Positions 1 to 64,000 of a stretch of DNA of 64,000 nucleotides are shown in pieces. Location of the stretch: the NCBI GenBank assembly GCA_026127925.1, contig JAJSLM010000005.1:1-64000 (forward strand), in the 5' to 3' direction. This DNA comes from Thermoplasmatales archaeon. GTDB lineage: Archaea > Thermoplasmatota > Thermoplasmata > Thermoplasmatales > Thermoplasmataceae. The notes beneath the pieces are model-generated. The model was not told where the DNA came from. It saw only the letters and a list, made by a program, of their open reading frames with translations, and searched no databases. Position numbers and translations under genes: made by a program. Each line of letters opens with the position of its first letter. Positions within the stretch are counted from its first letter, which is position 1.

Positions 1-310
1 CGCACTTGTTAAAGAGGGTCTCGATAAAGCATCCGAGATGTTCGAGAGATGGTATCCCTCACTGTACAATTACAGAGCGTACAGTGAATCGTACCAGAAA
101 AGGCTGAGAACAACAAACGTGCTGGAGAGACTTAACCTGGAATTCAAGAGGAGAACGAAGAAGATAGGGGCATTTCCGTCGGAACAGTCTCTTCTGAGAC
201 TTGTTGTGACAATAATGATGGACGTAAATGAAGAGTGGATAACAGGGAGAAGATATATTAATATGGAGGAGGATTAGGGAATGTACAGGATCTTTTCAAA
301 ATTACAGCAA
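1..310 (+). mobile_element. Right end of an IS256-family insertion sequence
   Basis: The transposase 3' end plus about 30 bp of downstream DNA (GGAATGTACAGGATCTTTT at about 279-297) should hold the right terminal inverted repeat. The left end is outside the window, so the inverted repeat cannot be confirmed and the outer boundary is approximate. Confidence 0.5.
2..277 (+). CDS. IS256-type (Mutator) transposase, C-terminal part only
   Basis: The reading frame is open from the first bases of the window, so the gene starts upstream. The visible 91 residues match the end of IS256-family DDE transposases: a conserved region with NVLERLNLEFKRRTKKIGAF followed by a short helix with SLLRL and a tail ending in GRRYINMEED. 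The N-terminal DNA-binding part and the first catalytic Asp residues lie outside the window, so I cannot say whether the element is intact. It is followed by AT-rich DNA with a tandem repeat. The family call is firm because the LERLN-x-x-x-KRR motif is very characteristic; activity is unknown. Confidence 0.85.
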   Translation, partial: ALVKEGLDKASEMFERWYPSLYNYRAYSESYQKRLRTTNVLERLNLEFKRRTKKIGAFPSEQSLLRLVVTIMMDVNEEWITGRRYINMEED

Positions 311-329
311 ATCATGTACACTATCAATT

Positions 330-365
330 GATGTTTCGAGTAGTAAAGATGTTTCGAGTAGTAAA
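330..365 (+). repeat. Perfect 18-bp tandem duplication
   Basis: GATGTTTCGAGTAGTAAA occurs at 330-347 and again at 348-365 without any mismatch or spacer. It lies between the insertion sequence end and the promoter of the next gene. It may be a slippage or insertion scar, or a double regulator site; the sequence alone cannot separate these. Confidence 0.9.
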
Positions 366-387
366 TAAAAATAAATCGATAAAAACA

Positions 388-395
388 TTTAAATA
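388..395 (+). promoter_or_regulatory. TATA-like box for the membrane protein at 416
   Basis: TTTAAATA is centred about 25 nt before the ATG at 416, the spacing expected for a leaderless archaeal transcript. Confidence 0.5.
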
Positions 396-415
396 TAGAC
401 TGCAGATTAAAGTTC

Positions 416-1021
416 ATGGAAGAAAATAAATCTTCTGTTTATACTGATGCTGCTAAAAATTGGATATCATCGCAGACTGGTATCCAAACATCGTCGATGA
501 ACGTGTTCAGATTTGAGAAGAGTGGAGAAAACTACAATATTGGTATCGAGACATACTCATCTGGGCATACCGTCAAATACGTTGTTGTTGTTGGCAGTGC
601 TGGGAACGTTATTAGTCATAAAGAGTTAAAAAGTGTGCCTGAGGGTGGCTCCGCCGGTACGCTACTTACACTTGCGTTTGTTTTTTCGATAATCTTTGAG
701 GTAATCTTTATTGTAGAATTTATATTAGGTATAGTTGCGTATACTGCCGCTGTTTCTGCCGCTGCTGCTGCCGGGGTTGCACTTGCTTTTGCAGGTATTC
801 TTCTTATAGCTCCAATAATTTATATAATATTTTTTGTGATAGGAATATACTGCCTGATCCGAATAATGCATATCAGAAACTGGTACAACTCGGGAGAATA
901 TCAAAAAGCCTATGACTCCAATTCAGTTTTGTTTGGAGTCTTGGCCTTGCTGTTTAACGGGTTCATCTCTGGATTGCTTATGTTAATTGCTAGGGGTTCA
1001 ATGAAACCTAGTGATAACTGA
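416..1021 (+). CDS. Hypothetical membrane protein with soluble N-terminal domain
   Basis: A 201-residue protein I do not recognise by name. Residues 1-75 are soluble and mixed alpha/beta. They are followed by hydrophobic stretches at about 80-110, 112-150 (very Ala-rich in the middle) and 170-193, suggesting three or four membrane segments. The loop before the last segment, with NWYNSGEYQKAYDSN, resembles the linker seen in small archaeal and bacterial membrane proteins of the DUF4870 or TM2 kind, but I would not assign a family. The ATG is supported by a TATA-like box 25 nt upstream. A T-rich stretch follows the stop. It stands alone between two mobile-element remnants. Confidence 0.7.
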   Translation: MEENKSSVYTDAAKNWISSQTGIQTSSMNVFRFEKSGENYNIGIETYSSGHTVKYVVVVGSAGNVISHKELKSVPEGGSAGTLLTLAFVFSIIFEVIFIVEFILGIVAYTAAVSAAAAAGVALAFAGILLIAPIIYIIFFVIGIYCLIRIMHIRNWYNSGEYQKAYDSNSVLFGVLALLFNGFISGLLMLIARGSMKPSDN

Positions 1022-1073
1022 GCTTTCTTTGAATATCTGATAATTTTTATTCCATCGTTCCTACGAGGAGGAC

Positions 1074-1096
1074 TTTTTTTATTTTATTAGATTTTT
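1074..1096 (+). terminator. T-rich tract, possible archaeal terminator
   Basis: A run of seven T followed by ATTTTATTAGATTTTT lies about 50 nt after the stop of the membrane protein gene. Archaeal RNA polymerase terminates at oligo-T tracts; this is inferred from composition only. Confidence 0.3.
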
Positions 1097-1206
1097 CGAT
1101 TAATAATTCATTTGAAGGATTACTTGTATCTGGTTCTATCATTGCACTATGATTTTTAAATAATAATGACAGAGAGGTTTTTTGTCCTACTACTTACTGA
1201 CATCTT

Positions 1207-1227
1207 CTCCATGCTAAAGCATCGGAG
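1207..1227 (-). repeat. Subterminal hairpin of an IS200/IS605-type element
   Basis: CTCCATGC (1207-1214), loop TAAA, then GCAT, an unpaired C and GGAG (1224-1227) form an 8-bp stem with one bulge. Hairpins of this form next to GAATCTCC are typical of the right end of IS605-type elements, where they overlap the tnpB stop codon and form part of the guide-like RNA scaffold. Confidence 0.45.
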
Positions 1228-1380
1228 ATTCCTGCTTCATCGACAGCGGCTTCATCATGAGGTCTAAAGGTCTTTTCCATCTCACACCCTTTTTAACGGG
1301 CTTATCAGGCTTAAATTCCCGACTCCTCATGGGTATTCTCTTTGCATATAGTCGTGTCCAAGAAATTTTTTGTTCGCAAT
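1214..1380 (-). pseudogene. Decayed 3' end of an IS605-type tnpB (OrfB)
   Basis: On the minus strand a frame ending with TAG at 1216-1214 reads SREFKPDKPVKKGV, then WKRPLDLMMKPLSMKQESPM. The charged C-terminal tail ending in MKQE-x-P is typical of IS605 TnpB proteins, which often end inside the subterminal hairpin as here. No start, RuvC domain or zinc finger is left and frames shift upstream of about 1380, so this is a relic. The plus strand also has a 61-codon open frame at 1257-1442, which I take as the antisense shadow. The rest of 1022-1579 shows no other gene. Confidence 0.45.
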
Positions 1381-1579
1381 TCATCTCCTCTGAAGATCGG
1401 AACTTTCTTGCTCAAAAAATTGTAATTGATCAAAATGTATAGGACAATAAATGTAAAACCAATTTAGTTTTGACGTGCGATAAAAGGATTAGTGCATTTC
1501 ATCCCCCCGCTCCAGGAAAGTTATCCCCTAACATATGAGGCTACCCTGTTTAATAGGACATAGAATTATTCAGTTAAAA

Positions 1580-2728
1580 ATGATACCGAACAGAACAACT
1601 ACAGATTATGTCCCATCACTTATATTCATAGAGACAACGAAAGCGTGTGAGTATACATGCAGACACTGCAGAGCTGAATCCCAGACCACTCCTGCTCCTG
1701 ACCAGCTCACCCTTCAAGAAATTAAGGGATTACTGGACCAGATAAAGGAATTATCACAAAGTCCCCCGGAAGTTGTCCTCACGGGAGGAGATCTGCTTCT
1801 TAGAAAAGATATCAAGGAAATCATAGCTTATACACATGAGCTTAGCCTTCCTTTTTCAATCAGTCCCGCTGCCTCCTCCCTCCTAGATGATGAGTTCATC
1901 GATTTTATAATCGATAACAAGGTTAAGGCAGTATCGCTGAGTATAGATGGAACAGAAGATGGAACTCATGATTGGTTGAGAAGAATTCCAGGAAGCTTCA
2001 ACCTCACTCTGAATCTGCTTATGCGCATGAAAAAGCGTGGTATCAATGTTCAGGTAAATACAACTGTAATGAGGAGAAACGTTAACGAACTACCACTGCT
2101 TGCCTCTCTTGTAAAAGACCTTGGTGTATCTGCTTGGGAGGTCTTCTTCCTTATAAAGACAGGAAGAGGAATTAGATTACAGGATGTCACAGCAGAACAG
2201 TATATGCAGATAAATCACTGGCTTTCTGATCTTTCTGAATATGGGCTAAATGTAAGAACGGTAGAAAGCCCGATCAAAAGGGTTATACCCAAGATTAAGG
2301 AGATTTCCCCAGACATTCTTAATGGTGAAGTATATACGAGATTGACCAGAGAAACACGATTAAGTAAGAATACGGTGAAAGAACCAGGAATCATTGCACA
2401 CCGGACTGGCAGTCCACACCACTATTTTCGTGGTACAATGTTTATAGGCCAGGACGGTGTGGTCTATCCATCAGGATTGTTTACTTTTAATCTTGGGAAC
2501 ATACGTAACGAAAAGCTTAAAGATATCATATCAAAACACACAGACGTACTTGATGCTCGTCATTCCGGGCTGATTAAGGGCAAATGTGGTTCCTGCGAAT
2601 TTCTGGAAAGTTGCGGAGGATCAAGAGCTAGAGCCCTTGCTTATACTGGTGACCCATTTGCAGAGGATCCAGCATGTCTTTATATTCCTCCTAAATACAA
2701 TATAGAGGTGGAACAACGCCAACACTAG
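1580..2728 (+). CDS. Radical SAM/SPASM protein, TIGR04053-like
   Basis: A radical SAM enzyme of about 382 residues. The [4Fe-4S]-SAM motif CEYTCRHC (CX3CX2C) lies near residue 23, followed by the GGD motif (VLTGGDLL) and a TIM-barrel half typical of the family. The C-terminus has a SPASM-type auxiliary cluster: GKCGSCEFLESCGGSRARA and a last Cys in AEDPACLY. The motif series NTTVMRRNVNELP, VFFLIKTGRG and GGSRARALAYTGDP matches my memory of the TIGR04053 family, whose substrate is unknown; relatives modify peptides or haem precursors. An upstream in-frame ATG at 1535 exists, but homologues start near this position and TTTAATAG at about 1549 lies 28 nt upstream of 1580. A small membrane peptide gene follows 23 nt later. 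Confidence 0.8.
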   Translation: MIPNRTTTDYVPSLIFIETTKACEYTCRHCRAESQTTPAPDQLTLQEIKGLLDQIKELSQSPPEVVLTGGDLLLRKDIKEIIAYTHELSLPFSISPAASSLLDDEFIDFIIDNKVKAVSLSIDGTEDGTHDWLRRIPGSFNLTLNLLMRMKKRGINVQVNTTVMRRNVNELPLLASLVKDLGVSAWEVFFLIKTGRGIRLQDVTAEQYMQINHWLSDLSEYGLNVRTVESPIKRVIPKIKEISPDILNGEVYTRLTRETRLSKNTVKEPGIIAHRTGSPHHYFRGTMFIGQDGVVYPSGLFTFNLGNIRNEKLKDIISKHTDVLDARHSGLIKGKCGSCEFLESCGGSRARALAYTGDPFAEDPACLYIPPKYNIEVEQRQH

Positions 2729-2751
2729 ATTGCGCTCTTCAGCCATCACAG

Positions 2752-2907
2752 GTGGAGAAGAAGGATAGAAAAATTGGTATTGCCATAGCTCTGATTGCTA
2801 TAGTTTTTATCTTAAAGGCGTTCCTTCGTCGCAAAAAGTCAGATCAAAAACCAAATGATGAACAAAAGGCACATTTCCAGACCACATCCGCGTTGCCAAA
2901 GAAGTAA
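2752..2907 (+). CDS. Small single-pass membrane peptide (51 aa)
   Basis: A GTG-started 51-residue frame that is easily missed. It begins MEKKDRKI, continues with a hydrophobic segment IGIAIALIAIVFILKAFL (about residues 8-25), then RRKKSDQK and a polar tail ending TTSALPKK. The pattern of a short charged N-terminus, one membrane helix and a positive-inside flank looks like a real small protein rather than chance. It starts 23 nt after the radical SAM gene and is probably co-transcribed with it. Function unknown: it could be a membrane partner or even a substrate of the enzyme; only position supports that. Confidence 0.55.
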   Translation: MEKKDRKIGIAIALIAIVFILKAFLRRKKSDQKPNDEQKAHFQTTSALPKK

Positions 2908-3049
2908 TGAATTGATTTTTTATCCGTGTTTTTAATTTAGCCAACGTATATTTTTTATGCAAATAATGAACTATTAACAAAATTGAACGAAGAATAATCG
3001 TTTCGCTCTATTTATAATGACGAAAGAGCTTAGGACGATAAGTTTGTGA

Positions 3050-3814
3050 TTAATTTCTACCAGGTGTGTTCAGACTTTCTATGATTTTTGTGGTAGCATA
3101 TATTATCAGGATTGCTGCAACGAGAGGAATGAATATATTAATTATTGCACCAGCTCTTAAAGAATCACTCTCGAAACGATCTCCCACACGGTATATCCCA
3201 ACAGCAAGGAATATAATTCCGATAATAAGAGGGATAGCAAAGATGAGTATACCCACAATAAGCCCAAGTAGTGGAGGAAGAGATGAAGGGGGAACATTAC
3301 TTGGAGAAGCTACAAGTGGAAAAAGAACGGCCAAAAGCAACAATACTAATAAGGTAACGGCAACCTCTGATATGAGTATCATGATGCCTCCGTTGTAACC
3401 AATCGAGAAATCATAACTGATCTTCTTTAACCCTCTGAAAGAATCTATTATAAAATAATAAGTGACAATAGTGAGAAGAAGCGATAGCACCAGGATTGGT
3501 ACAAGATAGCTAAAGTATGCAGAAAGAGATGCAAATGGATTGCTGTTTGGTGAAGATACGTAAGATGGACCGAGGGAGGCAAAGTGTGAATCGAGTATAA
3601 ATGCAAAGGCATATAGAACGTAAGAAAGAACCGACGAAAATAAGGTTATTATAAACGCGAATCTTAGTTTTCTAATGGAAGAGAGTACTCTTGCATCAAG
3701 AGCACCGGGAGATAGGGGCGGAACTCCCGCAGGCTGGAGTGGTTTTCCACAGACCTCACAAAATCTTGCTGAATCTGGATTCTCAAAAAAGCAATTCGGA
3801 CACTGTTTTGTCAT
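3050..3814 (-). CDS. Zinc-ribbon membrane protein, DUF973-like
   Basis: A 254-residue protein. The N-terminus carries a zinc ribbon, CPNCFFENPDSARFCEVCGK (CX2C-X12-CX2C, residues 5-23), then a Pro-rich linker and five hydrophobic segments (about 50-75, 103-127, 141-168, 178-207, 222-245). Zinc ribbon plus multi-pass membrane region is the layout of the archaeal DUF973 family, of unknown role. The ATG is supported by a TTTATATG box on the minus strand about 28 nt upstream. It is monocistronic, facing away from the radical SAM gene's direction. Confidence 0.65.
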   Translation of the reverse strand: MTKQCPNCFFENPDSARFCEVCGKPLQPAGVPPLSPGALDARVLSSIRKLRFAFIITLFSSVLSYVLYAFAFILDSHFASLGPSYVSSPNSNPFASLSAYFSYLVPILVLSLLLTIVTYYFIIDSFRGLKKISYDFSIGYNGGIMILISEVAVTLLVLLLLAVLFPLVASPSNVPPSSLPPLLGLIVGILIFAIPLIIGIIFLAVGIYRVGDRFESDSLRAGAIINIFIPLVAAILIIYATTKIIESLNTPGRN

Positions 3815-3908
3815 TTATATCTGCAATAAAGAATTCCATATAAATCTATCACTCTGTACAATTTACGTAACTGGATGCAAGGGTCCTGTGGGACAAAACA
3901 ACAGTTAC

Positions 3909-4277
3909 TCAATCCCCCAGAATTTCACGAGCTGCACGTATTGGTACGACACAGATGATCTTGCTATCCTCCAAGGCATCCATGCCATGCTCAATATTTG
4001 GAGGAATAAAGATATGGTCATCGCTTTTTCCAATTGATTTGTTTTTTCCAATCATGATCTCAAGTTTCCCACTAATAATGTAAATCTCATGTTCATAATC
4101 GTGATGATGATGAGGCGTAGATTTTCCCTTTTCAATTGTAATAAGACGCATTGAATACGTAGGCGCACCATCGCGGTGAGTAATAAGCCACCTAATCTTT
4201 GCCCCACCATCCATTTCATTTCCCTCAATCGCATATGAGTCACGGACAAAACCTTGAGACACCTTTGTAGTTTGCAT
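3909..4277 (-). CDS. Small cupin-domain protein
   Basis: A 122-residue single-domain cupin. Motif 1 is TPHHHHDYEHEIYIISGKLE (metal-binding His residues and Glu) and motif 2 is HIFIPPNIEHGMDA with the second His. Members bind a metal ion and act as sugar isomerases, dioxygenases or small-molecule sensors; nothing here tells which. The ATG has a TATA-like box 25 nt upstream, so it is probably leaderless. It is in the same direction as, and downstream of, the acyl-CoA synthetase genes, but with its own promoter. Confidence 0.8.
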   Translation of the reverse strand: MQTTKVSQGFVRDSYAIEGNEMDGGAKIRWLITHRDGAPTYSMRLITIEKGKSTPHHHHDYEHEIYIISGKLEIMIGKNKSIGKSDDHIFIPPNIEHGMDALEDSKIICVVPIRAAREILGD

Positions 4278-4297
4278 AATAATCCATGCATAGGCTG

Positions 4298-4307
4298 TAT
4301 AAAAATT
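4298..4307 (-). promoter_or_regulatory. TATA-like box for the cupin gene
   Basis: On the minus strand TTTTTATA is centred about 25 nt before the ATG at 4277. Confidence 0.5.
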
Positions 4308-4427
4308 TGATTGATAGCCGGTCGAATAATTACACGAGTTTCACGTTCAGGCCTGAAATCAGCCTTAAGGCCATTTCTTTGCTATCTCCTGATCGGTGTT
4401 CCTATACGGTCAAGATAAATGGTAGTC

Positions 4428-5078
4428 TTAATCTCTATTCACCAGCACTATCTTGGAATCAACTGCAAACCATTCTTTGCCGGTGAAAACAAGGGGGTTG
4501 ATGTCAAATGTTCGTATCTCATCCTTAAATTCATTAACAAAATCGGAAACGATAATTGCATAATCGATCAGCTTTTCAGTATCTATCTTTGTCCCCCGAA
4601 AATTATCCTTGATCCTGCCTATCGGACTCTCGTCAACCATCTCTTGCAGATAGCTTCTTTCCACTGGGATCAAACCAAATGAAACAGCTCCGACTATCTC
4701 AGCACTAATACCTCCAAGCCCGATCATCAGCACCTGGCCAAAAGTGTTGTCAAGATTTGTACCTAGTATTACTTCCACTTTATCCGGAACCATTTCTTCT
4801 ATCAACAACTGGTGCCTTGGGAAATGTGCTCTCAATACATTGATGTCCTGCCTGAGCTGATCTGCATTCTGTATGTTAAGAAACACGCCACCAATGTCCG
4901 ATTTGTGTAATATATCACTGCCGAGAACCTTCAAAACACAGGGAAAAGGAGTATTCGGCGAAACATCATCATCCAGAACATAACCTCTTGGAACATTTAT
5001 ACCTTTACTCGAGAGAATTTTCTTAGCCGCGTACTCATCAATGACGTTCCCGTGTGAAATTTCATAGAGGGACTTCAC
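4428..5078 (-). CDS. ADP-forming acyl-CoA synthetase, beta subunit (ATP-grasp)
   Basis: 216 residues covering the ATP-grasp part of NDP-forming acyl-CoA synthetase. Visible are the start of the ATP-grasp domain (EYAAKKILSSKGINVPRGYV), the lysine of FPCVLKVLGSD, HKSDIGGV, and the metal-binding region ending in FDINPLVF. With the alpha subunit it converts acyl-CoA, ADP and phosphate to acid, CoA and ATP, giving substrate-level phosphorylation in sugar and amino-acid fermentation by archaea. The start overlaps the alpha gene by 17 bp, which argues for translational coupling. In some archaea both parts are fused; here they are separate. Confidence 0.88.
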   Translation of the reverse strand: MKSLYEISHGNVIDEYAAKKILSSKGINVPRGYVLDDDVSPNTPFPCVLKVLGSDILHKSDIGGVFLNIQNADQLRQDINVLRAHFPRHQLLIEEMVPDKVEVILGTNLDNTFGQVLMIGLGGISAEIVGAVSFGLIPVERSYLQEMVDESPIGRIKDNFRGTKIDTEKLIDYAIIVSDFVNEFKDEIRTFDINPLVFTGKEWFAVDSKIVLVNRD

Positions 5079-6453
5079 GCAATCTCCTCCTGTACCTAGA
5101 ATATATCACTAGGTGCTCTGCTGCAGATACAGTTCTTGAAACATCGGGATATGATGGGATCATATTCTTCTCCAGGCTAACTCTTATATCACTAGCTTCT
5201 TTATAGCCCAGTACACCAACTATAATTGGTATTCCACTTTCTTTATACTTGAAAATAACATCGACAATGGATTGATCCATTTTAGGTGTCTGGGGGAGCG
5301 CAAAGAGTACTACAAGATCAGCTTCGCCACTCTCGTTAATCAATCCGATAACCCTGTCAATCTGTTCAACGCTTCCGTCTGCGGTGAGATCTATCGGATT
5401 TTCCGCTGACGCTATAGGAAGGATGATGTGCTTTATCTTCTCTTTTAGGGAATCAGAGAGTTCTGCTATCTTTAGAACTGCCGTCCGCGAAGAGGTTATA
5501 AAATCCACAGTCAGGACTCCAACGCCCCCTGCAGTTGTGATTACAACTACACGATTCCCCAGAGGAAGCTTGCTGTAGGCCAGCGCTCTACTCGCGTCGA
5601 GGAGCTCTGTTTCGTTTGCGACTCTAATTACACCCGCTTGTTTAAGAATTCCGTCGAGAACTCTGTCGTTGGTGGCCAGAGAACCTGTGTGAAGTTGCGC
5701 TGCCTTAGCAGAGACATTCGTTCTTCCTGACTTGAGAATTATAACTGGTTTATCCCAGCTCGTTTCTCTAAGAGCTTTGTAAAATTCCCTTCCTCTTGGG
5801 ATGCTCTCTACATATAGAGCTATTGCTTTCGTCTTCTTGTCCTTGAGAAAGTATCTGAGAAAGTCTATCTCATCAAGATCGGCCCTGTTTCCTATATTTA
5901 TGAAAGCATTTATTCCGGTTTTGAACTCAGAAATTGTGTCCATAGTAAGTAGGCCAAGAGCACCGCTCTGCGACACAAAAGAAATCACGCCGTCAGGAGG
6001 GAAGGCAACTCTTTCTGCAGGAGTAGGTGTGGTGTTAACTTGCTTACCAGGGACATATATCCCTACTGTGTTCGGCCCTATTACCCGCGTAATCTTTCCG
6101 GAAATGATGTCCTTAACTTCATTTTGTAAAGCCTCGCCCTTTTTCCCTGTTTCAGCAAATCCACCCGGGATCATTATAACGTATGGAATAAGGGCATCAA
6201 CACACTCTCTTAAGACGGATACTGCACCAAGTGCTGGAATTCCTATAACACATAAGTCTACTTTTGATTGTATCGATTTAACGGTGGGGTAACAGTATAG
6301 GCCCATAATCTCTTTTGCTGAAGGATTAACAGGATAAATTCTTCCGGGGTAACCTGAACTAATAAGGTTTTTCAGAACTACGTGCCCGATCTTTGTAGCA
6401 TCCGAGGAGGCACCCACTATTGCAATCGATCCCGGATCAAAGAGTCTTTCCAT
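5062..6453 (-). CDS. ADP-forming acyl-CoA synthetase, alpha subunit
   Basis: About 463 residues holding the CoA-binding Rossmann domain (SIAIVGASSDATKIGHVVLK near the N-terminus), the succinyl-CoA-ligase-like domain with SFVSQSGALGLL, and the catalytic histidine in AAQLHTGSLA (about residue 255), which carries the phosphate between subunits. A TTG start at 6477 would add eight residues, but the ATG at 6453 gives MERLFDPGSIAIVG, the usual family start, and an AT-rich box about 30 nt upstream suits a leaderless transcript. First gene of a two-gene operon with the beta subunit. Confidence 0.9.
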   Translation of the reverse strand: MERLFDPGSIAIVGASSDATKIGHVVLKNLISSGYPGRIYPVNPSAKEIMGLYCYPTVKSIQSKVDLCVIGIPALGAVSVLRECVDALIPYVIMIPGGFAETGKKGEALQNEVKDIISGKITRVIGPNTVGIYVPGKQVNTTPTPAERVAFPPDGVISFVSQSGALGLLTMDTISEFKTGINAFINIGNRADLDEIDFLRYFLKDKKTKAIALYVESIPRGREFYKALRETSWDKPVIILKSGRTNVSAKAAQLHTGSLATNDRVLDGILKQAGVIRVANETELLDASRALAYSKLPLGNRVVVITTAGGVGVLTVDFITSSRTAVLKIAELSDSLKEKIKHIILPIASAENPIDLTADGSVEQIDRVIGLINESGEADLVVLFALPQTPKMDQSIVDVIFKYKESGIPIIVGVLGYKEASDIRVSLEKNMIPSYPDVSRTVSAAEHLVIYSRYRRRLREVPL

Positions 6454-6643
6454 CACGAACAAGAAATCCTTTGTCAAGTTATTAATTGTATCCTTCGTGA
6501 AAGAATTGCAAGATACTTATTGACGTTGCAGAGAGATCTACTGAGATTCCTATTGAAGACGACCGAATATCTATTCTTGTTCAGGGCCTCATTCATTACA
6601 TAGTAAAGGGAAGTCTGTGTATGCAAAACAGAAAATGGGTGTA

Positions 6644-7888
6644 TCAACTCTTAATTCTTCTGGGTAATAAGGGAAGGAGTATGCACGAAACTACACCAAA
6701 CACCAGCATTAACCACATGGTGTCAAGAAGAGTGATCCTGACGAATAACAACAGGGACATTACCGCGAGGCCGACACCACCGCCAACCGTATTGCCTAAT
6801 CCCCAGACAAGGCCACTCGATTTCGTAACCACACTTCTCGGAACTATCTGGCCAACATAACCAAGCAGGACAGGGAATCCCGTGAACGCCATGAACACGA
6901 ATGAAGCGTATGTCAGTGTGTCAAATATGACATTGGAACCTGAGAGCATAAACAAGATAAAGAAGATCGTGGAAAAGATTGTAGTAACGATGATACTAAA
7001 CTTCCCACCTTTGATCTCAGTTATGCGCCCGAAAACTGGCTGCCCTACTACAGCGGTAATGAAACTTATTGTTACAATATAGCTCATAACTGCGTCAGAA
7101 TGCACCCGATCGACCAAATATTGGGAAATATAGGTTGTAGTTCCAGTGAGAAACATAGCCCTCACGAAAACTATCAAAACGAGAACGAAGATAGCCTTTT
7201 CATAGCGCTCAATTCCCTTATCCGAAGCATCTTCTGAAGGCTTACTGAATTTTCTTTCTATGGTATCCTTGATGGGACTGATAAAGTTCAGCCCGAAAAA
7301 TATAATCAAAGAGGCGATAAAGAGATAACCAGCAAGATAAAGGAGAGTATGGAACTCACCATACAGAACAATCATTGGAACGAGCAGTACTGGAAGCACA
7401 GAACGACCCACACTACCAAAAGATCCATTTATTCCCAATGCGGACGATGTCTTAGCTTCATAAGTTATTCTTAAGACCGAAGCTCCCAGGGGATGATAGA
7501 ATGCCTGCCCTGTCCCAAGAACAATTGCAGAAACAAGCATCAGCGGCAAAACATAATGGGAAAAGTGAAACGAGAATGCAAACAGAACCACGGACGCACC
7601 TATTATCGCTATCCCAGCAGCAACCAGGAACCTGTATCCTCCTGTTCTGTCTGCGTAGCTCCCTATGGGTGCACTCAAGAGACCGGAGAGCACATTGTAT
7701 ACTATCGCTACGCCGCCTAGAAGGGCCAGACTTATGCCGTAATCCTTGGAATAGTATACGATGAGAATCGAAAAAAGGAGAAGATTAAGGTCATTGGAAA
7801 AATGCCCCAACGAAGTAAAAGTCAATGCCTTTATCCTTTCCTTTCTACCAAAATTATCCGTAGAGGAAGGATGCTCTTCTGTTAACAT
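6644..7888 (-). CDS. MFS transporter, fosmidomycin-resistance-like
   Basis: A 414-residue major facilitator with about 12 hydrophobic segments. The N-terminal SLGHFSNDLN, the FYHPLGASVLRI motif and GINGSFGSVGRS in the fifth segment resemble the fosmidomycin-resistance (Fsr) branch, and the loop after segment 2 has the MFS-type GSYADRTGGYR. Substrate unknown. It is the nearest neighbour of the tungsten genes but on the opposite strand from moaD, with a 190-bp shared upstream region. Confidence 0.8.
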   Translation of the reverse strand: MLTEEHPSSTDNFGRKERIKALTFTSLGHFSNDLNLLLFSILIVYYSKDYGISLALLGGVAIVYNVLSGLLSAPIGSYADRTGGYRFLVAAGIAIIGASVVLFAFSFHFSHYVLPLMLVSAIVLGTGQAFYHPLGASVLRITYEAKTSSALGINGSFGSVGRSVLPVLLVPMIVLYGEFHTLLYLAGYLFIASLIIFFGLNFISPIKDTIERKFSKPSEDASDKGIERYEKAIFVLVLIVFVRAMFLTGTTTYISQYLVDRVHSDAVMSYIVTISFITAVVGQPVFGRITEIKGGKFSIIVTTIFSTIFFILFMLSGSNVIFDTLTYASFVFMAFTGFPVLLGYVGQIVPRSVVTKSSGLVWGLGNTVGGGVGLAVMSLLLFVRITLLDTMWLMLVFGVVSCILLPLLPRRIKS

Positions 7889-8081
7889 TCATACGATATT
7901 CCTTCATAATATTTCTAATTCTTGTTGTTGATCTTAATAAACCAAAGGGCATTGGATTCTCTCAATTTCATTTTAAAACGAGTTTCAAGTTTTGCCAGCG
8001 GAGAAAGATTTCCAAAGAAGAGGAAAATTAGCTGAGGGATACACTAAAGTATTGAATATTAGATATTGATCATAATATCAT

Positions 8082-8357
8082 ATGTTCACGGTTAAGTACT
8101 ATGCAAATCTAAGGGACGTTACTGGTCTTAAGGAAGACAAGATAGATCTAACAGATACGACAGTCCACAATCTTATAGATTTCCTGGTTTCTAAATATGG
8201 ACAGGCATTCTCGAACCTGATGTTTGATGGAGATTCACTTAGAAACAATATCATCATCCTGGTAAACGGGATTAACATAATCTTTAAAAATGGGATCAAT
8301 GAAAAAATTAAGGAAGGGGACTCAGTAGACATATTTCCACCGGTAGCCGGTGGATGA
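8082..8357 (+). CDS. moaD: MoaD/ThiS-family sulfur carrier
   Basis: A 91-residue ubiquitin-fold protein ending in PPVAGG, the C-terminal di-glycine that is adenylated and thiocarboxylated. The N-terminus MFTVKYYANLRDVTGLKED is typical of MoaD rather than ThiS. It supplies sulfur for the dithiolene of molybdopterin or tungstopterin, and archaea also use such proteins for tRNA thiolation or SAMPylation. Placement inside a tungsten-enzyme island favours the cofactor role. Its stop codon abuts the stop codon of the convergent AOR gene with no base between. No MoaE or adenylating enzyme is seen nearby. Confidence 0.85.
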   Translation: MFTVKYYANLRDVTGLKEDKIDLTDTTVHNLIDFLVSKYGQAFSNLMFDGDSLRNNIIILVNGINIIFKNGINEKIKEGDSVDIFPPVAGG

Positions 8358-10172
8358 TCAGAGGGAATAGTAAGAAAGATCGAGCCTCTCAAGAGTCTCT
8401 TTTGTCGGATATCCTTTCTTATCCCATCCTCTTACAGAATAATAATCTGGTAGGAGATAGTCCATGGGCACTGTCTGCCCCTTCTGCGGTCCCTTTTCCA
8501 ATGCCTTTTTTGTGAACCTATCAGGCAGCTTGTCTTCTTCAGGCTTGATACCTGCCTTGAGATTGAAAAGACGCTCAAGGTTCCAGATCCTTTCAGCCGC
8601 TGTCATGGCCTCTTCCTTAGTATAGTCGAAGCCCGTGACATCATTCAGTAGAGCGAGATAATCGTCTAGGTCAAGTGCGAATGATGGGAACTGGCAAAGT
8701 CCGGAAGAATCCATGACCTCGGTGAAATCCTGAACATATTTTACAAGTGCGGCCTTGCCCTCCTTAACAACAGGGTTGGAAATGGGCTGGACCCCAAGAA
8801 TCTCGTTAGAGATAGTGTATGCTCTCATGTGGGAGCCACCTATGTTACTGGTTGCATATTCTAGGCCAATACCGTAGGCGCCTCTCGGATCATACGCCGC
8901 TATCTCTTGCTTCTTGACACTTACAGATGCATCAGGATCGCCATATTTTTCCGCCAGTCTATAGGATCCTTCCGCAAGTTCGTTACCGAAATCTTTCCTG
9001 TAGGCGAGTTTTGTCGAAGCTTCGAGAATGAATGAAGTGTTTCCGAACTTTGGCTTGGTTGGGCCAACGTCCTTGTCCGGTATCTTCTTGTTTTCATACA
9101 GTTCCATAGCTGCAGAAAGAGTGTTCCCGGCTGTTATGGTATCATATCCTAATCTGTCAGCATTATCGTTTGCTGCAATAACGGGATAAAGGTCATGCAC
9201 TCCAAGATTCGGTCCCAACGCCCACGTTGATTCATATTCAGGACCCTCACTTTCCCTTTCATTGTACTTTGATACCCTACCGCAGGAAATTGGGCATGCA
9301 AAACATGGCGTGTTTCGGATAAGGTAAGTAGCTGCGAGAGTTTCACCGCTAACAAGATCAGCCAACGGGTCTTCACCTGAATCGAGGTAGTTGTCATTTC
9401 CGTATATACCGGACTGATTGACTATGTTAACCAATACCTCAGTGCCATAGGCAGGTAGGCCTTTGCTCGTTACTGGATTCGATTTGATTTTCTTCAGCAT
9501 AGCAGTCAAAGTGTCTCTGTACTTCCCAGCGTGGCCTATAAGTGGCATCTTTCCAGTAGAGGAAACAACAGCTTTTAGGTTCTTGGAACCCATGACTGCA
9601 CCCACACCATTCCTCGCCGCAGCGCGATGCTTATCGTTAACAATGGCTGCAAATTTTACAAGGTTCTCGCCAGCTGGACCAATTGCAGCAACAGAAACAT
9701 TAACTCCCGTTTCCTGCTTCAGCGTATCATCAGTCTCGAACACATCCTTCCCCCATACATGGGATGCGTCTCTAAGCTCAGCTTTTCCGTCATGAGCGTA
9801 AAGATACACAGGATGGGGAGCTTTTCCCTTGAAAATGATCATGTCGAAGCCGGAATGCTTCAATTTTGCCCCAAAGAAGCCACCAGAATTGCTCCTTGTT
9901 ATTGTTCCAGTAAGAGGACTTTTTGTAACAACCATATATCTTGCCGCAGTTGGCGCACTCGTGCCCGTAAGTGGACCAGGAGCCATTATGAGCACATTAT
10001 CCGGAGAGAGGGGGTCCACCTGCGGATCAACCTCATCCACAAAGTATCGCGTTGCAAGGCCCTGACCACCAATATAATCTCTTGCCCATTTCATGTTCGT
10101 GTCTTCGACCTTTACTTCCATCTTTGATAAATCTACTCTAAGAAATTTTCCAGTATATCCACCATAAGCCAT
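8358..10172 (-). CDS. Aldehyde:ferredoxin oxidoreductase-family tungsten enzyme 1
   Basis: About 604 residues, normal AOR length. The N-terminus YGGYTGKFLRVDLSK starts the tungstopterin-binding domain. CFACPISC (CX2CX3C) in mid-sequence and a later Cys in SSGLCQFP are the four expected [4Fe-4S] ligands. AOR-family enzymes oxidise aldehydes or related substrates with ferredoxin as acceptor; substrate is not readable here. A TTG at 10196 would lengthen the protein, but the ATG at 10172 gives the family start and a TAAATATT box lies about 30 nt upstream. It lies downstream of the oxyanion importer on the same strand. A paralogue sits at 16.7 kb. Confidence 0.88.
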   Translation of the reverse strand: MAYGGYTGKFLRVDLSKMEVKVEDTNMKWARDYIGGQGLATRYFVDEVDPQVDPLSPDNVLIMAPGPLTGTSAPTAARYMVVTKSPLTGTITRSNSGGFFGAKLKHSGFDMIIFKGKAPHPVYLYAHDGKAELRDASHVWGKDVFETDDTLKQETGVNVSVAAIGPAGENLVKFAAIVNDKHRAAARNGVGAVMGSKNLKAVVSSTGKMPLIGHAGKYRDTLTAMLKKIKSNPVTSKGLPAYGTEVLVNIVNQSGIYGNDNYLDSGEDPLADLVSGETLAATYLIRNTPCFACPISCGRVSKYNERESEGPEYESTWALGPNLGVHDLYPVIAANDNADRLGYDTITAGNTLSAAMELYENKKIPDKDVGPTKPKFGNTSFILEASTKLAYRKDFGNELAEGSYRLAEKYGDPDASVSVKKQEIAAYDPRGAYGIGLEYATSNIGGSHMRAYTISNEILGVQPISNPVVKEGKAALVKYVQDFTEVMDSSGLCQFPSFALDLDDYLALLNDVTGFDYTKEEAMTAAERIWNLERLFNLKAGIKPEEDKLPDRFTKKALEKGPQKGQTVPMDYLLPDYYSVRGWDKKGYPTKETLERLDLSYYSL

Positions 10173-10388
10173 ATTGATACCATACAAACGATCCAAGCTT
10201 AATATTTACGCTTTTGCATCACAAAGTCACGGGAAAATAAAGAATTCGACAAAATCGGTTATTCCGTGGACAAGACATCAGGAAGACTTGACGCAAAATG
10301 AAATGCAATCATAGATGAACTTCCATGATCGAAACCACTTTGTACCATTAACTCAATGTGATTCTTCAGAAAGGAGAGTTATTTCGTT

Positions 10389-10431
10389 CTGCACGCCCTG
10401 TGCAGGAGCTATGTATTTCAGGGACCTGAAA
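10389..10431. repeat. Two adjacent inverted repeats after the importer ATPase gene
   Basis: CTGCAC-5 nt-GTGCAG (10389-10405) and TTTCAGG-2 nt-CCTGAAA (10416-10431) lie directly downstream of the ATPase gene stop and 220 bp upstream of AOR 1. They could form RNA hairpins that end or protect the importer mRNA, or be operators. Confidence 0.6.
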
Positions 10432-10434
10432 GAC

Positions 10435-11343
10435 TCAGATTGAAAGTCTCGTAGCGGATTCCAAATCAAAGTTCATGTACTTCCCACTAGGCATAAGAGA
10501 CAGCTTCAGGAAATATTCTTTTCCATCGATGTTCAGCGCATAGACATTGTACGAGAGCCCCTTCCAGAAGCGATAGGTAAGTCCCGGTTTATCGGAAAAA
10601 TAAATGGATCTCTCATCTAACGTGTAATATTCCTGGCCAATTTGCACAACATTGCCATCGTTAAACATGGTCTTACTGACTACGTTCTTTATGTCCTCAA
10701 GGGACTTCACACTTTCAACAACTCTTCCAGCGTGAATAAAGGTGACGCTATCAAAACCAAAATCGAGGTCTGACTGGTTATGTGTTACATATATGACCGA
10801 AAATGAATACTTCCCCATTAGATCATCAAGTTTGGAAAGCATGTACAAGCGAGTGGAGATGTCCTGCATAGAAAGTGGTTCGTCAAGGAGGACGAGGCTG
10901 GGCGAACTTATTATTGATCTCGCAAGAGCTACCCGCTGCGACTGCCCACCTGAAATTTCATCTGTCTTTCTATCGAGAAGATCCTTCAATTGCAAGTCCT
11001 CAACGATCTCATCGAATATTTCCATCTTTCCGTTTCCGTGATCAACAGAAAACAACAGGTTCTTTCTAACGCTTAAATGCGGAAAGAGCAGAAGATTTTG
11101 TGGAACGTAGGAGATCTGCCGTTTCCATGTGGGTACGTCATTTATGATCTTCCCGTTGAGCTCAATGTTACCGGTGTGTTGCCTGTATAATCCATTTATA
11201 ACTTTCAGCAGAGTTGTTTTTCCCGAACCGTTTGGGCCCATGATAAAGTTCTTTCCGGAAGGAAGCTCTAGATGAGGTATATCGATATCAAAGCCCGGAA
11301 AGCTAAATGTAAGATTTTCAATAGACAATAGCATTCTTTCCAC
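10435..11343 (-). CDS. Tungstate/molybdate ABC importer, ATPase
   Basis: A 302-residue ABC ATPase with Walker A GPNGSGKTT, Q-loop ISYVPQNLLLF, signature ISGGQSQRVALARS, Walker B LVLLDEP and switch His in VTHNQSD. A C-terminal domain of about 95 residues follows, a likely regulatory domain, with no clear TOBE/MOP motif to my eye. It overlaps the permease gene by 26 bp. Assignment to tungstate or molybdate (WtpC, TupC or ModC type) rests on the binding protein and the cofactor genes around it. Confidence 0.8.
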   Translation of the reverse strand: MERMLLSIENLTFSFPGFDIDIPHLELPSGKNFIMGPNGSGKTTLLKVINGLYRQHTGNIELNGKIINDVPTWKRQISYVPQNLLLFPHLSVRKNLLFSVDHGNGKMEIFDEIVEDLQLKDLLDRKTDEISGGQSQRVALARSIISSPSLVLLDEPLSMQDISTRLYMLSKLDDLMGKYSFSVIYVTHNQSDLDFGFDSVTFIHAGRVVESVKSLEDIKNVVSKTMFNDGNVVQIGQEYYTLDERSIYFSDKPGLTYRFWKGLSYNVYALNIDGKEYFLKLSLMPSGKYMNFDLESATRLSI

Positions 11344-12115
11344 CTGCTAACCTGAGTATAGCCATAGCTACAACTCCAGTAATTATGAGTATGGCTGAAG
11401 ATGCCGCTGCGGGAGGGAGACCCACGCTTATGTACTGGCTGTAAATGAAAACCCCCGCCATTTTGATAAATCCCGGGAATAGGTAATAGGCGACTATGAG
11501 GAGGGAACCAACGGCAGAAATAGCCCTAGCCCATGAAAGTATCAGGGCTCTGATCATGGGCTTCAACAGAAGCGGAACGGAGAGAAGGAAGAAACTGCGC
11601 GTCTCGCTGATCCCGAGCGTCATGGCTTCTTCCTCGTATCGCAGGATATCCTGCCTGTAGCTTACCCCTATAACACGAATCGAGTAAGCTGATGATACAA
11701 AAAGGAGGGTTACTATAATTGCAAAAAGTGAATCGGTAAAGCTGTATCCTGGTATGATGCGTGCAATAATTTTTCCAACAGGCATCTGCGGAGCGAACGT
11801 GATCAGCATCATTACACCAACTACGGTGCTTGGAATCATGATAGGAATTTCAACGAGGCTATCAGCCACTTTATATCCAATCCCAGTTTTACGGGTCATA
11901 ACATAGGAATAGGGAAGTGAAAATAATACCGCAATCAGTGCAACTCCCAGGGCAATTAGATATGTGTAATATACACTAGTAAGGATGCCACTTTTTGAGT
12001 CTGCTATCAAGTAACTGAAGGAATTAAACGTGAGAATACGTAGTACCGGAAGAAAGAGAAACAGGAGGTATATTACAACCACTGGAAAAAACAGCCAAAC
12101 AAGCTTACTCTTCAT
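11318..12115 (-). CDS. Tungstate/molybdate ABC importer, permease
   Basis: 265 residues with six or so membrane segments and the EAA loop EEAMTLGISETRSFFLLSVP that contacts the ATPase. It fits the ModB/WtpB/TupB permease family. Middle gene of the three-gene importer; the downstream ATPase overlaps it by 26 bp, and the binding-protein gene lies 60 bp upstream. The mRNA just before the ATG contains ATCACCTCCT, the sense of the 16S 3' end rather than a ribosome-binding site, an oddity listed under findings. Confidence 0.8.
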   Translation of the reverse strand: MKSKLVWLFFPVVVIYLLFLFLPVLRILTFNSFSYLIADSKSGILTSVYYTYLIALGVALIAVLFSLPYSYVMTRKTGIGYKVADSLVEIPIMIPSTVVGVMMLITFAPQMPVGKIIARIIPGYSFTDSLFAIIVTLLFVSSAYSIRVIGVSYRQDILRYEEEAMTLGISETRSFFLLSVPLLLKPMIRALILSWARAISAVGSLLIVAYYLFPGFIKMAGVFIYSQYISVGLPPAAASSAILIITGVVAMAILRLAGGKNAIVY

Positions 12116-12175
12116 AGGAGGTGATTACACAAAAGAGAAAATAAAGTTTGTCAAAGGGAAAAAGCAAAGATGAGC

Positions 12176-13384
12176 TCACGCCTTAGTGTATGCTGAGGAC
12201 GGGATATAGGACGGAATCGATTCCACACTTGGCCTTAATGAAACTGGAATGTTGCTAATATTGTATCCGTAGGCTATAGGCAGGGGATCAAAGTCGCTGG
12301 ATTTGAGAAAGCCAATGCCGGAACCAGTTATAAGATAATAGACGTACGAATAGGCTTGCTGAAGATTTGAGGTGCCATTGAGGACGGATACCGAATAGAA
12401 TATCGGTGTTGCAGGCATGTTTCCGATATTATCGTCAGGTGTTGTTGGTCCTGTTGAGTTTACCGAGGCATAGAATGCAACGTGACTAGGCGATATGCTT
12501 CCAAGATTAATCCACGACGGTATTCCGTTCCTCCCATTGGAGTTTTGGAAATAGTACAGGTGTTGGTTTATTGCCTGAGATTTATAAGTCAGTGCATAAT
12601 CTGCAGTATGGGCCTCCAGCAATCCATCAAGGCCAATTTCTACCGTGGTAAGTTTCGTGTAATGGTGGAGGAGCATATAACCAAAAACCTGATCATACAG
12701 GGCCATAGAGTCGTTAACGCTATAATTTCCTCCCCAACCATCAGTTGCAAGTTTCCCATCCTTAGCGAACCATGCGTTCCAGGCATTGTTATATCTCATA
12801 TACAGTGAAAAGTTGCTTGAAAATGCCTCCTTGACGTATTTCCCATACGTTGTATTGTCCCATCCTGTATATAGAACACCTGCGAGTTTTGTCATTTCTA
12901 TGGCCTGAAAACCGCTTGGATCAAGCTGTGAAGTAGATGCAGCAACGGTAACTTTCGGAGCTGTAATATTTTCGAACCAGAATTGCCCAGGTGTAATGTT
13001 ATATGAAGGATTAAGCCAGGTAACCGCCATTTCATTTGTTGCGAAAATTATCATCCAGTCCGTATAATTGGATAGGTAACTAGGAATGACACCAGCTGCG
13101 GCACTTATGAATACGTCATAATGCGTCCCACTCTGGACAGATCTTGCTCCGCTCACGGAACCAGAGAAGGTACTTCCAGCCGTAATCCCTGTTGCGTTCT
13201 TGAAGTAAGGATTGAAGTGATCGCCAAGGGCATAAGCGAGTGAGCCTGCGGCAAAAACTGAAATGCTTTCTGAAGGTTTTGTTGAAGGGTGCGGGACGTA
13301 ATAACCTACAATGCCGCCAACAGCGATTCCAACGAGAAGGAACACTATTACATATACGATAACTTTAGGTTTTCCATTACTCAT
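12176..13384 (-). CDS. Tungstate/molybdate-binding lipoprotein-like protein (WtpA/ModA family)
   Basis: A 402-residue extracellular binding protein. The N-terminal hydrophobic segment (about residues 8-28) is a signal or membrane anchor, then a Ser/Pro linker and the periplasmic-binding fold starting SISVFAAGSLAYALGDHF, where the FAAGSL motif forms part of the oxyanion site in ModA and WtpA. Other family landmarks are HYDVFISAA and FATNEMAVTW. Many predicted N-glycosylation sequons fit an exported archaeal protein. A CTTAAAC box about 26 nt before the ATG suggests a leaderless transcript. First gene of the importer operon, divergent from moeA with 111 bp between. Confidence 0.85.
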   Translation of the reverse strand: MSNGKPKVIVYVIVFLLVGIAVGGIVGYYVPHPSTKPSESISVFAAGSLAYALGDHFNPYFKNATGITAGSTFSGSVSGARSVQSGTHYDVFISAAAGVIPSYLSNYTDWMIIFATNEMAVTWLNPSYNITPGQFWFENITAPKVTVAASTSQLDPSGFQAIEMTKLAGVLYTGWDNTTYGKYVKEAFSSNFSLYMRYNNAWNAWFAKDGKLATDGWGGNYSVNDSMALYDQVFGYMLLHHYTKLTTVEIGLDGLLEAHTADYALTYKSQAINQHLYYFQNSNGRNGIPSWINLGSISPSHVAFYASVNSTGPTTPDDNIGNMPATPIFYSVSVLNGTSNLQQAYSYVYYLITGSGIGFLKSSDFDPLPIAYGYNISNIPVSLRPSVESIPSYIPSSAYTKA

Positions 13385-13495
13385 GTTTAATAGGATTCAA
13401 TTCCTGTTTAAGCTTTTTTCCAGTCTGTCTATACTATTTATGAAAAATGCATGATTTCAGAGTCAAACTAAGAAATTCTAATAGGGGAGTATGTA

Positions 13496-14719
13496 ATGCA
13501 ATTTCAGATGGATTTCAAAACTCTCGTAAGGTATGATATTGTCCTAGAAAGAATTGACCAACTGGAAATTCAAAAGAGATCCATAACGTTAGGTGTTAAA
13601 GAATCTGTGGGAAGATTCGTTGTTGAGGACATTGCAAGCCCCTCAACTTTTCCACCTCATAACAGAAGCGCTGTTGATGGTTTTGCTGTTAAATTTGAAA
13701 ATGCACTGAGTGCTTCCAGAAATAATCCAGCTTCATTGAGGGTTGTTGGAACTATAAATGCTGACACAACACCAAACTTTAATTTGCAGGGAACGGAATG
13801 TGCCCGCGTTTTCACCGGCGCCATGATTCCTGAAGGATCCGATGCAGTTGTTATGCAGGAAGATACAGAAGCGATCGATGATCACGTCCTAGTTTTCAAA
13901 CAGGTAAGAAAATTTCAAAACATAATGAGAGCAGGAGAAGACCTGCGTAAAGGGGATATTATATTGCATGCGGGTGAGAAAATAATGCCTTGGCATCTGG
14001 CAGCCATGATTGAGGCGGGTATTGAAGATGTAAAGGTACTTGATACATCTGTAGGGATCCTCTCAACTGGGGATGAGCTTGTTTCTGGACGAATAAACAA
14101 TTCCACGGCTCCAATGCTCTCTTCCCTAATCCATGGTCTTGGGATGAGCACTAATTTTCATGGCAATGTTGTCGATAGCAAAGAAAAAATTATTGATGCT
14201 CTAAAATCTATGCGTGAGGACGTAATAATCGTAACTGGCGGGTCCGGTCCGAGCTCTGTTGATTTGATGCACGACATAGTTTCGGAAAACGGGAGGATAA
14301 TATTTCATGGTGTCAAGATCAAGCCGGGTAGAACCACCGGGCTCGGATTATTCAATGAAAAACCTATTTTCATTATCTCTGGACTTCCAGTAGCTGCTCT
14401 TGTGGCATTTGACTACATTATTCACCCAGCTTTGGCGTCATGGTTTGGCATAGAATCGTCCTCTAGTAGAGAAGTTAAGGCTATTCTCACTAGATCAATT
14501 TACAACAACGATGGTGTTATGATGTTTGTCAGGGTTAGACTGTTTAAAGAAAATGATAAATTGTACGCCGACCCGTTAAGGACAACCGGTTCTGGAGTTA
14601 TAAGCTCTGTAATCCGGGCAAATGGATACCTCATCGTTAAGGACAATCTTGAGGGCTATAAAGATGGAGACGAAGTTAACATAAAATTAATAGGTGATTA
14701 TAATGAAAATATTTCATAA
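13496..14719 (+). CDS. moeA: Molybdopterin molybdenumtransferase MoeA 1
   Basis: A 407-residue MoeA. Landmarks are the early SAVDGFAVKFENA region, the FTGAMIPEGSDAVVMQEDTE stretch, IRSTGDEL-type loop (GILSTGDELVSG) and the MoCF_biosynth motif TGGSGPSSVDLM. MoeA inserts molybdate or tungstate into adenylated pterin. It starts the rightward operon moeA1-moeA2, with AOR 2 behind, and diverges from the importer. Archaea often keep two MoeA proteins, perhaps one for each metal. Confidence 0.9.
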   Translation: MQFQMDFKTLVRYDIVLERIDQLEIQKRSITLGVKESVGRFVVEDIASPSTFPPHNRSAVDGFAVKFENALSASRNNPASLRVVGTINADTTPNFNLQGTECARVFTGAMIPEGSDAVVMQEDTEAIDDHVLVFKQVRKFQNIMRAGEDLRKGDIILHAGEKIMPWHLAAMIEAGIEDVKVLDTSVGILSTGDELVSGRINNSTAPMLSSLIHGLGMSTNFHGNVVDSKEKIIDALKSMREDVIIVTGGSGPSSVDLMHDIVSENGRIIFHGVKIKPGRTTGLGLFNEKPIFIISGLPVAALVAFDYIIHPALASWFGIESSSSREVKAILTRSIYNNDGVMMFVRVRLFKENDKLYADPLRTTGSGVISSVIRANGYLIVKDNLEGYKDGDEVNIKLIGDYNENIS

Positions 14720-16586
14720 TTTGGTTAGTTCCAATGAAGCTGTCAACCTGATCGCTGGTGAGATTCGCACTCATCTCAAAGAAAGGGAAGTGGAGATAGG
14801 CGAATCGCTTGGGTATGCATCATCGAGAGACGTGTTCTCAAAATATGACGTCCCATCATTTGATAGATCCGAGGTGGACGGTTATGCCGTATTCCACGAA
14901 GATGTGGAGGGAGCCGAGGAAGACAGTCCGAAGAAACTGAGACTCCAGTCACGTGTCATGGCAGGGGATTCTTCTGCCCCAGAACTCATTCATGGAAACT
15001 GCATATATATTGCCACTGGTGCGATAATTCCCAGGGGCTGCGATGCAGTAGTGATGATAGAAGATACCAGAGAAAGCGAGAAATATATAGAAATCTATAA
15101 ATCAGTGTATCCCGGAGAGAACATCTCTTTTGCCGGCACTGATATTTCAATGGGTGCGCTTGTCCTTCCGGCAAGGGTAATCATAACTCCTGAAAGAATT
15201 GGGACACTCGCCGCCTCAGGGATTTCATCTGTCTGGGTCTACGAAAAAATCAATATAGGCATATTCTCAACCGGAAACGAGATCATTCAACCTGGTGACA
15301 GCCTCGTAACGGGTCAAATTTTTGATACTAACAGTCCATATTTTGTCTCCCGGCTTAGCCATACCGGTCTGGCCTCAACCACATTTTTAGGCATAGTAAA
15401 AGATGATGAGAATGAAATGAAGAGACTAATAGAGAGCAATGTCGATAAATTTGATATACTCATGGGTTCCGGTTCAACATCTGCTGGGTTTTATGATGTT
15501 CTGTACAGGATTGTTGAGCAGGTTGGTGGGAAGATCATGTTTCACGGCATGAATATAAAACCCGGTAAACCAACATTCTTCGGGAAAATTAAGAATACAC
15601 TGTTCATAGGAATGCCCGGTTTCCCGCTGTCCTCAGCCGTGATTCTTAATTACATAGTTGTGCCTTCCCTCCTGCAAGCCATGGGTTCAGCCGAAAGATT
15701 TACGAGAAAAACCACAGTGCCATACAGAATAAATGCAGAGAGATCACAGGAAACCATTCTACCGGTCATTTCGACCAGAGACAATCGATGCTTTCCCATC
15801 ATGGGTAATTCTGGATCTATTAGCAGAATCCTGTATGCGGATGGCCTCATCTCAATACCTTCCGACGTTAAGTACGTAGAAGCTGGAGAAAGCGTTGACT
15901 ACATGCCAATAAACGAACATGTGTCTAGCGTTATAAGCATTGGGAGTAACGATCCCCTTCTCGATACTATAATCCTGGGTGTCGACAGACAGGCAAAGAT
16001 AGTGAATGTTGGCTCCTGGGGAGGCATCAACGCCATGAAATTAGGGATACCTGACATTTCAGGCATTCATATACTTAAAGATGGAAAGTACAACGTATCT
16101 GTAATGGATGAGGTGCTTCGAAAAAAATGCTACCTGGTTCGCGGCTTCCTCAGGACTAGGGGGTTTGTGTCTCGTTTTCCGGTATCTGGTTTCTCTGAAA
16201 TAACAGAGAAAAAGTTAATCTTCGTCAACAGAAATAAAGGCTCAGGAACACGCGATCTCATAGAGGAAATGCTTGGCCAGGATTCGGAAATAAGAAGGAA
16301 TCTCATCGGTTATCTGTGGGAAACTAATACAGAGGCTGGAGTTGCAAGAGCAATATCACAGGGAAGGGCTGATGCTGGAATATCTCTAAAGTATTATGCC
16401 GAGAAATTGGGACTTGAGTTCAACCCAATAAGGGAGGAGGAGTTCGATATCCTCATGTCTAAGAAATTCTATGACTCTGCAACGGGGAAAGAATTTTTAT
16501 CAAATCTGAAAGAAATAGGAAGATACATCAGTGAATTTATAGGTTATCAACCGGTAGACGATACCGGTGGAATCATAAAATTATAG
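14703..16586 (+). CDS. MoeA 2 fused to a periplasmic-binding-like domain
   Basis: About 627 residues. Residues 1-405 are MoeA (SEVDGYAVFHED, ATGAIIPRGCDAVVMIEDT, IGIFSTGNEII, and GSGSTSAGFYD). Residues about 420-627 form a second domain with VSVISIGSNDPLLDTI, KLIFVNRNKGSGTRDLIEEM and GRADAGISLK, the pattern of the PBP-like domain found fused to archaeal and clostridial MoeA proteins; it probably binds the oxyanion or senses it. The ATG at 14703 is preceded by AGGTGA, so I prefer it to the GTG at 14694. It overlaps moeA1 by 17 bp. Confidence 0.85.
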   Translation: MKIFHNLVSSNEAVNLIAGEIRTHLKEREVEIGESLGYASSRDVFSKYDVPSFDRSEVDGYAVFHEDVEGAEEDSPKKLRLQSRVMAGDSSAPELIHGNCIYIATGAIIPRGCDAVVMIEDTRESEKYIEIYKSVYPGENISFAGTDISMGALVLPARVIITPERIGTLAASGISSVWVYEKINIGIFSTGNEIIQPGDSLVTGQIFDTNSPYFVSRLSHTGLASTTFLGIVKDDENEMKRLIESNVDKFDILMGSGSTSAGFYDVLYRIVEQVGGKIMFHGMNIKPGKPTFFGKIKNTLFIGMPGFPLSSAVILNYIVVPSLLQAMGSAERFTRKTTVPYRINAERSQETILPVISTRDNRCFPIMGNSGSISRILYADGLISIPSDVKYVEAGESVDYMPINEHVSSVISIGSNDPLLDTIILGVDRQAKIVNVGSWGGINAMKLGIPDISGIHILKDGKYNVSVMDEVLRKKCYLVRGFLRTRGFVSRFPVSGFSEITEKKLIFVNRNKGSGTRDLIEEMLGQDSEIRRNLIGYLWETNTEAGVARAISQGRADAGISLKYYAEKLGLEFNPIREEEFDILMSKKFYDSATGKEFLSNLKEIGRYISEFIGYQPVDDTGGIIKL

Positions 16587-16684
16587 TTGAATAAGTCGGG
16601 CCTTTCATTTCCTTAAATGCGCAAAGAGGAATATTTGTCTCCGAGTAAGGGTAGTTGGTGGATTATTGTAAATACTGAAATATT

Positions 16685-18571
16685 ATGGAGCAATATCCAA
16701 CTATGTTTGGGATGAATGGAAAGATTTTATGGGTTGACCTCTCTGAAAGCAAGAGCTGGGTCGAAAACTTGGATGAGAATGTTTACAAAAAGTACCTCGG
16801 AGGTGTTGGTCTAGCTGCATATATCTTAAATCGAGAGATAAAAGGAAAAATAGATGCGCTTGGCCCTGAGAATATCCTGTGTTTTGCCTCTGGCCCGTTT
16901 AATGGCCATAATGCCCCACTTGGAGGAAGACTGGAAGTAGTCGCAAAATCACCAATGACAGGAACGTGGGGTGACTCCAACTGTGGCGGTAAATTTGCCC
17001 CGGAATTAATTAACAGTGGCTTCGATGCCCTCTTTGTAAAGGGTATTGCCAAGAAACCAGTTTTTATCAAGATCGTGGATGGAAATTATTCGATAGAAGA
17101 TGCCTCAAATCTGTGGGGCAAAGACGCATACGAGACAGAAACTGATCTGAAGAAGATCGATCCTAGAGGGCAGGCAATGGTAATTGGTGTCCCAGGAGAA
17201 CAAATGATGTACGCGGCCTCCATAATGAACGAGTTTGGAAGGGCGGCAGGCCGTTCTGGTCTTGCAGCCGTAATGGGCTCAAAAAAACTTAAAGGTGTTT
17301 TCGCAAGGGGAACAAAGAAAGTCCCAGTCTATGACGAAAGCATGTTGATGGACACCATAAAGAAAGCACAGATTCAGTTTCGCAATTCAATGAATCTCGT
17401 GGACCCGTGGCACATGTTTGGCACTACTGCGACAACCGAACCGTCACATCTCAACGGTGATACACCGATAAAAAATTGGGCTGCTTCCGGCTTCAAGGAC
17501 TTCGGGGAAGAAAACGCAAAGAAGATCAGCGGTGAGATGATCAGGAAAGACGTTCTAAAATCATACGGTTGTGCACAGTGCACTCTTGCATGTGGCGGAC
17601 ACATCAAGCGAAGTACAAGGTATGGCGACATAGAGGGACACAGGCTCGAGTATGAGGGTACTGGCGCTTTTGGTGGACTTAATATGATAGCTGATCTGGA
17701 TGCGATGTCTATGAGCTTTGAGCTCTGCAATAGGTACGGTCTTGATATAATCACAACGGGGGCAGCCATTGCTTTTGCAAATGAATGCTACGAAAACGGA
17801 GTACTGACCAAAGATGATATTGGTTTTGAGATAGGTTTTGGAAACCCAGATGCTGAGGTAAAGCTTGTTGAGCTTATAGGCAAGGCAGAAGGTATCGGAA
17901 AAATTCTTGGAATGGGACAGCATTATGCTTCGCAGGTGATAGGAAAGAATAGTAGCAATTTTGCAATGGATATTGGTGGCCAGGATCTCCCTATGCACGA
18001 CCCTAGACTTATGCCAAGTATTGGAACAACATACATTTCCGATCCAACCCCTGGCAGGCACACTGCTGGAACGATTGGCTTCAATGAAGGTTCTGAACTT
18101 GTTCTTCCGTTCAAACACGAAGCTTCTGGAACCAAGATACCAAGGTACGAATATCACGGGAAAGCTCACCTACAGTTGCTTGCTGTTGCCGGAAACGAGA
18201 TCATGAATTCAACAGGCATGTGCCAGTTCTCTACAAACATTTGGCAGAACAGCTACCCCTATTCCGAATTTTTAAAGGCAATAATGGGCATTGATTTCAC
18301 ATCGGGCGATCTGATATCGATAGGTTGGAGGATCCAGATTCTGAGGCACGAGTTCAACGCAAAGCAGTCAGTAAATCAGTATGACATAAAACCCCCTGAC
18401 AGGGTTATGGGTATTCCCCCTCTGAGGTCTGGAATAACTGCTGGTATCACAGTAGACTATAATTCGCTGAGAAATGAGTACCTTGAAGAACTTGGGTTGA
18501 CAAAAGACGGGAAACCCTCCTCTGAGATAATAGAAAAGCTTCAGATCGAGCCTGAGCTTGTCACGGCTTAA
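16685..18571 (+). CDS. Aldehyde:ferredoxin oxidoreductase-family tungsten enzyme 2
   Basis: 628 residues, full length. MNGKILWVDLSE opens the first domain; AKSPMTGTWGDSNCGGKF and ANGYDAL-like SGFDALFVKG follow; the cluster cysteines are CAQCTLAC and the later Cys in NSTGMCQFS. It is a paralogue of AOR 1, not a near copy. It lies about 100 bp after moeA2 on the same strand and may be read from moeA or its own promoter. Substrate unknown; in acidophilic archaea such enzymes may oxidise glyceraldehyde or other sugar aldehydes, but that is guesswork here. Confidence 0.88.
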   Translation: MEQYPTMFGMNGKILWVDLSESKSWVENLDENVYKKYLGGVGLAAYILNREIKGKIDALGPENILCFASGPFNGHNAPLGGRLEVVAKSPMTGTWGDSNCGGKFAPELINSGFDALFVKGIAKKPVFIKIVDGNYSIEDASNLWGKDAYETETDLKKIDPRGQAMVIGVPGEQMMYAASIMNEFGRAAGRSGLAAVMGSKKLKGVFARGTKKVPVYDESMLMDTIKKAQIQFRNSMNLVDPWHMFGTTATTEPSHLNGDTPIKNWAASGFKDFGEENAKKISGEMIRKDVLKSYGCAQCTLACGGHIKRSTRYGDIEGHRLEYEGTGAFGGLNMIADLDAMSMSFELCNRYGLDIITTGAAIAFANECYENGVLTKDDIGFEIGFGNPDAEVKLVELIGKAEGIGKILGMGQHYASQVIGKNSSNFAMDIGGQDLPMHDPRLMPSIGTTYISDPTPGRHTAGTIGFNEGSELVLPFKHEASGTKIPRYEYHGKAHLQLLAVAGNEIMNSTGMCQFSTNIWQNSYPYSEFLKAIMGIDFTSGDLISIGWRIQILRHEFNAKQSVNQYDIKPPDRVMGIPPLRSGITAGITVDYNSLRNEYLEELGLTKDGKPSSEIIEKLQIEPELVTA

Positions 18572-18615
18572 TCCTTAGTTTTTACCTCTCTATTTCAAGG
18601 CGGCCCGTAATGGCA

Positions 18616-18646
18616 CCTGTGGATAATCTTGGATTATCTACGCAGG
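18616..18646 (+). repeat. Strong hairpin after AOR 2
   Basis: GATAATC-TTG-GATTATC (18622-18638) forms a perfect 7-bp stem that extends outward with TG/TA pairing and CCTG/CAGG. It begins 45 nt after the AOR 2 stop, at the border with the AT-rich cassette. No T-run follows, so I call it a 3'-end structure rather than a proven terminator. Confidence 0.6.
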
Positions 18647-18794
18647 AAAGAAATTATGGCCAAATTAGGTACGTCTGGGTCGCAAGTTTTAATGATAGAT
18701 TTACTGGAAAAATAACTCTACTACACGAGAGCAATACTAATTAGAAATTAATGAGCAATTATAACCCGTATCCATTGAATAAAAATTGAAAATT

Positions 18795-18803
18795 CTATAA
18801 ATT
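18795..18803 (+). promoter_or_regulatory. TATA-like box for the three-gene cassette
   Basis: CTATAAATT is centred 30 nt before the ATG at 18829, in an AT-rich upstream region. Confidence 0.5.
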
Positions 18804-18828
18804 AAAAAGCTTTTTAGGCGGTATTCAT

Positions 18829-19488
18829 ATGCCTATAAAAGGTATGTCCGGAAATATAACTGTAATTTTAAACAACAAATTGACAAATGAAGATGTCACT
18901 GCAATTATAATGATAGAGGGTAGTTTTAAGGCGGATTACCAAATCCCTACTTTATTAGTTCCAGGATTAGGGACGCCACTAAATATTCAAGCTGGTTTTC
19001 GGAAAATAGGTGAAATTGAGAACAACACTGTGACGGTTGGGAACATTACATATAGATCGGGTGAAAAAGGTGTCATTCAATTTACCGTACGGAAGGGAGA
19101 CGATCCGAAGGAATTTGAAAACGCAGTAAACATGATAAATGAATTAATAGCGAAAGCGGGATTGAAAGAAAGAGTCTTTGCTTATGAGTTATACTTAAAT
19201 TTGGTGGAAGAAGGAAATCAACTAAGAGAAAAACGAATTAAACTACCTAAATTAGAGACAATGAGCGATCCGAAATTGTTTGGTTTAAGAATATTCGACG
19301 CTATATTATCTGAGGATGATATTCGATCTCAACCTTGGAAACAGATCAACATCGAACCTTTAATTCAGGACCCTACCAAAATCTCAATAACCATGACTTA
19401 TAGAATGATATACTTTGAGAATAGTATAATATCCAAAGCGTTTTTAGATGCAGAAAAACTAATGAACTATCTTAAGGAGGTAGCATAA
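18829..19488 (+). CDS. Cassette gene 1: hypothetical protein (219 aa)
   Basis: I do not recognise this protein. Residues 1-105 look beta-rich (alternating hydrophobics such as NITVILNN, TAIIMIEG, NTVTVGNITY), then comes a helix with FENAVNMINELIAKAG, and a C-terminal part with a conserved-looking PWKQINIEPL and a final helix AFLDAEKLMNYLKEVA. No signal peptide or membrane segment. Sampled 60-nt blocks are about 30-32 % GC against about 55 % in a block of the preceding AOR gene, so the cassette looks acquired. Its stop codon directly touches the ATG of the next gene (TAAATG). Confidence 0.7.
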   Translation: MPIKGMSGNITVILNNKLTNEDVTAIIMIEGSFKADYQIPTLLVPGLGTPLNIQAGFRKIGEIENNTVTVGNITYRSGEKGVIQFTVRKGDDPKEFENAVNMINELIAKAGLKERVFAYELYLNLVEEGNQLREKRIKLPKLETMSDPKLFGLRIFDAILSEDDIRSQPWKQINIEPLIQDPTKISITMTYRMIYFENSIISKAFLDAEKLMNYLKEVA

Positions 19489-19995
19489 ATGGTTTTTGGA
19501 TCTGTATACATTGCAGATTCAACGTCAACAACTGCTTTGGACACAAGCTTTGATCTGAATGGGTCAAACATAAGTAATTCTAGGAATGATTTCTATCCAG
19601 AATTATCGGGCCAGTGGACAAAATATGAACAACTCAACAATTTCTTGAAGTCAAATGTAGCTATAAACATCATCAGAAAGTATACTGGAGAGGCTACGCT
19701 GAGCCGGGTAATCGAAGAGTTCGCGGCAAATGACTTACAATCCGAATCTGGATCTGAGATGCTTTTAGAGCTAGCTCAATTACTAGATTACCTCGGGCAA
19801 AACTATGGTTATTACGGTGGACCGTACTTAGACTATGTCCTTGATGAAGATACCAATGATCTGCTTTTTTTTAGATTGATTTTTGAAAGAGCCAATCGGA
19901 AAGAGTGGAAAGAAATCGAGAGTGATCTAATCAGTAAACAGGTACTGACTAAAGGACTCCTAGCGGTATTTTGTTTGCAAGGTTTTCAAGGATGA
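19489..19995 (+). CDS. Cassette gene 2: hypothetical acidic protein (168 aa)
   Basis: Unrecognised. The first 35 residues are Ser/Asn/Thr-rich and probably flexible. The rest is helical and acidic, with GEATLSRVIEEFAAND, MLLELAQLLDYLGQNYGYYG and YVLDEDTNDLLFFRLIFERA. No membrane segments or known catalytic motif. It is translationally linked on both sides: ATG right after the stop of gene 1, and its TGA overlaps the ATG of gene 3 (ATGA). An acidic helical partner encoded just before a HEPN-like protein could be its antitoxin or nucleic-acid targeting partner; this is inference from position. Confidence 0.7.
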   Translation: MVFGSVYIADSTSTTALDTSFDLNGSNISNSRNDFYPELSGQWTKYEQLNNFLKSNVAINIIRKYTGEATLSRVIEEFAANDLQSESGSEMLLELAQLLDYLGQNYGYYGGPYLDYVLDEDTNDLLFFRLIFERANRKEWKEIESDLISKQVLTKGLLAVFCLQGFQG

Positions 19996-20417
19996 ACAGA
20001 TTAGATCCAACACAGTTCATAACGAAATTATCACGGAACTTAGATTCCATGACAGAAGTTGAAATGAGAAGAACAGTCAGCTCTTTGTACTTTTCTTTAT
20101 TTAATTATTGGTCTGAGATTAAATTATGTAAACTAGGGAAAAAAGGAAGTGGAAAACACAATGACAGATTTCCACTTAAGGAATTCAGCAGAGATATTAC
20201 AATAAATAATTTGAGCATGGAATATCAAATTCTCTTTGAACTCAGGGTTCTTTGTGATCACTACACACTTAATCCAAATAAAATTGAAATAACAGATCCA
20301 GAAGTAAGAAGAATGATCAACATGCCCAGTATCCAGATAATATTGAACCGTGTATCTCTTGAAGACGCCGTTGACTATGCTAAGAGCATCAACAAATGGC
20401 TTAAATCTCTACTATAG
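19992..20417 (+). CDS. Cassette gene 3: HEPN-like (UPF0332-type) protein
   Basis: 141 residues, all helical. The N-terminal helix RRTVSSLYFSLFNYWSEI resembles the RRAVSRAYYAxFHA helix of UPF0332/HEPN proteins. The later ELRVLCDHYTLNP matches the position of the family's LRxxADY segment, with an R-X4-H spacing like that of HEPN ribonucleases. The last helix EDAVDYAKSINKWLKSLL fits the family end. The ATG at 19992 overlaps the previous stop (ATGA) and follows AAGG. HEPN domains are RNases or RNase-like modules of toxin-antitoxin and defence systems; activity is not proven. Confidence 0.6.
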   Translation: MNRLDPTQFITKLSRNLDSMTEVEMRRTVSSLYFSLFNYWSEIKLCKLGKKGSGKHNDRFPLKEFSRDITINNLSMEYQILFELRVLCDHYTLNPNKIEITDPEVRRMINMPSIQIILNRVSLEDAVDYAKSINKWLKSLL

Positions 20418-20477
20418 TGAACAAAACAAATGGATGCCAGGAGAAATACAAAGAATAATAGCTCAAGGTAAAGGTAT

Positions 20478-21455
20478 TTATTTTTGTACGTACTGGAAAA
20501 GTCCCCTTATGTACCCGATCGCGTAGAGTCTCCCAAGATATGAATATCCTGGGACATCAGCAGAATCGCATTCAAGTGTCGGGACATGATCGACACGCAT
20601 CAATCCACTGTAATCTATGTCATCGTATGCCTTCATGCAACCGGCAAGATCGGTTTTGCCGTAGCCGAGTTGAGTTTCAACATAATTGTTCTTGTCTCCA
20701 AGAACATCCCTAAAGTGCACAAAGAATATTTTCTTTCCGAAGTGCCTGATCGTACCGGGAAGATCCTCCGTCATAAGCGTGAAGTTACCCTGACACAGAG
20801 TTATGCCGTTGAATTCACTCCTGTTAAGTTCGAGTAGCTTGTCAAAGGCTTCGATGAAATTCATTATCCTTGGAATTCCCGCGAACTCATCAATAGGGGG
20901 ATCATCAGGATGCATCGCAAGCTTCACATTGTTGTCCTCCGCGATCGGAACAATGAAGTCAAGAAATTCTTTAAGATTATGCCACAGAGAACTTTTATCT
21001 GTTTTGACTTTCTCATTCCTGTATCCAGAGATATCTTCGATACTGAATGAGGATACAGTCCCTACATTACTTTCAACGTAGCTGTGGGTTCTGGACCAGC
21101 CTATACCTGCCATCCAGTTGTAGCACCATAAGCCGATGCTTAACTTTCCGAAATTCTCGATCATCCTTGCTATACTGTCCAGCTGTTCCTCCTTTCCTGG
21201 GAGATTCAGGCGAATCTTATCCATGGGGGGATTGTCCTCAATGGCTCTTAGATTGAAGCCGTTGTCTTCAAGCATATTCTTGTACTTTTTTAGAGAGAGA
21301 TATCCCCATGGCTCCTCCTCGAAGCTCATCCTCCAGTCCATGAAATTCCGAGGAAGTACACCGACGGCATCACGGATTCCTATCTGATAGAGCATTTTCC
21401 AGTACCTGTTCGGGGAAGATTCAAGGAGTATTTCAGAAAGGACAAAGTTTAGCAT
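20478..21455 (-). CDS. Mannonate dehydratase-like sugar-acid dehydratase
   Basis: About 325 residues of a xylose-isomerase-like TIM barrel resembling UxuA. Landmarks are the N-terminal [11 protein letters not shown], LKAxE-type [24 protein letters not shown] with metal-binding His, [18 protein letters not shown] and the C-terminal [10 protein letters not shown]. UxuA turns D-mannonate into 2-keto-3-deoxygluconate using a metal ion; together with the KDG aldolase-like gene at 39 kb this suggests sugar-acid breakdown. The ATG at 21455 has an AATATTAAA box 23 nt upstream, so the longer frame beginning at 21545 is rejected. Confidence 0.75.
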
Positions 21456-21472
21456 GGGTAAGTATCGCAGAA

Positions 21473-21483
21473 AAATATTAAAA
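21473..21483 (-). promoter_or_regulatory. TATA-like box for the mannonate dehydratase-like gene
   Basis: On the minus strand TTTTAATATTT is centred about 23 nt before the ATG at 21455. Confidence 0.45.
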
Positions 21484-21567
21484 AATGCTTCCTCAAATAT
21501 CAAAATCGTAGCAAAATCTAACCACGATAGATTGAGATAAACCACTCAAATGGATCACTTAAAAGTG

Positions 21568-23238
21568 TCAATTCGTGGAAATTATACTCTGTCTTGACCT
21601 TTGTTTCAATCCCTTTTCGATCTGTGTCTTAAGCCCCATAGGCCTGTTTCGGAATATCCTAGGATCCATTTCCGTTATTTCCTCAGAAAGGATAGGCTTG
21701 AATTCCATTTTTTCAAGTATGTCTTTGTCCAAGTCAACGCCTTGGGCCTTCTCTATTAGAACGAGGCCTTTATCTGTAAGATTGAATACAGCACGTTCGG
21801 TAATGTAGATTATTTCCTTTCGGTCCCTCAGCGCTATCTTTCCATTGAAAAGAACTTTGTAAACCTTATTCACAAACTTCAAGATATCGCCCTCTTTTTG
21901 TATCGTGATTCCGGAATTCCCTACAGACTCCTTCAAGCCATTCGCCGTGAATCTGCCAGCAAAATAGACGCGAGGCGATCCTGAAGATATGACTGGAAAA
22001 CCGCCAGGCCCGGGTGTCCTGTTGTCAAGCAAGGAGGGATTAACGTTACCCTCCCTGTCTATCTGAAGGAAGCCGAGAGAAGTGAGATCTATGATACCTC
22101 CCTCATAAAGGTTGAACTGATCTGGCATGGTGATCGTGGCAAATGGGCCTATTGAGACACCAAAATTCTCTCCCCCCAATGGTATACCTCCCCAGGGACC
22201 GGATTCTACGGTGGAAAAAACATACTTAGATATACCCTCCTCCTTGATTATATCTGATACAAAGGTGGGAATACCTATCCCAAGGTTCATGATGATCGGC
22301 CTGGAAAGTTGCATCACAAGTTTAGAAATCTCCAGGGCCACTCTTCTTTCTATCACGTTTTCTGGCGTCAGTTTTCCACGTCTAGCCTTCACCGGATCAG
22401 GTGGGATTATCGTTCCGGAAATTGCAGGATCGTAGCGTATTGTACTGGATTGCCATGCAAATTCCGGCGGCGAGATGAAAACGTAATCTATTATTGGCCC
22501 GGGAACGTGCACATCTTTCGGGCTTATAGAACCGAATCTTGCTATCCGCTCTACCTGTGCCATTACAATACCGGGGTTTGGCTGGGCCTTTGCTGACTGA
22601 GCTATATTCAACACGGTACCAAATATTGCTTCATCCTCCATGCTCATGTTCCCGACTTCATCCGCGGTTGTTCCCCGTATCATTGCCACATCCGGTTTGG
22701 GGGCCTTGTAGAACAAGTAATCTTTTCCTTCTATATTTAATACCGAAGTATAGCATCTTCTCGCCTTCTTTCCCCTTTCATTCATCGAAGCCGCATCTTC
22801 ACCAGGACCCAGGAATGTGCCCAAACCAACGGAGGTAATGAGACCCGGACGGGAAGCCGCTATTTCCCTGAACCATGCAGCAGCCGTCCCTATGCTGAAT
22901 GTATATGCCTCAAAAAGGTTTTCCCTCGTCATTTTCTGAAGCCAAGGAGACCATGCAAGGAACGGAAGCATTGTCCCAGAAATGAAATTCTCGTCCTTGT
23001 TTTCATAGAGATCCTTTGCAACGAGATCCAACCCCTTGCCTGGCGACGCAGGGAGACATTCGGCCTCAATAAAGAGGTTACGAGGATGTCCCGTGCTCTT
23101 GTAATTATCATAAATTTCTGATATCAGAAAGGAAGGTGCAACGGAAATATTAAAGCCCGAAATCGCAACAGTAGAACCATCTCTTATTTTTGAAATTATT
23201 TCATGTATATCATTATTATTTTCAACTATGGTTGCCAT
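21568..23238 (-). CDS. Family I acyl-CoA transferase (YdiF / propionate CoA-transferase type)
   Basis: A 556-residue fused alpha-beta CoA-transferase. The N-terminal half holds IRDGSTVAISGFNISVAPSF and the C-terminal half NLGIGIPTFVSDII followed by FSTVESGPWGG, where the Glu is expected to form the acyl-glutamyl and glutamyl-CoA intermediates. It moves CoA between short-chain acids. The length fits the single-chain form. It has its own promoter region, 112 bp upstream of the mannonate dehydratase-like start, and no obvious partner gene. Confidence 0.85.
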   Translation of the reverse strand: MATIVENNNDIHEIISKIRDGSTVAISGFNISVAPSFLISEIYDNYKSTGHPRNLFIEAECLPASPGKGLDLVAKDLYENKDENFISGTMLPFLAWSPWLQKMTRENLFEAYTFSIGTAAAWFREIAASRPGLITSVGLGTFLGPGEDAASMNERGKKARRCYTSVLNIEGKDYLFYKAPKPDVAMIRGTTADEVGNMSMEDEAIFGTVLNIAQSAKAQPNPGIVMAQVERIARFGSISPKDVHVPGPIIDYVFISPPEFAWQSSTIRYDPAISGTIIPPDPVKARRGKLTPENVIERRVALEISKLVMQLSRPIIMNLGIGIPTFVSDIIKEEGISKYVFSTVESGPWGGIPLGGENFGVSIGPFATITMPDQFNLYEGGIIDLTSLGFLQIDREGNVNPSLLDNRTPGPGGFPVISSGSPRVYFAGRFTANGLKESVGNSGITIQKEGDILKFVNKVYKVLFNGKIALRDRKEIIYITERAVFNLTDKGLVLIEKAQGVDLDKDILEKMEFKPILSEEITEMDPRIFRNRPMGLKTQIEKGLKQRSRQSIISTN

Positions 23239-23369
23239 AAAGAATTCAACGCTTTATAGCTTATAAACACACACCCTAACATTTCAAGCAAAAATGAAAT
23301 TTGTAATAATTATCCAATTCTCTATTTTGTGAAGGCAAATCAACCAAAGCCGACGAACGAATACGAAAT

Positions 23370-24263
23370 TCATAAAACAAAGGCAAAAAAGAGAAAACAG
23401 GCCAGGAATCCTAGAATTACACCTGTATTCAGGAATGGCAACCCTGGTGCTGGCTTCTTAATCTTGCCTGTAACCAGAAGCATCATACCCACAACGCCTC
23501 CAAGCAGGGGGAGCAGGATAAATTCCAGAGGATGACCGATTGAAAATCCGTAAATCCCGGAAGCGACAACCATTATTCCAGGAAAGGCTATATCTCCAAA
23601 ACCGAGAAGCATGGCCTTGTGACCTCCTACACCCTCGTCCGTCAGCTCTATTTTTCCAAGTTTCTCTGAAGTGTCGTTTGGAAAAATGAACAGCATTGGA
23701 AGCTCGGCGTCGACTGCAACCTTTGCCAGGCTGACCATGTGTTTGGTTTTATAGACGGATATATAGTCATAGATAGCAAAAGCGGCCAGGAATATTACAG
23801 CAGCCCATATCCCCAGGATCGTTCCAAGAATAGAAGCTAGACCTGCACATAGGAAGAAACCCGCTACATCAATAACGTACCATTCACTTTTTACTATCAA
23901 AAGAGCCATGATGATTATTGGCGCCCCAATTACGATTGCATAATATTCAAGGTAGGTCTGGGCGATTAGTGCACCGACATAACTCCAGACATAGAATACC
24001 ATGAATCCTATGAGTGCAATAAATACCCACTTAAGGAAATTCATTTTAAATCTCTTGGAGAGGAGGATTATAACGGCAGAAAAAACTACAGCTGCAACAA
24101 GGTAGTACACTATGTATAATATGCCGCTTGTAGGGCTGCTGGGAGCCACAGAAGGCTCCACTGATAAAACTATAGTAGAGATAAAAACTGCAAAAAGGGA
24201 CGAAGAAATAAAAAGGATTAAGCTTGATACCTCAGGCAGACTGTTTCGCAGTGCGCTTGGCAC
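23370..24263 (-). CDS. Presenilin-like intramembrane aspartyl protease
   Basis: A 297-residue protein with about eight or nine membrane segments. The two catalytic aspartates are visible: AIYDYISVYK (YD, Asp166) and LLGFGDIAFPG (GxGD, Asp224). The PAL-type motif appears as PGLP near residue 275. This is the archaeal PSH/A22 family that cuts proteins or signal peptides within the membrane. Its likely start overlaps the end of topA by 32 bp, so it is probably translated from the same message. Confidence 0.85.
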   Translation of the reverse strand: MPSALRNSLPEVSSLILFISSSLFAVFISTIVLSVEPSVAPSSPTSGILYIVYYLVAAVVFSAVIILLSKRFKMNFLKWVFIALIGFMVFYVWSYVGALIAQTYLEYYAIVIGAPIIIMALLIVKSEWYVIDVAGFFLCAGLASILGTILGIWAAVIFLAAFAIYDYISVYKTKHMVSLAKVAVDAELPMLFIFPNDTSEKLGKIELTDEGVGGHKAMLLGFGDIAFPGIMVVASGIYGFSIGHPLEFILLPLLGGVVGMMLLVTGKIKKPAPGLPFLNTGVILGFLACFLFFAFVL

Positions 24264-26559
24264 GAGTCGCTCTCATCTCCTTATTAAATTCACAGTCTAT
24301 TTTGGGACAGAACGTCCACGATGCACCCTTTCTTGTTGCGACAAGAATCGGCGCCCCACAGTACTTACAAACCTCCCCCGTGCTCTTTATGTACCCCATC
24401 TGTGGCAATGGATAAGTTACATCGCACTTCGGATAATTTGAACATCCGAGAAATCTTTTTCCGAATCTTGATTGCCTAATAACAAGGTTCCCTCCATCCT
24501 TTGGGCACTTCCCGATGTTATCCTTTTCAGAGTTGAAGGAGCACTTAGGGTCTATACATCTTATATCCGGAGACTGCCCCTGTCTTATTACCTTGATCTC
24601 TGGAAGACCGCATACCGGACACTTTTCTTCAAGAAGTTGAATTTTTCCCCTTAGGGGGGCAGGAAAATTAATCTTGCAGGTCTCATCCTCGCATTTTACG
24701 CGAACAAAATCCCTGCCCTTTATCACCGATATGTCAACGTTGTGGATTGGGCACTTACCTATTGGGGTCCCTTTTTTTAGCGAATCCTGAATTGTTTTTT
24801 TAATGAGGTCTTTCTTCTGATAGAATTGCTGAAGAATATCTAAGAGCATCTTTTTCGATACATCTACCACTGCTTCTTTTTTCTGCTTTCCATCTGCTAT
24901 TTCATCCATATCCTTCTCAAGTTCCGCTGTCATATCCGGTTTTGTAATGTCAGACTTCACAGTAAGAAGGGCCTCGATAAGTCCCATGCCGAGGTGTGAC
25001 GGCCGAACAGGGTTACCCTCTATGAAACCCCTGGCCTGCAATTTCTCGATTATGTCATGCCTCGTACTTTTCGTGCCTAGATTGAGATCCTCCATTTTCT
25101 TAATCAGGGAAGCGTAATCATACCTGTAAGGCGGTTTCGTTTTTTCTTCGTTCAAATTCCATTCCTTTGCATTGACAAGTTCACCCGCCTCAAGATCTGG
25201 TATTATCACCTCTTCAACCTTCCTGTAAGGATAAAGCTCGAGCCACCCGTAGTCGAGGACCCTCGATCCTTTTGAAACAAAGGGATACGAATTCACGTTT
25301 AACTCAACATCAGTTACCTCTCGTTCTCCAACACGATATAGTGTCGCGAGGAATCTTCTCAAAATTAGTTCATAGATTTTGAGGAAATCTCCTTTAAGGG
25401 TATCCTTTTTTGGAGCAGAAACAGGATATATAGGCGGATGGTCAGTAGCCTCTACTTTTCCCCTGGAAGGGATAATTGCATCCTGATCCAGAACCTTTTT
25501 TACATCTGATTCGAATTCAGAATTCAGTAATTTTGAAAGGACGTTCTTGAAGTTTATAGATTTGTTGTAAACTGTATTATCTGTTCTTGGGTAACTGATA
25601 AGGCCACGATTATATAGCGATTCCGCTATGTTCATAGCTTTGGCAGGAACTACACCTATACGAGATGCTTCCCGCAAAAATTCAGTTGTGTTGAATGGGA
25701 TCGGTTTATAGATCTTCTCATTCCTGCGTTCGAAAGACATAACGGTACCATTTTGACCTTTTACAGCCAAGTAGATCTTATCAGCCTTTTCCTTATCAGC
25801 GATCGGCTGATCTTTATAATGAGCAACAAAGTCCCTCTTCTTATTGAATGTAATGTCTATTGTCCAGAATGGCTCCGGTATGAAGCTCATAATCTCAAGT
25901 TCTCTCTCGACGATCAGAGCCAAGGTTGGTGTCTGAACTCTGCCGATTGAGATAAAGTTCTTACCAAGTCTTTCAGCCGTAATAGAGAAGAAACGTGTTA
26001 AGGCAGCACCCCAGTAAAGGTCGATCTCTTCTCTAGCTGCGGCAGACATAGCTAGGGTTTCACTCAGCGTCGCTTGATTTTCAAAAGCGTTGTTCACCTC
26101 TTCGGAAGTCAGCGCACTGAACTTGGCTCTTTTAATATTTCCTAGTCTAAGAGTCTTACAACTTCGCATAATAAGCTCTATGGATTCAAGACCAATGAGC
26201 TCCCCCTCACGATCATAGTCAGTTGCAACAACGATGACACTGGCTTTTGGCCCAAATTTGCTCAGCGTGTTGAAAGCCGTCTTGTTCGTGACCTCTTTAA
26301 TGACTTCTGAGTTCACAAGAGCTTCGAGATCGGTAGTTTTCCAGTCCTGCATATCCTTTTTGAAGTCAAGCTGTACGATATGACCACTAAGGGGCACGAC
26401 GGCAACGTTACCAAATTTTTCTGAAGCGAATTCAATATAATTTGTTGCTCGGTCCCTCTTCTGTTTGGATGAACCACCGGATAAGATATAGGAAATTCTT
26501 CTTGCTGCGTCCGCCTTTTCTGTAATTATTAGAGTTCTAATGTTAGATTCTTCAGCCAA
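24232..26559 (-). CDS. topA: DNA topoisomerase I (type IA) with C-terminal zinc ribbons
   Basis: 775 residues. The TOPRIM domain begins RTLIITEKADAARRISYIL and includes ATDYDREGELIG; the active-site region is GLISYPRTDNTVY (catalytic Tyr). The C-terminus carries four Cys pairs of zinc-ribbon type (CPIHN...CEDETC, CPVCG...CIDPKC, CPKDG...CSNYPKC, CKYCG...CPKIDC). It relaxes negatively supercoiled DNA. It has a TTG start 22 bp after the stop of the propeller gene and is followed by the overlapping protease gene. No reverse-gyrase helicase part is fused. Confidence 0.92.
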   Translation of the reverse strand: MAEESNIRTLIITEKADAARRISYILSGGSSKQKRDRATNYIEFASEKFGNVAVVPLSGHIVQLDFKKDMQDWKTTDLEALVNSEVIKEVTNKTAFNTLSKFGPKASVIVVATDYDREGELIGLESIELIMRSCKTLRLGNIKRAKFSALTSEEVNNAFENQATLSETLAMSAAAREEIDLYWGAALTRFFSITAERLGKNFISIGRVQTPTLALIVERELEIMSFIPEPFWTIDITFNKKRDFVAHYKDQPIADKEKADKIYLAVKGQNGTVMSFERRNEKIYKPIPFNTTEFLREASRIGVVPAKAMNIAESLYNRGLISYPRTDNTVYNKSINFKNVLSKLLNSEFESDVKKVLDQDAIIPSRGKVEATDHPPIYPVSAPKKDTLKGDFLKIYELILRRFLATLYRVGEREVTDVELNVNSYPFVSKGSRVLDYGWLELYPYRKVEEVIIPDLEAGELVNAKEWNLNEEKTKPPYRYDYASLIKKMEDLNLGTKSTRHDIIEKLQARGFIEGNPVRPSHLGMGLIEALLTVKSDITKPDMTAELEKDMDEIADGKQKKEAVVDVSKKMLLDILQQFYQKKDLIKKTIQDSLKKGTPIGKCPIHNVDISVIKGRDFVRVKCEDETCKINFPAPLRGKIQLLEEKCPVCGLPEIKVIRQGQSPDIRCIDPKCSFNSEKDNIGKCPKDGGNLVIRQSRFGKRFLGCSNYPKCDVTYPLPQMGYIKSTGEVCKYCGAPILVATRKGASWTFCPKIDCEFNKEMRATRAKRTAKQSA

Positions 26560-26581
26560 CTAAATCAAAGGGCTAATGCAA

Positions 26582-28627
26582 TCACCATTTAGATATTTTC
26601 ACTTTCTGAAAATTGCTGCAACCAGATTGATTGAAGAAATTATGTTGCGGGAAATTAACTGAATACTCTTTCACATTGTTGCTTGGACTAGAAGAAAAGG
26701 AGCTATTGATAATTGTGAGGCTCCCCGAATTCTGGTTTGTTATGTAGATATCTTCATTCAATGGGTTGTAAATAATCCGAAATGGACCAGCCCCTGTGTC
26801 TATTTCGCCTATGGTTGCATTTGCCGAGGTGTTTATCAAAAAAGCATTATTGGAGTTCTCATTGGCTACGTAGATGTACCCGTTGACAGGATCAAAAGCT
26901 ATGCCTTCGGGCCCGGAACCTACGCTTATGGTTTGAACACTGGCCTCATTGAGAGGATTGATTACGGTAACGCTGTTGGAAACATAATTAATCACATACA
27001 TTAGCGAGTTTTTTTGGTCGTATATAATCCCCTGAGGTCCGGATCCAGAAGCAATGGTACTTACAACGTTGTTCGATAGTGAGCTTATAACCGAGACATT
27101 GTTGGATGCAAAGTTAACAACATAGATATTATTATTTTGTGGATCGTACGCGGCCTGGAAAGGACTCTGTCCCACCCCTATATTGGCAATGTATGTATTG
27201 CTATAAGGATCGAGTACCGACACATTGTTAGATATTTCGTTTATGATATACAACAAGCCATTCTGGGGATCAAATGTGATCCCTGCCGGGCCTAATCCAG
27301 CCGTTATACTGTCAACTACGGAGTCAGTCTCTGGGTTAATATCAGAAACATTGTTAGAATCGTAATTCGCGACATAGAGTTGTGAATTTTCTGAATCGTA
27401 TGAAATGGCTGCTGGACCGACCCCGACAGTTATATTCCCAACAATCCTGTTATCGCTCGAATTGATAACATAAATAAAATTTGACAGTGCATCCGTTACG
27501 TAGATATCTTTATCAGATGGGTCATATGCCATCCCCTGTGGACCGGTCCCTATTCTAATACTTCCTATTACGTCATTATTTCTGGCGTCTATTACTGAAA
27601 GATTGCCAGAATACTCATTGACAACGTATATTTCTCTGTCCTGTGAATCATACCCTGCTGAGAACGGATTGAGGCCTACCTCAATGTTTCCAACGGTTTC
27701 GTCTGTCGTGGAATTTATTATAGTAACGTTATTTGAGATGTAATTTAGAATGAACATGGAACCACTGAAGGGATTAAAGATAGCAAAAAATGGAGTCTTC
27801 CCGACTTCTACATTAGATATAACCTCAGAATTTTCAGGGTCAATGATAGAAACTGAGTTTGATTTCTCACCAACAGAGTAGATGTAACCGTTTGATGGAT
27901 CATAGGTCAAGCCTGCAGGACCCGAAGAAACACTGAGGGCCCCTACTCTTACATAAGTAGATGCGTTCAAGATAGTAACGGTGTTTGAAGCATAATCCGC
28001 AACATATAGGTTTCCCGTTCTATCATATGTAATGATGCTGGAAGGCGAAGGGATCGAAACGCTTTTTACGAAAACATTTGTGCTGGTGTTTATCAAGGAC
28101 AAACTATTCGCGCTCGAGTCAGCTACATAGAGCATGTTTGTTAAGTTATCGAAGTTCAATGCTGAAGGATCGTCACCCACACTTATGCTCGTTATGACTT
28201 TGTTAGTGAAGGTGCTTATTACACTGACATTATTGCTGCCCTGATTTGCAACATAGATGTTCTCGTTCAGAGGATCATAGGTTATGGCCTGTGGATCAGA
28301 TCCTACTTGTATAATGTTTACAAGATTACCGTGATTAGCGTTAATAGTATATACATTGTTGGTAAAATGGTTAACAACGTACAGAAGATTATTTACGGGA
28401 TCATATGAAATAGCAATTGGAACAAGACCATTCCCTGTATTAACATAGTTGCCGCGGATCAGGGAATTATTGAGAAGATCCAATGTGTATTCCTGAGAAT
28501 TAATCTTCCCAGGGACCGTGGCAGGTGATTTTATCTGTTCATGAAGATAGACCAATGAGGAAATTAAAATTAGAAGAATTAAAAGAGTAAACACTATCAC
28601 AAGTTTTCTGCTTCTGGTTATGTTCAA
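26582..28627 (-). CDS. Cell-surface YVTN beta-propeller protein, 14 repeats
   Basis: A 681-residue protein. Residues 9-28 are a single membrane anchor, then about 14 repeats of roughly 42 residues, each with a YDPxNxxIYVxNxxSNNVSVI core and a VGxGPxxI loop. Fourteen repeats would make two seven-bladed propellers. Many Asn-x-Ser/Thr sequons fit a glycosylated surface protein. The C-terminus after residue 650 has one Cys and no second anchor. Such YVTN proteins are S-layer-associated or adhesive in archaea; the function here is unknown. It has a TTG start and lies 22 bp upstream of topA. Confidence 0.85.
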   Translation of the reverse strand: MNITRSRKLVIVFTLLILLILISSLVYLHEQIKSPATVPGKINSQEYTLDLLNNSLIRGNYVNTGNGLVPIAISYDPVNNLLYVVNHFTNNVYTINANHGNLVNIIQVGSDPQAITYDPLNENIYVANQGSNNVSVISTFTNKVITSISVGDDPSALNFDNLTNMLYVADSSANSLSLINTSTNVFVKSVSIPSPSSIITYDRTGNLYVADYASNTVTILNASTYVRVGALSVSSGPAGLTYDPSNGYIYSVGEKSNSVSIIDPENSEVISNVEVGKTPFFAIFNPFSGSMFILNYISNNVTIINSTTDETVGNIEVGLNPFSAGYDSQDREIYVVNEYSGNLSVIDARNNDVIGSIRIGTGPQGMAYDPSDKDIYVTDALSNFIYVINSSDNRIVGNITVGVGPAAISYDSENSQLYVANYDSNNVSDINPETDSVVDSITAGLGPAGITFDPQNGLLYIINEISNNVSVLDPYSNTYIANIGVGQSPFQAAYDPQNNNIYVVNFASNNVSVISSLSNNVVSTIASGSGPQGIIYDQKNSLMYVINYVSNSVTVINPLNEASVQTISVGSGPEGIAFDPVNGYIYVANENSNNAFLINTSANATIGEIDTGAGPFRIIYNPLNEDIYITNQNSGSLTIINSSFSSSPSNNVKEYSVNFPQHNFFNQSGCSNFQKVKISKW

Positions 28628-28855
28628 AAATCTTACCTTACACCAGGAAAATAGTTATGAAGCATATATAACTTATACGCGTCTGCAGGCCCTTATTTTT
28701 GCGTAAGTGCACAAGGACGTTTTAACCGGAATAAGGCCTTCTGAAAAATATAGCGAAATCAAGCTTTGTGAACAACGAAAAAAGAACTAATGGTCGGAAA
28801 ATATAAATAACAAGTTTCATTACAAAATATAAGAACATACGAAATATCGATAAAA

Positions 28856-29722
28856 ATGACGAACAAAGAATACAAGAGAAGGAAATACAGTAGAAAGGTA
28901 AAAAATGAGCAAAAGATTTCTATTGTAAAGAAGAAAGAGAATTACAAGAAAATAATAAGTGTCATAGTTGTAGTTGCAGTTATTGCTTCTGTTGGAGGTC
29001 TTTTTGGATTTCACATAATAAAGTTTCCATCATTAAACTCTGATGGATCATTTAGTGCTCCTTCAGTTACTCCATGGGGTAGTGGAGAACAGATATCTAA
29101 TTCCAATTTCGGGAGCAATGTACATATCTATTATTTCTCCTGGTATGGTTGCCCGTTTGGTGCTGCCGATTCTTGGCCTTTTTATATTGCATTGAATCAG
29201 TATCTTAATACTAATCTCTCGGCACACGGATGGGTGGCTTTGCATGAGTCCTTAAGCGGAGACGTATATGGTAATACCCCGGGTCTAATATTCAATCAGA
29301 GTTTCAGTTACAAAAATGTTGTTTTTACCCCTGTGTACGTTTACAATCAAACGATGACTGGATACGCATCAAATAATACGCCAATCAAGAATACTTCGCT
29401 TGTTTCAGTCGGGCTGAACGAGATAAACAAGAGTGTTCCTGCTTCTGTATCTAGTCTAGAGTACAAGTACCTCTATGTCTTGCCTGTAACTGGGTATCAA
29501 GTAAGCTCATTTCTTCATTTCAATCTTACTCATGTAAACACTAACATAATTATAACTGGACCTAACGGTGCTTGGCTTTTCAACGGACCAATCTATAACC
29601 CAAGTATTTTGCGTCAGAACTCCACAACAGCGTTTAAGCCAACTCACGTTATAAACAATCTCAGTATTATTCCTTCCTCTGCAGTTAGCTCGGTTTTAGG
29701 CGCTATAAAACAAGTATCTTAA
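28856..29722 (+). CDS. DUF929-family membrane-anchored thioredoxin-like protein
   Basis: 288 residues. A very basic N-terminus (KEYKRRKYSRKVKN) precedes a membrane segment at about 40-58. The exported part has HIYYFSWYGCPFGAADSW, the DUF929 hallmark, a thioredoxin-like fold with a single active-site-like Cys, and several sequons. DUF929 is known from Sulfolobales and Thermoplasmatales; its role is unknown, possibly extracellular redox. An AAAATATAAG box about 28 nt before the ATG suggests leaderless expression. It diverges from the propeller gene, another exported protein. Confidence 0.75.
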   Translation: MTNKEYKRRKYSRKVKNEQKISIVKKKENYKKIISVIVVVAVIASVGGLFGFHIIKFPSLNSDGSFSAPSVTPWGSGEQISNSNFGSNVHIYYFSWYGCPFGAADSWPFYIALNQYLNTNLSAHGWVALHESLSGDVYGNTPGLIFNQSFSYKNVVFTPVYVYNQTMTGYASNNTPIKNTSLVSVGLNEINKSVPASVSSLEYKYLYVLPVTGYQVSSFLHFNLTHVNTNIIITGPNGAWLFNGPIYNPSILRQNSTTAFKPTHVINNLSIIPSSAVSSVLGAIKQVS

Positions 29723-30019
29723 TTTAACTTAAGATTGGGATATGAGCTAATTTACAATGCAAATTGGTACACATCATAAGTCATGAGACCCACACAAAAC
29801 TGCATATTTTGAAGCAAATTTACCGCAGCGCATATACATACATAAATACTCGTTAATTTCAAACTCAGTTCCTCTATGCTGAAGAAATCCATAACGAATT
29901 ATCGAGGTAAATTAAAAATTCGAAGAGAGGGGCAATCATAACAATTAAAAATAAACTAATAACGAACCCAGAAAAGATATTGCAGTTAATCATTTTTAAG
30001 AAAAATCATAAACTTCTTT

Positions 30020-30802
30020 TCAGGCGCTCTGGGTCCTTGATCGATAACTTTTACTGTGATAATATTTTTCAACATAAATTAGACCTAGGCATAATCCACA
30101 AAGAATATCTGCAATAACAAAATCAAGAAAGAATCTTCCCTCAAAAATCACCAAAAGAATTCGGAAACTTCCATACCCTATATACAATAATACTACGAAT
30201 CTTATGAAATATCCAAGGAAATTGGAAATCAAGAACTTGGTAAAATTCATTTTCAACGTTCCAGCGGCAAGGGCAATGACCGTTTTTATATAAGGAACAA
30301 ATGTTGAAAGGAATATTGAAAACGTTCCATGCTTTTCAATCCAAAGGTCTGCTAGCATGAGATCTTCTTCATGGATCTTAAATGCAGAGAGGCCCTTAAG
30401 CAAAAGTGCTCTCCCAGCGTAACGCCCTGCAAAGTACTCTATAACTGAAAGAAAAAGCATTGCACCGACTGAAACAAACAACGTCGCATAGACGTTGAAT
30501 ATGCCAGCGAATGCCAAATAGCCGTAAAATGGCACGATTATATAATCTGGTAGAGGTGCAAACGCTACCAATATGAACATACCAAGATATCCGAGAAGAT
30601 ACACTGGTTCAAAAACGCCAAAGCTCAGGTTTCTAAGGTTTATGTTGGGATTTATGAAATGAAGAAAACCATTCGCGATACTTATAGAACTGAGTATAAT
30701 TGCTATTATGAGAAGAATCTGGATGTACAAAATATACTTTTGTACATTATGTCTAAAATATTTCATTGCACTGTGAAACCATACACGGGTATATGATGGC
30801 AT
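30020..30802 (-). CDS. DedA/VTT-domain membrane protein
   Basis: A 260-residue protein with about six hydrophobic segments. The centre has FAPLPDYIIVPFYGYLA, the glycine-rich and arginine-bearing FAGRYAGRALL, and FVPYIKTVIALAAGTLKM, where DedA proteins carry F-x-R-x-x-P-x-x-R-x-x-x-x-x-x-AG. DedA/VTT proteins move lipids or couple to proton force. It stands alone; about 250 bp upstream and 300 bp downstream (29723-30019) hold no gene I can support. Confidence 0.7.
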   Translation of the reverse strand: MPSYTRVWFHSAMKYFRHNVQKYILYIQILLIIAIILSSISIANGFLHFINPNINLRNLSFGVFEPVYLLGYLGMFILVAFAPLPDYIIVPFYGYLAFAGIFNVYATLFVSVGAMLFLSVIEYFAGRYAGRALLLKGLSAFKIHEEDLMLADLWIEKHGTFSIFLSTFVPYIKTVIALAAGTLKMNFTKFLISNFLGYFIRFVVLLYIGYGSFRILLVIFEGRFFLDFVIADILCGLCLGLIYVEKYYHSKSYRSRTQSA

Positions 30803-31103
30803 TTAGGGTTTATCATTATTTCTAGTAGCTATTTTAACCCGTATCATAAAGAAACTGCCACTCCGATTGTGAATTTTTATCCAGCTTCTTAATTTATTTC
30901 ATTAACCGTAAATAGTATCTGTTATAGCTTCATTTTGCATAGAAAAAAACTCTCTGGATTAATTTGTCGCGCTTCTCTCCCGAGTTAGTTTGTCGAAGTT
31001 TTCAAAGTCTTCGTGCGACTTAGTTAAATGAGATCAAACTGAGATAAACTTGTACTATTCACTTGGCGAAGAAAATTTATGTGTCATCGTGCGATATCCC
31101 AAT

Positions 31104-32654
31104 ATGACATTTGAGAATGAGAAAACGTTTTTGAGAATGCAGAAACAAGGCAGAGAAAAAGAGTTTCATGAACTTTACGATAAGGCTCTAATTGAGGCTA
31201 AAAAGTATATTGGAAAAGAATATCCAAACATTATTCTAAACGAGGAAAAAGAGGGCAAAACATTTGATGACATATCTCCAATAGATGGAGAAAGCGTAGC
31301 TAAATTTCAGGCCTCTTCCCCTGAAACTATCGACAAGGCAATGGATATTCTAAATTCAGGGTGGAAGGGATGGTACAACATGGGATACGTCAAGAGAGCA
31401 GAAATTATGCTTTCTGCTGCGGATAGAATTGCAAAAAATAAGTTTTTGATCGCAGCTCTTCTCGCATATGAAAATGGAAAAAACAGGACGGAAGCTATTG
31501 CTGACGTAGACGAAGGAATTGATTTTCTGAGATATTATGCACTAAATATGGTACAGAACGAAGGGTTTTCGAAAATAACTGGGAAGGGTTATGATGAAGA
31601 GGACAGTTTCAGCATTATGAAACCTTACGGCACCTTCGCTGTAATCCCCCCATTCAACTTCTATGCAATAACTGTCGGAATGACGGCTGGTCCACTAACG
31701 GTTGGAAATTCAGTCCTTCTGAAGGCTTCTAGCGACATTCCAATTGCGACATACCTTACAGTAAAAATGCTCCATGAAAGCGGAGTGCCGAAGAATGCCC
31801 TTGCCTTTGTGGCAGGATCCGGATCCGTAATTGGAAAATACATATCCGAAAGCGACAAGGTCGCAGGCATTGTCTTCACTGGTTCGAGAGATGTTGGGAT
31901 GAGCATTTTTTCCGCCGCCCAGAAGAAAAGGCCTAAACCAATCATTACCGAAATGGGGGGAAAGGATGCAGTAATAGTATCTGATAAGGCAAACCTCGAG
32001 AAGGCGGCAAATGGGCTTTACAAGGCAAGTTTTGGTTACTCGGGCCAAAAATGCAGTGCCGCTTCTCTCGCTTACGTACACGAAAAGGTCTATGATAAAT
32101 TTCTGGACTTGCTGACGGAACGAGTTTCCAAAATAAAGGTGGGCGATCCACGAGAAAAGGACACTTACATGGGTCCGGTAGTTAACCGCCAGGCTTTTGA
32201 AAAATATAAAGGAATTTTTAGTAAACTTGGGACACGTGGCAGGATCCTTTATGGAGGAAAAGTTTTGGATAAACCTGGTTTCTATGTTGAACCCACTGTT
32301 ATTTCGGATATATCTGAGGATGACGAGCTCGTGCAGAATGAACAGTTCCTGCCAATTTTATGCATAATCAAGGTTAAGAGTATGAAAGAAGCCGTTGACA
32401 AAATTAACAAGTTTGACTATGGCCTCACTGGTGGCATTTTCTCGGAGGACGAAGCAGAAATCAAGTACTATTTCGACAACGTAGAAGTTGGCGTAGTATA
32501 TGCAAATAGAAGCAAGGGTGCAACAACCGGTGCAATGGTTGGCTCCCAGCCTTTCGTCGGATGGAAACTTAGTGGTAGCAGCGGAAAAGGCACTGGGTCA
32601 TACTACTACCTTCCCCAATTCCTAAGGGAACAGTCGCTAACAATTGAGAGATAA
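31104..32654 (+). CDS. Aldehyde dehydrogenase, 1-pyrroline-5-carboxylate dehydrogenase-like
   Basis: About 516 residues. Catalytic Glu lies in ITEMGGKDAVIV and catalytic Cys in YSGQKCSAASL; NAD-binding GSRDVG follows the usual pattern. The long N-terminal extension beginning MTFENEKTFLRMQ and the end VGWKLSGSSGKGTGSYYYLPQF resemble RocA-type P5C dehydrogenases, which oxidise glutamate semialdehyde in proline breakdown. Glyceraldehyde or other aldehydes remain possible. The ATG at 31104 has an AAATTTATG box 27 nt upstream, so I reject the TTG at 31050. Its end overlaps the convergent lipB by 18 bp. Confidence 0.78.
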   Translation: MTFENEKTFLRMQKQGREKEFHELYDKALIEAKKYIGKEYPNIILNEEKEGKTFDDISPIDGESVAKFQASSPETIDKAMDILNSGWKGWYNMGYVKRAEIMLSAADRIAKNKFLIAALLAYENGKNRTEAIADVDEGIDFLRYYALNMVQNEGFSKITGKGYDEEDSFSIMKPYGTFAVIPPFNFYAITVGMTAGPLTVGNSVLLKASSDIPIATYLTVKMLHESGVPKNALAFVAGSGSVIGKYISESDKVAGIVFTGSRDVGMSIFSAAQKKRPKPIITEMGGKDAVIVSDKANLEKAANGLYKASFGYSGQKCSAASLAYVHEKVYDKFLDLLTERVSKIKVGDPREKDTYMGPVVNRQAFEKYKGIFSKLGTRGRILYGGKVLDKPGFYVEPTVISDISEDDELVQNEQFLPILCIIKVKSMKEAVDKINKFDYGLTGGIFSEDEAEIKYYFDNVEVGVVYANRSKGATTGAMVGSQPFVGWKLSGSSGKGTGSYYYLPQFLREQSLTIER

Positions 32655-33326
32655 TTTCTCTAAACTCTCAATTGAATTTATAAATTCTTTTTCTCCTATA
32701 CACAGGTTTTTGAATATCTCCTTCTCGAGAATTGGCTGTACCTCATCTACAGTGATCTTGCGGTCGATCAGCCGTGATATACTGGTCATTACCTCAGGAT
32801 CAAAATTGCACGGGTCGATTGCCTTGAACTTATTGAGATCGGTATCTACGTTGAGAGCCATTCCATGAAGAGTTGAGAAACCTTCGATTCCTAACCCGAT
32901 AGAGCAGATCTTTTTATCATCGACCCATACTCCCGTCTTCTCATTGAACAACCCCCTTCCGGTAATTCCAAAGGTATTAAGAGTGCTGATCACCGAGTTC
33001 TGGATCTTTTCTATCAGTTCCTTCACGTTTTCCCCATTTGCGTGGAGATTTCGAATAAAATATACCACTATCTGGCCAGGCCCATGATAGGTGAGATATC
33101 CGCCACGATTAATCTGGTAGAATGGCGCAGGCAAGTCCGAAACATTACCCTTGAAATGGATACCTGCAGTGTATACGTCATTATGCTGGAGAAAGATTAC
33201 AACGTCCCCTATTCTGTCCGAGTTTCTAGCAGAATTTAGGCGGTGTTGTATATTTAAAACGCGGGCATAGTCTTCGGTCCCGAGTTTGGCCACAATCGCC
33301 TTTCTTTTCGGATCGAAATTTGTCAA
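32637..33326 (-). CDS. lipB: Lipoyl(octanoyl) transferase LipB
   Basis: About 229 residues. LipB landmarks are INRGGYLTYHGPGQIVVYFI, the lysine of KICSIGLGIEGF, the His in LHGMALNVDTD and the catalytic Cys in AIDPCNF. It moves octanoate from acyl carrier protein to lipoyl domains. The longest frame starts at a TTG (33347), but another TTG at 33326 lies about 30 nt from the TATA-like element at 33352-33363 and gives MTNFDPKRKAIV; I prefer it. LipB is uncommon in archaea and no LipA or lipoylated enzyme lies in this window. Confidence 0.8.
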   Translation of the reverse strand: MTNFDPKRKAIVAKLGTEDYARVLNIQHRLNSARNSDRIGDVVIFLQHNDVYTAGIHFKGNVSDLPAPFYQINRGGYLTYHGPGQIVVYFIRNLHANGENVKELIEKIQNSVISTLNTFGITGRGLFNEKTGVWVDDKKICSIGLGIEGFSTLHGMALNVDTDLNKFKAIDPCNFDPEVMTSISRLIDRKITVDEVQPILEKEIFKNLCIGEKEFINSIESLEKLSLNC

Positions 33327-33351
33327 CTTTATCCTTCTTGAGAGCAATCAA

Positions 33352-33363
33352 AATAATATATAT
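33352..33363. promoter_or_regulatory. Shared, near-symmetrical TATA element between lipB and a regulator gene
   Basis: AATAATATATAT lies 25 nt before the ATG at 33383 on the plus strand and about 30 nt before the TTG at 33326 on the minus strand. Only 56 bp separate the two proposed start codons, so one element may serve both directions. Confidence 0.5.
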
Positions 33364-33382
33364 CTTCTTCCGTTACTACTTC

Positions 33383-34150
33383 ATGCTTCCTGACCAAGGT
33401 ACACTGACTCAAATAATGATAATGACGAATATCCTGGACGGGGTGAAGATGCCGAGCCAGATAGCCAAAAATGTTGGCATTACTATACAGGGTGTTCAGT
33501 ACCATACAAAGATCCTGAAGAATAAAAAACTACTCACAAAGGACGGAAATGTCTCGAAGTTAGGCTACATCTTTCTCGAGTCTGGACTGACCTCCATGAG
33601 GGATTTTGTTTCCCAGAATCTTTCAAGGCTTGATGAATTCGCCACATGGGAGGTCATAGCGGATGAGGATATTCCAACTGGAAGCGTTGTTTATGTTTAT
33701 ATGTTCAAAGGTTACCTGCATGCAACCCGAAAGGAAGGTGCGGTAAAAGCTTCAGTCAAGGAGGGGTCATTGAAAAGTCAAACCGCCCTTGTTTCCCTGA
33801 TTGAAGGGATGATAAAGGTGAACTTTGGCACGGTAACCATAGCTGTTCTGCCGGATATTGCCGATAATGAACGGAAGTCGATGATAACAGGGCAGGTTAA
33901 GGATATTGCACGAGGTAGAGAGGCCCTGGTAGCTGTCGTGGGGGAGCTTGCAAAAACTGTTTGCCTCGAGGCAGGGATTCATATTTCGATTGAGTTTGCT
34001 TCTCTGAATGCATCATTTGAGGCCGCGGTGAGAGGTGTCTCGACAGAACTATTCGTTTCTGTTAGAAGATTTCGCTATCTTCTCTATGATCTCAAGGTCC
34101 TACAGGGAAAATATAGGGAGATTAAGACGGAGATAGTTTATCTAAAATAA
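33383..34150 (+). CDS. Winged-helix regulator with C-terminal sensor-like domain
   Basis: About 255 residues. Residues 1-70 contain a winged helix-turn-helix (IMIMTNILDGVKMPSQIA and VGITIQGVQYHTKILKNK). The rest is an alpha/beta domain with ADEDIPTGSVVYVYMFKG and a region TGQVKDIARGREALVAVVGELAKT that I do not recognise; it may bind a ligand. It resembles uncharacterised archaeal proteins in which an N-terminal HTH precedes a conserved domain. The ATG at 33383 is supported by the TATA spacing; a longer start would lie on top of the lipB promoter. Target unknown; lipB is the nearest candidate. Confidence 0.7.
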   Translation: MLPDQGTLTQIMIMTNILDGVKMPSQIAKNVGITIQGVQYHTKILKNKKLLTKDGNVSKLGYIFLESGLTSMRDFVSQNLSRLDEFATWEVIADEDIPTGSVVYVYMFKGYLHATRKEGAVKASVKEGSLKSQTALVSLIEGMIKVNFGTVTIAVLPDIADNERKSMITGQVKDIARGREALVAVVGELAKTVCLEAGIHISIEFASLNASFEAAVRGVSTELFVSVRRFRYLLYDLKVLQGKYREIKTEIVYLK

Positions 34151-34301
34151 TGGCGTAGACTATACACACGCTTATTTAGAATAATAATTGATGGAACAAT
34201 AGTATATATTTATTAATATGCTAATCTATATATTCAGTTACATTCCTATGGCTTTACAATATTATCAAACTGCGTGAATAGTAATTAAAAATCACTACAC
34301 G

Positions 34302-34317
34302 TATAAATATTTAAATA
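34302..34317 (+). promoter_or_regulatory. AT-rich promoter region of the AdoMet decarboxylase gene
   Basis: TATAAATATTTAAATA is followed by a second box (TTTTATACA, about 34325). With a leader carrying GGAGG at 34363-34367, this gene is one of the few here that looks leadered. Confidence 0.4.
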
Positions 34318-34370
34318 ATCATCTTTTATACAGGCGCTTGTAGTAATTTGAGGTGAAAAAATGGAGGAAG

Positions 34371-34772
34371 ATGAAAGTGGCAGTAGGTTTTCATATATTG
34401 GCGGACTTGTACGGGATAGACGAGAGATTGATTTCTTCGGTCGATGACATTTACCCTATTGTTGAGAAAGCCGTGGTAGATGGCAATTTGACTAAGATAT
34501 CTTCGGACTATTACCAGTTCAAACCCGTTGGAGCAAGCGGAATTGTCTTGTTAGCGGAGTCTCATCTGTCGTTCCACACTTGGCCGGAGCATGGCTTGGT
34601 AACAATGGACATATACACATGTGGCGATCCGTTAAACGCTGAAAGAGCTTTGGATTCTGCGATAGAACAGTTAAAGCCTCAATTCGTTGAGTGCAGGCGT
34701 GTCCAGAGAGGGACAGCGATAAATACCCAGATAAACTCGATCTCCGCAGAACAGGTATCAATCCCGGGATAA
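34371..34772 (+). CDS. speH: S-adenosylmethionine decarboxylase proenzyme (SpeH type)
   Basis: 133 residues. The self-processing site is in LAESHLSFHTWPEHG, where the Ser after Glu becomes the pyruvoyl group; VTMDIYTCGDP carries the catalytic Cys. It makes decarboxylated AdoMet for spermidine-type polyamines. The ATG at 34371 gives MKVAVGFHILADLYG, the usual family start, and is preceded by GGAGG; a GTG at 34353 would add six residues. The exchanger gene starts one base after its stop. Confidence 0.9.
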   Translation: MKVAVGFHILADLYGIDERLISSVDDIYPIVEKAVVDGNLTKISSDYYQFKPVGASGIVLLAESHLSFHTWPEHGLVTMDIYTCGDPLNAERALDSAIEQLKPQFVECRRVQRGTAINTQINSISAEQVSIPG

Positions 34773-34773
34773 A

Positions 34774-35721
34774 TTGAGAGGAAGATTTTCTTTTATCATT
34801 TTATCCACAATCCTTTCTATATTTTTTATAATTTTTTCGCTAGTGATTAAAAAGTTCCCAGAATATATTTTATTCCTTGGTATAGTTCTCGCCCTTCTTG
34901 CATTCTATATTGGAGGAGACAGTTTTCTTGATAACCTTTTAATTTTTGGCAAGTCCAGAAACATTTCCAACATAAATACAGGTCTGTTCCTTGTATCTTT
35001 TGGAACTGTTATCGATGAGGCGGCGGTTGTAATATTTGCTACCATCGAACTCCACGGAGACGTAAGCTTCGGAACCATCCAGGGTTCCAATGTGTTTACG
35101 CTTATCTTGACGGTGATTCTAGTGGCAATTTCTGGGCGTTTGATTTCGAAAAAATTCATGACTGACCTGGCTATTTTTCTGGCTGCATCCTTGATATTGG
35201 TATTTGTCGGTGTATTTTTTAGGACAGCACCGTGGTATATCGGCTTAATTTTCATTCTGATGTTTCTTGGATACACACAGATATCAAGGAGAAGAAAAGT
35301 TACGAAAGTAACAGAGGGTACTTGGAAAACAGATTCCTTGTCAATTATTATGTCATTAATCCTTATAGGGACGGCTTCTTATGCGGTTGTTGATTATGTT
35401 TCCTCATTGTCCGTTTCCTTTCACATAGGATATTTCGCTTCCTCGTTCATTATCATTGGCGTTGCGGGGTCACTTCCTGAAATCTTTACTATTATACTGA
35501 GCATGAGAAAGAAGATCTGGCAGATGACTATCGGAATTGCCATCGGGAGTTCCATTTACAAGGGTGTACTATTCTTGGGCATCACTTTCCTGTTCAGCAG
35601 GGTCGACGTAGCTTCAGGCCTGTATTCTTTATATGCGGTTATTTCTTTGATCCTGATATTAATGGTATTCACCCTGCCGGCTAAAGGCAAAAAAATGGAC
35701 GAAACTGGGATAAAGGAATGA
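34774..35721 (+). CDS. Sodium/calcium exchanger-family (CaCA) membrane protein
   Basis: A 315-residue protein with about ten membrane segments in two halves. The alpha repeats are SFGTVIDEAAVVIFATIE with GTIQGSNVF, and GVAGSLPEIFTIILSMRK with GIAIGSSIYK. The first repeat has Asp-Glu in place of the common SLPE, which may change ion selectivity. It has a TTG start one base after speH stop, so it is translated from the same message. It ends two bases before the convergent infB. Confidence 0.78.
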   Translation: MRGRFSFIILSTILSIFFIIFSLVIKKFPEYILFLGIVLALLAFYIGGDSFLDNLLIFGKSRNISNINTGLFLVSFGTVIDEAAVVIFATIELHGDVSFGTIQGSNVFTLILTVILVAISGRLISKKFMTDLAIFLAASLILVFVGVFFRTAPWYIGLIFILMFLGYTQISRRRKVTKVTEGTWKTDSLSIIMSLILIGTASYAVVDYVSSLSVSFHIGYFASSFIIIGVAGSLPEIFTIILSMRKKIWQMTIGIAIGSSIYKGVLFLGITFLFSRVDVASGLYSLYAVISLILILMVFTLPAKGKKMDETGIKE

Positions 35722-35723
35722 GG

Positions 35724-37487
35724 TTATGCTCTCGTTCCCCAGAATTTATTCTCTTTCCTCTTTATATTTATGATTTCTTCCAGAGCCTGCATCGTATCAT
35801 CATCCAATTTCTCCTTTCTGAGAATAGGAACCACGGATTCCTGGATATCAACGTATATGGGCTCCTCGGGGAATATCTGCCTGTTGAGGGTAACACCATC
35901 AATCGATACGGCAACTTCCGCAGGAGCATCGACAAACTGCTTTGAAGTATCGTTCTCTCTTATGCTCTTAACCGTGCCTGCGAACCTTCCGTCAGATCTT
36001 ATTAGCTTGTCTCCAACCTTCAACCGACCTGCCTGAACTGATACCCCCACTATGACGGGCTTCGTGCTCCTAAAAATGTACTGGGGTAGAATAATGAACT
36101 TGGATGGGATCGAATAGTCACGCTTTCTCTGCTCCAGAAGGTCTTCTTTTCTCTTCTTCAACCATTCAGAGGCTTCGTTGACAATGGAGTAAATGACTCC
36201 ACCGCTGATAACGCCAACATCAGAAGAAAGCAGGTACTCCTTAGCATCGGGAGTCATTGAGACGCTGAAAGCAACAATAAGCCGGTCAATAGAGTCGTTA
36301 AGCGTTTCAGCGTTAACTATATCCTTCTTCGTGACGTCGCCGGTCTCAGCACTTCGTATAGATATCCCCAGCGACTTCAGCTCATAGGCCAGAGCTTCCA
36401 GGGAGCCGATGGCGTCGGCCTTGATAGATACTCCAATCTCGCTGAGCTCAACGTTAACGGTAGAATTCTCCCTTATTTCACGAAAAGCTTCTTCCCTGTT
36501 TCCATCGGTTACAATTACAGGCGATCCGTTTACTATGTCCAGTTTATCCTGGATCAGGACCCTTACTCCGGCTGCGGAATAAACCTCGTCTTTCTCCACG
36601 AGTCTTTTTCCTCTTGAACCGGAATTAACGAGCAGTGCTTTCACGCCTGTGACCGCGGGACCGGTCTTTGTGTTAACCGCTATAACGTCCCCCTTCCTGA
36701 GTATTCCCTGGTAAAGAACCGTATCCAGGGTAGTGCCCACGGATTCCTCTTTCTTGACCTCTATCACAGTTCCCTTGGAATTTGATGCCTCGAACCTGAT
36801 ATCCTTTTCCAGAAACTTCTGCGACAATCCGGCCAGAACAGCCATTAGTTCGGCCATGCCTATGTTGTACTTCGCACTTACCGGGACGATTGCAACTGCT
36901 TTTGTAAAGTCGGTTATCCTGTCATACTGATCAGCGGATATACCGAGTTCCGAGAGGCGCCCCATCAGGAGATACATCCTGTTGTTAAATTCATCAATGT
37001 ACTCATTTCTCTGGATCTTCATCACATTTTTCAGGGTTTCATTCTTTAACTGTATGAAATAAGGAACGAGATCAATCTTATTAGCTGCTATAACGAATGG
37101 TGTCTTGAATTTCCTCAATATGTTTATAGATTCCAATGTCTGGGGCATGAAACCTTCGTTTATATCAACGACGAGTATGGCTATGTCTGCCAGTACACCT
37201 CCACGCACCCTCATGTTTGAAAAAGCAACATGTCCGGGCGTATCTATAAAGAGGATACCCGGAATACGGAGATTTGTTTCGCTCAACATGCCGTGTGATC
37301 GAAGTATGAGGTCCTTGGATCTGATTTCCGTGGCGCCGATGCGCTGGGTAATTCCGCCAGCTTCCTTGTTTGCTTCTGTCGTTAAGCGAATAGCATCTAA
37401 CAGAGTTGTTTTGCCATGATCGACGTGACCCAGGACACTGACAATGGGTTCCCTGAGTCTATTTTGTTGCAAATCATTCTGTTGCAT
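35724..37487 (-). CDS. infB: Translation initiation factor aIF5B (IF-2 type GTPase)
   Basis: 587 residues, the typical archaeal length. GTPase motifs are VLGHVDHGKTTLLD (G1), FIDTPGH (G3) and AANKID (G4), then the domain II and IV beta barrels (VGVSVQAGRLKVGD, SIDGVTLNRQI). It promotes subunit joining on the ribosome. It is the last gene of the cluster rpl7ae-rps28e-rpl24e-ndk-infB, six bases after ndk. The neighbour exchanger gene converges on its end. Confidence 0.95.
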   Translation of the reverse strand: MQQNDLQQNRLREPIVSVLGHVDHGKTTLLDAIRLTTEANKEAGGITQRIGATEIRSKDLILRSHGMLSETNLRIPGILFIDTPGHVAFSNMRVRGGVLADIAILVVDINEGFMPQTLESINILRKFKTPFVIAANKIDLVPYFIQLKNETLKNVMKIQRNEYIDEFNNRMYLLMGRLSELGISADQYDRITDFTKAVAIVPVSAKYNIGMAELMAVLAGLSQKFLEKDIRFEASNSKGTVIEVKKEESVGTTLDTVLYQGILRKGDVIAVNTKTGPAVTGVKALLVNSGSRGKRLVEKDEVYSAAGVRVLIQDKLDIVNGSPVIVTDGNREEAFREIRENSTVNVELSEIGVSIKADAIGSLEALAYELKSLGISIRSAETGDVTKKDIVNAETLNDSIDRLIVAFSVSMTPDAKEYLLSSDVGVISGGVIYSIVNEASEWLKKRKEDLLEQRKRDYSIPSKFIILPQYIFRSTKPVIVGVSVQAGRLKVGDKLIRSDGRFAGTVKSIRENDTSKQFVDAPAEVAVSIDGVTLNRQIFPEEPIYVDIQESVVPILRKEKLDDDTMQALEEIINIKRKENKFWGTRA

Positions 37488-37493
37488 AGCTCA

Positions 37494-37940
37494 TCAGATG
37501 ATATTCATCTCATCCCCGTATTGAAAATTAAGTATTTCCTCATTACTAAAAAATATTGGGTATTCGTAATCGAAACTCTCTTTCGAATCGGATGCGTGGA
37601 TTATGTTCTTCTCAATGCTTAAAGAATAGTCCCCCCTAATTGTTCCAGGCTGAGCTTTGCTCCCGTCGGTTGACCCACACATCAGCCTGGTTACCTCTAT
37701 GCACCTGTTTCCTTCAAGAAGAACTGCAACTATTGGACCTGAAGTGATGTAATTGACAAGGTCGTTGTAAAACGGCTTGTCTTTGTGGACCGCATAATGC
37801 ATTTGCGCCTTCTCCTTTGAGAGCAAGAGCATCTTCATTCCAAGAATTCGCATTCCTTTCTTCTCAAACCTCTTCAGAATATCTCCAACAAGTCTCCTTT
37901 TAACTCCATCGGGCTTTATAAGAACAAGTGTTCGATCCAT
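37494..37940 (-). CDS. ndk: Nucleoside diphosphate kinase
   Basis: 148 residues. TLVLIKPDGVKR at the N-terminus and the phosphoaccepting His in NIIHASDS are both intact, as is GTIRGDYS. It balances NTP pools. It lies 13 bp after rpl24e and 6 bp before infB, the usual archaeal order. Confidence 0.95.
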   Translation of the reverse strand: MDRTLVLIKPDGVKRRLVGDILKRFEKKGMRILGMKMLLLSKEKAQMHYAVHKDKPFYNDLVNYITSGPIVAVLLEGNRCIEVTRLMCGSTDGSKAQPGTIRGDYSLSIEKNIIHASDSKESFDYEYPIFFSNEEILNFQYGDEMNII

Positions 37941-37953
37941 AATACCACCGAAA

Positions 37954-38163
37954 TCAGTGCTTAACAGCCTGCTTTCTTATTTCCTTCATGGTGTGGTACT
38001 CGCCAGTCCACTTGACACGTCTCTGAACACGCTTGAGTATAACCATGTTCGTTTTACACTTATTGCTGCAGAAATTGAGAATATTGCCATCTTTGCGTAC
38101 GTATATAATACCGGTACCAGGCTCGATAGTCTTCCCGCAGAATGTACAGTTCTTTGTTATCAT
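37954..38163 (-). CDS. rpl24e: Large ribosomal subunit protein eL24
   Basis: 69 residues with a four-Cys zinc site, CTFCGK at 6-9 and CSNKC near 32-36, and [11 protein letters not shown] between. The basic C-terminus suits rRNA binding. Six bases separate it from rps28e and 13 from ndk. Confidence 0.93.
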
Positions 38164-38169
38164 CTAGAT

Positions 38170-38382
38170 TTACCTCATGGAAAGTTTTCTGGCTTCCCGA
38201 GCGGTCTCCCTGAGCATAAGGACGTCTCCAACTTTTACGGGACCCATGACATTTCTGGCTATGATTCTTCCCTGATCTCTCCCTGCAAGAACTCTGACTT
38301 TTGCCGTTGTTGCTTCGCCGCACATTCCTGTCCGGCCCATCAATTCTACTACTTCAGCAGGAGTTGCTTCATCTTCCGCCAC
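38170..38382 (-). CDS. rps28e: Small ribosomal subunit protein eS28
   Basis: 70 residues beginning [20 protein letters not shown], with [16 protein letters not shown] and the highly conserved end [11 protein letters not shown]. The GTG at 38382 gives this usual start and is preceded by GAGTGATC as ribosome-binding site; a GTG at 38391 would add three residues. It overlaps the end of rpl7ae by 14 bp. Confidence 0.93.
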
Positions 38383-38764
38383 TTTGATCACTCAATCCTT
38401 TCTTAACGTTTGAGATCTCCTCAAGGATCTGCTTGTAGACGTCTTCACTTTTACCGAAGTCTGTAACCGAAACAGACGCAGCTGAAGCAATACCAACCTT
38501 TGATCCAAGATCCGATCTCTTCTTGACATAGGCATATGGGACTTTCTTCTCCTCGCATAACATCGGGAGATAGTAAACTACCTCCGGTGGAGAGACATCC
38601 TCGGCAATCACAACTATCTTGCTTTCTCCGCGCTCGATAGACTTTATTACTTCGTTCGTTCCCTTCTTTATTTTCCCACTTCTAAACGAGTTTTCAACAA
38701 GATCCAATAACTTCTTCTCTGTCAACTCGGGAGTTTCGAATTTCACATAACTTTCTTTATCCAT
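38369..38764 (-). CDS. rpl7ae: Large ribosomal subunit protein eL8/L7Ae
   Basis: 131 residues of the K-turn binding fold. [30 protein letters not shown] and LGSKVG are conserved landmarks. Besides the ribosome it serves box C/D, H/ACA and RNase P particles in archaea. First gene of the ribosomal cluster; a short leader with AGGAGG-like sequence (GGAGGTTC) precedes the ATG. Confidence 0.95.
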
Positions 38765-38862
38765 TTTTGAACCTCCTTCACTAAGGCAAACACAAAGAGC
38801 AAAACCATATTTATACTTTATCGCGGTTTCTTGAGTTTTTTGCTATATTCCTAAAGTTAGCA

Positions 38863-39693
38863 TTACCTTTTTGGTTCAGTCATTGGAGAACGGTAACCAC
38901 CCTTTAGGTTGAATTTTTCATAGAACGCTTTGTAATAACCAGATGGAAATCTCGATACATTTGTTTTCTCAAGGAGTGGCACGATCTTGTTTATCTGTAT
39001 ATCTTTCGCCTTGGAATACTCTCCACTCTCAAATGCCTTGTAGGCTTCAACGACATCTCCAGAGAAATTCGTAAGACCGCAAACACCACCATCAGCACCT
39101 ATAGAGAGAGACGGTACCAATAGATCATCCTGGCCCTGGATTATAGAGAAATCGTTGGACGAAAATCTCATAATAGAAGAGAAATAACGCATGTCAGCGG
39201 AACTCTCTTTCATACCGACTATATCTGGGAAGTTGTTCTTCAGAGTTTCTATAGTCTGTAGTTCAATCCGCGCCCCTGCAAGCTGCGGGATATTATATAT
39301 AAACGTGCTCATATGGACTTTCTGAATAATCGATGAGAAGTGCTTTATTATCTCAGGCTGCCCGGGAGTAATATAATATGGCGGCATTATGACAAGCGCA
39401 TTTGCGCCTGCTTGTTTTGCGTGTAGTGCAAGTTCTACAGACTGATCCGTGGAGGATGAGCCTACACCTGCAAGTACTGGCAGGCCATGAGAATATTCTA
39501 TCACATATTCCAAAAACTTTTTTCTCTCTTCTGTTCTTAAGAAAGGAAAAAGACCGGTGCTTCCCAGGGGGAAGAGCCCATTTATACCAATCTTCCTCAG
39601 ATGTTCAATTAGAACCTCAGTTGCCTCATAATCAATATTTCCATCGGCTTTGAAAGGCGTTAACATAGGACAAATGATTCCTTTGTATTTCAT
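38863..39693 (-). CDS. 2-keto-3-deoxygluconate aldolase-like (DHDPS/NAL family)
   Basis: A 276-residue class I aldolase. GLFPLGSTGLF is the carboxylate-binding motif, FIYNIPQLAG holds the catalytic Tyr and GMKESSAD the Schiff-base Lys. It could be dihydrodipicolinate synthase, but in acidophilic archaea members of this type act as KDG aldolases in the non-phosphorylative Entner-Doudoroff route, and a mannonate dehydratase-like gene in this window would feed KDG. No diaminopimelate genes are near. It is monocistronic. Confidence 0.75.
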   Translation of the reverse strand: MKYKGIICPMLTPFKADGNIDYEATEVLIEHLRKIGINGLFPLGSTGLFPFLRTEERKKFLEYVIEYSHGLPVLAGVGSSSTDQSVELALHAKQAGANALVIMPPYYITPGQPEIIKHFSSIIQKVHMSTFIYNIPQLAGARIELQTIETLKNNFPDIVGMKESSADMRYFSSIMRFSSNDFSIIQGQDDLLVPSLSIGADGGVCGLTNFSGDVVEAYKAFESGEYSKAKDIQINKIVPLLEKTNVSRFPSGYYKAFYEKFNLKGGYRSPMTEPKR

Positions 39694-39829
39694 AAACAGT
39701 AATTACCGCATTTTCTATTAACATTTTGGAAACAATAATTTTAGATAAACATGCTCAGAAATCGAAGAATAATAAAAACCAAGAAAAAGACCGCAATAAG
39801 GACGAGAAATATTTGAGTCCCGAAAGCAA

Positions 39830-40432
39830 TTAGAAAGTCTCACTCGAATTTTGTGACTTTATGACGTTGATAAGTTCCCGAGGTATACCAAAATAGTACA
39901 GCTGCTCGAAGTCATCGATGTACCCCTTATAAATGGCTTTCAACACAAGTTCCTTCAGGGGAACGTATTTTGAATTAGGGGCATACTTCGTGCCAAGAAC
40001 CCATGGAGGGTAGTCAAAGTAATTTGCAAGTTTACCTGGTACAACGTCAACAAGAATTCCATTCAATAGTTCTGAAATTTGGCGATTATAGTACCACTTC
40101 TTCACAGGAGAATTTATGAATCCTGGAGAAGGAGAGTATATTTTCCACTCTACTCCAAATGCCCTTTCCGATCCCACATAAATAGAGGAATTTCCAAAAT
40201 TGTCAATTTCCGACTTTGGCGGGAGTTCCTCATTACCGGTTGAGGCATTTACAACGTAAACGTCCGGTGGCTTAAACATTTCTTGATGCTTTTCCAGCAT
40301 TCGCTCCAATTCCTGAGCTTCTCCAATAGAAATATTTCTGTCATTCTCGAATTGGTACGCTATTTCCTGAACATCTTCCAAACTAGAATTCAATATTGTC
40401 TTAAAGTAATATGCGAAACGATCTCCGCTCAT
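39830..40432 (-). CDS. Hypothetical protein (200 aa)
   Basis: I do not recognise it. Residues 1-55 are helical with an acidic coil (EAQELERMLEKHQEMF); 55-110 look beta-rich; the C-terminal part is rich in Tyr and Pro (NYFDYPPWVLGTKYAPNSKYVPL) and ends in a helix. No membrane segment, signal or clear catalytic motif. It is divergent from a 54-residue gene, with a clear dyad between the two. Confidence 0.65.
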   Translation of the reverse strand: MSGDRFAYYFKTILNSSLEDVQEIAYQFENDRNISIGEAQELERMLEKHQEMFKPPDVYVVNASTGNEELPPKSEIDNFGNSSIYVGSERAFGVEWKIYSPSPGFINSPVKKWYYNRQISELLNGILVDVVPGKLANYFDYPPWVLGTKYAPNSKYVPLKELVLKAIYKGYIDDFEQLYYFGIPRELINVIKSQNSSETF

Positions 40433-40473
40433 AATTTATATCACACTTACAATGTATTAGTGAATAGAACTAT

Positions 40474-40491
40474 AAATACCTAGCGGTATTT
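40474..40491. promoter_or_regulatory. Operator-like dyad between two divergent genes
   Basis: AAATACC-TAGC-GGTATTT is a perfect 7-bp inverted repeat with a 4-nt spacer. TATA-like sequences flank it on each side (TATAAATA at 40471, TTTTATA at 40489), so a dimeric regulator bound here could control both genes. Confidence 0.6.
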
Positions 40492-40514
40492 TATACATAT
40501 CAAAATAACTCCAA

Positions 40515-40679
40515 GTGGTTGGGAAATGGGCAGCCGAGTCGGTAAATTTAGACCCTTTAGAAGTTAAAACCGCTGACGCAGGCGACGAAACATATCGGAT
40601 AGGAATGACTAAATTATCGCTTTTATTGGCTTCGAAGGAAAACGAGAGAACATTCGGCAATGTTTATAAGACTGCCTAA
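40515..40679 (+). CDS. Small hypothetical protein (54 aa)
   Basis: A GTG-started frame shorter than usual annotation limits. It encodes MVGKWAAESVNLDPLEVK, then a soluble, charged sequence with DETYRIGMTKLSLLLASK and ends in NVYKTA. The TTTTATA box about 22 nt upstream fits a leaderless GTG. It lies 11 bp before the NifX-like gene on the same strand, so the two probably form an operon. No motif tells its role. Confidence 0.5.
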   Translation: MVGKWAAESVNLDPLEVKTADAGDETYRIGMTKLSLLLASKENERTFGNVYKTA

Positions 40680-40690
40680 AATATGTGTTT

Positions 40691-41056
40691 ATGAAAGTTG
40701 CAATTGCCACAAAAAACGACCTAGTTGCTGATCCTGGCGAGTGTGAGGAAATACACTTCTTTGATCTGAAGGATGGAACGTATATCCTGCTCAAGAAAAT
40801 AGAAAACCCTGGAAAAGCTGCAAAAGCCGCCAAGGGAGTTGTGATGCTTAGAAGTGCATTAGAGAACGGAGCAGATGCAATAATTGTTAATGAAATTGGA
40901 AGACCTGGTGTAAACTATCTTAAAGGAAAAGCGAAAATATTTTTGGCAAACGGAATGAGTATAGAAGATGCAATTCACGCTGTGTCCAGCGGAAAACTTA
41001 AGGAAACCGAAGAACCAACACACGAAGGGGGACATAGAGAACATCATGAACTATAG
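40691..41056 (+). CDS. NifX/NifB-type dinitrogenase cofactor domain protein
   Basis: 121 residues of the Fe-Mo cofactor biosynthesis fold: MKVAIATKNDLVADPGECEE, FFDLKDGTYILLKKIENP, then ADAIIVNEIGRPGVNYLKGK and a helix with GMSIEDAIHAV. The last 20 residues are His/Glu-rich (HEGGHREHHEL), perhaps a metal-holding tail. These proteins carry metal clusters in many organisms without nitrogenase; their role in Thermoplasmatales is unknown. ATG at 40691 chosen over the GTG at 40685. Confidence 0.8.
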   Translation: MKVAIATKNDLVADPGECEEIHFFDLKDGTYILLKKIENPGKAAKAAKGVVMLRSALENGADAIIVNEIGRPGVNYLKGKAKIFLANGMSIEDAIHAVSSGKLKETEEPTHEGGHREHHEL

Positions 41057-41121
41057 TTCAAAAAATGAATAAAAATACTGTTAGAATAATTCTATTTCCA
41101 TGGCGCTTGACTGAATGGAAA

Positions 41122-41889
41122 TTATTTTTCCTTCCTTAGATTTGCTCCTTTTCGCCCCTTACCCGATGTAAAGATTCTAGATCCTTCTTCCGGAATATGG
41201 CTTTGCAACACGTAGAAACCATTTTTTTGCTCATACATTATGCCCGGATCAATCCCAATACCAGAATATAGAGCATCTCTGTCACTCCTTAACGTTAGTT
41301 GAGGATAACTGAGTATTAATTCGGCTAACTCGATTGCCCTTTCAAGCAATTTTCCTTCTGGCACGATTTCACTGACTATACCCATTCTAAGGGCCTCATT
41401 AGCATCTATCAACTTCCCAGTTAGTATGAGGTAAAGCGCGTTTCCAAGTCCGGAGATTAATGGTAGTCTTTGTGTGCCCCCGTCGATTAGGGGTACACCA
41501 AAACGCCTCTCCAGAAAGCCAAACTTCGTGGTAATTTCGCAGATTCTTATGTCTGCCCATAGGGCGATCTCGAATCCTCCCGCAACACAGTAACCGGGAA
41601 TTGCTGCTATGACAGGCTTTTTCAAAGTCCGTCTGGTCATCCCCAAAGGACCACCTGGATTCATAGCTCTTTGCGATAGAGTTTCTATATCTTTCAGATC
41701 AGCACCTGAGCAAAAATTCTCCGATGATGATGCAATTATTCCTACATCTGATTCTGGGTCTTCATCAAACTCTTGCCAAGCCCGATCAAGCTCATCCGCA
41801 GTTTGCAGATTAATAGCATTTCTCACCTCTGGCCTGTTCAATTTCACAATAAATATGCCATTCCTCTTTTCAACAATTATGTTCTTCAC
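41122..41889 (-). CDS. Enoyl-CoA hydratase/isomerase-family protein
   Basis: 255 residues of crotonase fold. ENFCSGADLKDIE and AIPGYCVAGGFEIALWADIRI form the oxyanion hole region. Around the catalytic glutamates it reads RFGVPLIDGGTQRLP; the second catalytic Glu position (usually in PGAGGTQR) is Asp or differs, so hydratase activity is not certain. It may serve the beta-oxidation genes at 46-55 kb, but it lies apart from them. Confidence 0.82.
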   Translation of the reverse strand: MKNIIVEKRNGIFIVKLNRPEVRNAINLQTADELDRAWQEFDEDPESDVGIIASSSENFCSGADLKDIETLSQRAMNPGGPLGMTRRTLKKPVIAAIPGYCVAGGFEIALWADIRICEITTKFGFLERRFGVPLIDGGTQRLPLISGLGNALYLILTGKLIDANEALRMGIVSEIVPEGKLLERAIELAELILSYPQLTLRSDRDALYSGIGIDPGIMYEQKNGFYVLQSHIPEEGSRIFTSGKGRKGANLRKEK

Positions 41890-42100
41890 TTTAATTCGTC
41901 CCCCTACAAACCTTTGATCATAATGTTATCGCTTTACTAAAATTCGTTGGCAAATACATTTCCGTTATCTTTACGCCAGAAATTTATTTTTCCTTAGCCA
42001 ATGTTCAGCTCGCAGCTATAAAGCTATAATGATTGATGGGTAGAGCACATTTTTATACGATTTTCGCAAGTATTACAACAATTTTCGAAATATGATAAAG

Positions 42101-42110
42101 TGTTATAACA
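42101..42110. promoter_or_regulatory. Perfect palindrome TGTTATAACA upstream of the APC permease
   Basis: TGTTATAACA lies 25 bp upstream of the TATA-like box of the permease gene. A related sequence TATTACAACA is 30 bp further upstream. It looks like an operator half-site pair, but binding is unproven. Confidence 0.4.
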
Positions 42111-42134
42111 TTTGAATATTTTTAATAATTAGGG

Positions 42135-42144
42135 TTATATTATA
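42135..42144 (+). promoter_or_regulatory. TATA-like box for the APC permease
   Basis: TTATATTATA is centred about 24 nt before the ATG at 42163. Confidence 0.5.
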
Positions 42145-42162
42145 CCGTATCTTTGCGTGTAG

Positions 42163-43923
42163 ATGCAAAAATCGAATGGTTACAAACGAGATCTAGGATT
42201 GCTTAACCTTGTCATGTTAAACTCGATGGGTATGATAGGATCTGGGTGGCTCTTCGCGGAAATGTATACCAGTTCCTATGCCGGTTCTTTTGGTTCTGTG
42301 TTCTCATGGCTCCTGGGCGGAGTTATTGTCCTGCTCATTGCCTTGACGTTCATGGAGGTATCTTCTGCTTTCCCGAGGGCAGGTGGGTCGACCCCGATAG
42401 GGGAGTTCTCTCATGGGAAACTCGTAGGTTTCATTTCCGGCTGGGGGGCATGGCTGTCTGATGTAATGACGCCCCCCATAGAAGCTATTGCATCTGTGAC
42501 CTACCTGTCTTTTTTTATAAAAGGGATTGTGTCACCTACCGGTTCACTTGAGCTTTTAGGATATATTCTGGCAGTCGTCATATTGGTCATCATACTTCTT
42601 GTTAATCTTCTTTCTGTGAAAATGTTTGGAAACACTCTAACCGGAGTCATGGTATGGAAATGGGCAATTCCTGCTCTCGTAATTGTTACTCTGATACCAT
42701 TTTTCTTCCATGCGACCAATTTCACGGCCTACGGCTCTTTTTACAACGGTTATTCTGGGGTATTTTACGCATTGGTTCTGGGAGGAGTCATATTTTCTTT
42801 TGAAGGCTTCAGGGCTGCCGTAAACATGGCGGGTGAGGCAAAAAATAAAACATATATCTGGAAATCGGTCATTATTGCTCTTGTTTTGGTTATGGCCCTC
42901 TATGTCCTCCTGCAGATAGCTTTTGTCGGTGGAATTCGCTGGGATGTCTTTGGTATCACCCCAGGTGACTGGGGGGCACTCTCATCCTCCATAGTTGGAG
43001 GGCCATTCGCTCAGGTTGCCTCCGCTATTGGTCTTGGCTGGTTGGTAGTAATACTGATGATAGACGCTGTTATATCACCCGGAGGTGCAGGAATAAGCTA
43101 CGCTGCCTATCCTTCCAGAATATTCCAATCTATGTCCGAGTTTGGTTATGCCCCAAAGATGTTTTCAAAGTTGAGCAGCAAACATGTGCCAGCAAGAGCC
43201 CTGGTTCTTGGTTTTATATTGGGGTTGTTTTTTATTTATGAATTCCCAGGATGGCATCTACTAATAGGCATTTTGACATCAACGCTTGTTATTGCATACA
43301 TTGTCGGTCCCGCTTCGATAAACGTTTTAAGAAAAACTTCACCGAAAACTGAAAGGCCTTTCCAGCTCAGATACTCTAAAGTTATTGCCCCGCTTGCTTT
43401 CATCCTTACATTTTTAGTAGTTTATTGGTCCGGATGGCCTCTCTCTGGTGAAGTTGTTTTTGCCACATTGGCTGGTTTGTTCATGTTCACGTACTTCTAC
43501 CGCAAGATGTTTGAGGTTTCAAAAAAAGAGTTTATAACGCTCCTCATCCTCACAACATCAGTCGTTCTTGCTTCTCTGTTCATGCTCTTATTCCTGTACT
43601 ATTTCTACAATCTGGAATACGCGATTATTTCCATTGTAATAGCTCTATCTTTGGCTGTATATGCTCTAATAAGCCTATATTCTGAAAACAAAAAGTCAGA
43701 TATTATTTATGGTTCGTGGTTTATATTTGCTCTTCTTGCAATAGAATTTCTCTCACTGATCGGTCCAAGCCAGTATGGGGGGTACAATCTTATCAAATTC
43801 CCTTACGATTTCATTTCTGCCGCAGCGGCCGGATTGCTCTTCTACTTCTGGGCGCAGATCACAGGCCATAGAACCAAATCGTTGGACGATTACGATGTTT
43901 CGGAGGCTAACGATACCGCTTAG
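42163..43923 (+). CDS. APC-family amino acid permease
   Basis: A 586-residue permease with about 14 hydrophobic segments. The first helix has the APC break motif MIGSGWLF, then FPRAGGSTPIGEF in the second and SFEGFRAAVNMAGEAKNK in the loop before the later helices. It imports amino acids or amines by cation symport; substrate unknown. A palindrome and TATA box sit just upstream. It is longer than most APC members (about 450-500) owing to extra C-terminal helices. Confidence 0.85.
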   Translation: MQKSNGYKRDLGLLNLVMLNSMGMIGSGWLFAEMYTSSYAGSFGSVFSWLLGGVIVLLIALTFMEVSSAFPRAGGSTPIGEFSHGKLVGFISGWGAWLSDVMTPPIEAIASVTYLSFFIKGIVSPTGSLELLGYILAVVILVIILLVNLLSVKMFGNTLTGVMVWKWAIPALVIVTLIPFFFHATNFTAYGSFYNGYSGVFYALVLGGVIFSFEGFRAAVNMAGEAKNKTYIWKSVIIALVLVMALYVLLQIAFVGGIRWDVFGITPGDWGALSSSIVGGPFAQVASAIGLGWLVVILMIDAVISPGGAGISYAAYPSRIFQSMSEFGYAPKMFSKLSSKHVPARALVLGFILGLFFIYEFPGWHLLIGILTSTLVIAYIVGPASINVLRKTSPKTERPFQLRYSKVIAPLAFILTFLVVYWSGWPLSGEVVFATLAGLFMFTYFYRKMFEVSKKEFITLLILTTSVVLASLFMLLFLYYFYNLEYAIISIVIALSLAVYALISLYSENKKSDIIYGSWFIFALLAIEFLSLIGPSQYGGYNLIKFPYDFISAAAAGLLFYFWAQITGHRTKSLDDYDVSEANDTA

Positions 43924-44284
43924 TTTCATCAATTACTGCACCAGGGAATATAACTTTCCAATCAAATAAAGGTCGCATGAAACTACAATCTACTTTAGGT
44001 GTAACAATCTGAAATCCACTCCACAAATACTCATTGGTTGTAACAATCAATATTCCCATGTTTAACACAGCCGGAATGGTGATAGGTCCGCAGAACCGTG
44101 AAAGTGAGTCAAACAATATGGCAAAACCTGCGCCCTGAAACCCTGTTAAAGATGTACCATATGCAGAACGTTAAGAGTTTGTTCCAATGAAATCAAACAC
44201 TCTTAGCTTTGTTTCTAAATATTTACAAAATTCAGGAGCAGGGAAACGTTAACCTATTTTATACTAGTTATAAATTTCATACTG
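43924..44284. other. Gene-free interval between the permease and purE
   Basis: 361 bp. It has a repeated decamer TGTAACAATC (44000 and 44039, 39 bp apart) and, near 44257-44265, TTTATACTA about 24 nt before the purE ATG, a plausible promoter. A 69-codon minus-strand frame (43907-44116) overlaps the permease end and shows no family resemblance, so I do not call it. Confidence 0.5.
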
Positions 44285-44761
44285 ATGACAGTAAAGGTAG
44301 GAATTATCATGGGAAGTCGGAGTGACTACGAATACATGGTTGATGCTAGTACCGCTCTCAAAGATTTTGGAATTGAGACTGAGATGAAGATCGTTTCTGC
44401 TCACAGGACGCCGGATTACATGTACGATTATGCTAAGTCAGCTAAAAGTCGTGGTATCGAGGTCATTATCGCAGGTGCTGGAGGTGCCGCTCACCTGCCT
44501 GGGATGACCGCTGCTCTGACTACACTTCCGGTAATAGGCGTTCCTATTCCTTCTAAAAATTTGAAAGGCATCGATTCACTATTGTCTATAGTACAAATGC
44601 CTTCCGGAGTTCCGGTCGCCACTGTTGCAATAGGGGCCTCCAGAAATGCGGGTATCCTTGCTGCGAGAATTCTAGCGTTGAGCGATGGTAAAGTGGCCAA
44701 GAAGCTGGAGAATTTCATGGAATCTCAAACAAGAAAAGTGTTAGAGGAAAAACTAGAATGA
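44285..44761 (+). CDS. purE: N5-carboxyaminoimidazole ribonucleotide mutase PurE
   Basis: 158 residues. [27 protein letters not shown] and [13 protein letters not shown] are the class I PurE motifs, including the active-site His. It moves the carboxyl group of N5-CAIR to CAIR in purine synthesis. Its stop overlaps the purK start by four bases (ATGA). Confidence 0.95.
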
Positions 44762-45834
44762 ACATCGGTATCATTGGTGGTGGCCAGCTAGGCTGGATGA
44801 TGATTAATGAATCGAAAAAACTTGGTTATAATTTTAATGCAATTGATAAGGAAATGAGTTATCCTGGAGTTAAGATCTCGGATCATGGTTTTGTTTATGA
44901 TCAATTCAAGGAGTTCGTTGACTCTAGCGATGTGGTCACTTATGAATTCGAGCATGTTGATAGCAGGGTTCTCGAATATGCAGATTCGATGAACAAGCTA
45001 AAACCAGGGCTTTTCCCTATAGAGCTGAAACGGGATAGATCTAAGGAAAAGAAATTTCTAAAAGACCTGTCTCTCCCCACTGTTCACTTTAGGATTGCAA
45101 ATTCCTTGGCAGCGCTTGAGCAACTGGAATTACCTGAGAAGTGCATTGCCAAGACCGCCATGTACGGCTATGATGGCAAGGGGCAGTTTCTCATAACAGG
45201 CGGAAAGATTCCTGATGGTATGCCAGATGAAAAATATGTTGTTGAAGATTACATGGACTTTGACGCTGAAGCGTCGCTTATTGCTTCGCGGTCTATCGAT
45301 GGAAAGATTTCTTTCCACGCCCCCTCATTAAATGTAAACAAAAACGGAATGTTATTGTACAATGTCGCTCCTTTTTCAGACTTTGGAATGAAGTCTATAG
45401 TTGAGAAACTTCTAAAAGGCCTTAATTACGTAGGAACGATGGGCGTTGAATTCTTTATAAAAGATGGAAAAGCCTACGTTAATGAATTTTCCCCAAGGGT
45501 TCACAATTCTGGACACCATACACTCTTAGGTTCTTCAATTTCACAATTTGAGCAGCATATCAGGGCAATTACTGGTCTTCCCATCCCGGATCCGGTACTA
45601 CTTTCACCAAGCGGGATAATAAACATAATTGGCAGAGATTTAGATTCGCAGTTAAGAACTAGGATACTTGAGGTGCCATCTACACAAATATACTGGTATG
45701 GAAAGAGCGGGGTTCGTAAAAGAAGAAAATTGGGACATGTAAATGTCGTTGGCGAAACAACTGAAATCGTTAAAGAAAGAATATCACAGCTTGAAAAAAT
45801 AATATACGGAAACCACATAGACGATTTTATCTAG
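44758..45834 (+). CDS. purK: N5-carboxyaminoimidazole ribonucleotide synthase PurK
   Basis: 358 residues of ATP-grasp fold. [20 protein letters not shown] at the start, [12 protein letters not shown] in the ATP lid and [13 protein letters not shown] in the catalytic part are all conserved. It makes N5-CAIR from AIR, bicarbonate and ATP, feeding PurE encoded just upstream. Confidence 0.93.
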
Positions 45835-46140
45835 CTATCTCGTCACCGGACCGTTGTCGATCCTTTGCTCATAACTTTCAATCTCTTGTGCCCGGTTATA
45901 GGTAACTACAGTCAAAAAAATACCCGTTTTGATCTTTCAGGCCTAATCTCTGACAATATGCATCCCCCAGCTTTCCAGGATACACTGATCATTACCTACA
46001 CGTCAACTGCAAAGATAGGATGCCACTTTGAATTCGGTCCTCCTGATAAAATGGAAGATGAGAAATAGGTAGTCAATGAATTTAATCGAATAAAAATCCC
46101 TTATTGTAGGCATCTGAGCAGGAATGTAAGATCTCCGAGT
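45835..46140. other. Gene-free interval after purK
   Basis: 306 bp between convergent genes. A 67-codon plus-strand frame at 45865-46068 gives no recognisable protein and has no promoter-like spacing, so I see nothing firm here. Confidence 0.4.
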
Positions 46141-47289
46141 TCATTTGGTCATTTCGTCCTTATAAGATTCTATAACTGAACGCGCTATTACAAGTTTTCG
46201 TATCTCGGTAGTGCCGGCAGCAATTTCTCCGATCACGGAATCTCTTAGAAGTCTTTCCACTGGGAAATCTGTAGTGTAACCATAACCTCCAAGTATCTGC
46301 ACAGCATCTTTCGCTATTTGAATTGCCGTTTCAGAAGCCAGCATAATGGAAGCAGCAGCATATTTTGGATCAGAAACCTTATCTTGTGCTAGAATTATGG
46401 CTTTATAGGCAAGTAATTTTGCCGCTTCTAGCCTTGTAAACATGTACGCTATTTTTTCCTGTATCAATTGGTAATCAGATATGGGTTTCCCGAATTGCTT
46501 TCGCTTTTTCGCGTACACTACTGCTTCGTCCATTGCTCTCCTCGCTATCCCCAAGGGAAGGAATGCCATGGTAGCCCTTTCCGCGTTTAAACCTTCATAT
46601 ATTACTCTTTTTCCACCACCTTCTTCACCAAGGATTCGGTCTCTATCCACCTCAACATCACGGAACACGACTTCACCTGTTGGAGATCCACGCATTCCCA
46701 TCTTATCTATTAATCCAGGCGTTTGAACTCCATCCTCGCGCCTTAAAATAAATGCAGAATAGTTTGAAGATTCTCTGGCATAAACAAGGAAAACATCCGC
46801 TATTGGAGCGTTTGTTATGAACATTTTTGAGCCATTTATTATGAAACGATTGCCCGTTTTCCTGTAACTTGTTGTCATCCCGCCAATTGCATCGGATCCG
46901 GCTCCAGGTTCAGTCAGGCAGAGGGAACCAATCCATTCACCGAGTGCAAGCTTTCTTGCGAATTCCTCCCTTTGTCCTTCTGTGCCATTTCTATAAATAT
47001 TATCCAGTACCAGATTGCTGTGTCCGCCATAGGAGAGAGCTAGTGAAGCCGAATGATACGCTATCTCTTCCACTATCACGCCAAAAGTCAGGTAATCCAG
47101 CCCTGCGCCACCAAATTTTTCGGGAATGGTAATGCCAAGCAATCCAAATTTTCCCATTTTGGTTAGAATGTCTTTGACCATCGTCGGTTCTTTTTCAATC
47201 TTTTTTGCATTTGGTTCAATCTCTCTCTTTGAAAATTCCTCAGTCAGTTCTTTTATTGAGAATACATCATTTGGCAAATTAAAGTCCAT
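46141..47289 (-). CDS. Acyl-CoA dehydrogenase
   Basis: About 382 residues, the normal family size. LCLTEPGAGSDAIGG, the flavin-binding FIINGSKMFITNA, and the C-terminal DAVQILGGYGYTTDFPVERL with EIRKLVIAR are clear. The catalytic Glu is expected in the region shortly before that end (VERLLRDSVIGEIAAGTTEI). It makes enoyl-CoA with an electron-transferring flavoprotein. The ATG at 47289 (MDFNLPNDVF) follows GGTGA and gives the family start; the longer frame to 47376 adds a basic stretch unlike the family. It lies downstream of an acyl-CoA ligase gene. Confidence 0.9.
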   Translation of the reverse strand: MDFNLPNDVFSIKELTEEFSKREIEPNAKKIEKEPTMVKDILTKMGKFGLLGITIPEKFGGAGLDYLTFGVIVEEIAYHSASLALSYGGHSNLVLDNIYRNGTEGQREEFARKLALGEWIGSLCLTEPGAGSDAIGGMTTSYRKTGNRFIINGSKMFITNAPIADVFLVYARESSNYSAFILRREDGVQTPGLIDKMGMRGSPTGEVVFRDVEVDRDRILGEEGGGKRVIYEGLNAERATMAFLPLGIARRAMDEAVVYAKKRKQFGKPISDYQLIQEKIAYMFTRLEAAKLLAYKAIILAQDKVSDPKYAAASIMLASETAIQIAKDAVQILGGYGYTTDFPVERLLRDSVIGEIAAGTTEIRKLVIARSVIESYKDEMTK

Positions 47290-47426
47290 CCTATTCACCG
47301 TTTTGCTTGCAATCGGACAAGAGTAGTTCAAATTTTGTTTGTTATTTCGACGAGGATTGTATTTTTTCCATGACATTAAAGCATGCTAGAAAATTCACCT
47401 GACTTGAAAGGATTAAAGAAGAATCA

Positions 47427-49103
47427 TTAGGAACTATTCCTCGATACTTTTAGTTTCTTGGCAATATAATCTGTCATCTTTATAGCCTCACTTTCCTTCA
47501 TGTTTTTTAGTTTAAATTTTTCGGTTCTTCCAGTTGGTGTCTTTGGTAGGTTCGGGATCATCTTTATGTAGTTTGGAATCCAGAAATTCGGCATGTTACC
47601 GATACAATAGTCAATAATCTCCTCTGGTGATAATCTATCATCCATCGGGACAACAACCGCCAGAACCTCCTCGTCTCCATTTTCGAATTTAAGAGGTACG
47701 ACAGCAGCATCCTTTATACGTTCATACTTAAGTAATGTCTGTTCAACCTCGAAAGATGATATGTTCTCCCCCTTTCTCCTTATTGCATCTTTAGCTCTGT
47801 CAACAAAGTAAATATTGCCGTTCTCATCATACCTTCCGAGATCACCCGTGTGGAACCACAAATCTCTGAAAGCCTCGAACGTTTCTTCTTTCATTCCGTA
47901 GTACTCTTTAAAGGTGGCAAAAGGAAGCCTTGGTCGGATCAAAATTTCCCCTGTCTCGCCCATTTTTACCGGAAGATCTCTTTTGTCTACTATGGAGACC
48001 TCAAAAGGCGGCGCAGGTTTACCGCAACTGCCGGGAGGATTCCTCCCAGAAATAACAACGCTAAATGGAGATGTTACTGGTATACCTGCTTCTGTTCCCC
48101 CGTATCCGCCTGTGATCCGAATACCAAAACGCTCCACTGCAGCATTCCAGATCTCTTTTGATGAGTAAGCTATCGCTATGAGTTGTCCGTGCTTTCTCTC
48201 GATTTCCGACTGAGGCTGTTTCAACAGCGCTTCCAGTATAGGTCCAACAGCATGGAAATGCGTAACACCATATTTGTTTACGTCGTTCCAGAACTCGCGT
48301 GGATTGAATTTCTCAACAAGGACAAGCGTTGAGTTTGCAAGCATGGAGGATATTGTTGCAAGATCCAGCGCCATTATATGAAAGAGTGGTAGGTACACGT
48401 AAACTACACTGTTTGCATTCACTCCACCTGCATCAATCATGTCCAAAGCTGTGAGTAGAAACTCAGAATTCGTCTCAACAACAACTTTGGACCTGCCTGT
48501 AGTCCCTGACGTTAGTATCATTGCACTCGGATCGTTCCAGCTTGTACTAATCCCTGGTATTTTCGCTTCAGCTACATTTGCAAGTTTGTCAAATTCAACG
48601 TACTTACTGATTTTGTCTTTGTACCTATCTTCTATATCACCAAAAATTATGGTATTTTCAACAAGTTTAAGCTGATCAACAACCTCAAGGTACTGGGGAA
48701 GCAGTCTTGAGTCTACGAAAACATATTTAGCTTCGGGCTGGATTAAGTTATATAACAATGAATCTTTGATAAAAGCTGTATTAACAGTTACCGGAACAGC
48801 CCCAGCCTTCAGGACAGCGAAATAGGCAATAATCCATTCTGGAGAATTAAGACCAAAAATTGCAATTCTGTCGCCGCGAGAAACGTCAAGTCCGATTAAA
48901 GAATAGGCCATTTTATCCGTTATTTCATTCATTTCCCTGTAAGTATATCTGATTCCATTCTCAAATATAAGCCAGGTTTTATCTCCATTTTCTTTCGCTT
49001 TTTCTCTCAGGAGATTGGCGATAGAGTTGTACTTTTCTAGACATTCCTGATAGACCTCTAGATCATAGAATCCTTCTTTTTTTGTCGGATCAGGTGGAAA
49101 CAT
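47427..49103 (-). CDS. AMP-forming acyl-CoA ligase 1
   Basis: 558 residues. The P-loop AMILTSGTTGRSKVV, the YGGTEAG motif, and WFHTGDLGRYDENGNIYFVDR with the C-terminal KTPTGRTEKFKLK lysine region are all present. It activates an acid to its CoA thioester. A CTTTATTTAG box on the minus strand is about 26 nt before the ATG. It is upstream of, and co-oriented with, the acyl-CoA dehydrogenase gene, so it likely supplies that enzyme's substrate. Confidence 0.88.
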   Translation of the reverse strand: MFPPDPTKKEGFYDLEVYQECLEKYNSIANLLREKAKENGDKTWLIFENGIRYTYREMNEITDKMAYSLIGLDVSRGDRIAIFGLNSPEWIIAYFAVLKAGAVPVTVNTAFIKDSLLYNLIQPEAKYVFVDSRLLPQYLEVVDQLKLVENTIIFGDIEDRYKDKISKYVEFDKLANVAEAKIPGISTSWNDPSAMILTSGTTGRSKVVVETNSEFLLTALDMIDAGGVNANSVVYVYLPLFHIMALDLATISSMLANSTLVLVEKFNPREFWNDVNKYGVTHFHAVGPILEALLKQPQSEIERKHGQLIAIAYSSKEIWNAAVERFGIRITGGYGGTEAGIPVTSPFSVVISGRNPPGSCGKPAPPFEVSIVDKRDLPVKMGETGEILIRPRLPFATFKEYYGMKEETFEAFRDLWFHTGDLGRYDENGNIYFVDRAKDAIRRKGENISSFEVEQTLLKYERIKDAAVVPLKFENGDEEVLAVVVPMDDRLSPEEIIDYCIGNMPNFWIPNYIKMIPNLPKTPTGRTEKFKLKNMKESEAIKMTDYIAKKLKVSRNSS

Positions 49104-49503
49104 CTAAAAGACATGTCGTTAGCGCTAAATAAAGTTGTCTCCTTCTCTTGTAATGATAATCCTCCTTTATCATTATACCTGAAGAATATTATCAAATTTC
49201 TTTACTTAAGAAATAAAGAATATTCCCCGCGTCGCTCGATCTATTTTAATCGCTAAGAACCAGAAAAAGTTTCACATTGATAAAAAAGTACTCAAATTAC
49301 TCTCCAAGTAATCTGAAAGAATGATACAGCTCAGTTGAAACTTTTATACAATCCAATCCTTTTCACCCCACAGTTTCACATTCTGCATATCACTTGATCT
49401 CTTGAACTTTGTGAATAAAAATGCCCTGATCGACATTTGGGGGCAAAATGTCCAATTACCTATCAATGAAAAAGAGTAATGGTTTTCTATGTTATATTTT
49501 ATT
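49104..49503. other. Divergent promoter region of two acyl-CoA ligase genes
   Basis: About 400 bp without a gene. It holds an imperfect hairpin GACATTTG-GGGG-CAAAATGTC (49432-49452), 52 bp before the start of ligase 2, which could be an operator for fatty-acid-responsive control. Confidence 0.4.
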
Positions 49504-51162
49504 ATGACTGAAAAAGTATGGTTCAGAAACTGGAATGAGAATATAACAAAAACCCTTGAGTACCCGGAGATATCGGTTGATAAGATTTTTCAGAAATCCG
49601 CAGAGTGGTACCCGGAAAAACCATTTATGATTTTTTACGGGAATAGAATAGACTATGGTACGGCTTGGAGACATATTCTTGGACTATCCGCTTCCCTAAA
49701 GAGTCTTGGAATAAAGAAGGGAGATCGCGTTGGAATTTCCATGCAGAATTCCCCTAATTGGGTCATATCATTTTTTGGCATAATTAACTCAGGTGGTATC
49801 GTTGTCCTGTTAAATCCAATGCTGAAATCGGAGGAGTTGACCCTTATAGCAAAAGACAGTGGGTTGAAACTTATTCTTACAACAGATGATCTTTTAACTA
49901 ACGTCCAGAGCGTTGCATCAGGCCTTGATTTAAAAGTAATGTCCGGCAGTGTTAGTTCCTTTCTACCTAATTTACACTCAATTCCCGTGCCAGCACAAAT
50001 AAACAAGAACTATGATAGGGACAACGCATTGTCCTGGGATGATGCAATAGAACACGATAGCGATTCTGATCATGAAAGGATATCATCAAACGACACCGCG
50101 ATGATAGCTTATACCTCTGGTACAACTGCTGTTCCGAAAGGCTGTGTCCACACTCATAGTTCAATAATTGCAAATGCAATGGCATCTGCCTACTGGAGAG
50201 GCGTCACTCCGGCATCAGTAGAACTCTCCGTTGCACCTTTCTTCCATGTGACAGGCTTATCGTTCTCAGTGCTTGGTCCGATATATGAGAGTGCGACGAT
50301 TGTTCCCCTGTATAGGTGGGATAGACAGGCCGCTGTGGAAAGCATTGAGAAATTTAAAGTGACACACTGGGTCACAGTTCCTACCATGATTGCTGATCTG
50401 CTTGCCATGCCGGATCTTGAAAAACGTGATTTTTCGTCTTTGACATTTATTGGTGGAGGCGGGGCAGCTGTTCCTAAACCACTTCTCGAAAGACTTGAGA
50501 ATCTTGTTCATCTTAATTTTGTTGAGGGTTACGGAATGACTGAGATGATGGGACAGACGCACGTGAATCCGACAAGAAAGAGAAAACCAGGAAGCATTGG
50601 AATCCCGCAATTTGGTGTCGATGCAAAGATAATAGATCCTGATACCGGGAAGGTTCTTGATCCTCGCAAAATAGGGGAGATAGTATTTAACGGGCCTTCC
50701 CAGTTTAAAGAATATTTTGGTAAAAGAAAAGATACTGCGGAGGCCATGATTGATATCGATGGAATCCCATATCTGCGTAGCGGTGACATAGGTTATATGG
50801 ATGAAGACGGTTTCTTCTTCATTGTTGATCGCCTAAAGAGAATGATAAACAGGGCGGGTTTCAAGGTCTGGCCACTTGAGGTGGAAAATGTTCTTTATGG
50901 GATTCCTGGAATAAAAGAATGTTGTGTTATATCCACTCGCGACAACAGGGTCGGAGAGGAGGTCAAGGCTGTAATTGTACCTAAGCCTGGATTTGAGGGA
51001 AATATTCATGAAGATGACATAATTAAACACTGCAAGGAACACCTGGCAGACTACAAATATCCAAGAGTAATTGAATTCGTAAACGAAATTCCAAAAACCG
51101 GGTCAGGAAAAATCGACTGGAGACTCCTTCAGGAAAGAGAGAATTCAAAAATAAGAACGTGA
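49504..51162 (+). CDS. AMP-forming acyl-CoA ligase 2
   Basis: 552 residues; start MTEKVWFRNWNENITKTLEY, typical for fatty-acid-type ligases (an ATG five codons earlier at 49489 is also possible). The P-loop is MIAYTSGTTAVPKGCVH, followed by VEGYGMTEMMG, SGDIGYMDEDGFFFIVDRLK and the lysine in PKTGSGKIDWR. It is a diverged paralogue of ligase 1, on the other strand. With thiolase and dehydrogenase genes downstream it points to catabolism of a carboxylic acid. Confidence 0.88.
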   Translation: MTEKVWFRNWNENITKTLEYPEISVDKIFQKSAEWYPEKPFMIFYGNRIDYGTAWRHILGLSASLKSLGIKKGDRVGISMQNSPNWVISFFGIINSGGIVVLLNPMLKSEELTLIAKDSGLKLILTTDDLLTNVQSVASGLDLKVMSGSVSSFLPNLHSIPVPAQINKNYDRDNALSWDDAIEHDSDSDHERISSNDTAMIAYTSGTTAVPKGCVHTHSSIIANAMASAYWRGVTPASVELSVAPFFHVTGLSFSVLGPIYESATIVPLYRWDRQAAVESIEKFKVTHWVTVPTMIADLLAMPDLEKRDFSSLTFIGGGGAAVPKPLLERLENLVHLNFVEGYGMTEMMGQTHVNPTRKRKPGSIGIPQFGVDAKIIDPDTGKVLDPRKIGEIVFNGPSQFKEYFGKRKDTAEAMIDIDGIPYLRSGDIGYMDEDGFFFIVDRLKRMINRAGFKVWPLEVENVLYGIPGIKECCVISTRDNRVGEEVKAVIVPKPGFEGNIHEDDIIKHCKEHLADYKYPRVIEFVNEIPKTGSGKIDWRLLQERENSKIRT

Positions 51163-51172
51163 ACCGAAAATC

Positions 51173-51535
51173 TCAGTTCAGATCGAAAAGAAGTCCGTTC
51201 TCATTTCCTCCTGATAGATGAACGCTTTTGCCTATCAGGTTTCCCAATTCCGGTTTATAGTTCTCGATCCTTGCCTGTAGTTTCGCTCCGTTTTCAAGCC
51301 TTATAACAGCAATCGCGAATGGCGCCTTCTGCTGAAGCTCTTCAGGAACAACATGCTGTACGGTGTATGCTAATACTTTGCCATTTCGAGGAAACTCCTT
51401 ATCTTCTATTTCACTGGAGCCACAGAAAGGACAAAGTTCAACCGATGTTAGCCATTCATGATTGCAGGATCGACAATGATAACCAAGGAACCTGCCATTT
51501 TTGAGCCCAGAAACATAATCCCTCACGTTGTGCAT
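51173..51535 (-). CDS. Zinc-ribbon OB-fold (DUF35) partner of thiolase
   Basis: 120 residues. The N-terminus has a rubredoxin-like zinc ribbon, CRSCNHEWLTSVELCPFCG, followed by an OB fold with GKVLAYTVQHVVPEELQQK and PFAIAVIRLENGA. Such proteins sit beside archaeal thiolases and HMG-CoA synthases and channel CoA substrates in a complex. Its start codon directly follows the thiolase stop, consistent with a complex. Confidence 0.88.
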   Translation of the reverse strand: MHNVRDYVSGLKNGRFLGYHCRSCNHEWLTSVELCPFCGSSEIEDKEFPRNGKVLAYTVQHVVPEELQQKAPFAIAVIRLENGAKLQARIENYKPELGNLIGKSVHLSGGNENGLLFDLN

Positions 51536-52693
51536 TTATCTCGACCTCCTGAAAATATTTATGGACACAGAGCCCCCCGTTGCACCCACGTTATGCGTCA
51601 ACCCTATCGAGGGATTGCTGACTTGTCTGTGAGGGTCCACCTTGTAAAGCATCTGATCGTGAATCTCAACAATCTGAGCGACACCGGTTGCCGAAATCGG
51701 ATGCCCCTTGGCCTTCAATCCACCGGATGAATTAATCGGAATCTTTCCGTCAAATGCAGTAAGACCCTCAAGAGTAGCTTTTCCAGCCTCACCCTTCTTG
51801 AAGAAGCCAATATCCTCAAGCGCCATTAATTCAGCTATGGTAAAACAGTCATGGACCTCTGCGAAAGAAATATCCTTAAGTTCAATACCCGCGGTTTTAA
51901 GTGCCTTCTGAGTGGCTATTTGTGCACCAGGAATACCAGTAAGTTCCTCGCGATCCTGTAGTGTAGCCCGACTTCCCGCTCTGGCAGATGAAAGGACTTC
52001 AATCCGTTCCTGACCATCAAAGTTAAAATCCTCATTCGCCAACACAACTGCTGAAGCACCATCGCTAAAAGGACACGCATCATAAAGCTTAAGTGGACTT
52101 GCAACAACTGGGCTTTTCAAGTAGGTTTCCATGTCAATTGCCTTCTGAAGATGTGCCTTAGGATTAAAGGTGCCATTCCTATGGTTTTTGATCGAGACAG
52201 AGCCAAGCATCTCCTCAGTGGTTCCGTAAAGATGCATGTGAGCACTCGCCATGAGCGCATAGAGACCAGGGAAAGTCACGCCATTTATGCCTTCATACCA
52301 ATGATCGCTTGCCATTGCAAAATATCTTGTGTTCTCAGGAGTCTTGTTCATGCTAAGTTTTTCATAACCAACAACGAGCGCTACTTTATAGTAGCCAGAT
52401 GAAAGCGCAATGTATGCCTGGTTGAATGCTGCGCTACCTCCAGAACACGCTGATTCGATGGAAAGACTCGGGACCTCTGGTATTCCAAGCGCACTATTAA
52501 TTATGGGACCTACGTGCAATTGATTTTCTCCTATGCCAAATGCGTTAGATACGTAGGTCGATTCCATATCGTGGGGCGCAACGCCTGATTCTTGAATGGC
52601 TTCCTTTGCAGCTTCAATAGCCAGTTCCCTGCCAGATTGCTCAAGTTTCCCAAATTTTGTCATGCCAGTTCCGATTACATATACTTTCTTCAT
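51536..52693 (-). CDS. Acetyl-CoA acetyltransferase (SCP-x-type thiolase)
   Basis: 385 residues. The active Cys lies in SIESACSGGSAAF; the later catalytic residues are in EVHDCFTIAEL, NSSGGLKAKGHPISATG and LTHNVGATGGSV. The HDCF and absence of a second Cys in CxGxG place it in the SCP2/archaeal branch that works with DUF35 proteins. It starts inside the stop of the upstream dehydratase-like gene (4-bp overlap). Confidence 0.88.
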   Translation of the reverse strand: MKKVYVIGTGMTKFGKLEQSGRELAIEAAKEAIQESGVAPHDMESTYVSNAFGIGENQLHVGPIINSALGIPEVPSLSIESACSGGSAAFNQAYIALSSGYYKVALVVGYEKLSMNKTPENTRYFAMASDHWYEGINGVTFPGLYALMASAHMHLYGTTEEMLGSVSIKNHRNGTFNPKAHLQKAIDMETYLKSPVVASPLKLYDACPFSDGASAVVLANEDFNFDGQERIEVLSSARAGSRATLQDREELTGIPGAQIATQKALKTAGIELKDISFAEVHDCFTIAELMALEDIGFFKKGEAGKATLEGLTAFDGKIPINSSGGLKAKGHPISATGVAQIVEIHDQMLYKVDPHRQVSNPSIGLTHNVGATGGSVSINIFRRSR

Positions 52694-54141
52694 AATCTAT
52701 CCACCACTCCGCTGGCAAACAAGGCCAACTTCTTACTTTCACCATAGTCATAACTTCTGTAAAGTTCAATAGTACTCGCTTCTATGGATCCTTCTGCATG
52801 CAACATGGCGGACGTGAAAAGGGCGCCATACGATGAGATTATTTCCCTAACAGTCGATATCAACCTGATTCTCTCCTCCGTTTTACTTACAATGGCACCC
52901 GAAAGGTATTTCAAAAGCAGTTCCCTTTCTTCAGGATTATTTAGATCGCTGCTGTGTGGCAGCGTCGATGCCAATCCACCTGTTATATCTACAAGATTTT
53001 TTACCGAATCAAGATAGTTTTGATTAGCAAATAATTTTCCCACGTTCGTATAAACCCTATTTGGAACATAAATGCCCGTTTGGGTATCCATTTCAGCAAA
53101 CTCCGCTGCCCCAACTCCTGCTAGCCTCAATGTTTCCTTGTATGTCATCAAGTTAACTATGTTACGCCTAATATTTGACGTCTCTGATGTTCCGTTGTGC
53201 TCAGCAATAAGTTTACCAAGACCAAGATATAGATCACCCATCGCAGCTCTATAGGCTATTGCAGTAAACCGATGATACGTCGGAAACATGCTAGCAAGCA
53301 AACCCGCATATTTCCACTCTCCTGCCATGAAAACCCTTTCCCATGGAATGAAAACATGATCGAATATTGTCAGCGTCTCATTTTCTGCATTGTTGTTTCC
53401 TATCACAAGCGAAGGATCCTTGAGTGCACTTTCAGATGCTTTCATTGGTCTCGAGATCAATGATACTCCTTTTGCATTTGGTGGAACTGCAAAAGCGACA
53501 GCATAATCCTTGTCTGCCTCAGTCATATTCCTTGTAGGAATCACGATTATCATATTGCTGGCGACTGATTGGGTTGTGTGGGCTTTTGCACCGTTTACCA
53601 CGATTCCATCGTCCCTTCTCTCAACTATCCTTACATACATGTCTTTGTCGGGTTGTTCGCTAGGCCGAAGTACACGGTTTCCCTTGACATCTGTCTGGGC
53701 GACTGATAGTGCAAGGTCTTTTTGAACCGTATCCACATAGAACCTGTTTACCCGCTCGCAATAGTTAGTCTTGAAATCATTGTCTATAATTCGGGACACT
53801 ATCATCAGAGCAAACATAGCATCCGAACCAATTGCCTTTACAATGTTGAACATACCACGTCCAAGACGGGTGGTCTCATAAATGACATTGAATCTCTCTT
53901 TCAAATCGTCCTTTGTTTTTGGGACAACGTAAAAGGTACTTACATTTCCATATTTATCGTCGGGTCTTACCAATAAGGAAGAGTATTGTTTCTGGTTTTG
54001 CCATTTGAAAAGATCGGAAGCATGGTTGATAGCAACTTTCAGAACCTCATGTTTTGTTACGTCATCAACGACAGAACCTTCGTAAAATAACCTCCTTCCG
54101 TCCTGCAAACTTTTTTTGAATTCAACATCATTTCTCAGCAT
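52690..54141 (-). CDS. 4-hydroxybutyryl-CoA dehydratase/HpaB-family paralogue without Fe-S cysteines
   Basis: 483 residues of the acyl-CoA-dehydrogenase-like flavoprotein fold. It aligns end to end with 4-hydroxybutyryl-CoA dehydratase (AbfD): RPSEQPDKDMYVRIVERRDDGIVV, GAKAHTTQS, DKDYAVAFAVP and IFDHVFIPWERVFMAGEW. The AbfD cluster ligands Cys99, Cys103, His292 and Cys299 correspond, as I recall the AbfD sequence, to Met97, Val101, His290 and Tyr297 here, so the [4Fe-4S] site is lost. It may instead be a flavin monooxygenase or dehydratase of another kind. It is operon-linked to thiolase and DUF35. Confidence 0.82.
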   Translation of the reverse strand: MLRNDVEFKKSLQDGRRLFYEGSVVDDVTKHEVLKVAINHASDLFKWQNQKQYSSLLVRPDDKYGNVSTFYVVPKTKDDLKERFNVIYETTRLGRGMFNIVKAIGSDAMFALMIVSRIIDNDFKTNYCERVNRFYVDTVQKDLALSVAQTDVKGNRVLRPSEQPDKDMYVRIVERRDDGIVVNGAKAHTTQSVASNMIIVIPTRNMTEADKDYAVAFAVPPNAKGVSLISRPMKASESALKDPSLVIGNNNAENETLTIFDHVFIPWERVFMAGEWKYAGLLASMFPTYHRFTAIAYRAAMGDLYLGLGKLIAEHNGTSETSNIRRNIVNLMTYKETLRLAGVGAAEFAEMDTQTGIYVPNRVYTNVGKLFANQNYLDSVKNLVDITGGLASTLPHSSDLNNPEERELLLKYLSGAIVSKTEERIRLISTVREIISSYGALFTSAMLHAEGSIEASTIELYRSYDYGESKKLALFASGVVDRL

Positions 54142-54258
54142 AAATAACGCACTTTCTTCATCGCTAAGGTTATCATTAATGTTTCCTCAGGGAACTTCAT
54201 TACTGTAGATAATGTGGTTAACGCGTTCTCATCCGATGGAAAAATAATGGTGGGGCGT

Positions 54259-55203
54259 CTAATAAGTGTAAAATCCCCTCTTTGATTTTCTCCCATTATA
54301 GCCAGCAGAAATCATCTGCTTCATCGTTTCTGGGGGGAGGTATTCATCACCGAACGCTTCTCTAAAGCTTTCCAGTACGTGGTACACAATGTCCACGCCT
54401 ACATAGTCCGAGAGCTCAAATGGACCCATCGGCATACCAGCCCCCTTCTTCATTGCAATATCGACTGTTTTAACATCCGCTATTCCTTCATCCACGACCT
54501 TCATAGCCTCGTTTATCATTGGAATTAGGATACGATTTACAACAAAGCCTGCTCTCTCTTTAGCCTTTACAGGAATGATCTTTTCTCTGTGATTCTTCAT
54601 TGACTGGAACAATGAAAACGTATCTTTTACCGTTTCTTCCGATGTTTGCAAAGCAGGAACGACCTCGACGAGTGGTAATGTATATGGCGGATTGAAGAAA
54701 TGAGCAATTATAACCTTTTCAGGAAATCTGTAATGGGCAGCCATTTCAGTTATACTAAGAGATGATGTATTAGATGCAAGAACGGTAGATTCTCTGAGTT
54801 TTCCAGAAAGCTCTTCAAATAATTTATTCTTTACAGACTGATTCTCAAATATCGCTTCAATCACAAAGTCAAGTTCGCGCATATCATCGTAAGTTTCTGT
54901 AGGGTGTATTTTCCTGATTATATCCTCCTTCTTTATACTGGACCCAAGGTTCTTTCGTATTACATCTTTCTGTTCTTCGGTAAGTCTAACTCCGAGCTTC
55001 TCGATCTTTTGTATCTCCCTTTCAGGAGCCTTTGTTGTGTAAGATATGAAGTCATCTAGGATCTTCTCAATGCTTCTCGTCCCCTTTTCTGTCAATTCTT
55101 TGTTCTGGTCCTTCAGAACGACCTCATAACCGTTATAGGCAAACAATTCCGCTATAGAAGCTCCCATTGAACCAGCACCAATAACTCCTATTTTGCTAAT
55201 CAT
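54259..55203 (-). CDS. 3-hydroxyacyl-CoA dehydrogenase
   Basis: 314 residues, with the NAD-binding IGVIGAGSMGASIAELFAYNG, VASNTSSLSITEMA and HFFNPPYTLPLVEVV, where the His is catalytic. The C-terminus holds GPFELSDYVGVDIVYHV. It oxidises 3-hydroxyacyl-CoA. It is first in a co-oriented series 3HCDH, AbfD-like, thiolase, DUF35, giving an apparent route from hydroxyacyl-CoA to acetyl-CoA. The family has a single-domain form of this size. Confidence 0.92.
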   Translation of the reverse strand: MISKIGVIGAGSMGASIAELFAYNGYEVVLKDQNKELTEKGTRSIEKILDDFISYTTKAPEREIQKIEKLGVRLTEEQKDVIRKNLGSSIKKEDIIRKIHPTETYDDMRELDFVIEAIFENQSVKNKLFEELSGKLRESTVLASNTSSLSITEMAAHYRFPEKVIIAHFFNPPYTLPLVEVVPALQTSEETVKDTFSLFQSMKNHREKIIPVKAKERAGFVVNRILIPMINEAMKVVDEGIADVKTVDIAMKKGAGMPMGPFELSDYVGVDIVYHVLESFREAFGDEYLPPETMKQMISAGYNGRKSKRGFYTY

Positions 55204-55237
55204 GTCGAGTTTATCGCAGTAATTTATTAAAAGAATT

Positions 55238-55247
55238 CTTTATTTAG
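55238..55247 (+). promoter_or_regulatory. TATA-like box for the GTG-started pair
   Basis: CTTTATTTAG is centred about 27 nt before the GTG at 55270. Confidence 0.45.
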
Positions 55248-55269
55248 ACAATTTTTGAAAATAGGAAGG

Positions 55270-55434
55270 GTGGAATTGCACAAGTGTTTAAACCATGGAA
55301 TTGTAAAGGTCCGTGTGAATCAAATGCCTCCGGTAATTTCGAAAAGTTTAGAAATGCATTCTTCCAGCCTTATGGACATAGATCATGATCACCCGCGTAA
55401 CCTTATTATGCATTATAAAAATGAGAGGAAGTGA
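55270..55434 (+). CDS. Small hypothetical protein (54 aa), first of a coupled pair
   Basis: A GTG-started frame encoding MELHKCLNHGIVKVRVN, then SLEMHSSSLMDIDHDH and ending MHYKNERK. The TATA spacing and the GTGA overlap of its stop with the next gene's start favour a real gene. It is soluble, with one Cys and many His, no motif I know. It may be a protein-protein partner of the downstream gene. Confidence 0.5.
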   Translation: MELHKCLNHGIVKVRVNQMPPVISKSLEMHSSSLMDIDHDHPRNLIMHYKNERK

Positions 55435-56420
55435 CCAACCTGCCCGATGAGGAACCAGAGATAAATGAGACGATATTACGATACCTGTATGATACCTGGA
55501 GCATACGCTATAGACAAAAACTGTTCAAGCCGTTTTCTTCTATTGATGACACCGAATCACAGACCATCATACCTTGGTCTCTCCCTATAATCTCTGCAAA
55601 CATTAATGTCAATGATTCTTACATACAGGAAATTGTTGAGAAACAACGCTACCTGCAGATTGACCATGAAAAAAGGTACGGACAAGATTTCGATCTCGTC
55701 AAGCTGAAAGGCGGCAGATCATCCTTACCCCAAGTTGAAGATAAAGTTATCAGAATTCCGGATGAAGTATCTGTTAATTCCCTAGTAAATTTGTATGTTT
55801 ATCTTTTCCTAGTTGACGCCATAAATAAAGATGATAAGCTTGTATCTATTGAAGATGCTGTATTTAGCCTCAAGAATACCTTAATGATTCCTGATGATTT
55901 TATTCCACCGCAGCTGATGTTAAACGTAGAAGGTGAGGTCCATCTTGACGTTAATGAAATGGCAAAAGATATTCAACCTTTCCCGAGTCTTCGACTAATT
56001 TATGTTTATCCAGAATTCGTAAACAAGGTTCCAAACAGAATCCGATTCCTCTATCCATCAAGATCTTATTCTTTTGAAAACCAGCCTACACTCACACAAC
56101 TACTTTCCTGGATAGGGGATTCATTCGAAAAAGTAAAGCTGCACGAGGAGTTTTCTGCCTTTGAAGAAAGTAGATACCTTAAGGACGTTATATATACAAT
56201 AGAGGTAAAACATACACGGGAACTTTTTTCGCCATTATTTGGCCCTGATAAGATTTCTAAACTCGAATCTTTAGGTATAATAAATAACTCTGAAACTAGT
56301 CCCGCTGTAAGGGACGAAGTTGATGTAAATTTTCTTAGGTTGTTGAGAGACACGTTAAAGAAAAAGGCTGAACATCTACGTGATTATTGGCTTTCAAGCA
56401 CCCTTAAACAATTAAAATGA
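55431..56420 (+). CDS. Hypothetical protein (329 aa)
   Basis: Unrecognised. Charged, soluble sequence: LRYLYDTWSIRYRQKLFKPF, an acidic middle part with LVSIEDAVFSLKNTLMI, and a helical C-terminus with LRLLRDTLKKKAEHLRDYWL. No membrane segment or classic catalytic motif. The GTG start follows GAGAGGA and overlaps the upstream stop (GTGA), which supports translational coupling with the 54-residue gene. A role in replication or repair is conceivable for such charged archaeal proteins, but nothing shows it. Confidence 0.65.
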   Translation: MTNLPDEEPEINETILRYLYDTWSIRYRQKLFKPFSSIDDTESQTIIPWSLPIISANINVNDSYIQEIVEKQRYLQIDHEKRYGQDFDLVKLKGGRSSLPQVEDKVIRIPDEVSVNSLVNLYVYLFLVDAINKDDKLVSIEDAVFSLKNTLMIPDDFIPPQLMLNVEGEVHLDVNEMAKDIQPFPSLRLIYVYPEFVNKVPNRIRFLYPSRSYSFENQPTLTQLLSWIGDSFEKVKLHEEFSAFEESRYLKDVIYTIEVKHTRELFSPLFGPDKISKLESLGIINNSETSPAVRDEVDVNFLRLLRDTLKKKAEHLRDYWLSSTLKQLK

Positions 56421-56484
56421 AAAAATAGTAAACGTAATATTTTGATAAATAATATTCTAAAGAAAAAAGAGATAATGAATGCAC

Positions 56485-56784
56485 TTATCCTTTCCAAGCA
56501 CCTATTCCAAATCCCACTATAAACAAAATGAGGGCAAATGAAAGGACAAGAGATCCAAATTTAACAGTAGTCATATACTGTATGACCGTATGTATTACAT
56601 TAAGTATATTGATCTTAGGAATAAAGTCCAGACCGACAAAATAAGCGAGGACTAATGCAACCACCAAGAGTATTATCGAAACTAAACCCTTCTTTACTGA
56701 TAGACCGAAAAGAAGACCATCGATGAAAACTAACAATAACGTAATGTATGGTGCGTAAGGTTCCAGTACTGATGGGTATGCCAT
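56485..56784 (-). CDS. Small three-helix membrane protein (99 aa)
   Basis: 99 residues with hydrophobic segments at about 13-30, 33-52 and 75-97; the first two are joined by a short Lys-bearing turn (LSVKKGL). Unknown family; no catalytic motif. It is on the same strand as otsA, whose end is... upstream at 56928, with 143 bp between. Confidence 0.6.
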   Translation of the reverse strand: MAYPSVLEPYAPYITLLLVFIDGLLFGLSVKKGLVSIILLVVALVLAYFVGLDFIPKINILNVIHTVIQYMTTVKFGSLVLSFALILFIVGFGIGAWKG

Positions 56785-56927
56785 TTTTGTTCTTTCTCCT
56801 GACTATATGTCAGACGTTTATTGTAATAGCTACTCTTAAATCTTTTGGTACATCACAAGATCTGATGGCGCATAATAAATATTCTTGAGAATAGTATTTT
56901 ATCTCTTGTCAGACATTAATTCCCTTA

Positions 56928-58280
56928 TTATTCCAAGATGTTTTGGGGATGTGATTCCGTGTATAAGCGATCAGAGCGGGACAGTATTCTTGACAGCCAC
57001 CAATGAATGTCTTTTGTTCTCACATTCTTTTTCATTTCCCTGAGATGATTGAACTTATCTTCCTCGGTCATTATCAAAGCTTTGTATACTGCGTCAGCTG
57101 TTGCATCGATATCATATGGATTCACTATCAATGAACCATGCAGGTCAATTGCTGCGCCTGCAAATTCTGAAAGTATTACTGTCCCCTTCTTTGTCGCGGA
57201 CGCAAATTCCTTGCAGACGAGATTGAGCCCATCAATTAGAGGGGTAATAAGTGCAATATCAGCTGAACGATAATATTGCAACAGCAATTCCTGTGGTATT
57301 CTTCTGTACATATAGATTATCGGGTACCAATAGAGGTCCGAATACAGGCCGTTGATTCTCCCTACAAGCATCTCTAATTCCCTTCTCATTTCCTGATATT
57401 CAGAAACACTGTACCTGCTTGGAGTAACTATCATAACGTAGGTAAACTGCTTACGTGTGTCTGGATGTTTCCTCAGTAGGGCCTCAATAGCCTCGACCTT
57501 ATTCGAGAGCCCCTTTGTGTAGTCCAACCTGTCAATAGAGAATATTAGTTTTGTTTTTTTATCCTGCCATATGTTTCGTTTGACGGGCTCATGCGAATAA
57601 TACTTAAAGTCCACTCCAAGCGGAACTGCCATGACTTTCTTTTTGTTATTCGGATGAACGTTCAGTATGTTTTCACATGCCGTCTCATAATTTTGAACGT
57701 ACCCTGATGTATGGAAAGTTATAAGATCTGCGGAATTTATACTTTCCAAAAAATAAGTGGATTCAGGAAGAATAGAGAAAAATTCACTTGCAACCCACGG
57801 AATGTGCCAGCTAAAGATGACAAAATTTTTCAATCCAAGATCTTTGATCATCTTCGGCACCAGGGCAAGCTGATAGTCATGTATCCAGATCCTGTCACCA
57901 GGTTTTGCTTCCTTTGCTATGGCGTTTGCAAATTTCCTGTTCACCTCCTTATACAGATCATAACTGTGCTGTGCAAAATATATCTTATCTCGAAAATAAT
58001 GAAAAAGAGGCCAAAGAACTGAATTAGAATAATTGTCGTAGAAACCAATCTTCTCGTTCTTGTTAAGGAATATTCGTGAAATTTTATATCCGGAATAATT
58101 TTCTTCGGGGTACTTCTCGTCCAGGTGACCGTCACCCCAGCAAATCCAGGTACCTCCTTTTTCAGTCATGACATTTGAAAGTGCTCGTGCAACACCACCA
58201 ACATTTGGTCTTACGATAGATTTCTCACCAATCCTGTCATGAGAAATCGGACCGCGTGAGGTGGCAACGATATACTTCAT
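56928..58280 (-). CDS. otsA: Trehalose-6-phosphate synthase (GT20)
   Basis: 450 residues of a GT-B glycosyltransferase. TSRGPISHD and RPNVGGVARAL bind the donor; the acceptor site IWIHDYQLALVP and SWHIPWVASEFFSILPE are well kept, as is SIDRLDYTKGLSNKVEA and the C-terminal DGLNLVCKEF. It joins UDP- or ADP-glucose with glucose-6-phosphate. No trehalose-phosphate phosphatase gene is visible nearby; glucosylglycerol-phosphate synthase is a related alternative. Trehalose protects acidophiles against stress. Confidence 0.9.
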   Translation of the reverse strand: MKYIVATSRGPISHDRIGEKSIVRPNVGGVARALSNVMTEKGGTWICWGDGHLDEKYPEENYSGYKISRIFLNKNEKIGFYDNYSNSVLWPLFHYFRDKIYFAQHSYDLYKEVNRKFANAIAKEAKPGDRIWIHDYQLALVPKMIKDLGLKNFVIFSWHIPWVASEFFSILPESTYFLESINSADLITFHTSGYVQNYETACENILNVHPNNKKKVMAVPLGVDFKYYSHEPVKRNIWQDKKTKLIFSIDRLDYTKGLSNKVEAIEALLRKHPDTRKQFTYVMIVTPSRYSVSEYQEMRRELEMLVGRINGLYSDLYWYPIIYMYRRIPQELLLQYYRSADIALITPLIDGLNLVCKEFASATKKGTVILSEFAGAAIDLHGSLIVNPYDIDATADAVYKALIMTEEDKFNHLREMKKNVRTKDIHWWLSRILSRSDRLYTESHPQNILE

Positions 58281-58403
58281 AATTTAATATGTAGTTATGC
58301 TATTTAAAATAACCCAATTCTAGACTGTTATTCATTAGCCTACGCGATGGAACGTCCACTAAAAAGTATTTCAGATAGAATCTAAAAAGAGGATAGAAAA
58401 AAA

Positions 58404-58868
58404 TTATTGTTGAGTTCTAATAATGTGACCGAGAAATCCAAGTATTCCGAGCATTGCATTCATTCCTGCGACAACGTCCGGATTCTTCATTTTCTCGTAC
58501 ATTGAAAGAATGGACAGCTTGGAATCTGGTGATGTATAATCCTTTAACGTATCGCTGATACCTGGCGAATTGAACATCAGGGTTTTCAGCATATCTGAAT
58601 TCTTTTCGTCGCTGACCGCAAACATCACTGCCGTTAGGATGTTAAGCGTTTTCAGAAGAGAAACCGAGAATTCCCTTGATGTGAAAAATTTTCCAAGAAA
58701 TTCTATGTCAGTTGGCATGTAATCCTTAGACAAATGGTTAAGAAGATCGATTACGCCAGCTTCTTTCAGCCGTTTCATTATCGCCATCATTGATTCTAAA
58801 ACATCAAGATTGTCTGCCAAGTCCAATATTAGTGCATCCATCGGGTCTTTATTTTGTTCGTCTGTCAT
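58404..58868 (-). CDS. DUF1641-family protein
   Basis: 154 residues, helical. The end MKNPDVVAGMNAMLGILGFLGHI is the DUF1641 signature (DPDVRRGL-type). DUF1641 proteins sit next to sulfide:quinone reductase-like and TusA/DsrE genes in archaea and bacteria, as here, and may help dock the oxidoreductase to the membrane or a partner. It is the last gene of the sulfur operon, 11 bp after the oxidoreductase. Confidence 0.8.
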   Translation of the reverse strand: MTDEQNKDPMDALILDLADNLDVLESMMAIMKRLKEAGVIDLLNHLSKDYMPTDIEFLGKFFTSREFSVSLLKTLNILTAVMFAVSDEKNSDMLKTLMFNSPGISDTLKDYTSPDSKLSILSMYEKMKNPDVVAGMNAMLGILGFLGHIIRTQQ

Positions 58869-58879
58869 ATTTGTTCACC

Positions 58880-60016
58880 TCACATTATACCTCTAACCAT
58901 ACCAGAAAAGTATGTATCGGCTGAAGTCCATTTTAACAGGTAATCCATTTTACTATTGAAATTTGCTCTTGGAGGATGTTCGTATGTGAAGTATAGCGTG
59001 ATTGCCTCACCAGGGCCCGTGACCGTCGTGCAAGCTACAGCACCATCGTAAGATTCAAAGTATACGTCTCCAGAGATTTCGTGCGCAATCCTGTTTGCCA
59101 GGTACTCTGACTGGAAATGCGCCGTTGCACCTGCTTTTGATACGGGCAAGTTTGTTGCGTCACCCAAAACAAAAACGTTGTCGAAAGTTCCATAGTTCAG
59201 TTTATAACGATCAACGTCGATAAATCCGCTTGGTCCGGCCAGGCCAGAATCAGTGATGAATTGCTGTCCCCTATGAGGCGGAATCAGCACTAATAGATCA
59301 TAGTCTACGGATTCTCCCTCAAGGGAATTTACTTTTTTGGTTTTCGCATCTATAGATTCGACGTTGAAAAGTGTATGAAGAATAACGTCTTTTTCCTCAA
59401 GATATTTTTCCACGAATTCTGAAACATTCGCGATAGTAAATGCTCTGTTTAATGGATACGTGTAATGTATTTCCGTCTTGTCCCTTATCCCTCTGTTCCT
59501 AAGGTACTGATCAAGCTGGAATGTAAACTCATAAGGTGCCGGAGGGCACTGATATGGTATACTGGATGGACCTACTACTATTTTCCCTCCTTTGAAATTG
59601 TTGAGTGCGTCTCTCAGTTTGATCGAGGAATCGTAATCATAGAAATGAAGAGCGCTTTCTGCATATCCTGGGATGTCTTCAGGGGTATAGCGATCTCCTG
59701 TTCCAATTATCAGGTAATCGTAACCGTACTCCTTTCCAGATTTGCCATTGACCTTCCTGTTATTTACATCAATCTTTACAGCTTCATCCTGAACGTAATT
59801 TATGCCATAACTGAACAGCATTTTCGCAGGCTTTACGCTGTCTCTTGGCATTTTAAGTCCGAACGGTATGTGTATCCCGTCTGGTTTGAAATAATGCATC
59901 GGTGAATTGCCCAAAACAGTAATGTCAGCATCTTCCCTTGGTATGAGGAAACGGAGCTTATTTGCCATTATTGTTCCTGAAGCTCCGTCTCCAAGAATCA
60001 AAATTTTTGAAGACAT
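58880..60016 (-). CDS. Sulfide:quinone reductase-like FAD protein
   Basis: 378 residues. ILILGDGASGTIMANKLR binds FAD; LIIGTGDRYTPEDIPGY and VFVLGDATNLP are further flavin motifs. The middle has SIPYQCPPAPYEF, the CPPAPYE motif of SQR-type enzymes with a catalytic Cys. The C-terminus has two short hydrophobic helices that could dip into the membrane. It probably oxidises sulfide or a persulfide and passes electrons to quinone. Flanking TusA, DsrE and DUF1641 support a sulfur role. Confidence 0.85.
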   Translation of the reverse strand: MSSKILILGDGASGTIMANKLRFLIPREDADITVLGNSPMHYFKPDGIHIPFGLKMPRDSVKPAKMLFSYGINYVQDEAVKIDVNNRKVNGKSGKEYGYDYLIIGTGDRYTPEDIPGYAESALHFYDYDSSIKLRDALNNFKGGKIVVGPSSIPYQCPPAPYEFTFQLDQYLRNRGIRDKTEIHYTYPLNRAFTIANVSEFVEKYLEEKDVILHTLFNVESIDAKTKKVNSLEGESVDYDLLVLIPPHRGQQFITDSGLAGPSGFIDVDRYKLNYGTFDNVFVLGDATNLPVSKAGATAHFQSEYLANRIAHEISGDVYFESYDGAVACTTVTGPGEAITLYFTYEHPPRANFNSKMDYLLKWTSADTYFSGMVRGIM

Positions 60017-60026
60017 GATTACACCA

Positions 60027-60269
60027 TTACTTGGTTTTCTTCATTACGATCTCGTAATAACCGGTTCTTTCAAAGATACCAACAAGCTGGTTTCCGGACT
60101 TATTGATCCAGGCTGGAGCATCCTTTTTAGTTCCTGAATCGGTTGAATATACCGAGATAACGTCCCCTACTTTTGCTTCCTTGTAAGCCTTTATCATTTC
60201 CATCAGCGGACCAGGGCAAAAACTTCCCCTTGCATCCACAACTTTGTTTGGTTTTATTTCATTTTCCAT
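60027..60269 (-). CDS. TusA-family sulfur carrier
   Basis: 80 residues. The CPGP motif in [18 protein letters not shown] carries the persulfide-forming Cys, and the end with [11 protein letters not shown] fits the beta strand of the fold. TusA hands sulfur from DsrE-type proteins to reductases or oxidases. The ATG at 60269 is preceded by GGTGAG; a GTG at 60278 is possible. It is 10 bp upstream of the SQR-like gene. Confidence 0.9.
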
Positions 60270-60279
60270 TCTTCTCACC

Positions 60280-60711
60280 TTATATAAACAGCGTCATGTT
60301 CGAATCTTTAGCCATAGAGACAAATTCTGCTACTCCAATAATATCGTCAACTATTGGATCTAACTCTTCCTTCTTTATCTCCATAAGATCAGCAAACATG
60401 GCACACCCGTATATCTTTACATTACCTATTTCTTTTGCGCTTCTTAATGTCTCGATCCAGGGAGCAACTTTTTTCTTCTTCATTATGTCCATGACCTGCT
60501 TCTCCATTTCAGCTCCTTCATAGCTGAATTTCCCTTTCATGGCCTGTCCTTTTTTAAAATTCATCAACGCCCAAAAACTTACAAATATATCAATGTCCAT
60601 ACCATTTGCGACCCCGCCAGACGCGATTATGGAACCGGCCATCAGTTTATCTAATGTTCCAGAAACAAACAACAATGTCATCTTTTCTGCCATAATTATC
60701 AATTCTGTCAT
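60280..60711 (-). CDS. DsrE/DsrF-like sulfur-trafficking protein
   Basis: 143 residues of the DsrE fold. [22 protein letters not shown] and [19 protein letters not shown] are typical, and the active Cys lies in [11 protein letters not shown]. It accepts and passes persulfide sulfur. The stop lies ten bases before the TusA ATG, so it starts the operon DsrE-TusA-SQR-like-DUF1641. An internal ATG at 60690 (MAEKMTLL) is another possible start. Confidence 0.85.
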
Positions 60712-60906
60712 AGAAAGCCTATTAAAAAGTTAAAACACTAACATATTAGCCATCCTATGACATTCTCCAAGTTAACGCAGGGACGTATTATTGCTCACGA
60801 GTTCCAACATAGAAAATAATGCATTAATACTGCAACCGACATAGAAAATATTAGCGAGATCTGCAGTAAGAAATTAAAAGATTAAGCCGAAGAATATTCC
60901 CTTGCT

Positions 60907-61179
60907 CTATTTTCTGCCAAAAATGAGACTTATCCTTGAACGGTTTTTGTATTGCTTCAATTCAACAGTAGCTGTCATAGCTTCCTCATACAGATCTTCG
61001 ACCCAAGTCCTGAGATCCTTGTCCATTTTATGGTTTTTCTTGAGGTATATAAAGTCATTTAAGATTGATCTTATATAATTTTTTGTGCTCAAATTTAAAC
61101 CTTTAGATAAAGATTCTAGGTAATCGATATCTGATGATTTAAGCTCAACTTCTACAATCCTGGTGTCGTTGTCATCCAT
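60907..61179 (-). CDS. Small ribbon-helix-helix-like protein
   Basis: 90 residues. An N-terminal strand RIVEVELKSSDIDYLESL and a helix NYIRSILNDFIYLKK look like the ribbon-helix-helix fold of small DNA-binding regulators. The C-terminus is a helix with AMTATVELKQYKNRSR. Upstream of the sulfur operon on the same strand, so a local regulator role is possible but unproven. Confidence 0.55.
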   Translation of the reverse strand: MDDNDTRIVEVELKSSDIDYLESLSKGLNLSTKNYIRSILNDFIYLKKNHKMDKDLRTWVEDLYEEAMTATVELKQYKNRSRISLIFGRK

Positions 61180-61697
61180 ATTTCTAGATCGCGTACTAGA
61201 TTATGATTGTTTCTATTAAAATGAATTAAGAGAAAAAAATTGCTCTCTCTTTAGCATTAACTATATTGAACTACCTACAATGATTTAAGCAAGAAGGCCA
61301 CTGAGATAGCGATTTGGATGGATTCCGAAACTTCTCCCGTGAAAACCATTAGAAAGTCGTGCATAAAAATCCCCAAGCAGCGATTGATCCTAAAGGATTT
61401 TGGCATGAGGTTTCGAATGTCTTCGTTCCGCAGTCTGGGCGAAGGAATGGGTTAAAAACATATCCCGATTACATACGGACATGGATGCATCCAAGTGGAG
61501 CACTAATACCCACAAGAATGCAACTTTCAGGACTGGGGAGAGACCAAAATTCGATAATGGATTCTTGCAAACCGTCTAGCCCGTGAGAAATAAAGGCAAA
61601 AACAGAGCAAAAGATAGAATCTTGAATCCTTTGGGTGGATGGTATGTCAAAAGAAGATCCATGCAAAGATTAATCTTACTTTTTCTATTCAGAAAAT
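61180..61697. other. Gene-free interval, with a more GC-rich stretch
   Basis: 518 bp. The part at about 61316-61590 is visibly richer in GC than usual intergenic DNA here. Frames in it (61318-61455, 61359-61586, antisense 61469-61666) give no recognisable protein and overlap one another. It may be a decayed gene or a structured RNA; I cannot decide. Confidence 0.35.
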
Positions 61698-62108
61698 ATG
61701 TACAAGGACAACGTTTTGAACAGTTTGCTAGAGAGATATTTCGATGACATTCTTGGTAAAAGCAGCGAAAAATTCTCTAGAAGGGAGTGGGAACTGCTTT
61801 TAAGTGAGCTTGAGCAAAGGAGTGAAATACTCACTGATTTGTTGAAAGGAGCTGATGGACCTTATTTCTTGAAGGGGACCAGTAATTTTCAGATTGGTAC
61901 AAAGGCTACAATTGCGAATCTCCTTAGCAAGGGAGAGATTATTGGTTATTTGGTAAATACCCCGGAGCACAAAGTTGCACGTATTCTGACACTGAGCCAG
62001 GAAGCACAACTGTCCAAGAAAATCCTGGATCAGAGAGTAAGAGATGGGCTCTATATTTCAGCCAAACCGATTGAAGATGTTTCCGAAATACCAAGATTCT
62101 TCGAGTGA
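61698..62108 (+). CDS. Hypothetical protein (136 aa)
   Basis: Unrecognised. It reads MYKDNVLNSLLERYFDDI, RREWELLLSELEQRSEIL and later TKATIANLLSKGEIIGYLV and KVARILTLSQEAQ; helical with no membrane part. It lies 68 bp before the radical SAM gene on the same strand and may be co-transcribed. A role in the radical SAM pathway is possible only by position. Confidence 0.6.
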   Translation: MYKDNVLNSLLERYFDDILGKSSEKFSRREWELLLSELEQRSEILTDLLKGADGPYFLKGTSNFQIGTKATIANLLSKGEIIGYLVNTPEHKVARILTLSQEAQLSKKILDQRVRDGLYISAKPIEDVSEIPRFFE

Positions 62109-62176
62109 GTCCAGACCGGCCATACTTCCCTAAGAACACTACAAAAACGAAAAAATTAATCCAAACTTGACGTGTT

Positions 62177-63334
62177 ATGCAACAGTTTGAAATACATTCC
62201 AAGAACGCAAATGGGATAATAAGTATTGAGTATGGTAGAAAATACGTTTATTCCTTCGACCTGGAAGGGAGACTCTTAAATTATATAAATGAGGGTAAAA
62301 CTTATAGAAGAACACTCCAGAATCACCTCATATCTTCGAGGATAGTGCCTGGTGAAAGGATTTCGGAAGAAGTTCTTGAGAGAGAGGCACAAAATATTGT
62401 GGATAGGGCTTATGATGAAATAAGAAGGATTTCTCCATCGATTCAGGGAAATGACGTAATACCCTTTCTTTCGAAGATAGAATCCATGAATTGGCAAAAG
62501 TTACAGTTAGATGCGGCAAAATTAATTAGAATCTACTCCGGCTCGGTTCCCATAGTTCCACCCGACCAATATTTTGCAGTATATATTATGCTAGAAAGGG
62601 GATGCAAGTGGAACAGATGCAGTTTTTGTGAATTATATAGGGACAGGGAGTTTCGTATACTTTCATTGGAAGACGTAGCCAAGCAGATTGCAGACTTGGA
62701 GAGGTTTTTTGGAAGGGGAATAGAATCTAGAAGATCGATATTCATTGGTGAGGCAAATGCGATGTCTCTTCCGCAGGATCTATTGCTTTCGGCAATCAAG
62801 CTCTTGAATAGCCATTTTAGACTTCCCATATATTCTTTTTCGGAGCCGTTCACAGGGCACGGTCCAAAGACAGTTGAAGAATTGGAAGAACTCAGGAGTC
62901 ATGGGCTCAAGAGAGTTTACGTAGGATTGGAATCGGGATCAAGAAAAATTTTAAGGTTGATCAACAAACCCATGGACCTCAATGTATTCCGGGATTACGT
63001 GCATCGCCTGAAGGCGTCAGGGATCTCGGTTGGAATAATAGTGATGCTTGGAATTGGCGGCCGTAATTTATATGACGAGCACGTAAGAGAAACTGTTGAC
63101 ATAATCAAAGGCCTTAATCTGGATAATGGCGACATTGTGTACCTGTCGCCTTTCATTCAGTACCCTGGATTCAAATATTCGGACAATACAGAACAAATTA
63201 TTCCTCTTTCCCATGAAGAAGTGATGGGACAAGGAGCAGAAATCCACAAAGTTCTGGTACAACTAAAAGACGACCGGAAAAGTAATCATGGCTTTCCGGT
63301 GGCGCTTTATAATCTTTTAGAGGCCCAGTACTAA
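62177..63334 (+). CDS. Radical SAM protein with CX4CX2C cluster motif
   Basis: 385 residues. The N-terminal about 125 residues are a separate domain; then VYIMLERGCKWNRCSFCELY gives CX4CX2C instead of CX3CX2C, followed by GEANAMSLP and VYVGLESGSRKILRLINKP, typical of elongator-like or HemN-related radical SAM domains. The spacing CX4CX2C with a following YRDREFR is seen in a conserved but uncharacterised group. Function unknown. It follows an unknown 136-residue gene. Confidence 0.75.
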   Translation: MQQFEIHSKNANGIISIEYGRKYVYSFDLEGRLLNYINEGKTYRRTLQNHLISSRIVPGERISEEVLEREAQNIVDRAYDEIRRISPSIQGNDVIPFLSKIESMNWQKLQLDAAKLIRIYSGSVPIVPPDQYFAVYIMLERGCKWNRCSFCELYRDREFRILSLEDVAKQIADLERFFGRGIESRRSIFIGEANAMSLPQDLLLSAIKLLNSHFRLPIYSFSEPFTGHGPKTVEELEELRSHGLKRVYVGLESGSRKILRLINKPMDLNVFRDYVHRLKASGISVGIIVMLGIGGRNLYDEHVRETVDIIKGLNLDNGDIVYLSPFIQYPGFKYSDNTEQIIPLSHEEVMGQGAEIHKVLVQLKDDRKSNHGFPVALYNLLEAQY

Positions 63335-63456
63335 TGCTCACTTTATCGATCTATAAATGGGTTATGTTACGGTAATTCAGATTTTGACTATGAGGATCAA
63401 GGCAGAAGTACTTATTTATACTGTTTAACGTTAAATCCTTAAAAAAGGCGAAATCA

Positions 63457-63648
63457 ATGTCCGTAAAGATGTGTGAAGTTTATGGCTGCAAGAACGAGAG
63501 TTTCAAGACCGTTTCTGCTGAATACGCAAGGAAGATTTTTTCCTTCGACGATAAAAAGACCAAGGTCCACCTGTGTAAGGAACATTATAAACAGTACAAA
63601 AAAGCGACAAAGAAGGACAGGGAATTGGACAGGATGGACTGGGTTTAA
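63457..63648 (+). CDS. Small zinc-finger-like protein (63 aa)
   Basis: 63 residues with Cys6, Cys11, Cys40 and His43 (CEVYGC and CKEH), a plausible zinc site. The middle is charged and the end DRELDRMDWV acidic. Function unknown. A TTTATAC box about 45 nt upstream and its own short leader; it is five bases before the glycosyltransferase start. Confidence 0.6.
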   Translation: MSVKMCEVYGCKNESFKTVSAEYARKIFSFDDKKTKVHLCKEHYKQYKKATKKDRELDRMDWV

Positions 63649-63653
63649 TTGGC

Positions 63654-64000
63654 ATGGTATTAGAGATCCCCGGAATTTCAATAGTCATCACTGTTAAGAA
63701 CGAAGGAAATAATATTAAACTGCTGCTTGGAACACTTTCAAAACAAAGAATGCCCTTTGAGGTCGTCATTGTTGATTCCATGAGCAACGATGGCACAGAA
63801 AGTGTAGTTGAAACGTACTCCGGCAACCTTGACTTGAACTACATAAGGAAAGAATGTAGCAGGGGTCAGGGAAGGAATATTGGCGTGGGAGCATCAAAAT
63901 ACCCATATATTGTTTTTACCGATGGGGACACAGAATGGAGTGAAGCTACCCTATCGCACTACTATCGCTTGTTTGAAGCAGGCAACGATCTGATTGCCGG
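63654..64000 (+). CDS. Family 2 glycosyltransferase, N-terminal part
   Basis: The first 115 residues, cut by the window end. ISIVITVKNEGNNIKLLLGTL, FEVVIVDSMSNDGT and RGQGRNIGVGASKYPYIVFT with the DGD motif are the GT-A nucleotide-sugar binding features. It probably adds sugars to lipids, proteins or surface polymers. The ATG at 63654 lies five bases after the stop of the small zinc-finger-like gene. Confidence 0.85.
   Translation, partial: MVLEIPGISIVITVKNEGNNIKLLLGTLSKQRMPFEVVIVDSMSNDGTESVVETYSGNLDLNYIRKECSRGQGRNIGVGASKYPYIVFTDGDTEWSEATLSHYYRLFEAGNDLIA

Follow-up and report, generated by a model that had tools for sequence, protein, structure and literature searches.

Analysis of a 64,000-nucleotide stretch of DNA from a Thermoplasmatales archaeon (the window) revealed a cassette of three genes, termed G1, G2 and G3, which is fairly probably a horizontally moving toxin-antitoxin or abortive-infection module. 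In such a module G3 would act as the RNase and G2 as its neutraliser, with a regulatory or sensing role for G1. The operon, its conserved composition, the co-divergence of its genes, the presence or absence of the cassette at one site and the HEPN fold and motif of G3 were computed or predicted; we infer the RNase activity, the toxicity and the part played by each of G1 and G2. HEPN modules are already known. The partner set of G1 and G2 is absent from the libraries searched.

According to their ORF coordinates the three genes are co-directional, and they form one operon (Table 1). The TAAATG and ATGA junctions on which the original prediction had based this operon were both confirmed. A Shine-Dalgarno-like sequence precedes the start of G2, and the ATGA overlap would couple the translation of G2 and G3. 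The cassette was AT-rich, with a GC content of 35.6% compared to 45.4% in the AOR gene and a mean of 41.3% over the whole window, and about 2% of the equal-size stretches within the window were equally AT-rich. The contrast that had been predicted (∼31% against ∼55%) was thereby correct in direction and overstated in size. GC content was not even across strains either, lying below that of the flanks in eight of nine complete copies. No virus, prophage or defence genes were found beside the window copy, the neighbourhood of which was annotated in part.

Table 1. Positions of the cassette features in the window and of related loci on their own sequences. The junctions and the Shine-Dalgarno-like stretch were read from the sequence.
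Feature	Location	Position	Strand	Description
G1	window	18829..19488	+	ORF, 219 aa; predicted alpha/beta protein of two lobes, tentatively TBP-like
G2	window	19489..19995	+	ORF, 168 aa; pI 4.4, strongly acidic
G3	window	19992..20417	+	ORF, 141 aa, ATG start; predicted divergent HEPN domain
TAAATG junction	window	19486..19491	+	G1 stop abuts G2 start
Shine-Dalgarno-like AAGGAGGT	window	19474..19481	+	7 nt ahead of G2 start
ATGA overlap	window	19992..19995	+	G3 start within G2 stop
R-x4-H	window	20244..20261	+	predicted active site, G3 residues 85-90 RVLCDH; R, D and H invariant in 10/10
[DE]-x3-[KR] motif	window	20055..20081	+	G3 residues 22-30 EVEMRRTVS, including conserved R27 and S30
L075	contig C3: 121000-139000	7927-9522	-	G1' (228 aa), G2' (176 aa), PF05168 HEPN protein
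L094	Thermus brockianus plasmid pTB1	1699-3390		TIGR04255 gene, small gene, unannotated HEPN gene
L076	genome G186, contig C70	5469-6896	-	G1' relative, 106-aa protein, PIN-domain protein
L039		7009-9729		G1 and short G2 ORF
L042		11348-12061		interrupted G1 copy

Complete G1-G2-G3 cassettes were found in nine genomes of the same archaeal family, among them the 1.73-Mb genome of the window and that of its relative Ferroplasma acidarmanus Fer1. All nine have the identical gene order on a single strand, with overlapping or close-set genes; G2 and G3 overlap by 4 or 25 nt in seven of them. A short operon with abutting or overlapping genes and a patchy, mobile distribution is also a trait of type II toxin-antitoxin systems. 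Identity to the window proteins was about 20-30% in most cassettes and 46-50% in the closest. To obtain this set, G1 and G3 were searched in 300 genomes of the class, which yielded adjacent pairs in same-family relatives, and G2 was located afterwards between the two. The G3 profile gave matches in 11 of 77 family genomes, one of which (genome G276) was an ordinary HEPN protein. With the G1 profile, full-length matches among 390 genomes of the phylum were confined to the family. Four G3 relatives were furthermore scanned against 84,980 bacterial and archaeal species by short peptide patterns, which could miss more distant relatives; the six loci retrieved all belong to Thermoplasmata or Thermoplasmatota. 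G3 relatives were not found in viral contigs. Pairwise distances of G1, G2 and G3 were correlated (Mantel r 0.81-0.93), which fits one unit, yet vertical descent alone would give the same. Co-occurrence of the three genes in other genomes, which the original prediction had proposed as a check, was borne out by the conserved composition of the nine cassettes. The homologues kept their partners and were not core metabolic genes.

The genes flanking the cassette are mostly unrelated between copies, and none is common outside one genus. In Fer1 the flanks lie 2.3 kb apart with the cassette inside, and in a Ferroplasma that is ∼97% identical over those flanks they lie 113 bp apart. A target-site duplication was not visible by eye at this site. 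Decayed copies were observed as well. At locus L039 the short G2 ORF ends beside IS200/IS605 TnpA- and TnpB-like genes (transposase names assigned by eye), and this locus is probably a cassette broken by an insertion sequence. A truncated G2-G3 remnant is present at L069, and G1 is interrupted at L042 and L043. A patchy, mobile-like distribution was recovered in the unrelated flanks, the Ferroplasma pair and the decayed copies: the cassette is a mobile unit, present or absent at one Ferroplasma site.

In two species of one genus (L042 and L044) the same cassette site lies beside PdxA-like and MoeA-like genes. A stop interrupts G1 in one of these species, and its G2 and G3 remain open. In the same-genus genome G315 (85% complete), considered for an empty site, the lone matching contig, of 7 kb, matches the CoA-transferase-like gene only.

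HEPN domains are all-helical, with an R-x4-6-H motif ending helix 3 and, in many families, a second motif E-x3-[KR] (PMC3710099). The predicted model of G3 was all-helical, and its R-x4-H motif closes the helix spanning residues 75-90. The R-X4-H spacing noted earlier in ELRVLCDH was recovered as an element invariant in ten of ten relatives, and the second motif, EVEMR at residues 22-26, was kept as [DE]-x3-[KR] in nine of nine full-length relatives. Eight columns were invariant across the ten relatives. They fall into two clusters, one in a long helix (R27, S30, Y33, N38) and one in the R-x4-H region (R85, D89, H90, P95). In HEPN proteins the motif R is typically, although not obligatorily, followed by a polar residue, in most cases N, D or H (PMC3710099). 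The window G3 departs from this expectation with an atypical V; N is found at this position in four of ten relatives and K in one.

The predicted fold of G3 was HEPN-like. Foldseek of the model against the PDB placed HEPN structures at ranks 1 to 7 (best 2hsb, probability 0.96), with weak E-values of 0.3 or worse. The UPF0332 part of the original assignment did not hold in a direct profile search: G3 had no match to PF05168/UPF0332 in Pfam at E≤10, and none of its relatives scored above the curated threshold. The HEPN part was sustained by more distant comparison. The protein of G276 that the G3 profile matched weakly belongs to the PF05168 HEPN proteins (E 1e-7) and served as a bridge to a set of five HEPN proteins, four of them above the Pfam threshold and the fifth carrying the HEPN name in its record. 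The G3 profile aligned to this set with an hhalign E of 6.5e-5. The five proteins scored 20.5-27.5 against the G3 profile, whereas all of 172 control ORFs scored ≤17.5. G3 thus resembles HEPN-T proteins (PF05168, UPF0332-type) in the all-helical fold, in the R-x4 motif ending the third long helix, in the [DE]-x3-[KR] of an earlier helix and in that PF05168-recognised proteins outscore all controls against its profile. It differs in being missed by the Pfam model and in having R-x4-H at the aligned site, which reads R-x4-Y in the five bridging proteins (by reading of the sequences). Judged by motif, predicted fold and distant profile comparison, G3 is a putative divergent HEPN domain, and it is probably an RNase. 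In one species pair G2 had a dN/dS of about 0.34 and G3 one of about 0.29, indicating purifying selection on both genes in this pair.

Searches of G1, G2 and G3 against Pfam, NCBIfam, PADLOC and PHROGs gave no convincing match. The one PHROGs match, for G2 (E 0.11), was at chance level, and the PADLOC-DB models of known anti-phage defence gave zero matches for the three proteins. Their relatives yielded nothing convincing in Pfam and NCBIfam either, and sequence searches of the PDB with the G1, G2 and G3 profiles returned no credible match. For G1 and G2, which had been described as unlike anything known, no relative of known function was detectable in these four libraries or by hhalign against controls.

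All nine cassettes encode a strongly acidic G2, with a pI of 4.1-4.7 and a net charge of -10 to -18; G3 was basic in eight of the nine. HEPN-MNT systems are an established case of a HEPN toxin whose gene comes after that of its neutraliser (PMC3710099), and G2 is probably the neutraliser of G3. The AlphaFold model of G1, of good confidence (pLDDT 81.8, pTM 0.81), consists of two alpha/beta lobes. By our own reading its strand and helix order is near that of a TBP lobe (b1-a1-b2-b3-b4-b5-a2), with helix a1 missing from lobe 2. Foldseek of this model against the PDB gave no match at E≤0.001 and no TBP within the 50 best matches. Against viral models, the first 13 matches repeatedly include proteins named as large subunits of early transcription factors; these VETF-l-like matches come from Lymphocystis disease virus and pithoviruses and have TM-scores of about 0.2-0.4. 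The vaccinia early transcription factor large subunit family bears a TBP-like domain (PMC12917281). A TBP-like fold of G1 is possible and serves as a tentative lead, and the protein may act as a regulator or sensor.

A second cassette of similar layout, G1'-G2'-HEPN (L075), is present on contig C3 of the same genome. Its G1' is 70% identical to the G1' of G276. Relatives of its HEPN protein are encoded on Gloeothece plasmids, as small protein plus HEPN, and on a Thermus brockianus plasmid, as TIGR04255 plus small protein plus HEPN. The middle protein of L075 is related to the bacterial middle proteins (hhalign E 1.7e-6). At L076 the gene of a G1' relative precedes those of a small protein and a PIN protein (PF01850, E 3e-11). 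The last gene of this sister kind of cassette can be HEPN or, in one case, PIN, which looks like an exchange of toxins. Genes for a Fic-domain protein and for a STAS-like DUF4325 protein lie near L075, and L076 is followed by a Dam-like methylase gene. The pTB1 operon adjoins a VapC gene and lies near cas6, and its HEPN gene is absent from the gene table. TIGR04255 genes also head short runs of closely spaced genes in other Thermoplasmata (L099-L101) and on bacterial plasmids (L102-L106); the second and third genes of these runs are very different.

No relationship of window G1 and G2 to their counterparts in these cassettes could be demonstrated. Window G1 had no NCBIfam match to TIGR04255 and did not align to it by hhalign above controls, and the window's own genome gave no TIGR04255 match. 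The alignments of G1 to G1' and of G2 to the middle proteins of L075 or the bacterial operons were not significant, controls scoring equally high. The pTB1 operon shares with the window cassette a gene order that runs from a large protein through a small middle one to HEPN, and both it and the Gloeothece pairs share overlapping genes and mobile replicons; the missing matches of window G1 and G2 set the window cassette apart. The likeness is therefore a parallel of architecture only.

Two further HEPN systems were compared. In HEPN-MNT (HepT-MntA) a small stand-alone HEPN protein is likewise encoded last, after its partner (PMC3710099). The window cassette has three genes rather than two and is without a nucleotidyltransferase gene: neither a Pfam match nor a conserved G[SG]...DxD motif was found in G1 or G2. 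RNase LS is restrained by RnlB, and some of its members have a fused TBP-like domain (PMC3710099). A partner restraining a HEPN RNase would be common to RnlAB and the cassette, likened here by description only, whereas the window HEPN is stand-alone and the part that may be TBP-like is encoded as a protein of its own. A tentative and rather doubtful extension is that the cassette represents a split RNase LS, with G1 as a stand-alone two-lobed TBP-like nucleic-acid sensor, G2 as acidic inhibitor and G3 as HEPN RNase. It would then fall within a broad archaeal and bacterial class composed of a large alpha/beta protein, a small protein and an exchangeable RNase, the last gene being HEPN or PIN.

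We favour the toxin-antitoxin or abortive-infection reading because nine cassettes of the same order have mostly unrelated flanks, because the cassette is present or absent in Ferroplasma and because copies adjacent to insertion sequences or decayed occur. The HEPN motif, fold and profile, the acidic G2 and mostly basic G3, the correlated distances, the purifying selection and the precedent of HEPN toxins (PMC3710099) point in the same direction. The V after the motif R, the weak Foldseek E-values of G3 and the lack of known-function relatives of G1 and G2 were counted against it, as were vertical descent as another source of the correlated distances and the lack of virus, prophage or defence genes in the partly annotated surroundings of the window copy. 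Mechanistically, free G3 would cut host or viral RNA via R-x4-H and growth would stop. The very acidic G2, translationally coupled to G3, would bind and mask the usually basic HEPN protein. G1, possibly by a TBP-like nucleic-acid-binding fold, would release the block on sensing a nucleic acid or protein that is foreign or abnormal; alternatively, it may regulate the operon.

The same components could instead form a defence module without addiction, in which a complex of G1 and G2 senses a virus component, the HEPN RNase is switched on only at infection and G2 by itself is no antitoxin. Three genes rather than two, the patchy distribution and turnover, a possible TBP-like nucleic-acid-binding partner and the frequency of HEPN domains in abortive infection systems (PMC3710099) agree with this explanation, which we nevertheless rate as unlikely: none of the three proteins is matched by a PADLOC model, and an acidic, G3-coupled G2 equally fits a plain antitoxin. 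The lack of G3 relatives in viral contigs weighs neither way. It is still less likely that the HEPN domain of G3 is a non-catalytic RNA-binding regulator and that the cassette controls the expression of a mobile element or a neighbouring gene. Some HEPN proteins are inactive and act as regulators (PMC3710099), the window G3 has V after the motif R and G1 may have a nucleic-acid-binding fold, but the motif keeps its R and H in ten of ten proteins that otherwise have only about 25-50% identity to window G3, which points to catalysis. An ordinary accessory operon of the adjoining molybdenum/AOR genes is very improbable. MoeA-like genes and AOR do precede the window cassette, and two genomes of one genus likewise have a MoeA-like gene nearby; other copies, however, lie among unrelated genes with no flanks in common outside one genus, and Fer1 differs from its near relative in exactly the cassette stretch. 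This role was rejected on the genomic context of the other copies.

No open-literature paper naming TIGR04255 was found; if the parallel to the TIGR04255 operons is true, it would suggest a role for this family. The three genes of the cassette each define a protein family missing from the searched libraries and are packed as one unit. For acid-loving archaea it offers a natural presence/absence pair in Ferroplasma, together with a testable prediction of a toxin and its neutraliser.
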